Notes under the pieces: generated by a model | Told to the model about the DNA's origin: nothing | Seen by the model: the letters and a program-made list of their open reading frames with translations, nothing else | The model's database searches: none | Shown: piece by piece, positions 1-38,123 of the stretch | How positions within the stretch are numbered: position 1 is the stretch's first letter | How the letters are laid out: each line of letters starts with the position of its first letter | Program-made: the position numbers and the translations under genes | NCBI GenBank assembly: GCA_009785525.1 | Contig: WQWC01000019.1 | Coordinates: forward strand, 1 to 38,123 | Direction: 5' to 3' | Length of the DNA: 38,123 bases | Source of the DNA: Oscillospiraceae bacterium | Lineage (GTDB): Bacteria; Bacillota; Clostridia; Oscillospirales; Oscillospiraceae

Positions 1-25
1 GAAAGACGAAAAGAGGTGCTGCCTT

Positions 26-457
26 TTGGATGAGATTACATATGTGAACACTATATCGGTAAAAGACTACAACATGCTTCGCGAATCTGTTGGGTGGAAT
101 GCGTTCAAGGAAAACAGGGCGCAGATTGGGCTGAACAACTCCGCACTTATCGTGGCGGCGAAGCACAGCGACGGCAGAACAGTCGGCATGGCAAGGGTCA
201 TCAGCGACGGCGGGTCTGTCGCGTACATCGGGGATGTCGCGGTGTTGCCGGAGTTTCGGGGGGGCGGCATCGGAAAAGCGATTATGCAGCAGATCATGGA
301 TTATATCAACTCAACGCTTGAGGATGATTTTAAGATTTACACAGTGCTAATGGCAGCAAAAGGGCGGGAGACTTTTTACAACAAATTCGGGTTCATAACA
401 AGGCCGACCGACGATTACGGCGCGGGTATGCATCAATGGTTAGAGAAAAGGAGCTGA
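26..457 (+). CDS. GNAT family N-acetyltransferase
   Basis: A 143-residue single-domain GNAT protein, which would transfer an acetyl group from acetyl-CoA to an unidentified amine. The acetyl-CoA loop is visible as RGGGIGKA at about residues 78-85, preceded by the beta-4 strand segment AYIGDVAVLPEF; the C-terminal FYNKFGF is the usual GNAT end motif. The start is a TTG with AGAGG about 10 bases upstream; no in-frame ATG lies near. Its stop is four bases from argD, and the argD ribosome-binding site lies inside its 3' end, so the two are probably translationally coupled. Its place in front of argD and argF suggests arginine metabolism, for example a short N-acetylglutamate synthase, but the sequence also fits a widespread clostridial GNAT family with no fixed substrate. 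The GNAT call is firm; the substrate is unknown. Confidence 0.85.
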   Translation: MDEITYVNTISVKDYNMLRESVGWNAFKENRAQIGLNNSALIVAAKHSDGRTVGMARVISDGGSVAYIGDVAVLPEFRGGGIGKAIMQQIMDYINSTLEDDFKIYTVLMAAKGRETFYNKFGFITRPTDDYGAGMHQWLEKRS

Positions 458-461
458 CAAA

Positions 462-1643
462 ATGACAAGCAATGAAATAAAGTCCAAAGACTTACAACAC
501 GTCATGCAGACATACGGCAGATTTGACGCGGTAATCGACAGGGGAGAGGGTGCGACGCTGTATAGTCCGGAGGGCAAGCAGTACATTGACTTCACAAGCG
601 GCCTCGGCGTCAACAGTCTTGGATATGGCAACAAAAAGTGGGCGGAAGCTATCTATGCCCAGGCGATAAAACTACAGCATATATCGAACCTTTATTATAC
701 GGAACCATACGTAAGGCTGGCCGAGGCGCTCACTGCGCGCACGGGGATGAAAAACGTATTTTTCTCCAACTCCGGGGCTGAGGCTAACGAGGGTATGATC
801 AAGCTTGCGCGCAAATACTCTTACAATAAGTACGGCACCGGGCGGAGCGATATAATCACGCTTGTCCAATCATTCCACGGCAGGACGGTGACGACGCTGG
901 CGGCAACGGGGCAGGATTCGTTCCATCCAAATCACTTCTTCCCGCTTACCGAGGGGTTTCGCCACGTCCCGGCGAATGATCTTGCGGCGTTGGAAGTCGC
1001 GCTGGGCGATAACACGTGCGCCGTTATGATAGAGCTGGTACAGGGCGAGGGCGGCGTTCTGCCGCTGGATAAGGACTACGTACTTGCCGTCGAAAAATTA
1101 TGCCAATCCAAAGATGTGTTGTTGCTGATTGATGAGGTTCAAACAGGCGTCGGCCGGTGTGGATCGTTTTTTGCCATGGAGCAATACGGCGTAAATCCGG
1201 ATGCCGTAAGCTTCGCGAAGGGCATCGCCGGAGGCTTGCCTATGGGCGGATTTCTGGCAAATGAAAAGCTTCACGCTGTCTTGCAGCCCGGCGACCACGC
1301 CTCCACATTCGGCGGGAACCCGGTATCCGCCGCCGCCGCGCTGGAGGTTTTGAATCAAGTGACGCCTAAGCTTCTGGCCGAGGTAACGGAAAAAGGCGAC
1401 TATATCCGTAAGACAACCAAAAGCTGGGGAATCCCGGCGGTCGGCGAAGTGCGCGGACTTGGACTTATGCTGGGAATCCCACTCACTGGACTTGTGCCAA
1501 AAGAAATCGCACAACAGTGCGCACAAAACGGCCTATTGATCCTGACAGCGGGCGCGGATGCCCTGAGAATGCTGCCGCCGCTGACAATCACATATGAGGA
1601 ACTGGACGCAGGTCTTGCGATATTGAAATCGATATTGACGTAG
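462..1643 (+). CDS. argD: Acetylornithine aminotransferase
   Basis: A 393-residue class-III PLP aminotransferase. It would convert N-acetylglutamate semialdehyde and glutamate to N-acetylornithine and 2-oxoglutarate, the fourth step of arginine synthesis, in the cytoplasm. Visible are the phosphate-binding segment NSGAEANEG, the cofactor-binding aspartate in LLLIDEVQTGVGR, the Schiff-base lysine in SFAKGIAGG, and STFGGNPVS near the second subunit contact. Length is normal for the family. The ATG has AAAAGGAG upstream, inside the preceding gene. It is followed after 54 bases by argF, supporting the ArgD assignment over other class-III transaminases such as GabT. The stop codon TAG is the first part of a GTAGGGACGG sequence belonging to a dispersed repeat family seen elsewhere in the window. 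Confidence 0.93.
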   Translation: MTSNEIKSKDLQHVMQTYGRFDAVIDRGEGATLYSPEGKQYIDFTSGLGVNSLGYGNKKWAEAIYAQAIKLQHISNLYYTEPYVRLAEALTARTGMKNVFFSNSGAEANEGMIKLARKYSYNKYGTGRSDIITLVQSFHGRTVTTLAATGQDSFHPNHFFPLTEGFRHVPANDLAALEVALGDNTCAVMIELVQGEGGVLPLDKDYVLAVEKLCQSKDVLLLIDEVQTGVGRCGSFFAMEQYGVNPDAVSFAKGIAGGLPMGGFLANEKLHAVLQPGDHASTFGGNPVSAAAALEVLNQVTPKLLAEVTEKGDYIRKTTKSWGIPAVGEVRGLGLMLGIPLTGLVPKEIAQQCAQNGLLILTAGADALRMLPPLTITYEELDAGLAILKSILT

Positions 1644-1697
1644 GGACGGTTGTCCTCACCGGTGTGGTTGCATAATAACAAAAACGGAGGTTCCACC

Positions 1698-2612
1698 ATG
1701 ACAAAACATCTATTAAAACTCTTGGACCTGACCGAGAGTGATATTTTAAACATACTTGACACAGCTGACCAGCTCAAATCTGAATTGAAATCCGGAAAAC
1801 CGCACGATTTCCCGCCAGGGAAGACGCTAGCTATGATTTTTGAGAAGAACTCTACGCGGACGCGGGTGTCGTTCGAGGTAGGTATCTTTCAGCTCGGCGG
1901 ACACGGATTGTTCCTGACATCAGGTGACAGCCAGATCGGCCGGGGGGAGTCAATAGCCGACACGGCGCGGGTGCTCAGCCGCTATTGCGACTGCATTATG
2001 ATCCGCACCTACTCGCAGGACACGGTTGAAGCGCTTGCCGAATACGCAACGATTCCGGTGATAAACGGCCTCACTGATTTCGCGCACCCGTGTCAGATTC
2101 TGGGCGACCTGATGACAATCCGGGAGCATAAGGGCAAACTGCGCGGCCTGAAAGTCAGCTTTATCGGGGACGGCAACAACGTGGCAAATTCGCTTATCGT
2201 CGGCTGCCTGAAATGTGGTATAGACATCGCCATCGCGTCTCCGGCAGGGTCTGAGCCGGACGTGCGGGTTCTGGATTTCGCCAAAACCGTGACGGACGCA
2301 AAATTCACTTTAACGACGGATCCCAAAGAGGCTGCAAAAGACTCTGATGTGATATTTACAGACGTCTGGGCGTCAATGGGCCAAGAGTCCGAAGCGGCGG
2401 AGCGGCGGAAAATTTTTGCGGGTTATCAGGTGAACGACAGTCTGATGGCGCTGGCGAAGCCTGACTGTATGGTTCAGCACTGCCTCCCGGCTCATAAAGG
2501 AGAAGAGATAACCGAGGCGGTATTCGAGGCACACGCGGAGGAAATCTTTGATGAGGCGGAGAATCGTCTGCATGTGCAGAAGGCGGTTATGTATCTGTTG
2601 ATGAGAGGGTAG
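1698..2612 (+). CDS. argF: Ornithine carbamoyltransferase
   Basis: A 304-residue enzyme that joins carbamoyl phosphate and ornithine to give citrulline. The carbamoyl-phosphate site is seen as STRTR near residue 50, and the further family motifs are FAHPCQ near 130, DVWASMGQE near 225 and HCLPAHKGEE near 260. The ATG chosen here has CGGAGG eight bases upstream; the longer frame from 1650 would run through a repeat remnant and has no ribosome-binding site. The order argD-argF with the same orientation indicates one arginine operon. No ArgR box is visible because the operon promoter lies before the window. Confidence 0.95.
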   Translation: MTKHLLKLLDLTESDILNILDTADQLKSELKSGKPHDFPPGKTLAMIFEKNSTRTRVSFEVGIFQLGGHGLFLTSGDSQIGRGESIADTARVLSRYCDCIMIRTYSQDTVEALAEYATIPVINGLTDFAHPCQILGDLMTIREHKGKLRGLKVSFIGDGNNVANSLIVGCLKCGIDIAIASPAGSEPDVRVLDFAKTVTDAKFTLTTDPKEAAKDSDVIFTDVWASMGQESEAAERRKIFAGYQVNDSLMALAKPDCMVQHCLPAHKGEEITEAVFEAHAEEIFDEAENRLHVQKAVMYLLMRG

Positions 2613-2675
2613 GCTCCGCTCAACCGCGGTACGCAGATAGTTAAGGATATTTGTAATGGTTTATCGTATTGACAA

Positions 2676-2699
2676 ACGGGCGGATTACCATCCGCCCGT
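2676..2699. repeat. Perfect hairpin between argF and the two-component genes
   Basis: A perfect 10-bp inverted repeat (ACGGGCGGAT and its complement) around a TACC loop. No T-run follows on the plus strand, so it is not a classical terminator. It resembles the other GGGCG-type dispersed hairpins of this window and may end argF transcripts or simply be one more repeat copy. Confidence 0.6.
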
Positions 2700-2731
2700 A
2701 CAATGGTTGCCCCATCGTCAAAATTCCCACA

Positions 2732-2765
2732 TCTTAACAACTTCATAACAAATCAATGCTATACT
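2732..2765 (+). promoter_or_regulatory. Promoter with paired 11-bp direct repeats upstream of the response regulator
   Basis: Two tandem 11-mers, TCTTAACAACT at 2732-2742 and TCATAACAAAT at 2743-2753, are followed after 6 bases by TATACT at 2760-2765. One-turn spacing of direct repeats just upstream of the -10 element is how OmpR/PhoB-type regulators bind and activate; the TTAACA-N5-ATAACA core resembles PhoP boxes of Bacillus. The same arrangement recurs at 4824-4858. Autoregulation is inferred from these two facts. Confidence 0.65.
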
Positions 2766-2774
2766 GTCGGCGGG

Positions 2775-3479
2775 GTGATTATCACGGCGCGAATATTGAT
2801 AGTGGAAGATGAAAAGGCGATCAATACCCTCATCAAGAAAAATCTTGAGCTTGTGGGGCATACATGCGTTTCCGCGTTTGATGGCGAGGCGGCCTTCGAT
2901 GAGATGGAAAAAGCCGTGTTTGACCTGATCTTGCTTGATATCATGTTGCCTAAATTAGACGGCTTTCAGGTAATTCAGGAGATTACAGAGGATATACCCA
3001 TTATATTTATAACAGCCCGCGGCACGGTGCAAGACCGTATCGCGGGATTAAAGCTGGGCGCGGATGACTATATTGTAAAACCGTTTGATATGCTGGAGCT
3101 GCAAGCCAGGATAGAATCCGTCCTCCGGCGCACGCACAAGGCGGATAAGCTGTTTGCCTTGGAAGACGTAAGGGTGGATTTAGGCAGCAGACAGGTGTTT
3201 GTCAAAGACGCACTTGTAGATTTTTCGCCGAAAGAATTTATGCTTATTGAGGCGTTGATTATTAACCGCAACATAGCGCTATCGCGGGATAAATTGCTGG
3301 AAATCGCGTGGGGGTATGACTATGAAGGCGACACAAGAACGGTGGATGTGCATATTCACAGTATCCGCAAAAAGCTGGGCTGGGAAGACGTGATAAAAAC
3401 CGTATATAAATTGGGATATAGGCTGGAAGCTACCCCACGCGGTGAGGACCGCGCGGGAACCCCGGAGGTCAAACCGTGA
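2775..3479 (+). CDS. OmpR/PhoB-family response regulator
   Basis: A DNA-binding response regulator of 234 residues. The receiver domain has the acidic pair E11-D12, the phospho-acceptor D55 in LILLDIMLP, the threonine in FITARG and the lysine in IVKPFD. The C-terminal winged helix ends in the signature TRTVDVHIHSIRKKLG. A GTG start at 2775 is chosen because it puts the receiver domain at residue 5, as usual for the family; the ATG at 2703 lies beside the hairpin and upstream of the promoter repeats. The gene overlaps the following kinase gene by four bases (GTGA), so the two proteins are coupled partners. The two sets of direct repeats in front of this gene and of the 325-residue gene downstream are the likely binding sites. 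The signal is unknown. Confidence 0.9.
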   Translation: MIITARILIVEDEKAINTLIKKNLELVGHTCVSAFDGEAAFDEMEKAVFDLILLDIMLPKLDGFQVIQEITEDIPIIFITARGTVQDRIAGLKLGADDYIVKPFDMLELQARIESVLRRTHKADKLFALEDVRVDLGSRQVFVKDALVDFSPKEFMLIEALIINRNIALSRDKLLEIAWGYDYEGDTRTVDVHIHSIRKKLGWEDVIKTVYKLGYRLEATPRGEDRAGTPEVKP

Positions 3480-4822
3480 GGCTAAAGACATTTATCGCGA
3501 CTTATCTGCTTTTCCTCTGCGTCTTGTTCACAAGCGTCGGGATAGTTTCCGTTTATCTGAACAACAGCCAAATGGGTATGCTGCAGGAAAAAAGTGTAAG
3601 TCAATTCCAAACTATCACCTCTTCGCTTGGACGGGATATTGCGGCGTTATACGGCAGAAGCGCGGCATTCCCGGCAGCGGATTTTTACGCGGCATTTGAT
3701 AATCTCATCAGCGGCTATGTACGGTACTACAGCCGGCACAACGTTCATCTTGCCGTAACCGATTTAATACTATTCGGGCGAACCGCCAGATTTGACCAAG
3801 CCGAGGTTTCTTTTGTGAACCAGGGTGACGGTCATTTTATTCATATTATCGGACTATTGCCGGAGCCGTTTGAGCACTTGCAGCTTGACTACAACTTGAA
3901 TATAACCGGAAACGTGGCGGACATGCAGAACATTCAAAATATTCTGCTGATTTCCGCCGTTGCGTTTTCTGTAATCGCCGGGATTGCACTGCATTTTATT
4001 CTGGCATCTATTTTCAAGCCGCTGAATGCTGTTGCCAAAGTCTCAAGAGAAATCGCGGACGGGCAATTTGGTGAGCGGATCAATATAAAAGGCAGGAACG
4101 AAATCGCGCAGGTGGCGTTTGATTTTAACAAAATGGCGGAAAGAATAGACCGGCAGATAATGTTTTTAGAAGCGGAGGCAATCAATAAACAGCAGTTTGT
4201 GGACAATTTCGCCCATGAAATCAGGACACCGCTGACGTCTATCTACGGCTACGCGGAATATTTGCAAAAGGCGTCGTTGGATGAAAACGAAGTTATTGAG
4301 TCGGCTGAATATATAATGAGTGAAGCCAGCCACATGAAGAAAATCGCAAACTCCTTGTTGGAACTTGCGACCCTGCGTGACTATGTGCCGGTAAAAAGTG
4401 AGATTCCGATAGCCGAGCTGTTTGAAGATATGGCGAAGATATTCAAGATTCAATTCGACTGCCGCGTCAGCGCAGATACTGTATCGGGGCAGGAAGATTT
4501 GCTGAAAAGTCTGCTGATGAATCTGTGTTCCAACGCAATCAAAGCCGGGGCCACGAAAATTCTTTTGCAGGCCAAAAATCATAGCGGCAAAACAATAATA
4601 GCTGTGACCGATAACGGCTGCGGCATTCCGGAAGAAAGCTTGTCAAAAATTATGGAGCCTTTTTACCGCGTGGATAAATCCCGCAGCCGTGAGCATGGCG
4701 GAACCGGACTCGGCATGGCACTGTGCCGGCAAATCGCTGAGGCGCATGGCGCTGAATTGCTTGTAAAATCCGCTGTGGGGGCGGGAACCACCATTGCGAT
4801 AATATTTACAACTTCAAAATAA
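3476..4822 (+). CDS. Sensor histidine kinase
   Basis: A membrane sensor kinase of 448 residues. Order of parts: a transmembrane helix at about residues 7-28, an extracytoplasmic sensor region of roughly 120 residues, a second helix at about 160-182, a HAMP linker, the dimerisation domain with the phospho-accepting histidine in FAHEIRTPLTS near residue 246, and an ATPase domain with NLCSNAIKAG (N box), DNGCGIPEE (G1) and GGTGLGMALC (G2). All catalytic motifs are intact. The start is a GTG that overlaps the regulator stop codon, with GGAGG eight bases upstream. The sensor domain has no family I recognise, so the stimulus cannot be named. Confidence 0.92.
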   Translation: MRLKTFIATYLLFLCVLFTSVGIVSVYLNNSQMGMLQEKSVSQFQTITSSLGRDIAALYGRSAAFPAADFYAAFDNLISGYVRYYSRHNVHLAVTDLILFGRTARFDQAEVSFVNQGDGHFIHIIGLLPEPFEHLQLDYNLNITGNVADMQNIQNILLISAVAFSVIAGIALHFILASIFKPLNAVAKVSREIADGQFGERINIKGRNEIAQVAFDFNKMAERIDRQIMFLEAEAINKQQFVDNFAHEIRTPLTSIYGYAEYLQKASLDENEVIESAEYIMSEASHMKKIANSLLELATLRDYVPVKSEIPIAELFEDMAKIFKIQFDCRVSADTVSGQEDLLKSLLMNLCSNAIKAGATKILLQAKNHSGKTIIAVTDNGCGIPEESLSKIMEPFYRVDKSRSREHGGTGLGMALCRQIAEAHGAELLVKSAVGAGTTIAIIFTTSK

Positions 4823-4823
4823 C

Positions 4824-4858
4824 TCCATAATAAGTCCATAACAACGCTGGTTTATTAT
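4824..4858 (+). promoter_or_regulatory. Second paired direct-repeat operator and promoter
   Basis: TCCATAATAAG at 4824-4834 and TCCATAACAAC at 4835-4845 are tandem 11-mers, followed after 7 bases by TATTAT at 4853-4858. Sequence (TCNNAAYAA core), period and distance to the -10 element match the repeats before the response regulator. It begins two bases after the kinase stop codon. It should drive the exported-protein gene at 4954 separately from the kinase gene. Confidence 0.65.
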
Positions 4859-4892
4859 GGCTACAGTGAGCCTCACAAAAGAAAAATAATCA

Positions 4893-4933
4893 GGCATGTT
4901 TCTCGCCGCTTCGCGGCAACCGAAACAGATGCC
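4893..4933 (+). promoter_or_regulatory. Segmented hairpin in the leader of the 325-residue gene
   Basis: Three nested paired segments: GGCAT with ATGCC, GTTTC with GAAAC, and GCCGC with GCGGC around a TTC loop, separated by small internal loops. It ends about 20 bases before the ATG. It has no T-run, so it is unlikely to be a terminator; mRNA stability or translational control is possible but not shown. Confidence 0.45.
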
Positions 4934-4953
4934 AAAATCGAAAGGACAAAATT

Positions 4954-5931
4954 ATGACTAGACAAAAAGTACGTGAAATTGCGAAAGTCGCAGTGGTGTC
5001 GATATTATCCATCGGGTTGTTCAGCACAGCATTGATGGGCGTTAACAACTGGGCATTTGCAAGGGCCGTCAACTCGACACACAGCTTCCCGCTTCCAACT
5101 GAAGCTGTGGAGATCGCAGAAGACCTGCTGCCGGAAGGGTTTGTTATTCCGGAATTTACAATCAACCTCTCCCCCTGGCAGCGTTACCAAGAGATATCCG
5201 CACAAGCAATGGCAATGGAGGATGCCGCGCAAATCGGCGCTGAGTATATTTGGGCAGTGTTTGGAACATGCATTGACGGTATGCATGTTGAGATGCAATT
5301 TTCCGACTGGGACTGGCACACAAGGACGCTTTGGCAAGGCCAGGTGTATCAATCGGAACAAGCGTTAATAGACCAGCACGCCCGTGACGAAGCAATTCGC
5401 GAAGCGCTAACGCACGACCCGGACGCGGACATAAGCATCTATGGGCACCATGAACCGACGCTGTACAGTTTTATGATTGATGCAGTGACAGGCGCACGGG
5501 TGGATATATCGTACAACAATCCAAGCAGCGCCAGGGCCATGTTTTCAATGTCTGCTGACGACGCGATGGCAAGCCGCAGGGCAATGACGGAATCAGGCGT
5601 GTGGGAGATGGACATCTATGCGCAGATGGCTTTTGTAGATCTGTCAAACGAGCAGCTTGAAGCATATGCGCAGACAGCAGTGGAACTCGCACAAAGGCAT
5701 TTTAACAATTCAGCCGTTGAAGATGTACAATTTTCACACCTCAGCATAGGTCCCGATTTTGGCGGGGACCTCACCGCACTAGTTTTGACGGGGATCGTGT
5801 TTACCGCAACCGACGATACCGGACGGGAAGCGCATGTACGGATACCCGCGGGAACACCATTCTTCAATTCGGTCAGCATTTCAACTCAGCATAACGATTT
5901 CATCCCCGGTCGCGACGGCGGTATTGGTTAG
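4954..5931 (+). CDS. Exported protein of unknown function linked to the two-component system
   Basis: A 325-residue protein with a basic N-terminus and a hydrophobic stretch at residues 11-30, then AFARA, which could be a signal-peptidase site near residue 38; alternatively the helix is an anchor. There is no lipobox cysteine. The rest looks soluble, with only one cysteine near residue 107 and many acidic and aromatic residues in the middle part (DWDWHTRTLWQGQ). I recognise no domain; two weakly repeated halves, each ending in a strand-rich region, are possible but not proven. RBS GAAAGGAC precedes the ATG. It has its own promoter carrying the same 11-bp repeats as the regulator gene, so it is the best candidate target and perhaps an accessory sensor of this system. 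A strong terminator follows directly. Confidence 0.8.
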   Translation: MTRQKVREIAKVAVVSILSIGLFSTALMGVNNWAFARAVNSTHSFPLPTEAVEIAEDLLPEGFVIPEFTINLSPWQRYQEISAQAMAMEDAAQIGAEYIWAVFGTCIDGMHVEMQFSDWDWHTRTLWQGQVYQSEQALIDQHARDEAIREALTHDPDADISIYGHHEPTLYSFMIDAVTGARVDISYNNPSSARAMFSMSADDAMASRRAMTESGVWEMDIYAQMAFVDLSNEQLEAYAQTAVELAQRHFNNSAVEDVQFSHLSIGPDFGGDLTALVLTGIVFTATDDTGREAHVRIPAGTPFFNSVSISTQHNDFIPGRDGGIG

Positions 5932-5945
5932 GGGTTTATATATAG

Positions 5946-5978
5946 AAAAAGGGACGGTTTTGATAACCGTCCCTTTTT
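5946..5978 (+). terminator. Intrinsic terminator after the exported-protein gene
   Basis: GGGACGGTT pairs perfectly with AACCGTCCC (5951-5959 and 5965-5973), followed by TTTTT, and preceded by A5, so it could work on both strands. It ends the two-component cluster. The stem sequence is related to the GTAGGGACGG repeats. Confidence 0.85.
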
Positions 5979-6041
5979 GTGCGGGAGCATCACCCCCTAC
6001 AAAGTACGCTAGGCAGTCAAGTACTAAATTTCAATTACCGC

Positions 6042-6070
6042 TTGACTGTTCCGCGAACATGATATATCCT
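6042..6070 (+). promoter_or_regulatory. Promoter of the SDR gene
   Basis: TTGACT at 6042-6047 and TATCCT at 6065-6070 with a 17-bp spacer; transcription would start about 30 bases before the ATG, behind a clear GGAGG ribosome-binding site. Confidence 0.55.
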
Positions 6071-6107
6071 GAGTGTAATAGACAAATTTATTTAAGGAGG
6101 CATATCA

Positions 6108-7043
6108 ATGGAAAACTTAAAGGGAAAAACCGCGTTTATCACCGGCGGGGCGAGCGGCATCGGGTTAGGGCTCGCAAAAGCGTGCGCTAAAGAGGGAATG
6201 AACATTGTCATCGTGGATCTGCGTCAATCGGCGATTGATGAGGCTATGCCGTCTCTCAAAGACTGGCCTGTTCTAGCGATTCAGCTGGATGTTACCGACC
6301 GCGCCGCTTACGAAAAAGCCGTCGATCAGGCAGAGGCAAAGTTTGGGAACATACATCTCCTCGCCAACAACGCGGGTATCGGCGGCGGCAGGGGTCCGCT
6401 GTGGGAAGTTTCCTACGCGCAGACCGATCTCGCGGTTAACATCAACCTGACCGCTGTTTTAAACGGCATTCAGATCATCGTGCCGCGTATGATAAAACAT
6501 GGCGAAGGCGGGCATATTGTCAGCACCGCATCGAAAGCGGCATTGATCGCCGTCCCGGCAAACGGATTATATAACCTAACAAAACAGGCACTGGTGGGTC
6601 TGACGGAGACACTGCAATCCGACCTTGCGATTGCAGGGGCGGACATCGGCGCCAGCGTGTTCTTCCCCGGCCCGTTCGCCACAACGCTGGGGCAAACTTC
6701 GGTTGCAATAGAAGCGCAGTTACTGGGTACAGAGGCCAAAGCGCCGCCGCCCCCACCTCCGCCACCGGATGACGGCGCGCCAAGGCCGAGCCTTTCAGAT
6801 ATGTCCGCGCTGGTGCGTTCCGCCGACGAAGCGGGCGAACGTATTTTACGCGGCGTCAAAAGGGGAGACCTGTACATCATCACCCACGCCGATTTCAAAG
6901 AGGGATTCAAAGAGCGTGTGGACGCAATGCTCCGCGCCTTCCCCGACGAGAAGCCGAGCGAAGAGTTCAAGAAGGCGTTCGGATTCCTGGTACATAACCC
7001 GATATTCAATAAGCAAAAAGACGTTCCGGCGTTTGAGAAGTAG
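6108..7043 (+). CDS. Short-chain dehydrogenase/reductase with a polyproline insert
   Basis: A classical SDR oxidoreductase of 311 residues that would reduce or oxidise a carbonyl/alcohol with NAD(P). The Rossmann motif TGGASGIG is at about residues 13-20, NNAG near 90, and the catalytic tetrad residues are the serine in STASKA and the tyrosine/lysine in YNLTK. An acidic residue at the end of beta-2 (VDL) suggests NAD preference, which is an inference. Unusual is a run of eight prolines near residues 213-220, just after the substrate-loop region, followed by about 90 extra C-terminal residues. The run should need EF-P for smooth translation. It has its own promoter and terminator, so it is a single-gene unit. 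Substrate unknown. Confidence 0.9.
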   Translation: MENLKGKTAFITGGASGIGLGLAKACAKEGMNIVIVDLRQSAIDEAMPSLKDWPVLAIQLDVTDRAAYEKAVDQAEAKFGNIHLLANNAGIGGGRGPLWEVSYAQTDLAVNINLTAVLNGIQIIVPRMIKHGEGGHIVSTASKAALIAVPANGLYNLTKQALVGLTETLQSDLAIAGADIGASVFFPGPFATTLGQTSVAIEAQLLGTEAKAPPPPPPPPDDGAPRPSLSDMSALVRSADEAGERILRGVKRGDLYIITHADFKEGFKERVDAMLRAFPDEKPSEEFKKAFGFLVHNPIFNKQKDVPAFEK

Positions 7044-7058
7044 TAAGGCAAATAATAA

Positions 7059-7085
7059 GGGCGGCCATCAATTTGGCCGCCCCCG
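7059..7085 (+). terminator. Hairpin terminator after the SDR gene
   Basis: GGGCGGCCA at 7059-7067 pairs with TGGCCGCCC at 7074-7082 around a six-base loop; only a short T-run follows (CCGTTTC). The next gene starts 30 bases on, so some read-through may feed it. Confidence 0.6.
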
Positions 7086-7112
7086 TTTCATCAAAAAGGA
7101 GACTTGACACAG

Positions 7113-7625
7113 ATGTTGGGCAAGCGAATCATGGTTCTTGGTTCGTCGGGTTCCGGAAAAAGCACCTTGGCCTCCACACTCGGCAAAATCACTGGAATTG
7201 AGGTAATTCACATTGACCGCCTTTTTTGGAATCCCGGCTGGGTGGAGACCCCGGACGATGAACTGGATCAAAAAATTAAGGCCGTAGCAAGCGGCGACAG
7301 CTGGATAATAGACGGCAATTATTCCCGCACCTTGGACTTCCGCCTGGAGCGCGCTGATTCGATAATATTTATTGACTTCAGCCGATATTTCTGCATTTTT
7401 AGGGTTTTAAAACGCCGAATCAAATATCACGGGAAAACGCGCGATGATTTGGGAGAGGGATTGCCCGAAAAGGTGGACAGAGCGTTTTTGGCGTGGATTT
7501 GGAATTGGCCTAAACGCTCACGCGGAAAAACGCTTGAAAAAATCGCCGCCTCCGGGAAAATTGTGTATATTTTAAAGTCTCGCAAAGATGTGAGATTGTT
7601 TGTAAAAAGAGCAAGAGCAGGCTGA
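7113..7625 (+). CDS. P-loop NTPase, adenylate kinase-like (topology modulation protein family)
   Basis: A 170-residue small nucleotide-kinase-like protein. The Walker A motif GSSGSGKST lies near residues 9-17, followed by HIDRLFWNPGW and WIIDGNYSRTL, which are typical of the group annotated as DNA topology modulation protein FlaR or adenylate kinase-related. An arginine-rich stretch near residues 96-110 may form the lid. The ATG at 7113 is chosen since AAGGAG lies 11 bases upstream; the TTG at 7104 is too close to it. The true substrate of this family is not well established. The stop codon lies in the loop of the following hairpin. Confidence 0.8.
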   Translation: MLGKRIMVLGSSGSGKSTLASTLGKITGIEVIHIDRLFWNPGWVETPDDELDQKIKAVASGDSWIIDGNYSRTLDFRLERADSIIFIDFSRYFCIFRVLKRRIKYHGKTRDDLGEGLPEKVDRAFLAWIWNWPKRSRGKTLEKIAASGKIVYILKSRKDVRLFVKRARAG

Positions 7626-7640
7626 TCGCCTGCTCTTGTG
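7612..7640. terminator. Bidirectional hairpin terminator between convergent genes
   Basis: A perfect 11-bp stem, CAAGAGCAGGC and its complement at 7612-7622 and 7628-7638, lies between the plus-strand P-loop gene and the minus-strand toxin gene, whose stop is at 7641. T-rich flanks are weak but present on both sides. Confidence 0.75.
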
Positions 7641-7904
7641 TTAATCATCATAGTGTCCTTTACAGGAAAGGATTCTCAAGTTTTGGTTTTCATCACCGAT
7701 ATAAACTAGCCGGTTAGAATCGTCAATACGGCGGCTATATGCCTTGCGATGCTTTAAAACTTCTGGCTTGCCTATTCCTCCCATAAATCCGTTTCTCTGA
7801 ATATCTTTTATCAGTTCATTTATCCGTTTGGCTGTCTTTTTGTCCTCGATCTGCCATTCCATATATTGCCGCCATGCTGTGGGCGCAAACGTAATATCAT
7901 CCAT
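7641..7904 (-). CDS. yoeB: Type II toxin, Txe/YoeB family
   Basis: An 87-residue mRNA-cleaving toxin that would act on the translating ribosome. Family residues are present: E48 in GKPEVLK, R65 in SNRLVY, and the C-terminal H84-Y85 in CKGHYDD; these match the glutamate, arginine and histidine needed by E. coli YoeB. Its ATG overlaps the end of the antitoxin gene by 8 bases, the usual arrangement that keeps toxin synthesis behind antitoxin. The reading frame looks intact, so the toxin is probably active. Confidence 0.93.
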   Translation of the reverse strand: MDDITFAPTAWRQYMEWQIEDKKTAKRINELIKDIQRNGFMGGIGKPEVLKHRKAYSRRIDDSNRLVYIGDENQNLRILSCKGHYDD

Positions 7905-8193
7905 CTGTCAAACGCTCTAGTTCTTCTATGCTTTTCACTACAAATTTGCCATCTGCTAACTCTTGCATCGAAGTATCCAGCATAGCCAGATATTCTGCGT
8001 TTCTTTCTGCTTTCAGAATATCATTGTAGGCCGGTTCAACAGAAACTTCAAACGGTATGCGCTGTTCGCGGCTCATTTTTTTTGCGAAAATCGTAAAAGC
8101 CGTTGTCATATTCATCCCCAACGCTTGGCATGTGCGTTCCATGGCTTTTTTCAATTCCTCGTCCATTCTAATGTTTATTGAAACTTGTGACAT
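7897..8193 (-). CDS. Type II antitoxin, RelB/DinJ family
   Basis: A 98-residue antitoxin. The N-terminal ribbon-helix-helix part (VSINIRMDEELKKAME, then GMNMTTAFTIFAKKM) is the DinJ/RelB DNA-binding and dimerisation fold; the C-terminal half, rich in charged residues, would wrap the YoeB toxin. The ATG at 8193 is preferred over the GTG at 8202, because AAGGGA lies about 11 bases upstream of it and only one to three from the GTG. A consensus promoter lies directly upstream with an imperfect palindrome over the -10 region, where the antitoxin or the complex would bind. Confidence 0.9.
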   Translation of the reverse strand: MSQVSINIRMDEELKKAMERTCQALGMNMTTAFTIFAKKMSREQRIPFEVSVEPAYNDILKAERNAEYLAMLDTSMQELADGKFVVKSIEELERLTDG

Positions 8194-8213
8194 GATTTTC
8201 ACATCCCTTCAAT

Positions 8214-8245
8214 CTTATTATACGCAAATATAAGCACATTGTCAA
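8214..8245 (-). promoter_or_regulatory. Consensus promoter and imperfect operator of the toxin-antitoxin pair
   Basis: On the minus strand TTGACA (8240-8245) and TATAAT (8217-8222) are separated by exactly 17 bp, a perfect sigma-A promoter. A 21-bp imperfect palindrome with CTTAT/ATAAG ends (8214-8234) covers the -10 box and is a likely repressor site for the ribbon-helix-helix antitoxin. Confidence 0.8.
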
Positions 8246-8267
8246 TACCACGTCTTTACAAATGACA

Positions 8268-8294
8268 CAAGGACAGGTAGCTCACCTGTCCTTG
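8268..8294 (-). terminator. Terminator of the infC-rpmI-rplT operon
   Basis: A perfect 11-bp stem (CAAGGACAGGT with ACCTGTCCTTG) begins 13 bases after the rplT stop. The T-run on the minus strand is poor (GTGTCATTTG). The toxin-antitoxin promoter starts only about 22 bases further. Confidence 0.7.
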
Positions 8295-8307
8295 TCTTTA
8301 GTATAAT

Positions 8308-8667
8308 TTACGCGCCAATTGCCTTTTTCGCTGTGCCAACAAGCTCTGTAAACGCTTCCGGCTCATGTATCGCCATTTCCGACAGCATTTTGCGGTTCAT
8401 TGTTATGCCGGAAAGTTTAAGTCCATGCATAAATCTGGAATAGTTCATGCCGTTTGCTTTGCAGGCGGCGTTTATTCTCGTGATCCAAAGCTGGCGGAAA
8501 TCTCTCTTTTTGCGTTTACGGCCTACGTACGCGTAGGTCAAAGATTTCATAACCGCTTGGTTCGCCATTTTAAAATGCTTGGATTTCGCACCCCAATAGC
8601 CTTTTGCAAGTTTTAATATTTTATTTCTTCTTTTGCGCGTCATCATCGCGCCTTTTACTCTAGCCAT
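8308..8667 (-). CDS. rplT: 50S ribosomal protein L20
   Basis: A 119-residue L20, essential for early assembly of the 50S subunit; in B. subtilis it also represses its own operon by acting on the leader. The basic N-terminal extension ([20 protein letters not shown]) and [20 protein letters not shown] are the family hallmarks; length is normal. It lies 14 bases after rpmI in the classical infC-rpmI-rplT order. A leader with an intrinsic terminator is found upstream of infC. Confidence 0.97.
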
Positions 8668-8681
8668 AATACGTCACCTTC

Positions 8682-8879
8682 CTATTTATACGGGATCATT
8701 TGCTTAATCGCGGATTCATTCGTAACATCCGCATACGCGCCTTTGCGAAGGCCGCGCTTACGTTTAGTTGATTTTTTGTTCAGGATATGGTTCTTGTATG
8801 CGTGCGCACGCTTAACTTTTCCTGATTTTGTGAGGCTGAACCGCTTTTTGGCTCCACTGTGGGTTTTAATTTTCGGCAT
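8682..8879 (-). CDS. rpmI: 50S ribosomal protein L35
   Basis: A 65-residue L35 with the typical [13 protein letters not shown] start and the [12 protein letters not shown] segment. It is the second gene of the infC operon. The 107 bases between infC and this gene contain two mutually exclusive pairings: GACCTG (8932) with CAGGTC (8962), and CCTGTT (8945) with AACAGG (8960). This might adjust rpmI-rplT expression or be processed. Confidence 0.96.
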
Positions 8880-8986
8880 AGTTTTTCTCCTTTTCCAATT
8901 TCGTGATACAGGCTTTTTAGCCAGACAAAAAGACCTGCTCTCCGCCTGTTATGGTTTTGAACAGGTCCGGTATTGTATAGTGGTTA

Positions 8987-9508
8987 TTATCCTTTGCTCG
9001 CCTTGGGCGACAGGTACATTGCCATATGTCTGCCGTCCAGTTTGGGATTCTTATCAACAGACGCATACTCCTCACACTCGGCGGCGAATTTTTTCAGTAA
9101 ATCTTCGCCGATATTGGTATGAGCCATTTCACGGCCGCGAAAACGCACGGTGACCTTTAGTCGATCCCCTTCTTTCAGGAACTTTTGGCCGTTTCTCAGT
9201 TTAACATTGAAATCATTAATTCCGATGCTGGGCGACATGCGGATTTCCTTAACCTCAACCACATGCTGATGACGGCGCGCCTCTTTCTCCCGTTTCGCCT
9301 GTTCGAAACGATATTTGCCGTAATCCATAATTTTGCACACAGGCGGATTTGAAGTGGGCGCGATTTTAACAAGGTCGAGCTCCTGCTCAACTGCGATCTG
9401 AAACGCTTCAGCCAATGGCATTATTCCAAGCTGAGCTCCATCTTCGCCAACCAGACGGATTTCTTTATCTTTGATTTCCTCATTAATCTGATAGGTCACG
9501 TTGCTGAT
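8987..9508 (-). CDS. infC: Translation initiation factor IF-3, probable ATC start
   Basis: IF-3 binds the 30S subunit, blocks premature 50S joining and checks the start codon. Both domains are present: the N-terminal YQINEEIKDKEIRLV segment, the linker rich in Lys/Arg/Glu, and the C-terminal part with MSPSIGINDFNVK and VTVRFRGREMAH. The only standard start is a GTG at 9499, but that lies 16 bases from the GGAGGTG site. An in-frame ATC at 9506-9508 sits nine bases from it, the best spacing. Rare AUU/AUC/AUA starts are well known in infC and allow IF-3 to limit its own synthesis, so ATC is preferred here (173 residues). If wrong, the protein is three residues shorter. Confidence 0.93.
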   Translation of the reverse strand: MSNVTYQINEEIKDKEIRLVGEDGAQLGIMPLAEAFQIAVEQELDLVKIAPTSNPPVCKIMDYGKYRFEQAKREKEARRHQHVVEVKEIRMSPSIGINDFNVKLRNGQKFLKEGDRLKVTVRFRGREMAHTNIGEDLLKKFAAECEEYASVDKNPKLDGRHMAMYLSPKASKG

Positions 9509-9757
9509 GTTGAAACACCTCCAAAAATTTTAACGCGCAATCGGTCGGGCGCATAAAGACCCTCCCTGCGCAACCGTTTTGCTCCCAGCTTCGCCGAAAT
9601 CGCAAAACATGAGATAAATAAAAACACGGGGAACCAGATCAGTTCCCCGTACAAACTTAATACAGCCCCAAAAGGGCATAGCACCTCGCTTATAAACCAC
9701 GGCGCGTGACAAATACGGCCGGGTGAGAACAGGGATCTGTTCTGCTTAACTTTTGCA
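9509..9757 (-). promoter_or_regulatory. L20-type leader of the infC operon
   Basis: An untranslated leader of about 248 bases runs from the predicted start near 9757 to infC. In its downstream half is a strong intrinsic terminator (ACGGGGAAC with GTTCCCCGT, 9626-9650, followed on the minus strand by GTTTTTATTT). A leader terminator in front of infC-rpmI-rplT is the hallmark of L20 autoregulation in Firmicutes: excess L20 favours termination. The match rests on position, length and the terminator; I could not fold it or compare it with the family model. Confidence 0.75.
9615..9650 (-). terminator. Regulatory terminator inside the infC leader
   Basis: A nine-bp perfect stem with a seven-base loop followed by GTTTTTATTTAT on the minus strand. 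It lies about 110 bases before infC, so full-length transcription requires read-through. Confidence 0.8.
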
Positions 9758-9763
9758 GATGTA

Positions 9764-9792
9764 ATTCTACCACACTTGAATGCGGTTGTCAA
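9764..9792 (-). promoter_or_regulatory. Promoter of the infC operon
   Basis: TTGACA (9787-9792) and TAGAAT (9764-9769), read on the minus strand, with a 17-bp spacer. It places the transcript start near 9757. Confidence 0.8.
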
Positions 9793-9843
9793 TATAAAAA
9801 TCAAACTAAATATCACAAGCCTTTCCTTCAAACAAATCCAAAG

Positions 9844-9930
9844 ATAAAAACCGCCGCCGATTCAACATCAGCGGCGGTGGTATATATGTCCGTTTTATCG
9901 CACGGTGAAGCTCATCTTCACGCTTACACC
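9844..9930 (-). repeat. Hairpin-terminator module, copy A (after the acetyltransferase gene)
   Basis: An 87-bp copy of the module at 10482-10567, same orientation. On the minus strand it holds a small hairpin (GTGAAG with CTTCAC), a linker ending near TATATA, and a strong terminator stem (ACCGCCGC with GCGGCGGT, 9850-9878) followed by TTTTTAT. It ends the transcript of the acetyltransferase gene. Differences from copy B lie in loops, the linker and as pair-preserving changes. Confidence 0.8.
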
Positions 9931-9953
9931 ATTACTTAAGTATAAAGCGTCTT

Positions 9954-10439
9954 CTATAGTTTCATCCGTGCCACAAGCTCGCCGTCGTCAACCTGTCCCG
10001 TTTCCGCAAATCCGAACGACTCATACAGCTTCTTTGCTACAACATTTGTCGGTTCATAAGATGTGTAGCAATAATCTGCCTTGCCATTGGGCATTTGCCT
10101 GATTTCGTCAAGCATCTGCGCCAGCGCTTGTCTGCCATATCCCTTTCCTTGGTGGCTTTTGTCAACCATAAACCGCCAAAAATAGTAGCAGTCTTCGTTA
10201 TACGTATCATCAAACTCCTTCTCGAAATAACCATACATGAGAAATCCCACCATCAGCCCATCTGCATAAATGGCATACGCTGTTGCAACACTGTTGATGC
10301 CTTTGCTGTTGAGGGCATAAGCTTCGCCCAAACTTTCGGCATTATGCGCCACAAAGTTGTACTGCTCTGGTGTTAACTCAAGTTCTATACATTCTTTCAT
10401 ATTATCGTCTAAAATTGAAATCTTTCTAAGCTCAATCAT
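9954..10439 (-). CDS. GNAT acetyltransferase, BltD-like (probable spermine/spermidine N-acetyltransferase)
   Basis: A 161-residue GNAT protein resembling B. subtilis BltD in overall layout: an N-terminal LRKISILDDN start, VGFLMYGYFEKEFDD, the acetyl-CoA loop HQGKGYGRQAL near residues 95-105, and YTSYEPTNVVAKKLYESFGF at the end. BltD acetylates spermidine and spermine, so polyamine detoxification is the best guess; other amines cannot be excluded. RBS AAGGAGGA lies before the ATG. The gene is preceded by a strong promoter, a structured leader and a terminator, and is followed by a second copy of the same hairpin-terminator module, so its expression probably depends on read-through of the leader terminator. 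Confidence 0.85.
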   Translation of the reverse strand: MIELRKISILDDNMKECIELELTPEQYNFVAHNAESLGEAYALNSKGINSVATAYAIYADGLMVGFLMYGYFEKEFDDTYNEDCYYFWRFMVDKSHQGKGYGRQALAQMLDEIRQMPNGKADYCYTSYEPTNVVAKKLYESFGFAETGQVDDGELVARMKL

Positions 10440-10481
10440 ATCGTAGTTATCCTCCTTAAATACTTTAAAGTTTTTCCCTGA

Positions 10482-10567
10482 ATAAAAACCGCCGCCAATT
10501 CAACATCGGCGGCGGTAGCATATACATCCGTTTATCGCACGGTGAAGCCTTACTTCACGCTTACACC
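10482..10567 (-). repeat. Hairpin-terminator module, copy B (in the leader)
   Basis: An 86-bp copy sharing most bases with copy A. On the minus strand it contains GTGAAG/CTTCAC, then a terminator stem ACCGCCGCC with GGCGGCGGT (10488-10516) and TTTTTATT. It lies 43 bases before the acetyltransferase ATG, so it should act as an attenuator rather than as a gene-end terminator. Confidence 0.8.
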
Positions 10568-10596
10568 GCTGCGGCGGACGCTATTTGCACTGTCAA
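10561..10596 (-). CDS. Possible 11-residue leader peptide
   Basis: On the minus strand a perfect AGGAGG (10605-10610) lies eight bases before a TTG that opens an 11-codon frame, MTVQIASAAAV, ending in TAA exactly where the duplicated hairpin module begins. Position between promoter and terminator is that of a leader peptide used in ribosome-dependent attenuation. Against it: TTG start, no run of a single regulatory amino acid, and the SD lies within a possible stem (GGCGGA with TCCGCC). Only the sequence arrangement supports it. Confidence 0.3.
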   Translation of the reverse strand: MTVQIASAAAV

Positions 10597-10713
10597 ATCA
10601 TCCGCCTCCTTTCGGTTTGAATTACAGTTAAACACCCGCGTTTTCCGCAAGCGACCGGTCACTCGCGCCCTAACGTCTCGAGCCGTTGGGATGGCGGTTG
10701 ATTAACTGTCAGT

Positions 10714-10742
10714 ATTATAGCCAATTCCCGGCAGTATGTCAA
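10714..10742 (-). promoter_or_regulatory. Consensus promoter of the acetyltransferase leader
   Basis: TTGACA (10737-10742) and TATAAT (10714-10719) on the minus strand with a 17-bp spacer: a perfect sigma-A promoter. Such strength for a gene behind a terminator is typical of attenuated units. Confidence 0.85.
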
Positions 10743-10818
10743 GCAAAATCGCGTTACATCTTCGTTACAGATTCCGCCGGACAGGATAGCGTGTCTTCGG
10801 CAGGCAATCATAAATCAC

Positions 10819-11220
10819 ATGAAAAACGTATCTGTTTACGCGCTGATTTTTCTAATAGGCGGACTCGCCTACTGCATGCTGGAGCTTTTGTTCCGCCAGC
10901 GGACGCATTTGTCCATGTTTTTCGTGGGCGGATTATGCGTTGTTCTCCTGAACATTATCGCCACAAAAAGCCGCGTTGCCCCGTGGAAAAAGTGGATCGC
11001 TGCGGGCGCTTTGATTACCACTGCGGAATTTATCGCGGGCGCGGTGGTCAACATCTGGCTCGGCCTCAACGTCTGGGATTATTCTCACATGCGGATGAAT
11101 CTGCTGGGCCAGATAAGCCTGAGTTTCACGCTTCTGTGGGTGTTGCTGTCAATCCCCGCCATATGGGTTTTGGAAGCCGTTGATAAGAAAAGAACGCAAA
11201 AAGGAGGTGTGACACCATGA
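10819..11220 (+). CDS. Small membrane protein, CmpB-type putative ABC transporter subunit family
   Basis: A 133-residue protein with four hydrophobic helices (about residues 6-24, 32-49, 62-82 and 95-118). The segment NVWDYSHMRMNLLGQISLSFTL matches the WDYS...NL.G.I.L.FSLLW pattern of proteins annotated as putative ABC-transporter type IV (CmpB-like); their function is not established. No good ribosome-binding site precedes the ATG, and the 100 bases upstream hold no clear plus-strand promoter. It overlaps the next gene by four bases (ATGA), so both are co-translated. Confidence 0.75.
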   Translation: MKNVSVYALIFLIGGLAYCMLELLFRQRTHLSMFFVGGLCVVLLNIIATKSRVAPWKKWIAAGALITTAEFIAGAVVNIWLGLNVWDYSHMRMNLLGQISLSFTLLWVLLSIPAIWVLEAVDKKRTQKGGVTP

Positions 11221-11681
11221 CTAAACTCATCGTCATTGAGCACGCCGGGGAAAATTTTACGCGCGTGATTAGCACCCAGATAGCGCGATTTGGCGGGGGT
11301 GTCTCTGTCACGCATATTCTCCCGGCGGCGGAATTTGATGAGGGAGAGGCGAATATTATCGTTGTTTCCCCAAGCTACCACTTTGCGGAATCCGAACCTA
11401 AGTTGCGCGGCGGGATTCTGCTGACTCCCAGCGGCGTCCCCCGGTTCGCGGAGGCGAGGTGCGTTGTGACGTATGGCATGAGTCCAAAAGATACGTTGAC
11501 GCTGTCGTCAATCGGCGAAGATGCCTGTGTCCTTGCCTTACAGCGTGAGCTTATCACGGCCGATGGCGGTATTCTGGAGAGGCAGGAGTTCAAAATCCCC
11601 GCCTGTGGTAGCACAGATGAATCGCTGGCGTGTTCCGGCGCGATGCTACTGCTGGGTTTGCAGCCGTCAGATTACGCCTGA
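11217..11681 (+). CDS. Conserved-looking protein of unknown function, coupled to the membrane protein
   Basis: A 154-residue soluble protein. It starts with a strand-turn MTKLIVIEHAG, has a glycine-containing middle (FGGGVSV), IIVVSPS, and a C-terminal region TYGMSPKDTLTLSSIGED that recalls, only loosely, the peptide-binding end of Mur ligases. It has three cysteines spread along the chain and no signal sequence. RBS AAAAGGAGG lies inside the preceding gene, and the start overlaps its stop codon. Its last 15 bases overlap, tail to tail, the stop end of the S66 peptidase gene. I do not recognise a family; the codon pattern and coupling make a real gene likely. Confidence 0.75.
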   Translation: MTKLIVIEHAGENFTRVISTQIARFGGGVSVTHILPAAEFDEGEANIIVVSPSYHFAESEPKLRGGILLTPSGVPRFAEARCVVTYGMSPKDTLTLSSIGEDACVLALQRELITADGGILERQEFKIPACGSTDESLACSGAMLLLGLQPSDYA

Positions 11682-12635
11682 CTCTAAAATAGCAAACGAC
11701 TTTGCCTCACAATCTATCTCAGCGGTTGCGCCATACGGAAGAACACATATCGGCGAAATATGCCCGAAATTTAGGCCATACAGAACAGGAAGATTTGTCA
11801 GGCCATATTCGTTCCCGACTACATTTTTTATCACGGCCCCATGCTGTTCAAAACTGATATTCCCACTGAGCTTGCCGATGACGATGCCGTTTAATCTTTG
11901 CAAAAAATCGTTATTGCCGAGCCGGTTGAGAAAATCACCCAAATGTTTCGGTGAGAAAAATTCCGGAATATCCTCGATAAACAGTATGGCTTCTTCAAAA
12001 TCTTCGGTGGACAGTGCTATTTCCTCATTCTCTAACCATACTATTCCCGTATGCCCTCCGATTAATTTACCTTGCACAGTCCCCTGGCCTTGTATAAGTT
12101 CGTACCCCATATTATCATTGGCAGGTTCAATGACGCCTATCGGAGAAGCGTCAAACAGCGCTTTCTTGAACCACTTTTTGCTGTACGTATGAAACTCTTG
12201 CGCTTCGGCAATTGTAAAAAGATTAGGGCCGTAAAACGTTGATAATCCTGCCTTGAGACACAAAAGATTGATATTCATTACATCGGACATGCCAATAAAT
12301 ATTTTAGGGTTGTTCCTAATTACGGCAGAATCAATAAACGGCAATATTCTGATACTGTCATTGCCGCCCACATTTGCTATTATTGCGTTTATGTCTTTAT
12401 TTTCAAAAGCCCACATAATATCTTCCGCACGGGCTTGCGGGTTTTGGGATAAATAGTCGGAACCTCTCATTGAGTTCGGCGCGGGCCTGACTATTAGTTC
12501 ACAGGAATCTTCAAGGTGCTTTTTGCCGAGTTCATATCTCCATGCGTTATCTTCATCACCGGCCCAGCCATGTGAAACACTGACAGTTGCAATTACATCC
12601 CCGGCACACAGGCGATTTGGCTTTATTAGCTCCAT
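11667..12635 (-). CDS. S66-family LD-carboxypeptidase / MccF-like serine peptidase
   Basis: A 322-residue serine peptidase of family S66, which cuts L,D-bonds in muropeptides or, in MccF-type members, amide bonds of microcin-like aminoacyl nucleotides. The catalytic serine lies in the nucleophile elbow FIGMSDVMN near residue 115; LIGGHTGIVWLENEE and ILFIEDI supply the region of the glutamate near 205-225; NFGHISPICVLPYG near 290 holds the histidine. There is no signal peptide, so it works in the cytoplasm, favouring muropeptide recycling or self-immunity. Its promoter reads TTGCGA-18-TGCTATACT on the minus strand. No export or microcin genes lie nearby, so the MccF role has no local support. 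Confidence 0.9.
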   Translation of the reverse strand: MELIKPNRLCAGDVIATVSVSHGWAGDEDNAWRYELGKKHLEDSCELIVRPAPNSMRGSDYLSQNPQARAEDIMWAFENKDINAIIANVGGNDSIRILPFIDSAVIRNNPKIFIGMSDVMNINLLCLKAGLSTFYGPNLFTIAEAQEFHTYSKKWFKKALFDASPIGVIEPANDNMGYELIQGQGTVQGKLIGGHTGIVWLENEEIALSTEDFEEAILFIEDIPEFFSPKHLGDFLNRLGNNDFLQRLNGIVIGKLSGNISFEQHGAVIKNVVGNEYGLTNLPVLYGLNFGHISPICVLPYGATAEIDCEAKSFAILESGVI

Positions 12636-12657
12636 GTTTTAATATCACCCCCGCTCC

Positions 12658-12687
12658 AGTATAGCAGAAACCCCCGGCAAATCGCAA
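12658..12687 (-). promoter_or_regulatory. Promoter of the S66 peptidase gene
   Basis: TTGCGA at 12682-12687 and an extended -10, TGCTATACT, with the hexamer at 12658-12663, on the minus strand; spacer 18 bp. The leader would be under 20 bases. Confidence 0.6.
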
Positions 12688-12759
12688 CAGTGAGTCTAAC
12701 TCATGCACCTTGGACATATACTAGCCTCAGAAGAGATTGTAATTAAGGGGTGCGAAAGT

Positions 12760-13368
12760 TTGGAAGGGATTAATAATGTCGTTGAATTATGCGGTATATC
12801 TGCTGAAAAACCAACATTTTCACACATAGGCGGCGGAGAAAATTATTTCACATTCCCGCTTGAGATTGAGCGTCTGTCCGGCTATGTGGACAGGATTAAC
12901 ATAATCGCGCGGGAGGCGTTGTTAGAGAATCTTTTAATTGACGGAAATTCCCGCATTAACGTCATTGGGGAGCTACGGTCTTTCAACAACAAAAAAGGCT
13001 CCGGCGGCAGCCGCCTGGTGATTACTGTGCTTGCGCGGGAAGTGTTCTTTTCCAACAGCGAGGATAAAAACTTCGTCGCCTTATCGGGCGTTATCTGTAA
13101 GCCGCCTAACTTACGTAAAACGCCAATGGGCAGGCTTATAAGCGATATTATGCTGGCTGTCAACCGCCGGTACGGCAGAAGCGATTATCTGCCATGCATC
13201 GCCTGGGGCCGCCTCGCTGAATCCGCTGCGGCACTGAATGTCGGCGACAACCTGTCTTTCGAGGGGCGGATTCAAAGCCGCAAATATATGAAGTCGGAGA
13301 ACGAGGTCGTAACGGAACGCACGGCGTTTGAGATTTCGATTGTGGAGTTGATGGAAGCGGAAAATTAA
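12760..13368 (+). CDS. Single-stranded DNA-binding protein-like, two OB folds
   Basis: A protein of about 202 residues with two SSB-type OB domains: NVVELCGISAEKPTFSH at the start of the first, and NFVALSGVICKPPNLRKTPMGR leading the second, which continues with IPCIAWGR-like LPCIAWGRLAES and ends in a TAFEISIVEL strand. This double layout is a Clostridia-type SSB-like protein distinct from the main SSB and lacks the acidic C-terminal tail used for partner binding. A TTG at 12760 is preferred since TAAGGGG lies upstream and a TATACT -10 box (12717-12722) falls within the longer frame that starts at ATG 12703; the ATG has no ribosome-binding site. The role in repair or replication is inferred from the fold. 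Confidence 0.8.
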   Translation: MEGINNVVELCGISAEKPTFSHIGGGENYFTFPLEIERLSGYVDRINIIAREALLENLLIDGNSRINVIGELRSFNNKKGSGGSRLVITVLAREVFFSNSEDKNFVALSGVICKPPNLRKTPMGRLISDIMLAVNRRYGRSDYLPCIAWGRLAESAAALNVGDNLSFEGRIQSRKYMKSENEVVTERTAFEISIVELMEAEN

Positions 13369-13432
13369 TGGATTTTGCCAACCGGCTATGATATACTGAA
13401 TGAAAATATTTCCGCTCGGAGGGTAATTTTCA

Positions 13433-14551
13433 ATGACTGTTAATCTTGACCTTTATCGTCACGGGGAAGAAATAAATGTTGCCGCGCATGTTCTATTCAG
13501 TGATTCTTTTTCAGGCGAACTTTCGTTTTTACTCAGCCGAAAAATGAAAATAGAATCCGCTTTTGCGTCTTTCGGTGAATGTACCGTTGAGATTGCCGAA
13601 TCCGATGAGTTGTTCAGAAAAGCAAATAAAGTGTCTGTCTCCATACCGCAAAAAACTCAAGAATTGCGGATTAATTACAGCGGACAACCCGAAGGATATC
13701 ACACGTTTGTCAATGACATGGTGTTTGCCGTAAATTATTACTCAGCGTGGTATCCCGATGAAATAAGCACTGGAAGCGCGGACTTGGCCGTTAGATTTCA
13801 CGACAACTTTTATACACATGTAGTAAACGCAAGTTATAGCGAATCGGAGAAATCGTGGGAATATCGCCCGAAAGATTTTGATTGCAATATTCTCGCGTAT
13901 AAGGACGCAAAATCGATTCAGAACGATTTGTTGTGTCTCCTTTATATTGGCGACAACGATGAGCTTGCGAAAGTTTATTTTGACGCATATACCAATGCCG
14001 CTGAGTTCTGCGCGGATTTGTTTGAAACTAACCGGCTGTCAAAATGCACATTAGCCGTTTTGCCTGATGGAAATGCACATGATGGGTATTGCCGGGAGTC
14101 GCTTATCGTATTAGGTGGGTTTATAGACGACCCATCGTATGCCCGGCATCTTCTTGCGCATGAAATAGCGCACAATTGGTGCGCGGGTGCGGATTTTAAC
14201 ACATGGGAAGACTGGCTGAATGAGACAACGGCCGAATGGACGTCGTTGCTGTTTTTGCTGCACAGCGGCAACGCAGACAAGTTCAATTCCGTCATTGCGG
14301 ACAAATTTCAAAAATGCAAAAATTCGCCTGCTATCAAAACACCGGATGGGAGCAGACCAGAAGGCGTGCACGATAAAGGGACTTTGCTTTTTTATCGTAT
14401 TTATCAGCAATATGGATATGACGCAATTTCTAAAATGCTTCGTTTATTTGATGTATTAACTGAAAAAACTACCGAAAATTATATTGCATCAATACGTGAA
14501 AACCTAAGTTCCGATATAGCCGATATTATCGTGACCGGGATTAAAGATTAG
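13433..14551 (+). CDS. M1-like zinc metallopeptidase
   Basis: A 372-residue gluzincin. The zinc site is complete: HEIAH near residue 241 gives two histidines and the catalytic glutamate, and the third ligand is the glutamate of NETTAEW, 18 residues further. The first part, about 110 residues, is strand-rich like the N-terminal saddle of aminopeptidase N; the GAMEN exopeptidase motif is replaced by LGGFID. The downstream KGTLLFYRIYQQYG matches the region after the zinc helix. It is short for M1 enzymes (lacking the C-terminal helical superhelix) and has no signal peptide, so it is a cytoplasmic minimal form. An extended -10 (TATGATATACT near 13386) and GGAGG precede the ATG. The gene ends five bases from the convergent tag gene without any terminator between. 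Confidence 0.82.
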   Translation: MTVNLDLYRHGEEINVAAHVLFSDSFSGELSFLLSRKMKIESAFASFGECTVEIAESDELFRKANKVSVSIPQKTQELRINYSGQPEGYHTFVNDMVFAVNYYSAWYPDEISTGSADLAVRFHDNFYTHVVNASYSESEKSWEYRPKDFDCNILAYKDAKSIQNDLLCLLYIGDNDELAKVYFDAYTNAAEFCADLFETNRLSKCTLAVLPDGNAHDGYCRESLIVLGGFIDDPSYARHLLAHEIAHNWCAGADFNTWEDWLNETTAEWTSLLFLLHSGNADKFNSVIADKFQKCKNSPAIKTPDGSRPEGVHDKGTLLFYRIYQQYGYDAISKMLRLFDVLTEKTTENYIASIRENLSSDIADIIVTGIKD

Positions 14552-14556
14552 CGGGT

Positions 14557-15117
14557 TTAATAACGAAAACAACCCACCAAATGATCGTTCACAACCCCAA
14601 TCGCTTGCAGATACGCGTAAATAATAGTCGTCCCCACGAACTTAAAGCCGCGCTTTTTCAAATCCTTGCTGATCGCATCACTCAGCGGGGTGAAGGCCGG
14701 GATTTCCTCCATCGTTTTCCAGTGGTTCTTGATTACCTCACCCTGCGTGAATCCCCATAAGTAAGCGTCAAAACTGCCGAATTCTTTTTGTACTTCCAAC
14801 GTGCGGTTCGCGTTGTTGATGATCGCGCGGATTTTCAGCTGATTACGCACAATTCCGGCGTCCTGCATCAGCTGTTCATATTTTGCCTCATCGTATCCGG
14901 CGACTGTTTCGATGTGGAAGTTATCGAAAGCCTTGTCAAAGTTTTCTTTTTTATGCAGAATCGTCCGCCAGCTGAGACCCGCTTGCATTAAATCCAGGCA
15001 TAGTTTGCCGAAAAGCCTCTGATCGTCATGCTCCGCTACTCCCCAGACTTCGTCGTGGTATTTGGCCATTTTCTCATCGTTTTCCACCCAAGGGCAGCGT
15101 GTTTTTTCGTTGGTCAT
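14557..15117 (-). CDS. tag: DNA-3-methyladenine glycosylase I
   Basis: A 186-residue base-excision repair enzyme that removes 3-methyladenine from alkylated DNA. The N-terminal RCPWVENDEKMAKYHDEVWG, the helix LMQAGLSWRTILHKKENF, and IVRNQLKIRAIINNA are characteristic; the Tag zinc-binding cysteine and histidines appear as C8 and the histidines in the DEVWG and DHLVGCFRY regions. The ATG at 15117 has TTGGAG eight bases upstream; the longer frame to 15258 runs into dispersed repeats and is rejected. It seems to be a single-gene unit placed head-on against the M1 peptidase gene. Confidence 0.93.
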   Translation of the reverse strand: MTNEKTRCPWVENDEKMAKYHDEVWGVAEHDDQRLFGKLCLDLMQAGLSWRTILHKKENFDKAFDNFHIETVAGYDEAKYEQLMQDAGIVRNQLKIRAIINNANRTLEVQKEFGSFDAYLWGFTQGEVIKNHWKTMEEIPAFTPLSDAISKDLKKRGFKFVGTTIIYAYLQAIGVVNDHLVGCFRY

Positions 15118-15150
15118 TTTGATTTCTCCAATCTCTTGAATAGCCGCGCA

Positions 15151-15350
15151 GGGGACGGCATCCTCGACGTCCCACGGTTGCATTTTAGGCATTGATCTTG
15201 TAAGGGACGCGCCCCTGCGCGTCCCGCTGTCGTATTTCCTTCCGGTCTCCGGGGACAAAACACCCGGCCCTGCGGGGCCGCCCTTTTTACGAAAGAGGGC
15301 AAGGATTTAGACGCGGGTACAACGTGACGTCGAGGACACCGTCCTGCGGG
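15151..15350. repeat. Composite repeat block between tag and rplA
   Basis: Its ends are inverted copies of the GGACGTC-type repeat (15151-15173 and 15325-15350). Inside are a hairpin GGGACGCGC/GCGCGTCCC (about 15214-15232) and a half-copy of the AACAAAACACCCG palindromic element (15254-15300, with GGCCC/GGGCC hairpin and CCCTTTTTACGAAAGAGGG). No coding sense is visible. Confidence 0.6.
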
Positions 15351-15365
15351 ATTAAATACACAAAA

Positions 15366-15392
15366 ACGCCGCGGCATTTGCTGCCACGGCGT
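15366..15392 (-). terminator. Terminator after rplA
   Basis: On the minus strand an 11-bp stem with one mismatch (ACGCCGTGGCA with TGCCGCGGCGT) is followed by TTTTGTG. It lies nine bases beyond the rplA stop, so the operon ends without rplJ-rplL. Confidence 0.85.
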
Positions 15393-15400
15393 CTTTTTCG

Positions 15401-16093
15401 TTACATTTGTTTCATCGCGTTGATTTTAACCCCGGGACCCATTGTAGAGGCTGTCACGCAGCTTCTGATATATTGCCCTTTTGCGGCGGCCGGTTTGGCT
15501 TTAATCACAGCATCCAACAGCGCCGTATAGTTGTCAATAAGCTTTTCCGGACCGAACGACACTTTGCCTATTGGGCAGTGGATTATGTTCGTTCTGTCAA
15601 GGCGGTACTCGATTTTACCGGCCTTAATCTCCGCCACCGCCTGCGCGATGTTCGGTGTAACCGTTCCGGCTTTCGGCGTTGGCATCAAGCCTTTCGGACC
15701 CAGGACTTTACCCAGGCGGCCGACTGTGCCCATCATATCCGGCGTCGCGACGACCACGTCATAATCGAAGAAGTTCTCTTTCTGGATTTTATCGACCATG
15801 TCCTGTCCGCCGGCGAAATCCGCCCCGGCGTCAAGCGCTTCCTGAACGCGCTCTTCTTTACAGAACACAAGCACCCTGCGTGCTTTACCGGTTCCGTGCG
15901 GCAGAACGATAGCTCCCCTGACCTGCTGGTCGGCGTGACGAGAGTCAACACCCAGTTTAATGTGAAGTTCAACAGTCTCGTCAAACTTTGCTTTCGCGGC
16001 AGAAACGACCAGCGCGAACGCCTCTTCCGGATCGTACAGATTCAGTTTGTCAACGGATTTTTCGCTCTCCCTGTAATTCTTTCCTCTAAACAT
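15401..16093 (-). CDS. rplA: 50S ribosomal protein L1
   Basis: A 230-residue L1 that forms the mobile stalk at the E site and can repress its own mRNA. Visible are the family segments [27 protein letters not shown], and [21 protein letters not shown], which is the L1 signature. It follows rplK by four bases. A strong terminator stands directly behind it, so L10 and L12 genes, normally next, must be elsewhere. Confidence 0.97.
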
Positions 16094-16097
16094 AATC

Positions 16098-16529
16098 CTA
16101 ACCCCCCGCTACTGTGATACCCATGCTGCGCGCCGTACCGGCGACCATGCGCATGGCGGCTTCAACGCTGCTGGCGTTCAAGTCCGGCATTTTCAGCTCC
16201 GCTATTTTGCGCAGCTCGTCCATCGATATCTCCGAAACTTTTTCCCTGTGCGGGACGCCGGAGGCTTTTTCTAAATTACAGGCCTTTTTCAAAAGCACCG
16301 GTACAGGCGGCGTTTTCGTGATAAACGAAAAACTTCTGTCCGCGTATACTGAAATCACGACAGGGATGATCATACCGTCGTCGTTCTTTGTCCTGTCGTT
16401 GAACTCTTTTGTAAAAGCACCTATGTTAACACCATGCTGGCCAAGCGCGGGACCCACGGGAGGCGCGGGCGTTGCTTTTCCGGCAGGGATTTGCAACTTA
16501 ATTTTGCCTATTTCTTTTTGTGGCGGCAT
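16098..16529 (-). CDS. rplK: 50S ribosomal protein L11
   Basis: A 143-residue L11, part of the GTPase-associated centre where it binds 23S rRNA with L10. The N-terminal [22 protein letters not shown] is the signature region, with the proline-rich [10 protein letters not shown] typical of thiostrepton-binding L11. Length is normal. A 114-base gap with an AT-rich hairpin separates it from nusG. Confidence 0.97.
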
Positions 16530-16588
16530 ACTCTAAACACTCCTTTGCGGCAATCTTTCAGATTGCCGAGATTTAAGATTAAGATATG

Positions 16589-16622
16589 AGATGTAAGATC
16601 TTATAATTTAAATCTTACATCT
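16589..16622. repeat. AT-rich perfect hairpin between nusG and rplK
   Basis: AGATGTAAGAT (16589-16599) pairs with ATCTTACATCT (16612-16622), an 11-bp stem with a 12-base loop; next to it lies a small hairpin GCAATCTTTCAGATTGC (about 16551-16567). No T-run follows on the minus strand. The base composition is unlike the neighbours. Confidence 0.6.
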
Positions 16623-16643
16623 TGTAATCGCGTAGCAATTGCT

Positions 16644-17162
16644 TTATTCTGCTTCAATTTGGTCAAAATCCAGATCCACCGGCGTTTCGCGGCCAAACAT
16701 GGATACAATTACGCGCGCACGGTTTTTATCGACCTCAATTTCTTCCACAGTTCCTAAGAATCCCATCAGCGGACCATCAGTTACTTTGACTGTTCCGCCG
16801 ACTTCAAAACCGACTACAACTTCGTGTCTCTCTATTCCGAGAGACAAAATTTCGTCCTCGGTCAAAGGGATTGCTTTATTCTGGGAGCCTACAAACCCTG
16901 TGACGCCCCTTACGTTGCGCACAAGGTGCCAGCTCACGTCGTTCATAAGCATTTTTATAAGGACGTATCCGGGGAAAACTTTACGTTCAACCGTTTTAGT
17001 CTGTGACTCGTGAATTTCCGTCACCATCTCAGTCGGGATCTTGATTTCCAGAATCTGATCCTGCATTTTACGGTTCTCGGCCGCTTTTTCAATTGTGGCC
17101 GCGACTGCGTTTTCGTATCCGGAATATGTGTGAACCACATACCATCTCGCTTCTTCTGCCAT
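16644..17162 (-). CDS. nusG: Transcription antitermination/termination factor NusG
   Basis: A 172-residue NusG that binds RNA polymerase and couples to termination, pausing or the ribosome. The NGN domain starts with ARWYVVHTYSGYENAV and includes VFPGYVLIKM; the C-terminal KOW domain carries GGTVKVTDGPLMGFLGTVEEI. Length is normal for Firmicutes. It follows secE by eight bases. Confidence 0.96.
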   Translation of the reverse strand: MAEEARWYVVHTYSGYENAVAATIEKAAENRKMQDQILEIKIPTEMVTEIHESQTKTVERKVFPGYVLIKMLMNDVSWHLVRNVRGVTGFVGSQNKAIPLTEDEILSLGIERHEVVVGFEVGGTVKVTDGPLMGFLGTVEEIEVDKNRARVIVSMFGRETPVDLDFDQIEAE

Positions 17163-17170
17163 GGCCGCCG

Positions 17171-17425
17171 TTAACCCCAGAACTGCCCAAGCTGCCTTAT
17201 AGCCTGGAATATCTGCCCGGCAACTTGGTCAATAGCCCAAACAACAATCGCCATGGTGACCATAAGTCCCAGCGCTATCAAGGTGTTGTTAACTGTCTGT
17301 TTCGGCGTCGGCCAAACAACTTTTTTAAGCTCAGCCCGCATTTCGCGGAACCATCTTTTCAGGCGGTTATCACGCCGGGTTCTGCGCTTGCGGCCTTGGG
17401 CTTTCTCGTTCTTTTCTTCTGACAT
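17171..17425 (-). CDS. secE: Preprotein translocase subunit SecE
   Basis: An 84-residue single-span SecE, the essential clamp of the SecYEG channel. A very basic N-terminus (KAQGRKRRTRRDNRLKR) precedes the conserved amphipathic WFREMRAELKKVVWPTPKQT, and one transmembrane helix of about 20 residues follows. Its place between rpmG and nusG is the classical order. Confidence 0.95.
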   Translation of the reverse strand: MSEEKNEKAQGRKRRTRRDNRLKRWFREMRAELKKVVWPTPKQTVNNTLIALGLMVTMAIVVWAIDQVAGQIFQAIRQLGQFWG

Positions 17426-17437
17426 TGTTGCCTCCCC

Positions 17438-17587
17438 CTACTTCGTTTCGGAGTGTACCGTATGTTTGCGGCAGAAACGGCAATATTTGTTTAGTTCAAG
17501 CCTGTCCGGCGTGTTCTTCTTATTCTTCGTGGTGTCGTAATTCCTCTGTTTGCAATCATTACATCGTAACGTGACCTTAATTCTCAT
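17438..17587 (-). CDS. rpmG: 50S ribosomal protein L33
   Basis: A 49-residue L33 with a zinc ribbon: CNDC near residue 9 and CRFC near 36, so it is the zinc-containing C+ form. The ATG at 17587 matches the usual length and has AGGAGG about 14 bases upstream. The same frame is open upstream to 17704 with 39 further codons containing arginine-rich sequence; this is taken as leader RNA rather than protein. First gene of the rpmG-secE-nusG-rplK-rplA operon. Confidence 0.93.
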
Positions 17588-17753
17588 CGCGTCGCGGCGC
17601 CTCCTTTTCCTAATAGCCTCCCTGTTTGGATTTGCAGATTTTTGATCCCGGGGAAAGCACAATCCCATAAGGCTGCCGCGCCTCGGGGAGTTGGCTTTCT
17701 GCATCCGGTCATCCGGTTAATTGCGAAAAAATTAACCTATCTGCCGACAGGTA
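17588..17753 (-). promoter_or_regulatory. Leader of the rpmG operon
   Basis: About 165 bases of leader between the predicted start and rpmG. It contains a hairpin GGTTAATT/AATTAACC (about 17716-17738). No terminator is seen. Function unknown; some form of operon control is possible. Confidence 0.4.
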
Positions 17754-17759
17754 AAAATT

Positions 17760-17788
17760 ATTATAGCACACAGTAACTGCGGCGTCAA
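17760..17788 (-). promoter_or_regulatory. Promoter of the rpmG-secE-nusG-rplK-rplA operon
   Basis: TTGACG (17783-17788) and TATAAT (17760-17765) on the minus strand with a 17-bp spacer. Confidence 0.8.
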
Positions 17789-17879
17789 CTGTTTTTTGTA
17801 TATTTTGCGGGGGAGAGGGGGCGTATATGGTCAATGCGAATGTCCAAGGTCTCCCGCAGAACCAGCGTAGAACCAAACA

Positions 17880-17958
17880 ACGGTACGCGCAGGGGCGCGT
17901 CCCCTACGGGGTGAGTGCATATGCCCGGCCGCAGGACGTCTAGGACGCCGTCCTCTAC
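17880..17958. repeat. Dispersed GC-rich repeats at the 3' end of ribF
   Basis: A hairpin-forming ACGCGCAGGGGCGCGTCCCCTAC (17885-17907) is followed by a GGACGTC-type copy (17932-17958). The ribF stop codon TAG is part of the second copy (GTAGAGGACGG on the minus strand). Confidence 0.65.
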
Positions 17959-18872
17959 GTCCCCAGTGCCGCATTATCAAAATACGTCTCTGCCGCCTTG
18001 CAATCTTTTTGTATCTGCGTCTTTAGCGCATCCATGCTGCTGAACTTTATTTCCGGACGCAGGCAGGTATAGAACTCAATCCGCACCTGTCGGCCGTATA
18101 AATTCCCTCGAAAGTTAAGTATGTGCGTTTCAGCTGTTATTCTGCTCTCCGCAGAGTTGTCAATGGTCGGGCGGATTCCGATGTTAGTCACGCCTGTATA
18201 GACTCCCTCGTCGTCTAAATACACTTTAGTCGCGTAAACGCCAAACGCCGGGATGATAACTGGATCCTCAAACGTCATGTTTATCGTTGGAGTGCCGAGT
18301 GTTCGACCCAATCTATATCCGTAGCGGACAATATCCGTCAAAACATGCGGATGGCCGAGAAATACGTTTGCACGTTCTATGTCACCGCCGGAAATCAATT
18401 CCCTGATATATGTCGAACTGCTTGTCACCCCGTCATGCTTCACCGCCGGGATAATGTCGCAGCCTATGCCCAGTTCCTCACATTTTTGGCGCAACCGATC
18501 GCTTGTACCAACCCCGCCTTTGCCGAATCTGAAATCGTGCCCAGCCACCAGGTGCCGCGCACCGAATTCTTCTACCAAATGCCCGATAAACACATCCCAC
18601 GGCATTTCGGCCGTCGCTTTGTCGAAGTGCAGGAAAATGATGTCGTCTATCCCGAAAAGGCGGTTTATAATCCCCGCACGGTCTCCAGGTGAGTTGATAA
18701 GCGGCACTGCATCGCCCTTAACCAAGCTGAGTGGATGCGTGTCAAATGTGATAACGGAAGGCAGCAGATTCGCCGTCTCCCCGATTTCAACCGCCTTGTT
18801 TAAAAGCCTCGCGTGGCCTATGTGTATCCCATCAAAAAAACCCAGCGCTATCACGCGCCTTTTATCTGTCAT
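17955..18872 (-). CDS. ribF: Bifunctional riboflavin kinase / FAD synthetase
   Basis: A 305-residue enzyme making FMN and FAD from riboflavin and ATP. The N-terminal adenylyltransferase domain has GFFDGIHIGHARLL, its nucleotidyl-transferase HxGH site, and the conserved FRFGKGGVG; SSTYIRELI follows. The C-terminal kinase domain has GRTLGTPTINM and GVYTGVTNIGIRPT. The ATG at 18872 has TGGAG upstream; the longer frame lacks one. It is the last gene of the nusA-infB operon, separated from truB by 87 bases with a dispersed hairpin. Its stop codon is provided by a repeat. Confidence 0.95.
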   Translation of the reverse strand: MTDKRRVIALGFFDGIHIGHARLLNKAVEIGETANLLPSVITFDTHPLSLVKGDAVPLINSPGDRAGIINRLFGIDDIIFLHFDKATAEMPWDVFIGHLVEEFGARHLVAGHDFRFGKGGVGTSDRLRQKCEELGIGCDIIPAVKHDGVTSSSTYIRELISGGDIERANVFLGHPHVLTDIVRYGYRLGRTLGTPTINMTFEDPVIIPAFGVYATKVYLDDEGVYTGVTNIGIRPTIDNSAESRITAETHILNFRGNLYGRQVRIEFYTCLRPEIKFSSMDALKTQIQKDCKAAETYFDNAALGT

Positions 18873-18923
18873 TTGGTTGCTCCATATGAATTGATATGTG
18901 ATATAGGGGCACAATGTGCACCC

Positions 18924-18950
18924 ACGGGCGACCGGGACGGTCGCCCCTAC
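18924..18950. repeat. Dispersed GGGCG hairpin between truB and ribF
   Basis: GGGCGACC and GGTCGCCC pair around GGGAC, and the copy ends in CCTAC. It lies in the transcribed spacer inside the operon, so it is not an efficient terminator. Confidence 0.65.
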
Positions 18951-18959
18951 AGCCCCCCA

Positions 18960-19832
18960 TTAGAAGAACGACTTTACCACAGCCAACCTGCCGGCTCTGC
19001 CCTCGCCCAGGGCCAAAAACTCGCCTTCGGGTCCGTAGATTCTAACCTTGCCGTCTGGCACATCGTCAACCCGGCACGCGGCGCCGTTTTTGATTCTTTG
19101 CGCGTCTTGGGAATCCGCTTTCAGCGCCGAGTATGCCGCGAAAATCGAGTCAGTCGGCAGGATTATATCTTGTGCCTTGCCCTCGGCAGCGGCTTGTATA
19201 ATCTCGTCCAACGATAGCGCATCGCCTATCGAAAACGCCCCGGCTCTTGTCCGGCGCAGGGACGACATAACTCCTCCGGTACCGAGCGCTTGTCCGATAT
19301 CATGTGCAAGCGTGCGGATATATGTGCCTTTTGAACACGCAACGCGAATCATAAATTCATTTCCGTCAATGCGCATAAGCTCCATCTCAGATATAAAAAT
19401 ATCCCGCGCCGGTCTTGGGATGTCTATCCCTTGCCGCGCAAACTTGTACAGTCTGACACCGTTGATTTTTACCGCCGAGTACATCGGCGGAATTTGCTTG
19501 CCCGCTCCTAAAAAGCCTGAGATTACGGACTTTATCTCTTCTTCGGAGACAGAAGTAGGAATTTCGCAGCTTTCTAAGACATTGCCCTGTATATCCTGTG
19601 TGTCGGTGACAAGACCGAGCCGTATACCGGCCAAATACTCTTTCTCGGCGTTTTCGCAGAATTCGGCAGCTTTAGTCGCACGGCCTATGAATATCGGCAG
19701 GACCCCGGTCGCCATGGGGTCCAATGTGCCGCCGTGGCCTATTCGTTTTGTCTTGAACACTCCACGCAGCTTCGCCACAACGTCGTGCGATGTCCAGCTT
19801 TCCGGTTTGTCAACTATAACGATCCCATTCAC
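18960..19832 (-). CDS. truB: tRNA pseudouridine(55) synthase
   Basis: A 290-residue TruB that makes pseudouridine 55 in the T-loop of tRNAs. The catalytic aspartate lies in the GHGGTLDPMATGVLP motif near residue 39; GTYIRTLAHDIG and the SLRRTRAGAF segment are also conserved. It begins two bases after nrnA and continues the nusA-infB operon. Length is normal. Confidence 0.96.
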   Translation of the reverse strand: MNGIVIVDKPESWTSHDVVAKLRGVFKTKRIGHGGTLDPMATGVLPIFIGRATKAAEFCENAEKEYLAGIRLGLVTDTQDIQGNVLESCEIPTSVSEEEIKSVISGFLGAGKQIPPMYSAVKINGVRLYKFARQGIDIPRPARDIFISEMELMRIDGNEFMIRVACSKGTYIRTLAHDIGQALGTGGVMSSLRRTRAGAFSIGDALSLDEIIQAAAEGKAQDIILPTDSIFAAYSALKADSQDAQRIKNGAACRVDDVPDGKVRIYGPEGEFLALGEGRAGRLAVVKSFF

Positions 19833-19834
19833 AA

Positions 19835-20800
19835 CTAAACAAAGTCTTTCAGAACAGCAATCAGCTCTTGCTTTATTTTATCAACCGACGCACGCCTGGC
19901 AAATCCCGCGGCCATGGGATGCCCGCCGCCGCCGAATCTTTTGCAGATATCGTGCGCGTTAACGCCCGGAGATGTGCGAACCGACACTTTGCAGTCCACG
20001 GGGGAGCTTAACTCTCGTATAGTTATCCAAACAACCACGTTTTCAATAGTGCCCGGAATTGCCGCTATACCGTCCATATCATCCTCAACCGCCCCGGTGA
20101 GCGCTATCATGTCTCTTGTAATTGTCGCAATTGACACAGCGTTGTTAAAATAAAACTCAAGCCCTTCGTTTACCAAACCCTCAATCTTCACGCGCCCAAT
20201 CGTTCTCGCGTTGAAAAGTGTTCTGTTAAGCTCTGCATGCGGCGCACCCGCTTCAATCAACTCGGCAGCAATTCTCAGCGAATCCGCCGTTGTGTTAGCG
20301 AAAGAGAAGCAACCTGTATCCGTCGCAATGGCTACATACAATTGCTCTGCACTGGTTTTGTCTATGCCGCAGGGGAGTTTTTTCAATATGCCGCAGACAA
20401 TCTCCGCGCAGGCGGCCGTATTCTCGTCAAGACAGGTGTAATCGGCATACAGCGTGTTAGACGGATGATGGTCTATAGATAGCGAAATTTTGTCCAGATA
20501 CGCTTTTGCCTCTTCCGTGAACAAATCTTGCGAAGCTGTATCCACAGTGATTGTGTGCTCCGGTGAGTATCTCTCTGACGCCCAATAATCTTTGACATAC
20601 GGCAGATATTTATCCGTCACTTCCGGATTGCGGAGTATATACGCCGTTTTCCCCATATTGCGCAAGCCATGGCAAAGCGCACCGGCACAGCCTATCGTAT
20701 CCCCGTCCGGCCGGCGGTGAGTTATTATCAGAAACTTGTCCCGCGATTTAAGCCATTGTGCGGTATCATTAATGGTCATCATCGTGGCTGTCTTCGCCAT
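19835..20800 (-). CDS. nrnA: DHH phosphoesterase, bifunctional oligoribonuclease / pAp phosphatase
   Basis: A 321-residue DHH/DHHA1 protein that degrades nanoRNAs and dephosphorylates 3'-phosphoadenosine 5'-phosphate. The metal motifs are THRRPDGDTIGC, the aspartate of TVDTAS, the DHH of SIDHHPSN and ATDTGC; the DHHA1 domain ends with FGGGGHPMAAGF. The ATG at 20800 has GGAGG before it and overlaps the end of rbfA by 32 bases in another frame, an unusual but clear overlap implying coupling. The location between rbfA and truB is usual in Firmicutes. Confidence 0.93.
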   Translation of the reverse strand: MAKTATMMTINDTAQWLKSRDKFLIITHRRPDGDTIGCAGALCHGLRNMGKTAYILRNPEVTDKYLPYVKDYWASERYSPEHTITVDTASQDLFTEEAKAYLDKISLSIDHHPSNTLYADYTCLDENTAACAEIVCGILKKLPCGIDKTSAEQLYVAIATDTGCFSFANTTADSLRIAAELIEAGAPHAELNRTLFNARTIGRVKIEGLVNEGLEFYFNNAVSIATITRDMIALTGAVEDDMDGIAAIPGTIENVVVWITIRELSSPVDCKVSVRTSPGVNAHDICKRFGGGGHPMAAGFARRASVDKIKQELIAVLKDFV

Positions 20801-21152
20801 CGTTCTCCTCCGGTATATCCAGATTCGCGAGCAGTGTATTAATCCGCGCCCCGCGTTCCATCGAATTATCCATTTCAAACTGAAGCTCCGGCGTGTACCG
20901 CAGATTCAGCGCTTGCCCAAGTTCACGCCGCAAATATCCGGCCGCAGATTTCAGTCCCTTTAAAAACTCTTTCTCGGACTTAATATCGAAAACACTTATA
21001 TATACTTTAGCTATGCGCAAATCCCCCGTTGTATCAACGGAGGTAATGCTTATCATGCCCTGTTTTATACGCGGGTCTTTCATGTTCCGTATCAGCGTTG
21101 ACAGAACGCGCTGGATATCTTCGTTGATGCGCTCGATTTTGTTGTTAGGCAT
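20769..21152 (-). CDS. rbfA: Ribosome-binding factor A
   Basis: A 127-residue KH-type protein needed for late maturation of 16S rRNA, binding near helix 1. It shows the family pattern RINEDIQRVLSTLIRNMKDPRI and LRRELGQALNLRYTPELQFEMD. The ATG at 21152 has GGAGG seven bases upstream; the longer frame is unlikely. The C-terminus is rich in Asp/Glu/His (DGEDSHDDDH), a common feature of the tail. Confidence 0.95.
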   Translation of the reverse strand: MPNNKIERINEDIQRVLSTLIRNMKDPRIKQGMISITSVDTTGDLRIAKVYISVFDIKSEKEFLKGLKSAAGYLRRELGQALNLRYTPELQFEMDNSMERGARINTLLANLDIPEENDGEDSHDDDH

Positions 21153-21163
21153 GATGTTGCCTC

Positions 21164-23515
21164 CTACACCGGAATCTGCTCCATCGCGAAGCATTCTATA
21201 ATATCGCCCTCTTTGATGTCGTTGTATTTTTCAAACGCTATGCCGCATTCGTAATTCGTGGCGACTTCTTTCACGTCGTCTTTGAACCTTCTCAACGATG
21301 CCAGCTCACCCTCATGAACGACAATGCCGTCGCGCACTAACCGGGCGGAGCTATTGCGTAAAATCTTGCCGTCCTGGACATAGCAGCCGCAGATTGTGCC
21401 GACTGCGGACGCTTTAAACAGCTGCCGCACCTCCGCGTGGCCGTATACCACTTCACGGAACTTCGGCGCCAGCATGCCCTTCATCGCGGCCTCGATTTCA
21501 TTTATGCACTCATATATAACACGGTACATACGCATATCAACATTGCTGCGCTGGGCTGAGTCGCGGGCATTAAGCTCGGGTCTGACATTGAAGCCGACAA
21601 TAATCGCACCGCTGGTGGAGGCCAGCATAACGTCTGACTCGCTTATCGCGCCGACGCCGGAATGGATCACACGGACACGCACTTCTTCGTTCGTCAGCTT
21701 CTCTAACGAAGCTTTGATCGCCTCGGCACTGCCCTGAACATCAGCTTTTACTATTATGTTCAGGTCTTTAAGCTCGCCCTCTTGAATCCGCGCAAACAGG
21801 TCTTCAAGCGAAACTTTGACAGACGTGGACTGGGACGCCTTTTTCTCCGACTTGCGCTGTTCTGTCAGTTCCCTAGCCATGCGTTCGTCGGTGACCACGT
21901 TGAAGGTATCTCCGGCGTTCGGGACTTCCGACATTCCGGAGATTTCGACCGGGACTGACGGTCCCGCCGTGTTGATTCTCTCACCTTTCTCAGTCATCAT
22001 CACCCGGACATGGCCGACAGCCGTTCCGGCGATTATAGTATCGCCTGTGTTAAGCGTACCGTTTTGAACCAAAACCGTCATCAGCGGCCCGCGGCCTTTG
22101 TCAAGGCGGGCTTCTATAACCGTACCGCGCGCACGGCGGTTCGGATTAGCACGCAATTCAGCCATTTCGGCTGTCAGTATTATCATTTCAAGCAGATTTT
22201 CAATACCCTCGCCCGTCTTCGCCGATATCGGGCAGACAATCGTTTCCCCGCCCCATTCTTCGGAGACAAGGCCATGCTCTGTCAATTGCTGCTTTATCTT
22301 TTCCGGATTCGCGCCCGACACGTCCATCTTGTTGATGGCAACGATTATCGGGATATCCGCCGCTTTCGCGTGATTTATCGATTCCACCGTTTGCGGCATT
22401 ATTCCGTCGTCCGCGGCAACGATAAGTATCGCGATATCGGTAACAAGTGCGCCTCTGGCTCTCATGGCCGTGAATGCCTCATGTCCGGGCGTGTCCAGGA
22501 ATGTTATTGGGTTGCCTTTGACACGAACCTGATAAGCGCCGATGTGCTGAGTTATGCCACCGGCTTCGCCTGACGCTACGCTCTCTTGCCGTATCCTGTC
22601 CAACAACGATGTTTTGCCGTGGTCAACATGACCCATGACAACAACAACCGGCGCACGGGGAACAAGATCTTCCTCTTTATCTTCGCTATCGTCGATAAGC
22701 CGTTCTTCAATCGTCACGACGATTTCACGTTCAACTTTGCATCCAAGCTCAATAGCGACAAGCGCCGCTGTCTCATGGTCTATTATATCGGAGAGAGAAG
22801 CCATAACGCCCATTTTCACAAGCTGGCGCACGACTTCCGCCCCGGTTTTCTTCATGCGGGAGGCAAGTTCGCCTACTGAGATTTCATCCGGAATCAAGAC
22901 TTTCAATTGGGCTTTTTTCGCTACTTCAAGTTGCAGCCGATTCATCCTGTCGCGCTCTTCCTGGCGGCGCTTCGCGCCGGAAGCAATCGACGGTCTTTGA
23001 TTCTGCGGTCTCTTTGATATTTTCTGCTTGCCGCGCTTCATATTTTCCGCGCGCTCCGGTACAAGATTGTCAAGCCTTTCATCGTATTTGTCGATGTTAA
23101 TCGTCGCACCGCTTGTATCAACGAGCCGTTTCTCCGGCGCTTTGCGTGCGACGAATGGTTTATCTTCTTTCTTTTGCGGCGCGGCAGGGGCGGGGGATTC
23201 AGTGGTTTTGGGCGTCTCTTTGCCTTCCGTTTTCGCGCCAGCTTCCACAGGCGGCGTCTCTTCTTTCGGCGTATCCTTCTTCTCCGCTTTCGGCAGTTCC
23301 GGCGGCGCGGATACGGCGTATATCTCTTCTATGTTCTCAATCTGATTGTTTATCGTCATATACTCAAAGATAATATCAAGCTCCTCCACCGTCAGGACCT
23401 GCATGTGGTTCTTAGGTGTGGTCGCGTATTTAGTTAGAATTTCCGTTATCTGTTTGGTCGGAACCTTAAAATCTTTCGCAACCTCGTGAACCCTATATTT
23501 GAACATTGTACTCAT
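21164..23515 (-). CDS. infB: Translation initiation factor IF-2
   Basis: A 783-residue GTPase that brings initiator tRNA to the ribosome. The N-terminus has two IF2_N modules ([14 protein letters not shown] at the start; [18 protein letters not shown] near 210), separated by a Lys/Glu/Pro-rich linker. The G domain carries [17 protein letters not shown] and NKMD. The C-terminal domains II-IV end in the fMet-tRNA-binding part. Length is typical for Clostridia. Start ATG with GGAGG seven bases upstream. It belongs to the nusA operon, with an 84-base gap before it containing dispersed repeats. Confidence 0.97.
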
Positions 23516-23551
23516 TGCGCAGTCCTCCTTTGGTATATCATGTTTCGGTGA

Positions 23552-23603
23552 AGGGACGCTTGCGCGTCCGTTGTGGTCACGGGCGACAGAATGCCGCCCC
23601 TAC
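23552..23603. repeat. Dispersed repeats between infB and the L7Ae-like gene
   Basis: A GGGACGC...GCGTCC hairpin at 23553-23569 is followed by GGGCGACAGAATGCCGCCCC up to the TAC at 23603. On the minus strand the second copy begins GTAGGGGCGG, and this TAG is the stop codon of the upstream L7Ae-like gene. Confidence 0.65.
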
Positions 23604-23893
23604 ATGTCTAATCCTGTTATAAATTTATTGGCTAACCCCACATCTAAAATCGCCAGCATCCCTGGGGAGCCTCTTCCTACTACTTGCCCAAGCTCAAACT
23701 TCGTGTACGGCACTGCTATATGCTCACACTCAGCATCTTCGGCATACATTCGCGCCTGGCGGATTGACCGCTCCGACGCGTCTGAGGCTGATATTATCGC
23801 CGCGGCTTTCCCCAGCCTTGCGGCTTGGGAAACTGATTCGGTACCGACAGCTAGCAATCCCGCTTTTTTCGCTAATCCAAGAATCCTAATCAT
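23600..23893 (-). CDS. L7Ae/L30e-family RNA-binding protein (YlxQ-like)
   Basis: A 97-residue protein of the L7Ae/L30e/S12e/Gadd45 fold that binds kink-turn RNA. Its start MIRILGLAKKAGLLAVGTE is typical, followed by KAAAIISASDASE. In Firmicutes this gene (ylxQ) always sits between ylxR and infB; its function is not settled. It overlaps ylxR by four bases. Its stop codon lies in a dispersed repeat. Confidence 0.88.
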   Translation of the reverse strand: MIRILGLAKKAGLLAVGTESVSQAARLGKAAAIISASDASERSIRQARMYAEDAECEHIAVPYTKFELGQVVGRGSPGMLAILDVGLANKFITGLDM

Positions 23894-24171
23894 TCAGTCG
23901 GCCCCTCGATTTGGCTGTTCAACTCATCAACAACCGCTTGCGGAATCTCCGTCCCGAACGCTCTCCCAAGTGCGCGGGATTTCACGGCGCGCTTCAGGCA
24001 CTCGGCGTCCCGGCAGAGATACGCACCCCTACCCGGCTTTTTGCCGACAAAGTCAAGCGAAACTTCCCCCTCCGGCGACCGGACAGCCCGTATAAGCTCC
24101 CGCTTAGGCTTCATCTCTCGACAACCGAGGCATTGCCGCATAGGCTGGCGTTTTTGTGGTTTTGTGGACAT
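23890..24171 (-). CDS. ylxR: YlxR/RnpM family RNA-binding protein
   Basis: A 93-residue DUF448 protein. The motif RQCLGCREMKPKRELIRAVR and GRGAYLCRDAECLKRA define the family; RnpM in B. subtilis was reported to bind and modulate RNase P. The ATG at 24171 has AGGAG eight bases upstream. It overlaps the L7Ae-like gene by four bases, and is separated from nusA by 112 bases holding two dispersed repeats. Confidence 0.92.
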   Translation of the reverse strand: MSTKPQKRQPMRQCLGCREMKPKRELIRAVRSPEGEVSLDFVGKKPGRGAYLCRDAECLKRAVKSRALGRAFGTEIPQAVVDELNSQIEGPTE

Positions 24172-24197
24172 TTGTTGGCTCCTGTGTGATGGCATTG

Positions 24198-24274
24198 CAG
24201 GACGTCAAGGACGCCGTCCCCTATGGGTGGTTGGTTTAATGTTTGCGGGACACGCAGAGGACTGCGTCCCCTAC
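24198..24274. repeat. Two dispersed repeats between nusA and ylxR
   Basis: A GGACGTC-type copy (24198-24227) and an ACGCAGAGGACTGCGTCCCCTAC copy (24247-24274). The latter is nearly identical to 27480-27505. Confidence 0.7.
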
Positions 24275-24283
24275 TGTCAATTG

Positions 24284-25354
24284 TCAACTTTCAACTGACG
24301 TCTCCGCCGCGCTTTCGGGTTTGATGTCTATCTTGAACCCGGTCAGTCTCGCCGCCAGGCGGACGTTTTGCCCTTCCCGGCCGATTGCCAATGACAGCTG
24401 ACTATCCGGCACAACAACACGACAGGACTTCCCGTCCTCCATCATAGTCACCGAAATAACGTCGGACGGTGCGAGAGCCGACGCCACGTATTCGGTTGGG
24501 TCTTCGCTGTATTTGACTATATCTATCTTCTCGCCGCCCAGCTCACTTACAATCGCGTTTACCCTGCCGCCTTTCGGGCCGACACAGGCGCCGATTGGTT
24601 CGACTTCCGGGTCATTTGACGAGACGGCAATCTTAGTGCGGTTACCCGCCTCACGCGCTATTGAATGGATCTCTACCGTGCCGTCATGTATCTCCGGCAC
24701 CTCAAGCTCAAACAATCTTTTGACCAGCCCCGGGTGGGTGCGCGAAATAAGTATTTGCGGGCCTCTGGTTGATTTTCTGACCTCGATCACATAGACCTTT
24801 ATCCTGTCACCCTCACGCAATTCTTCGTGCTGAATCCGCTCTTCGGGCAACAGCATGGCCTCCGTCGTCTCGGCATTTGAGCCGATCTGGATTGAAACAC
24901 CGCCGGTTCGCGGCTCAATACGCGTTACAACGCCTGTCAGAATCTCATGCTCTTTTGATGTAAACTCATCATATATGATATTCCGCTCAGCTTCGCGGAT
25001 ACCTTGTATTATGACCTGTTTAGCGGCCTGCGCCGCGATTCTGCCGAATTTCTGCGTATCAACCTGCTCGTTAATCACGTCGCCAACTTGTGCGTCTTTT
25101 GATATTTTCTGCGCGTCTTCGACAGAATACTGCGTTTCCGGGTCTTCCACTTCTTCGACTACCATTTTTTGTATAAACATTTCCACAGTTTTTTCCACAG
25201 GATTCATCACTACTCTCGCGCAATCTGCCGCAGCGGGGTAATCTTTTTTCAGGGCGGCCAAAAGCGCCTGCTCTATCTTTTCAAGCATGTAGGTTTGCGG
25301 TATTCCCTTTTCTTTTTCGATATCCTGTATGGCCAGGAAAAATTCAGCGTTCAT
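24284..25354 (-). CDS. nusA: Transcription termination/antitermination factor NusA
   Basis: A 356-residue NusA that binds RNA polymerase and stimulates pausing and intrinsic termination. The N-terminal domain begins FFLAIQDIEKEKGI; the S1 domain includes EILTGVVTRIEPR; KH1 and KH2 carry GACVGPKGGRVNAIVSEL and AIGREGQNVRLAARLTGF. It lacks the C-terminal acidic repeats of E. coli NusA, as is normal in Firmicutes. It follows rimP by 12 bases. The operon leader contains an intrinsic terminator that could respond to NusA. Confidence 0.97.
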   Translation of the reverse strand: MNAEFFLAIQDIEKEKGIPQTYMLEKIEQALLAALKKDYPAAADCARVVMNPVEKTVEMFIQKMVVEEVEDPETQYSVEDAQKISKDAQVGDVINEQVDTQKFGRIAAQAAKQVIIQGIREAERNIIYDEFTSKEHEILTGVVTRIEPRTGGVSIQIGSNAETTEAMLLPEERIQHEELREGDRIKVYVIEVRKSTRGPQILISRTHPGLVKRLFELEVPEIHDGTVEIHSIAREAGNRTKIAVSSNDPEVEPIGACVGPKGGRVNAIVSELGGEKIDIVKYSEDPTEYVASALAPSDVISVTMMEDGKSCRVVVPDSQLSLAIGREGQNVRLAARLTGFKIDIKPESAAETSVES

Positions 25355-25366
25355 TGCCTGCTCCTT

Positions 25367-25825
25367 TTAAGAAATCCGCAGTCTTACCTGCGCTATTTCT
25401 GTTTTTTCAAAACTTTGTTTCTGACCGGATACGTCCAGTTCGACCGTTCCATCGTCGGTATAGGCCGACAGATTCCCCATAAACACCTTCTGCCCGTCTT
25501 TTGATTTATACAGCTTAACCTCCACAAAATGGCCGATATATCTCTGAAAATCAGCCGGGCGGCGCAATCGTCTCTCCGCCCCGGCACTTGATACTTCAAA
25601 TGTATACCCCTGTGGGAATAGATCGTCGTACTCATCCAAAAGCGGGTCAAGCTCCCGGCTGACAGCCTCACAATCGGCGATTGCAACGCCTTTTTCCGAA
25701 TCTATGTAGACCCGTAAAAACCAGTTTCCGGCTTCTTTTATATATTCAACGTCCCATATATCCAAGCCGTGTTTGCGGGCAATGGGCTCGGCCAGTTCCG
25801 TCACGGTATTAACTATTTTACTCAT
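25367..25825 (-). CDS. rimP: Ribosome maturation factor RimP
   Basis: A 152-residue protein needed for 30S maturation. Family patterns are seen in LDIWDVEYIKEAGNWFLRVYID and ECEAVSRELDPLLDE-like DCEAVSRELDPLLDEYD, with VSSAGAERRLRRPADF for the conserved SSPG...L region. The ATG at 25825 has GGAAG seven bases upstream; the longer frame would include the leader terminator. First gene of the nusA-infB operon. Confidence 0.94.
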   Translation of the reverse strand: MSKIVNTVTELAEPIARKHGLDIWDVEYIKEAGNWFLRVYIDSEKGVAIADCEAVSRELDPLLDEYDDLFPQGYTFEVSSAGAERRLRRPADFQRYIGHFVEVKLYKSKDGQKVFMGNLSAYTDDGTVELDVSGQKQSFEKTEIAQVRLRIS

Positions 25826-25861
25826 AGCGCACTTCCAATTTTTACCAGTGTTAAGCAAAGC

Positions 25862-25887
25862 AAGAAAAAGAGTGGGGTTTCCCACTC
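25862..25887 (-). terminator. Intrinsic terminator in the rimP-nusA leader
   Basis: On the minus strand GAGTGGG pairs with CCCACTC around AAAC (25870-25887) and is followed by TTTTTCTT. It lies only some 20 bases after the predicted start at about 25908 and 40 bases before rimP, so it must be read through. NusA-sensitive attenuation in front of nusA has been reported for B. subtilis; the same logic is likely here. Confidence 0.8.
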
Positions 25888-25914
25888 GGTCAAGTCTTTC
25901 ATCCGAACATCGGT

Positions 25915-25943
25915 AGTATACCACGCCCGGTGCGGGATTGCAA
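25915..25943 (-). promoter_or_regulatory. Promoter of the rimP-nusA-infB operon
   Basis: TTGCAA (25938-25943) and TATACT (25915-25920) on the minus strand with a 17-bp spacer. Confidence 0.7.
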
Positions 25944-26060
25944 GCATTTTTTCTGGATTTTTATGGGCTTATTTTTGGGGCTGGTGTCCCCGGCATCCCG
26001 CCGTACCCCGTACAAACTCCGTAGGGGCAATCGCAGACGGCCAATGGCCCCCCCAGCGCA

Positions 26061-26091
26061 CATCGCGGCGCTCATGTCGAGCGCCGCGATG
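26061..26091. terminator. Strong hairpin after the SLH gene
   Basis: A perfect 12-bp stem (CATCGCGGCGCT with AGCGCCGCGATG) around seven bases, 10 bases past the SLH gene stop. There is no T-run, so it may be a weak terminator or an mRNA-stabilising end. Confidence 0.5.
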
Positions 26092-26101
26092 CTTGATATA
26101 G

Positions 26102-27235
26102 CTAAGGTGCGGGGGGCGCGGCGGGAGTCACGGTAACCAACTGAGTTGTTGTTCTCGTTATCCCCAGTTCCGTGTAGCTGATTGTTATCGGGATAGTCCC
26201 GACGGTATTCAGCACCGTACCCGCGGCAGGGGTTGTTGTGATGTGCGCCGTTACAGCCTGTGTGGTGTTGTCGGCGTAAGTCGCTGTTACAACCATTCCG
26301 GCGAGGTTGAGACTATGCCCAACTGTGAATGTCGCTGTGGTCGGCGGGGTTGTTACTGCTATCGATACAAGCGGATTGATCTGTTCAAACTCCGCCGTGA
26401 CTGTGACGTCACGGCCCGGCATTGTGAAAGTGAACGTCGGATACGTTCCTGTGGTTGCCTCGCCGTTGAATCTGACAGAGCCCGGAACAAGACGCATTCC
26501 GCTGATAGCCGATACTGTCAGTGTTATTGTCTCACCGGGGCGCGCGTTGGTTCTGTTTGCCGTTACAGTGCCGCCGAACGTTGTGGGTATGGCTACCCTG
26601 TACTCTTCTCTCATTATATTGTAGATAAGCTGGCAAAGCTCGCCCCTGGTTATATCCTGCAAAGGCCGCAGCTCATTGCCGGTGAACATGCCATGGAGAA
26701 GTCCCATGTGCTTGATGGCGGATATCGGCCCTCTCGCCCATTCTGAGATGGACGCGAAATCCGGGAACGCATTGGCGGCATTCTGCCCGTTGACGCCCGG
26801 GATATAGGCTCTGTACGCTACGGTCAGCGCCTGCTCGCGCGTTATATGGGTGCGCCTTGAGAAGTGGTTGTGGGATACACCCTCTATATGACGCAGCGCC
26901 TGCATCAAAAGAATCGCGTTATCGGCTTCGTTGTTGATTCGCTGCACGTCGTCAAACGCGTGCATCCTGGCTCTGAGGGTTCTTGCCCAAATCAAGGCGA
27001 ACTGCTCACGCGTCAGCCTTCCGTCAGGGTCGAATCTGGTGGTGGTATGCCCTCTGACAAAGTCGTTGCGTGCGCAGAACTCAATTGCCCTGCGGTGCGG
27101 GTGGTTTGTCGGCACGTCCAGAAACGTAAATGTGAACGCCGGCGCGGCTTCGACTTCGGCTTCTGCCGAGACAGCCGGGACTATTGACAGCGCTGTTATC
27201 AAAACAAGCGCCAGTGCTAATATTCGTCTTTTCAT
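26102..27235 (-). CDS. Secreted S-layer homology (SLH) protein with Ig-like domains
   Basis: A 377-residue surface protein. A signal peptide (MKRRILALALVLITALS... ending near SAEA) is followed by three SLH-type repeats of about 55 residues, each ending in an R/T-x-T/R-x-E motif (LTREQFALIWAR, ITREQALTVAYR, ITRGELCQLIYN). These normally bind pyruvylated cell-wall polymer. Then come an Ig-like domain ending in PGRDVTVTAEFE and one Big_3-like domain with VGHSLNLAGMVVTATYADNT, and a Pro/Ala tail. The ATG at 27235 fits the signal peptide; GGAG lies 13 bases upstream. Size is small for an S-layer protein, so it is more likely a wall-bound accessory. Promoter TTGACA-17-CTATAT lies at 27296-27324 on the minus strand. 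Confidence 0.88.
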   Translation of the reverse strand: MKRRILALALVLITALSIVPAVSAEAEVEAAPAFTFTFLDVPTNHPHRRAIEFCARNDFVRGHTTTRFDPDGRLTREQFALIWARTLRARMHAFDDVQRINNEADNAILLMQALRHIEGVSHNHFSRRTHITREQALTVAYRAYIPGVNGQNAANAFPDFASISEWARGPISAIKHMGLLHGMFTGNELRPLQDITRGELCQLIYNIMREEYRVAIPTTFGGTVTANRTNARPGETITLTVSAISGMRLVPGSVRFNGEATTGTYPTFTFTMPGRDVTVTAEFEQINPLVSIAVTTPPTTATFTVGHSLNLAGMVVTATYADNTTQAVTAHITTTPAAGTVLNTVGTIPITISYTELGITRTTTQLVTVTPAAPPAP

Positions 27236-27295
27236 ATAAAGCTCTATACTCCTTTTGTAATGTTTCACTACAGAGAAACGATTTGAATATATCGC

Positions 27296-27324
27296 ATATA
27301 GTGTATGAAAAAACAAGCTGTCAA
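27296..27324 (-). promoter_or_regulatory. Promoter of the SLH protein gene
   Basis: TTGACA at 27319-27324 and CTATAT (27296-27301, spacer 17) or TATATG (spacer 18) on the minus strand. Confidence 0.55.
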
Positions 27325-27405
27325 ATTACTGGATTTCACGGCAAAAGATTGCCTGAACAGGAATCAATTGACAATTGATAATTTTAGGGGGTAAAGCCAG
27401 CCCCT

Positions 27406-27505
27406 GCCCTCTTTAGTAAAGTGGATGCCGACCGCAGTCGGCGGGTGTTTTATTGTCGGTCGGCGATAAATCCAGCCACAGGACGCAGAGGACTGCGTCC
27501 CCTAC
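27406..27505. repeat. Half-copy of the palindromic element followed by a GC-rich repeat
   Basis: 27406-27453 matches the right half of the element at 30757-30897 (CCCTCTTTAGTAAAG, then GCCGAC/GTCGGC hairpin and CGGGTGTTTT). It is followed at 27480-27505 by a copy of the ACGCAGAGGACTGCGTCCCC repeat. The rest of 27236-27543 holds the SLH promoter and no gene. Confidence 0.65.
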
Positions 27506-27543
27506 GGGGTGCGGTGGATCCCTCCGTGTCCCGCCGTACCCCC

Positions 27544-28914
27544 CTATTTCCCCACGCAAAACCGTTCAAAAATCCTATCCGTCGCGTCGGCCCGCAGATT
27601 CTTGCCCGTCAATTCCCCAATCGCCGACAGCGCCGATTCAACCTCCGTCAGCACGGCGTCCGGCGTTATGGTATCGGTTATCGCCTCAATCGCACGGTTT
27701 ATTCCGTCACGCGCCCGCAGGATTGCGTTGGCCTGGCGTGCGTTTGTGATGAGTTCGCCCGGCGTCGGCGCGGCAAGCGCCGGAAATAGCTCCCGCACTT
27801 TCGCGCGTAAAACGTCAATTCCCGCGCCGGTCAGCGCGGATATATGGCAGAAGTCAAACCCAAGTCCGATAAGCTCCGCCTCCGCGAGTTCCCCCGGCAA
27901 GTCGGATTTATTCACCACAGCAATCCTCGCAATGCCTTGCGGAATTGCGCAGATTGCCTCATAATCCAAGTCCCCCAGCGGCGCGGAGCCATCCAACACA
28001 AGGATTACGAGTTCCGCCCCGGCAATCGCCCGCAGCGTCCGTTCGATCCCCAGCTTTTCCACCGCGTCACGAGTTTCCCGCAGACCGGCAGTGTCTATCA
28101 TCCGAAGAAGCACGCCGCCCAGCAGAATCTTCTCCTCGACAGTGTCGCGGGTCGTGCCGGGGATAGGTGTCACGATGGCGCGTTCGTATCCTAACAGCGC
28201 GTTCAACAGCGATGATTTGCCGGTGTTCGGCCGCCCGATTATCGCTGTAGGCACGCCGGATACGAGGTTCAGCCCACTCTCGTGCGTTTTGTATAGGCGC
28301 GAAAGCTCCCGCTCGGCTTCTGTGAGCGTGGCGAGATAGTCCGCGAGCTGAAAATCCTCAATATCCTCGTCCGGATAATCAATCACGGCATGGAAGTGGG
28401 CCAAGATATCTAGCAACCGGCTGTAAATCGCCTCGAACCGCACGCTGGTCGCGCCAAGCAACTGTCCCGCCGCGTTTTGCACCGCCATCGGGGATTCCGC
28501 CTCTATCAAGTCGATCACGGCCTCAGCCTGCGTCAGATCCATCCGCGAGTTTAAAAACGCGCGTTTCGTGAACTCTCCCGGCCTCGCCTGCCTGACTCCG
28601 TGGGCGAACAGCGCGCGTAAAACTTCAGTCAGCACCACTGGGGAGCCGTGGCAGTGGAATTCCGCCGTATCTTCCCCGGTGTAGCTGTCCGGCGCGCGGG
28701 AAATCCAGCACATGCAAGCGTCTATCACATTCCCGTCAGGGCCTGCCAGCGTGCCGTAATACATCCGTCGCGGAATGGCTTCGGTAAGCCGCACCCCGCT
28801 CTTGGGCGTGAACAATTTATCGGCCGCAGGAATTGCCTCCGGGCCGCTGATTCGGACAATTCCGATAGCTGAAACTACTCCCCCGGTTGCAATTGCGGCA
28901 ATTGTATCTGACAT
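27544..28914 (-). CDS. mnmE: tRNA uridine-5-carboxymethylaminomethyl modification GTPase
   Basis: A 456-residue MnmE, which with MnmG modifies wobble uridine 34 of several tRNAs. The N-terminal folate-binding domain starts with TIAAIATGGVVSAIGIVRISG; the G domain has GRPNTGKSSLLNALLG and DTAGLRET; the C-terminal FCVGK provides the essential cysteine. All motifs are intact. MnmG is not in the window, although the two genes are often neighbours in Firmicutes. Promoter TTGACA-18-TAATAT lies upstream, diverging from the his operon. Confidence 0.97.
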   Translation of the reverse strand: MSDTIAAIATGGVVSAIGIVRISGPEAIPAADKLFTPKSGVRLTEAIPRRMYYGTLAGPDGNVIDACMCWISRAPDSYTGEDTAEFHCHGSPVVLTEVLRALFAHGVRQARPGEFTKRAFLNSRMDLTQAEAVIDLIEAESPMAVQNAAGQLLGATSVRFEAIYSRLLDILAHFHAVIDYPDEDIEDFQLADYLATLTEAERELSRLYKTHESGLNLVSGVPTAIIGRPNTGKSSLLNALLGYERAIVTPIPGTTRDTVEEKILLGGVLLRMIDTAGLRETRDAVEKLGIERTLRAIAGAELVILVLDGSAPLGDLDYEAICAIPQGIARIAVVNKSDLPGELAEAELIGLGFDFCHISALTGAGIDVLRAKVRELFPALAAPTPGELITNARQANAILRARDGINRAIEAITDTITPDAVLTEVESALSAIGELTGKNLRADATDRIFERFCVGK

Positions 28915-28947
28915 TTATTTCACCCCTTGACATGTCTATATGCGGGC

Positions 28948-28977
28948 ATATTAACATATCTTGCAAAATGTTGTCAA
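28948..28977 (-). promoter_or_regulatory. Promoter of mnmE
   Basis: TTGACA (28972-28977) and TAATAT (28948-28953) with a TG two bases before it, an extended -10, on the minus strand; spacer 18. Confidence 0.65.
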
Positions 28978-29022
28978 TGTCCCGCCCATGTTTCACACCT
29001 TGGGAACGGCCCGGCGTTTTAC

Positions 29023-29051
29023 TTGACTAACACGCTAAATTGATATATACT
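29023..29051 (+). promoter_or_regulatory. Promoter of the his operon
   Basis: TTGACT (29023-29028) and TATACT (29046-29051), spacer 17 bp. The longer frame starting at 29040 would begin inside this promoter, which supports the TTG start of hisZ at 29082. No T-box-like leader is seen, as the leader is only about 25 bases. Confidence 0.75.
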
Positions 29052-29081
29052 GAATTTCCTGTCTATCGAAAGGAGAACACC

Positions 29082-30122
29082 TTGGAAAATCTTGACGTTT
29101 TGCGGTATCACGAACAGGTGATCATCCGCCTGCGGGCGCTGTACAGGCAATTCGGATACACCCAATACGAGACAAGCCGCTTTGAAGAGTATGAGCTTTA
29201 CGCGCGGAATAAAGCTTTTTTGCCGTCTGATGAAATCATCACTTTTTCGGGTGTGAGCGGGAAACTTATGGCGCTCCGCCCGGATGTGACGTTGTCAATC
29301 GTCAAAAACGCGTCTGACGGGGTGGCCTATAAACTCTTTTACAACGAAAACGTATACCGCCCCGCGCTCTTCGGCAACGCGTTGAAAGAACGTATGCAGG
29401 CGGGTGTTGAGTGTATAGGCGATATTGACCTGTATTCCACTGCCGAGGTCATCGTCCTCGCCCGGCGCAGTCTTGATATTTTAGGCGGCCGATGCAGTCT
29501 TGATATTTCGCACATGGGATTCATCAGCGGCCTTTTTGAAAGCGTGGAGCTGCCGTCGGTTCAACAAGATCAGCTTCTGCGCAGTCTCGGTGAGAAAAAC
29601 GCGCCGGAGATTGCCGCGTTGTGCGCGGAATTTGGACTGGGGCAATCGTTCTGCGATAAGCTCGCAAGTTTAGTCAAGCTATACGGGCCGTTTGATAATG
29701 AAATGCTCGGCGAACTCAAATCCATCGCCGTGGGCGCACGGTGTGACGAAGCGCTGGCGGAGCTGACGGCGCTTTCCGCTATTCTGAAAGAGTTCGGCGT
29801 ATCGGCGCATTTGGATTTCTCCATCGTCAACGACTTGAGCTATTACAGCGGCATTATCTTTCAGGGATACATAGAGGGTGCGCCCGCGAAAGTGCTGTCC
29901 GGCGGACGGTATGATAAGCTTTTGCAAAAATTCGGCAAAAAATCCGGCGCGATAGGTTTCGCGGTTTACTTGGATATGCTGGAGCACGAAATTTCATCAA
30001 AAGAGACTGACGTAATTTTGCCGCATAACGAAAACTCTGACCCGCGCGAACTTGCCCGGAAGGTGAATGCGCTGATTAATGAGGGCAAGAGTGTCCGCGT
30101 TTGCAGGGAGGCTGTCAAATGA
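29082..30122 (+). CDS. hisZ: ATP phosphoribosyltransferase regulatory subunit
   Basis: A 346-residue HisRS-like protein without tRNA charging activity that pairs with short HisG to make the active, feedback-regulated first enzyme of histidine synthesis. Class II synthetase-like features are present: FEEYELYA, the motif 2 part ALRPDVTLSIVKNASDG, GVECIGD and YYSGIIFQGYIEG with LSGGRYDKLL. The start is a TTG with AAAGGAG upstream. The stop overlaps hisG by four bases. A HisZ next to a 208-residue HisG confirms the hetero-octameric type of enzyme. Confidence 0.92.
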   Translation: MENLDVLRYHEQVIIRLRALYRQFGYTQYETSRFEEYELYARNKAFLPSDEIITFSGVSGKLMALRPDVTLSIVKNASDGVAYKLFYNENVYRPALFGNALKERMQAGVECIGDIDLYSTAEVIVLARRSLDILGGRCSLDISHMGFISGLFESVELPSVQQDQLLRSLGEKNAPEIAALCAEFGLGQSFCDKLASLVKLYGPFDNEMLGELKSIAVGARCDEALAELTALSAILKEFGVSAHLDFSIVNDLSYYSGIIFQGYIEGAPAKVLSGGRYDKLLQKFGKKSGAIGFAVYLDMLEHEISSKETDVILPHNENSDPRELARKVNALINEGKSVRVCREAVK

Positions 30123-30745
30123 TTAACATAGCCTTACCCAAAGGCAGATTGGGCGATAAAGCCTACGCCGTGTTTGAGGCCGCCGGATTCGGCTGCCCGT
30201 CAATCCACGCCCCGGGAAGGGCGCTGGTGTTCGAGAATGAGGAAACCGGCGTGCGGTATTTCTGGGTAAAACCCTCCGACGTGGCGATCTATGTTGAACG
30301 CGGCGCGGCTGATATCGGTGTTGCGGGGAAAGATATCCTGCTGGAATATTCACCGGAAGTGTATGAGCTGCTGGATCTGCAAATGGGCCGCTGCCGGATG
30401 GCGGTTGCCGCAGCGGCGGGATTCACCGACATACAGGGCAGGGCGCTGCGCGTCGCGACAAAGTTCACAAACATCGCGCAGGAGTTTTATGCCGGGAAAG
30501 GCCGGGAGATAGACATAATCAGACTGAACGGCTCAATCGAACTCGCGCCGCTGTTGGGATTATCGGATGTGATTGTCGATTTGGTCGAAACCGGTAGCAC
30601 CCTGCGGGAGAACAATCTCTCAGAGCTGGAGACAATCGCCCACATCACAGCGCGGCTGGTTGCTAATAAGGCGTCGTATAAGTTTAAGCATGATGAGATA
30701 TCCAAGCTTGTGAGCGAAGTGGAAGGGCAATTGGCGGTTACGTAG
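30119..30745 (+). CDS. hisG: ATP phosphoribosyltransferase, short catalytic subunit
   Basis: A 208-residue HisG of the short form, lacking the C-terminal regulatory domain, so it depends on HisZ. It makes phosphoribosyl-ATP from ATP and PRPP. Seen are INIALPKGRLGD, the GAADIGVAGKDIL segment, RVATKFTNIAQEFY, and the PRPP loop LSDVIVDLVETGSTLRENNL. RBS GGGAGG lies before the ATG, inside hisZ. Downstream the operon is interrupted by a repeat element and an AT-rich gene before hisD. Confidence 0.95.
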   Translation: MINIALPKGRLGDKAYAVFEAAGFGCPSIHAPGRALVFENEETGVRYFWVKPSDVAIYVERGAADIGVAGKDILLEYSPEVYELLDLQMGRCRMAVAAAAGFTDIQGRALRVATKFTNIAQEFYAGKGREIDIIRLNGSIELAPLLGLSDVIVDLVETGSTLRENNLSELETIAHITARLVANKASYKFKHDEISKLVSEVEGQLAVT

Positions 30746-30756
30746 AAACTCGCAAG

Positions 30757-30897
30757 AACAAAACACCCGGCTCTGCGGAGCCACCCTCTTTACTAAAGAG
30801 GGCAAAGACGAGGGATTTTCTTTAGGGAGACACCATCTACCGTCCCCCGCCCTCTTTAGTAAAGAGGGTGCCGACCGCAGTCGGCGGGTGTTTTGTT
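30757..30897. repeat. 141-bp palindromic MITE-like element inside the his operon
   Basis: The ends are 13-bp inverted repeats (AACAAAACACCCG and its complement, 30757-30769 and 30885-30897). Inside each arm lies a short GC hairpin (GGCTC/GAGCC; GCCGAC/GTCGGC) and a 19-base palindrome CCCTCTTTA-n-TAAAGAGGG (30784-30802 and 30850-30868). It has no coding capacity. Half-copies occur at 15254-15300 and 27406-27453. The whole can fold into a cruciform and may end hisG transcription. Confidence 0.8.
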
Positions 30898-30934
30898 TAT
30901 ATGCAAATAATTTATACGTGTAAAGGTGAGACAC

Positions 30935-31246
30935 ATGGGTTATCCCGTTGACATGAACAAGATTTGGTATCATGGTTCTAATCTGGAATTAGATATTTTG
31001 CGAGAAGGTTCAACAATAACGCAATGGAAAGAACTTGCTGAAGCATTTGCTACTAAACCAACTATGCTTGAGTATAGCGAGATTTTTTCACTTATTTCTC
31101 ATAATGGGATTGAAAAAGGGATTCTCTATATTATTGATGAGCCATTAAAGATGGATGTTGACGTATATCAGCATCCACGGACGACGATGGACAAGGGTAT
31201 AGAATTTATTACGAAAAGACCGCTTAAGTTAAAACGCATAGTATAA
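30935..31246 (+). CDS. Small AT-rich protein, possible ADP-ribosyltransferase-like fold
   Basis: A 103-residue protein starting at an ATG behind AAAGGTGAG (a GTG at 30926 and an ATG at 30953 are alternatives). KIWYHGSNLELDILREGSTIT followed by LAEAFATKPTMLEYS resembles a group of small bacterial proteins with a YHGS...L..GS.I core that recall ADP-ribosyl- or RNA 2'-phosphotransferases; this is a resemblance only. Its base composition and codon use are far more AT-rich than hisG and hisD on either side, so it was likely acquired, together with or beside the palindromic element. No obvious toxin or antitoxin partner is next to it. Function unknown. Confidence 0.65.
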   Translation: MGYPVDMNKIWYHGSNLELDILREGSTITQWKELAEAFATKPTMLEYSEIFSLISHNGIEKGILYIIDEPLKMDVDVYQHPRTTMDKGIEFITKRPLKLKRIV

Positions 31247-31279
31247 GCCACCCCCACAACCATACAAGGAGACGCACCC

Positions 31280-32548
31280 ATGATAAAAATCATAAAATCC
31301 AACGAATACAATCCCCCCACCACCCAAGGCCCATCCTCAACCAAGATTGCAGATTCCGTGCGGGCAATCATCGCCGACGTCGTTGCCCGCGGCGACACCG
31401 CTGTTTTGGAATATACTCAACAACATGACGGTTGCTCACCGGAGTCGTTCGAGGTTCCGGCCTCAGCGCTTGACGCCGCCCTCACGCAAATCGGCGCGGA
31501 GTTTGCCGGAGTTCTGCAACGCGCGGCGGGGAACATCGAGGCGTTCCACCGGCGGCAGGTTCGGGAGGGATTTGTTTTTACGCCGTCCGACGGCGTTGTA
31601 TTGGGGCAGAGGATTCTGCCGTTGCACCGTGTCGGGATATACATACCGGGCGGCACCGCGCCGTATCCGTCTACCGTGTTGATGAACGCAATCCCGGCGA
31701 AGATTGCCGGGGTCGGGGAGATAATTATGGTCACGCCGCCATCAAAAGATGGGGTGAATCCGGCGGTTCTGGCCGCCGCGAAGATTGCCGGGGTGGATCG
31801 GGTCTTCACCGTCGGCGGGGCGCAGGCGATTGCGGCGCTGGCATACGGTACGGAATCCATACCGCGTGTGGACAAAATCACAGGCCCCGGCAACGAGTTT
31901 GTCGCCGAGGCAAAGCGGCAGGTGTTCGGAGTTGTCGGCATAGATATGATCGCCGGGCCATCCGATATTTTGATTATCGCGGACACAAACGGCGACCCCG
32001 TGTTGATTGCCGCCGATATGCTGTCTCAATGCGAACACGGCGGGGACGGGGCCGCCGCGGTGCTTGTCACGACCTGCGAAAATCTGGCGCGGAGTGTTGC
32101 CGCCGAGATCGAGCGTCAGCTGGGTGAGATCCCGCGTGAAGCAATCGCCCGGCAGGCGGTGGAGAATCACAGCAAAATCATTATCGCCGAAACTCTTGAC
32201 GAGGCGTTCGATATCTCAAACGACCTCGCGCCGGAGCATTTGGAGATTTTTCTTGATGAACCGTTTGAATATCTGGGTCGCGTGACGAACGCGGGGTCAG
32301 TCTTCCTGGGCCGCAACACGCCGGAGCCGCTGGGAGACTACTACGCCGGGCCGAATCATACGCTGCCAACCTCCGGCACCGCCAGATTCTCCAGCGGCCT
32401 TGGGGTGGAGGATTTTACGAAGAGGTCAACATTTACGTACTACTCCGAAGATGCGCTGCGGAAAATCGGTGACGATGTTGTGAAGTTTGCGCAGAAGGAA
32501 GGCTTTGACGCCCACGCCAGGGCTGTATCAAGGAGGACTGAACGATGA
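31280..32548 (+). CDS. hisD: Histidinol dehydrogenase
   Basis: A 422-residue enzyme that catalyses the last two oxidation steps to histidine using NAD and zinc. Motifs are GGTAPYPSTVLMNAIPAKIAG, VDKITGPGNEFVAEAK, DMIAGPSDILIIAD, and the active-site regions SQCEHGGDGAA and APEHLEIF with the catalytic Glu-His. The ATG has AAGGAGA upstream. Its stop overlaps hisC by four bases. The first 33 bases upstream give no promoter; transcription is expected from the his promoter through the inserted segment or from an unrecognised site. Confidence 0.96.
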   Translation: MIKIIKSNEYNPPTTQGPSSTKIADSVRAIIADVVARGDTAVLEYTQQHDGCSPESFEVPASALDAALTQIGAEFAGVLQRAAGNIEAFHRRQVREGFVFTPSDGVVLGQRILPLHRVGIYIPGGTAPYPSTVLMNAIPAKIAGVGEIIMVTPPSKDGVNPAVLAAAKIAGVDRVFTVGGAQAIAALAYGTESIPRVDKITGPGNEFVAEAKRQVFGVVGIDMIAGPSDILIIADTNGDPVLIAADMLSQCEHGGDGAAAVLVTTCENLARSVAAEIERQLGEIPREAIARQAVENHSKIIIAETLDEAFDISNDLAPEHLEIFLDEPFEYLGRVTNAGSVFLGRNTPEPLGDYYAGPNHTLPTSGTARFSSGLGVEDFTKRSTFTYYSEDALRKIGDDVVKFAQKEGFDAHARAVSRRTER

Positions 32549-33624
32549 GCAAATTTTTATCCTCCCGCCATGCCGGACTGAACGAGTATGTTCCCGGTGA
32601 ACAGCCGAGCGATATGCAATACATCAAGCTGAATACAAACGAGTCGCCGTATCCGCCTTCTCCGGGTGTGCTTTCCGCGTTGAGCGAGGCGGAGATATCG
32701 AAGCTGAATCTATACCCGAATCCGGACGGGACGCGGCTTATAGAGAAACTCGCGGAGACTTACGGCGTGGGGCCGGAGAACGTGGTCATCGGCAATGGGT
32801 CTGATGAGTTGCTGGCATTCGCGTTCATGGCGTTCTGCGACCCGGTTGGGGTTTGTTTCCCCAACATCACGTACGGATTTTACCCGGTGTATGCGCAGCT
32901 TTTCGGCGTATCGTATCGGCAGATTCCGCTGGCGGAAGACTTCACCGTCCGGGTGGAGGATTACATCGGCGTGAATCGGCACGTAATTCTGGCAAATCCG
33001 AACGCGCCGACCGGGATTGCCCTGACACTTGCCGACATCAGGCGGATCGCGGAGAGCAACCCCGATAACGTTGTGCTGATTGATGAGGCGTATGTAGACT
33101 TCGGCGCGGAATCAGCCATCGCGCTGGTGCGGGAGCATGAGAATTTGCTTGTTATGCATACGTATTCCAAGGCGCGGTCAATGGCTGGGGCGCGGCTGGC
33201 TTACGCTATTGCGCAAAAAACGTTGATTGAGGATTTGAACAAGATGAAATACTCGTTCAACCCATATAACGTCAACAGATTGACTCAACTTGCCGGACAC
33301 GCCGCCCTCTGCGACGCGGAGTATTACACCGCGAACTGCCGCAATATTATCAGGACGCGGGAGTATACCGAACAAAAACTGCAAGACTTGGGATTTGAGC
33401 TGACGGATTCCAAAGCGAATTTCGTGTTTGCCAAAAAACCGGGATTTTCAGGGCGGGAACTGTATCTTGCGCTAAAGCAAAAAGGCATACTGGTGCGCCA
33501 GTTCAACGATGGGCGGATATCGGATTATTTGCGGATATCAATAGGCACGCGGGAACAAATGGATGCCTGCATCACAGCGATAGAATCAATCGTAGGGGAC
33601 GATGGCAATCGTCCCGAATACTGA
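32545..33624 (+). CDS. hisC: Histidinol-phosphate aminotransferase
   Basis: A 359-residue class I/II PLP aminotransferase that turns imidazole-acetol phosphate into histidinol phosphate. LNTNESPYPPSP, NGSDELLAFAF, ANPNAPTG, the aspartate of LIDEAYVDF and the Schiff-base lysine in TYSKARSMAGARLAYA are in place. The last 12 codons or so (SIVGDDGNRPEY) read through a GTAGGGGACGATGGCAATCG repeat, so the present C-terminus is repeat-derived. Translation overlaps hisD. Other his genes (B, A, F, H, I) are not in the window. Confidence 0.95.
   Translation: MSKFLSSRHAGLNEYVPGEQPSDMQYIKLNTNESPYPPSPGVLSALSEAEISKLNLYPNPDGTRLIEKLAETYGVGPENVVIGNGSDELLAFAFMAFCDPVGVCFPNITYGFYPVYAQLFGVSYRQIPLAEDFTVRVEDYIGVNRHVILANPNAPTGIALTLADIRRIAESNPDNVVLIDEAYVDFGAESAIALVREHENLLVMHTYSKARSMAGARLAYAIAQKTLIEDLNKMKYSFNPYNVNRLTQLAGHAALCDAEYYTANCRNIIRTREYTEQKLQDLGFELTDSKANFVFAKKPGFSGRELYLALKQKGILVRQFNDGRISDYLRISIGTREQMDACITAIESIVGDDGNRPEY
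33592..33615. repeat. Dispersed GTAGGGG hairpin inside the hisC 3' end
   Basis: GGGACGAT pairs with ATCGTCCC around GGCA, and it starts with GTAGGGG. It lies inside the reading frame of hisC. The sequence on to 33723 has further GC-rich repeats (GCGCAAAGCGCGCCCCTAC) but no gene. Confidence 0.7.
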
Positions 33625-33723
33625 TTTCCGCCATCCTCTGGCTATCTGCGTACTGCACAGACGCGCAAAGCGCGCCCCTACAGATGGTGCGTCAACACCG
33701 TGGGCGCACTTTGCGCGTTCACA

Positions 33724-34152
33724 TCACAGCTTGCGCACGTTTGACGATATCTCCGACAGCGCCTTTGACGCTTCCATGTCATACGCGTGAGTCCTTGCCA
33801 TATCGCCGAGGGATAGCATTCCGACAAGTCTCCCGTCCTGCACCACCGGCAGGCGCCGGACTTGACCTACAGACATCTGCCGCGCGGCTTCCCGCACATC
33901 GTCGGTTGGGCTCACGGTCAAGAGGCTTTTCGACATGATCTCGCGCACCGGAGTTGTCTCCGGGTCGTTTTCCGAGGCGATGCACCGCAGTACGATATCC
34001 CGGTCAGTCACAATGCCTTTCAGCTGCCCATCGTCATTGCACACCGGCACGGAGCCTATGTTGTGCCTGAAAAACATCCTCGCCGCCTGGGATACCGGCT
34101 CTTCCGGCGATATTGAAACAACACTGTCGCTCATTAATTCCGATACTAGCAT
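33724..34152 (-). CDS. Tandem CBS-domain protein
   Basis: A 142-residue protein made of two CBS domains, which together bind adenine nucleotides: the first, about residues 1-60, with VVSISPEEPVSQAARMFFRHNIGSVPV-type segment and GIVTDRDIV; the second with LLTVSPTDDVREAARQM and RRLPVVQDGRLVGMLSLGDMA. No catalytic or transport domain is attached. It is a stand-alone CBS pair, widespread and thought to sense energy state. It faces away from hisC, in its own minus-strand unit. A starting ATG with GGAGGATC lies at 34152. Confidence 0.9.
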   Translation of the reverse strand: MLVSELMSDSVVSISPEEPVSQAARMFFRHNIGSVPVCNDDGQLKGIVTDRDIVLRCIASENDPETTPVREIMSKSLLTVSPTDDVREAARQMSVGQVRRLPVVQDGRLVGMLSLGDMARTHAYDMEASKALSEISSNVRKL

Positions 34153-34242
34153 TTTTTTGATCCTCCGTCATCATTGTCGTTACCAAAATTATTGACAATC
34201 ACGGGGGATTTTATTCTTTCGGGAAAATTTATCAAAAAGTCG

Positions 34243-34270
34243 TTGACTAATTTGGGGAGATTATGATAAT
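34243..34270 (+). promoter_or_regulatory. Promoter of the small secreted protein gene
   Basis: TTGACT (34243-34248) and GATAAT (34265-34270), spacer 16 bp, in an AT-rich stretch. Confidence 0.6.
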
Positions 34271-34301
34271 ATGTTTAAATAAGTCAGGGAGGCTGTTCAT
34301 T

Positions 34302-34718
34302 ATGAAAATTAAAAAAATGCTTATTTTTGTCATGGTTATTATAATTGTGGCAATGATGAGTGTACCCATTGCTTTAGCTGATGAATCTGGTGATGAACCA
34401 ATAGAACCTATGACAATTACCAGAACTGTAACTGTTCATCTAGGCGGATGGTCATCATCTGCACAAGTGCCTAGCTCTACCTCTATTACTTATACAGATG
34501 GTCGTTTTGTTTATGCAGGTGTGGTATCAAGGATAAGCAGCCCGCTACAAAGTAATCAAGGCGGATGGGGAGCGCTTTTTAGCGGAACACTTCAACGCAC
34601 AGCTGAATTATGGTCGATTGATGATGTAGCCGGAGTTCATATTACTGATCCCGGTGCAGCATTTCTCGCCTCCTACCTTGTAACGAACATCGCTATTATT
34701 TATATTTTCTTCCAGTAA
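34302..34718 (+). CDS. Small secreted protein of unknown function
   Basis: A 138-residue protein with a clear signal peptide: MKIKKM, a hydrophobic core of about 17 residues, then ALADES as a likely cleavage site near residue 26. The mature part is rich in Ser/Thr (WSSSAQVPSSTSITYTDGR) and ends with a second hydrophobic stretch (FLASYLVTNIAIIYIFFQ), so it may stay membrane-bound. No family is recognised. The ATG at 34302 has GGGAGG upstream; an ATG at 34263 falls inside the promoter. Codon use is AT-rich compared with neighbours, suggesting acquisition. It has its own promoter and terminator, and sits just upstream of an ABC exporter, which could be relevant but is not shown. Confidence 0.75.
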   Translation: MKIKKMLIFVMVIIIVAMMSVPIALADESGDEPIEPMTITRTVTVHLGGWSSSAQVPSSTSITYTDGRFVYAGVVSRISSPLQSNQGGWGALFSGTLQRTAELWSIDDVAGVHITDPGAAFLASYLVTNIAIIYIFFQ

Positions 34719-34794
34719 TCTGATTTTATCGTTTGGAAAATAAGGTGACGCCCCTTCAATGCCGTTAAGTTAATCAAAAACATCCTAAACAAAT

Positions 34795-34821
34795 AAAATC
34801 CGCATTATAGTGCGGATTTTT
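34795..34821 (+). terminator. Terminator after the small secreted protein gene
   Basis: AAAATCCGCA (34795-34804) pairs with TGCGGATTTT (34811-34820) and is followed by more T. Bidirectional. Confidence 0.85.
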
Positions 34822-34880
34822 GTTCGTCCCTCGTCCCATTTGCATTTGCAAGGCAAGTGTTTTTATAAGGAGGACACACA

Positions 34881-35777
34881 ATGTCAAACTACAGCCTGGA
34901 AATTAACAACCTGACAAAAAAATTCGGCAAATTCACGGCGCTGGATGATATCAGCCTGAATGTCGCGAAAGGCGAGGTGTTCGGCTACCTCGGCCCGAAC
35001 GGGTCGGGCAAGACGACGACTATCCGCGTACTGCTGGGAATCCTGAAAGCCACGCGTGGCAGCGCGAAGGTGTTCGGGATGAACGCGTGGAGCGACGCTG
35101 TGGAAATCCACAAAAAAATCGCCTATGTCCCGGGTGACGTGAATCTTTGGCCAAACCTGACAGGTGGGGAAGTTATTGACCTGTTCGTTCGTTTATGCGG
35201 AAAGCTTGACAAATCTCGGCGTGAACGCTTAATAGAAATGTTTGACTTCGACCCCACGAAAAAGTGCCGGACGTATTCCAAAGGCAACCGGCAGAAAGTC
35301 GCGTTAATCGCGGCGTTCGCATCCGACGCAGAGCTCTTTATTTTAGACGAGCCGACAAGCGGGCTTGACCCGCTAATGGGTCAGGTGTTCAAAGAATGCG
35401 TGCTGGAAAAGAAAAATAACGGCAGCGGCGTATTGCTCTCCAGCCACATTATGTCGGAGGTGGAAGAGCTTTGTGACAGAGTCGGGATCATCCGCCGCGG
35501 CAAGCTGATAGATACAGGTACGCTGGAAGCGCTGCGGCACATGACGCAAATCACGATGAAAGTCGAGACAAGCGTCCCGCTGGACGGACTTGAAAATATC
35601 GGCGGCGTACACAATATTGCACTGACCGATAGCGGCACGACATTCCAGGTCGATAACAGTGCTATCGGTGAAGTCGTGGCGCATATATCGAAGTTCGGGG
35701 TCAAAAAACTCGAAAGCACACCACCGACGCTTGAGGATATATTTATCCGGCATTACACGGCGGAAGGGGGTGCGTGA
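34881..35777 (+). CDS. ABC transporter ATP-binding protein
   Basis: A 298-residue ATPase of the ABC-2 exporter type. Walker A is GPNGSGKTTT near residue 37, the signature is YSKGNRQKVALI, and Walker B is LFILDEPTSGLDP; the H-loop is in LSSHIMSEVEEL. The C-terminal 80 residues form the extra regulatory domain frequent in such ATPases. AAGGAGGACACACA precedes the ATG. It overlaps the permease gene by four bases. The substrate is unknown. Confidence 0.92.
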   Translation: MSNYSLEINNLTKKFGKFTALDDISLNVAKGEVFGYLGPNGSGKTTTIRVLLGILKATRGSAKVFGMNAWSDAVEIHKKIAYVPGDVNLWPNLTGGEVIDLFVRLCGKLDKSRRERLIEMFDFDPTKKCRTYSKGNRQKVALIAAFASDAELFILDEPTSGLDPLMGQVFKECVLEKKNNGSGVLLSSHIMSEVEELCDRVGIIRRGKLIDTGTLEALRHMTQITMKVETSVPLDGLENIGGVHNIALTDSGTTFQVDNSAIGEVVAHISKFGVKKLESTPPTLEDIFIRHYTAEGGA

Positions 35778-37372
35778 ATTTGCGCGGCGCATTCTATAAC
35801 AGCGGGAAGCTGTTAAAATTCATGCTACGGCGGGAGCGGATTAATTCCACGCTGTGGCTTGTGATACTCATCCTGTTCTCGGTGGCGCTGGCCTCGGCGA
35901 TGGCAGATATGTTCGACCCCGCCGCCAGACAGGCATTGGCGGAGACGCTGCAGAACCCGGCAATGATCGCGATGATGGGGCCGGTCTTCGGCGCGGAAAA
36001 TTATACAGCCGGGGCGATGTATTCCGGCTCAATGTTCTTGTGGGTGGCAATCGCCGTCGCGGTGATGAACATTCTGCTTGTTGTCCGTCACACAAGGGCT
36101 GATGAAGAGAAGGGGCGGGCCGAGGTTATACGCAGTCTTCCCGTTGGGCGGATGGCTACGCTCCATTCCGCCATGATTCTGGCGCTTATAGTAAACGTAA
36201 TTCTCGCCGTTTTCACCGGGTTTGGAATCGCCGTCCTCGGCGTTGAGAGCATGGGGTTTTCGGGGTCGATTCTGTACGGTGCGGCGCTGGGCGTTGTGGG
36301 TTTGTTCTTTGCGGCATTGGCAGCGTTATTCTCACAGCTGTGCGCATCTTCCCGCGGGGCGTTGGGGTATTCTGGGGCGACGCTGGGGTTGTTCTACTTC
36401 ATGCGCGCCGCCGGGGATGTCGGCAATGAGACATTGTCGCTGATAAGCCCGCTTGGCCTCGCACAGAGGGCGCAGATATATGTTGAGAATCATTGGTGGC
36501 CTATCGCGATTTTACTCGCGGCTTCCGCAATCGTCGCCGTTGTGGCCTATCGGCTGAACGCTTTGCGGGACATTGACCAAGGATTCATCGCCGCCAGACC
36601 CGGGCCGCGTGACGGACGTCTCAAAACTCCGTTTGGATTCTCATACAGGCTTCTGCGCAATTCGCTAATCACATGGTTCATCATAATGCTGCTTCTTGGC
36701 GCGTCTTACGGGTCCTTGCTGGGTGATATTGAGACTTTTGTTGCCGAGAGTGAGTTTTATCAAAGGGTTATCGGCGCGAACGATCAATTCACAACGGCGG
36801 AGATGTTCGTGACTATGGTGAACTCCATGGCGGCGCTGACTTGCCTTGTGCCAATTCTAATGGCCGCCTTAAAACTGCGGACAGAAGAAAGAGAAGGCCG
36901 GTCAGAGCATATATTGACCAGGTCGGTCTGCCGGATAAAGTACCTCGCGTCGTTCGCCGTGCCGGCATTTGTTATGAGTGCATTGTTCCAGCTCGCTACC
37001 GCAATCGGCCTATACATATCGGCCGCCGCAGTTTTGGACGAGCCTGTCGCGTTTGCGTTTCTCGCCCGGGCGAATTTAGTTTACCTGCCCGCGTTGTGGG
37101 TGACTCTGGGCATCGCTGTCTTTTTGATAGGGGCGTTGCCCCGCGCTTCAGGCGCTGTATGGGCGTATTTCGGATTCTCGTTCTTCACCGCGTTCATGGG
37201 TCGCATGTTAAATCTGCCGGAATGGCTGGGGCGGCTTTCGCCGTTCGGGTATATCCCTCAGCTGCCGATAGATGAGGTAAGGCTTGGCGTATTGCTCACG
37301 CTGGTCGCTGTGGCAGCGGCACTGACGGCGTTGGGGTTTGTGTTTTATAAAAGGCGGGACGTTGCGTTTTAG
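35774..37372 (+). CDS. ABC-2 type exporter permease (polyketide-antibiotic exporter-like)
   Basis: A 532-residue membrane protein with about 12 hydrophobic helices in two similar halves, each starting with an amphipathic N-terminal region (residues 15-40 and about 300-320). The N-terminal LLKFMLRRERINSTLWL, VVRHTRADEEKGRAEVIRSLPVGR and the matching second-half LKLRTEEREGRSEHILTRSVCR are typical of duplicated permeases called exporters of polyketide antibiotics. GTG start overlaps the ATPase stop (GTGA). It probably confers efflux of a hydrophobic drug; no regulator gene lies beside it. Confidence 0.9.
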   Translation: MNLRGAFYNSGKLLKFMLRRERINSTLWLVILILFSVALASAMADMFDPAARQALAETLQNPAMIAMMGPVFGAENYTAGAMYSGSMFLWVAIAVAVMNILLVVRHTRADEEKGRAEVIRSLPVGRMATLHSAMILALIVNVILAVFTGFGIAVLGVESMGFSGSILYGAALGVVGLFFAALAALFSQLCASSRGALGYSGATLGLFYFMRAAGDVGNETLSLISPLGLAQRAQIYVENHWWPIAILLAASAIVAVVAYRLNALRDIDQGFIAARPGPRDGRLKTPFGFSYRLLRNSLITWFIIMLLLGASYGSLLGDIETFVAESEFYQRVIGANDQFTTAEMFVTMVNSMAALTCLVPILMAALKLRTEEREGRSEHILTRSVCRIKYLASFAVPAFVMSALFQLATAIGLYISAAAVLDEPVAFAFLARANLVYLPALWVTLGIAVFLIGALPRASGAVWAYFGFSFFTAFMGRMLNLPEWLGRLSPFGYIPQLPIDEVRLGVLLTLVAVAAALTALGFVFYKRRDVAF

Positions 37373-37392
37373 TGGGAGTTACACCTAGACTT

Positions 37393-37415
37393 GTAGGGGC
37401 GAACATTGTTCGCCC
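37393..37415. repeat. Dispersed GTAGGGGCG hairpin after the permease gene
   Basis: GGGCGAACA and the complementary TGTTCGCCC overlap around the centre, starting with GTAGGGGCG. It lies 20 bases past the permease stop and probably serves as its transcript end; no T-run follows. Confidence 0.65.
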
Positions 37416-37460
37416 GCCGTCCCTCATCACCGGAAAATGCAACACTCTCAAAAATTTTAC

Positions 37461-37489
37461 TTGCTTTTTCAAAATAGATATGCTAATAT
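37461..37489 (+). promoter_or_regulatory. Promoter of tRNA-Arg
   Basis: TTGCTT (37461-37466), 17-bp spacer, TAATAT (37484-37489) with TGC just before it (extended -10). Start expected near 37496. Confidence 0.65.
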
Positions 37490-37511
37490 ATCAAAGCGTT
37501 ATGCGCAACAT

Positions 37512-37588
37512 GCGCCCGTAGCTTAGATGGATAAAGTGCATGGCTACGAACCATGAGATCAGGGGTTCGAGTCCCTTCGGGCGTGCCA
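37512..37588 (+). tRNA. tRNA-Arg(ACG)
   Basis: A complete cloverleaf with encoded CCA. Acceptor GCGCCCG pairs with CGGGCGT (first pair G-T), D-arm TAGCTTAGATGGATA, anticodon stem CATGG/CCATG with loop CTACGAA (anticodon ACG, 37545-37547), T-arm AGGGGTTCGAGTCCCTT. The A34 would be edited to inosine by TadA to read CGU, CGC and CGA. It is a single-gene unit with promoter and terminator. tRNA 3' ends are common integration sites, relevant to the remnants downstream. Confidence 0.96.
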
Positions 37589-37593
37589 TAGCT

Positions 37594-37630
37594 GAACAAA
37601 ACACTACTTGCTGAGGGTAGTGTTTTGTTC
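37594..37630 (+). terminator. Long hairpin terminator after tRNA-Arg
   Basis: A perfect 14-bp stem (GAACAAAACACTAC with GTAGTGTTTTGTTC) around nine bases. The ACAAAACAC sequence echoes the ends of the palindromic element in the his operon. Confidence 0.85.
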
Positions 37631-37660
37631 GTATTAAGCGTGCCAAACACGCGTAATACG
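37630..37660. repeat. Second hairpin beyond the tRNA terminator
   Basis: CGTATTA and TAATACG enclose GCGTG/CACGC with one mismatch between. It contains an eight-base repeat, GCGTGCCA (37638-37645), of the tRNA 3' end (37581-37588). Function unknown. Confidence 0.5.
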
Positions 37661-37793
37661 GCAGGACGGGGTCAACTGTTGTATTCATCAGACCAAATGG
37701 CCGTATATGGCGAGCTTCATTGTATAGCCTAACCGGGATAAAGAAAACGCCCGCGATTTTTTCACATAAGTAGAATATGGTCAATATCCATAA

Positions 37794-38033
37794 TGTGCGT
37801 CGCCGATGCATTATTTTTCGCGCGAAAAGTCGATCCCGCCTATGCTTATCATGCACGGAGATCAGGATTGGGCTGTCCCGTTCAACCAGTCGGTGCGGCT
37901 GTATGACAAAATGCGTGCGCTTGACAAGGATGTGACGATGTATAAATTGCTTGGCGGGTCTCACGGTATGGGCGGGTTCACCGGCAAAGACGCACGAGAT
38001 ACGATTTTAGAATTTATAAATAAACATATATAG
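37794..38033 (+). pseudogene. C-terminal remnant of an alpha/beta-hydrolase (S9/esterase type)
   Basis: Only the last part of a hydrolase is present: CASPMHYFSREKS, PPMLIMHGDQDWAVPFNQS (with the catalytic aspartate), and GGSHGMGGF (with the catalytic histidine), then the usual C-terminal helix. The nucleophile serine half is missing. Homologous sequence starts at least four codons before the first ATG (37806), directly after an in-frame TAA at 37791; two more in-frame stops occur in the 70 codons above. It is therefore taken as a truncated or decayed gene rather than a small protein, though a short product from 37806 could be made. Confidence 0.7.
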
Positions 38034-38046
38034 AGGAGATATAATT

Positions 38047-38123
38047 ATGCCATATGTAGGAATTATTCCACCAGAACCCGGCGTAGGGTTTGTCTTACCA
38101 ATGATGGACATATCAACAATCAC
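38047..38123 (+). CDS. Start of an unidentified gene, cut by the window end
   Basis: An ATG with AGGAG eight bases upstream opens a frame running to the end of the window (25 codons visible, starting MPYVGIIPPEPG). It follows the hydrolase remnant by 13 bases and may have formed an operon with it. Too short to assign; the proline-rich start is not a signal peptide. Confidence 0.6.
   Translation, partial: MPYVGIIPPEPGVGFVLPMMDISTI

Follow-up and report, generated by a model that had tools for sequence, protein, structure and literature searches.

Leader-peptide attenuators of resistance and catabolic genes bring together a strong promoter, a Shine-Dalgarno (SD) sequence, a short open reading frame (ORF), hairpins and a terminator in front of the enzyme gene. 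Type III toxin-antitoxin systems have a comparable order, with an RNA antitoxin made of tandem repeats, a leaky terminator and a toxin gene. Two families of structured leaders are also close to this arrangement, the T-box leaders (RF00230), with transcription attenuation in a long leader, and the L20 leader (RF00558), which ends in a terminator upstream of its gene. Among the riboswitches, the guanidine-IV class is described as most common in Firmicutes (PMC9788692, PMC7736828), and GNAT genes are listed among the genes downstream of guanidine-IV and Gd4v RNAs (PMC9788692). Both RNAs are described as two hairpins, the 3' one terminator-like, that a pseudoknot connects, with numerous conserved nucleotides within and beside it (PMC7736828, PMC9788692). 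The known spermidine riboswitch is described as a variant of SAM-I (PMC10853860).

We have compared with these systems a leader that precedes a GNAT acetyltransferase gene in a stretch of 38,123 nt (here called the window), whose host, judged from the relatives of the gene, looks like a member of a Clostridia lineage. All the elements listed above for leader-peptide attenuators are present, and the difference is that no stall-dependent antiterminator is visible here. The order of promoter, leader, terminator and gene had been taken in the original prediction as typical of attenuators, and the elements that we found support it. The elements of the leader are real and ordinary in kind, the leader turned up in one lineage only among the genomes searched, and a new riboswitch class is unsupported. 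We found no description of this leader in the literature searched.

Layout of the leader and its gene

The leader and the GNAT gene are on the minus strand. The sigma-70-type promoter (10742-10714) is a TTGACA-17-TATAAT sequence that coincides with the consensus at 12 of 12 positions, as had been predicted, and only one more perfect promoter of this type is found in the window, at 8245 on the minus strand. This second promoter heads a RelB antitoxin/YoeB toxin pair (8245-7641, minus strand). Between the promoter and the end of the terminator there are approximately 225 nt. The 5' domain (10709-10624) is formed by a closing stem, ACAGTTAA (10709-10702) with TTAACTGT (10631-10624), extended by an inner helix and placed around two hairpins, just as anticipated; the first one or two bases of this stem may lie upstream of the transcription start.

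The leader had been described as an untranslated stretch of 225 bases, and while the length holds, an SD sequence with a short ORF, the latter overlooked until now, is located inside it. The SD (AAGGAGG, 10611-10605) is followed after 8 nt by a TTG that opens an 11-codon ORF (10596-10561) for the putative peptide MTVQIASAAAV, with the TAA at 10563-10561. This ORF ends within the hairpin that opens the 3' module, and a mini-ORF, ATG-ATT-TGA at 10601, overlaps it. AAGGAGG appears eight times in the window, and since the other seven copies are each 7 to 12 nt before the ATG of an ORF of 49 to 783 amino acids, the copy in the leader is probably used as well. A leader peptide is thus probably encoded here, and the SD and short ORF expected of a leader-peptide attenuator are both in place. 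The further stem foreseen around the SD was also found, as a hairpin over the start of the leader ORF (10606-10594/10587-10573).

What we call the 3' module is the final 86 nt of the leader (10567-10482), and it contains a hairpin (10567-10559/10548-10541), a linker and an intrinsic terminator with a stem of 12 pairs (10516-10488) and a run of five T (10488-10484). The GC-rich terminator with its T5 is therefore as predicted, and close to the gene, although the distance from the T5 to the ATG at 10439 is 44 nt and not the 40 bases originally given. The GNAT gene (10439-9954) codes for 161 amino acids and has its own SD (AAGGAGG, 10457-10451). A second copy of the module is found behind it (9930-9844, minus strand; terminator at 9878-9850), followed by the infC promoter (9792-9764).

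The GNAT protein matches the Pfam family Acetyltransf_1 (4.6e-12) and is distantly similar to the spermine/spermidine acetyltransferases 2fl4 and 9dsb (E about 5e-9). No NCBIfam model scored above its own equivalog cut-off, and the polyamine-type, BltD-like enzyme initially proposed is supported as a distant likeness.

Folding, termination and the duplicated 3' module

The leader with its terminator (10712-10475) has a predicted folding energy of -98.9 kcal/mol (z -4.7; none of 200 shuffled sequences was as low), and without the terminator (10710-10517) the z score is -3.7 (0 of 300). The stem at the SD (10568-10619) reaches -3.1 and the 5' domain alone (10625-10710) -2.6, with two and three of 300 shuffles as low, respectively. 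This domain has two competing folds, since, depending on which ends are folded, its 5' end may in the minimum-energy structure be paired instead with the SD/start region. The closing stem is of a kind found at chance density, the window containing 51 perfect 8-mer inverted repeats 40 to 100 nt apart against 39 to 53 in five shuffles. When the window was divided into overlapping tiles of 190 nt on both strands (40 shuffles each, leader tiles included), 32 of 800 had a z of -3.5 or lower and 18 of -4 or lower; the leader tile gave -3.82 and the plus strand over the same stretch -3.65. The leader is therefore likely structured, yet in these models it is not exceptional, with 2 to 4% of the window tiles folding about as strongly. 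A strong inverted repeat, ACAAAACACCCG...CGGGTGTTTTGT, MITE-like by eye, is found at 30758-30896 of the window, where the tiles of the two strands have z scores of -7.9 and -6.4.

The terminator shows the GC-rich stem and following T run of intrinsic terminators, with a stem energy of -22.8 kcal/mol in copy 1 and -22.7 kcal/mol in copy 2, and its T run is short, as the first T of the T5 closes the stem and TTTTATT alone comes after it. From the terminator to the GNAT gene, the minus strand showed nothing that resembles a promoter. The strongest pairing of the leader with the 5' arm of the terminator amounts to -14.5 kcal/mol, and 365 of 500 shuffled leaders did as well or better, so no antiterminator above chance was found against shuffled leaders. 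With a ribosome placed on each of the 12 codons of the leader ORF, stop included, the terminator was formed in all 12 cases at equilibrium; the lowest of its nine outer pairs had a probability of about 0.85 at every position, the same as without a ribosome. In equilibrium folding, the ribosome position thus failed to alter the terminator in the way that would be expected of a leader-peptide attenuator. In nascent folds that end at 10505, 10500, 10498 and 10495, part of the 5' arm of the terminator pairs with the GGCGG adjacent to the SD, and this pairing may have a kinetic effect on switching.

The duplication of the 3' module was also overlooked in the original prediction. A DNA search of the own genome placed a second, 87% identical copy of the 86 nt (E 3e-23) at 9930-9844, immediately behind the GNAT gene and ahead of the promoter that infC has for itself. 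These are the only two copies in the genome, where the DNA searches of the genus and family gave one additional match to the leader, of 22 nt. Each copy comprises a hairpin of eight pairs with one bulge, the linker and the 12-pair terminator, and at both sites the homology ends just after the T run. The copies differ by 10 substitutions and one indel, and all 20 pairs are standard in both; paired positions take two of the 10 substitutions, a weak bias (Fisher p 0.10). The loop of the first hairpin has changed at four positions, and that of the terminator is unchanged. As copy 2 lies behind a gene and a separate promoter comes next, the role shared by the copies is most simply that of ending transcripts, and ending the GNAT transcript is the sole evident role of copy 2.

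Comparison with known RNAs and distribution among genomes

No Rfam family reached its gathering score at the locus, the SAM families included, in agreement with the earlier failure to recognise a known riboswitch class. The matches with E of 5 or less (SBRMV1_UPD-PKf, 20.4 bits; RAGATH-24, 19.8; TtnuCD33, 19.3) are all far below gathering. As a positive control, the same scan mode identified the infC leader as a diverged L20 leader (E 9e-7), and here the difference from the L20 family is apparent, as the adjoining infC leader matches RF00558 and the GNAT leader matches no family meaningfully. The infC leader (9753-9612, minus strand) scores 40.6 bits, under the gathering value of 58.7. Most genomes of the same genus have, by eye, infC leaders with a common core of the AAGCAGAACGGCATCCCCGTCCTCACCC type, and none of the eight same-genus infC leader loci that were scanned reached a gathering score.

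Several known systems were considered for the GNAT leader and discarded. RAGATH-24 stays at 19.8 bits against a gathering score of 45.3, and its third hairpin and UGAUGAC motif are absent from the alignment. The genome has eight T-box matches, three of them over the cut-off, all located off this contig. A type III toxin-antitoxin system does not fit, as there are no tandem repeats, the protein is a GNAT and the best PADLOC hit is to NsnC with an E of 0.008. Integron attC sites were rejected too, since no attC core sites could be recognised by eye and the module has only two copies in the genome. In the descriptions cited, guanidine-IV and Gd4v RNAs resemble this leader in having a hairpin on the 5' side and a terminator, and in the presence of GNAT acetyltransferases among the genes behind them; compared by eye with those descriptions, however, the pseudoknot with its conserved nucleotides is not matched. 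The terminator here is a plain stem of 12 pairs with a loop of 5 nt, and no loop-loop partner is kept between the copies, because the first loop changed at four positions and the terminator loop did not.

Homologues of the leader were searched for in genome sets that overlap and that include the own genome. Elsewhere in the 19 genomes of the genus, the DNA search gave only matches of 16 to 34 nt (15 non-own genomes, E of 1 or less), which we read as chance. No leader homologue was detected in 200 and 400 genomes of the family or in 315 of the order, in searches that scored the best two or three candidates per genome and that weak homologues can escape. In the set of 200, matches of 20 to 38 nt in 13 non-own genomes (E of 0.01 or less) were again read as chance. 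In the searches of the 400 family and 315 order genomes, two genomes (G696 and G925) were rejected because their match is confined to the terminator stretch. A pattern search of 398 genomes of the phylum returned the own genome only. The same result was obtained with a covariance model of the 5' domain in 300 family genomes, and the 3'-module model had matches in 63 of these 300 (own included, E of 0.1 or less); both models were built from one or two sequences and run with the stricter filters of Infernal, so distant homologues can escape. The five alignments of 3'-module matches that were inspected, obtained from six loci, fall mainly in the GC-rich terminator stem, and we consider these five generic terminators. 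Among viral contigs, the pattern ACAGTTAATCAACCGCC retrieved nine stretches, none of which matched the 5'-domain model, and two other patterns retrieved nothing; phages gave one unconvincing match of 25 nt and plasmids none. Conservation of the stems in related genomes was hence not detected in the searches of genus, family, order and phylum, an outcome that the original prediction had itself named as speaking against it.

The gene has relatives at 15 loci in public genomes, the nearest five of them in Defluviitaleaceae genome bins (52 to 74% identity). At three loci in such bins (L018, L019 and L022), GNAT-like genes of this family appear by eye to be in tandem with divergent paralogues, and at L018 a MITE-like element, also recognised by eye (761-924, bounded by AGGGCCTGTTCCCACTA/TAGTGGGAACAGGCCCTA), is located between two such genes. 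We saw no similar leader by eye in the flanks of seven of the 15 public loci, although L018 has only 276 nt upstream; the upstream stretches of L020 and L021, which look non-coding, were checked further with the models. The 5'-domain and 3'-module models found no match in 13 loci (L023-L032 and L082 were left out), including 11 with GNAT relatives: five public, two own-genome paralogues and four from other members of the genus. Since none of these 11 carries a match, the leader is, at the level of sequence, not generally tied to this GNAT family.

The neighbourhood points to G208 as the apparent closest relative. Its rpmI-rplT/infC region closely resembles the window by eye, and among the 18 other genomes of the genus it is the only one with a close copy (88% protein identity) of the neighbouring CmpB-like gene. 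The window and G208 (contig C64, locus L087) are 81% identical in DNA over 948 columns, and the similarity ends sharply at window position 10752, ten bases from the -35 box, with different DNA beyond in both genomes. The infC contig of G208 stops 46 nt upstream of the infC match, so that the second boundary lies outside. The GNAT gene was not found in G208 at an E of 1e-15 or less, in an assembly that is 85% complete.

Possible roles and origin of the leader

The reading that we prefer, with about an even chance of being right, is that of a leader that is specific to this lineage, ends prematurely and probably encodes a peptide, with the GNAT gene fed by read-through and the terminal module duplicated. 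RNA polymerase would start at the strong promoter and transcribe about 225 nt, namely the folded 5' domain, the short ORF together with its SD, and the 3' module. The majority of the transcripts would end at the leader terminator, and the GNAT gene would be expressed from those that read through, past the short T run. A copy of the module would have come to lie behind the gene and would end the GNAT transcript there, ahead of the distinct promoter of infC. From the sequence we infer a promoter and a terminator that work in vivo, a leader ORF that ribosomes translate, and a gene that is supplied by read-through. Against this reading, the module might serve for something other than termination, or the leader might be a small RNA in its own right. 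Should read-through be under control, the likeliest sensor would be the ribosomes at the leader ORF; the T-box matches and the diverged L20 leader suggest that this organism does use attenuation.

A regulated version, in which translation of the 11-codon ORF, or stalling on it, refolds the leader so that polymerase passes the terminator when the enzyme is needed, is possible, and we give it a rather low probability. The SD, the ORF that ends in the first hairpin of the 3' module and the nascent pairing of the terminator arm with GGCGG are what such a mechanism would use, but at equilibrium the terminator persists wherever the ribosome stands, the antiterminator pairing is no stronger than in shuffles, and no homologues of the leader were found in the genomes searched. 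It is doubtful that the leader is instead an independent small RNA gene, running from promoter to terminator before the GNAT gene, with its 3' end copied behind it. It does form a complete transcription unit with a strong fold, and recombination between the copies would, by our reasoning, delete the GNAT gene and leave a single promoter-to-terminator unit; yet the GNAT gene begins 44 nt further on, with nothing like a separate promoter for it on the same strand, and no homologue appeared among the genomes searched.

The ligand-binding riboswitch of a new class that was originally put forward is improbable in our estimate. The structured 5' domain with its two competing folds and the GNAT genes that lie downstream of guanidine-IV and Gd4v RNAs (PMC9788692) would suit it, but the claim that the leader senses a ligand met with no Rfam match, no homologues in the genomes searched and no antiterminator above chance. 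The 11 loci with GNAT relatives lack the leader, and the guanidine-IV architecture is unmatched. It could also be, though we hold this to be very unlikely, that the GNAT gene and an RNA 3'-end module form a cassette, which a leader driven by its promoter acquired on the downstream side, perhaps through a copy made of the 3' end of the RNA itself; the leader would then be the founding member of its kind of RNA, and recombination between the module copies would leave behind a small RNA gene that stands alone. The least probable account, to which we attach hardly any weight, is that a recent rearrangement brought these elements together by chance and without a function. It draws on the synteny with G208 that ends beside the -35 box, on a leader not found elsewhere, on a closing stem at chance density and on the fraction of tiles that fold alike; a promoter with all 12 consensus positions, an SD at a suitable distance from a start codon and a terminator of 12 pairs, all in the correct order, argue against it.

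As long as it lacks homologues, the leader is a candidate that does not warrant a riboswitch class of its own, and riboswitch-like looks alone do not imply a conserved sensor. An attenuator-like leader can arise or be acquired within a single lineage and, should the present one be regulated, a polyamine-type acetyltransferase would have a leader-peptide system in what appears to be a lineage of Clostridia.
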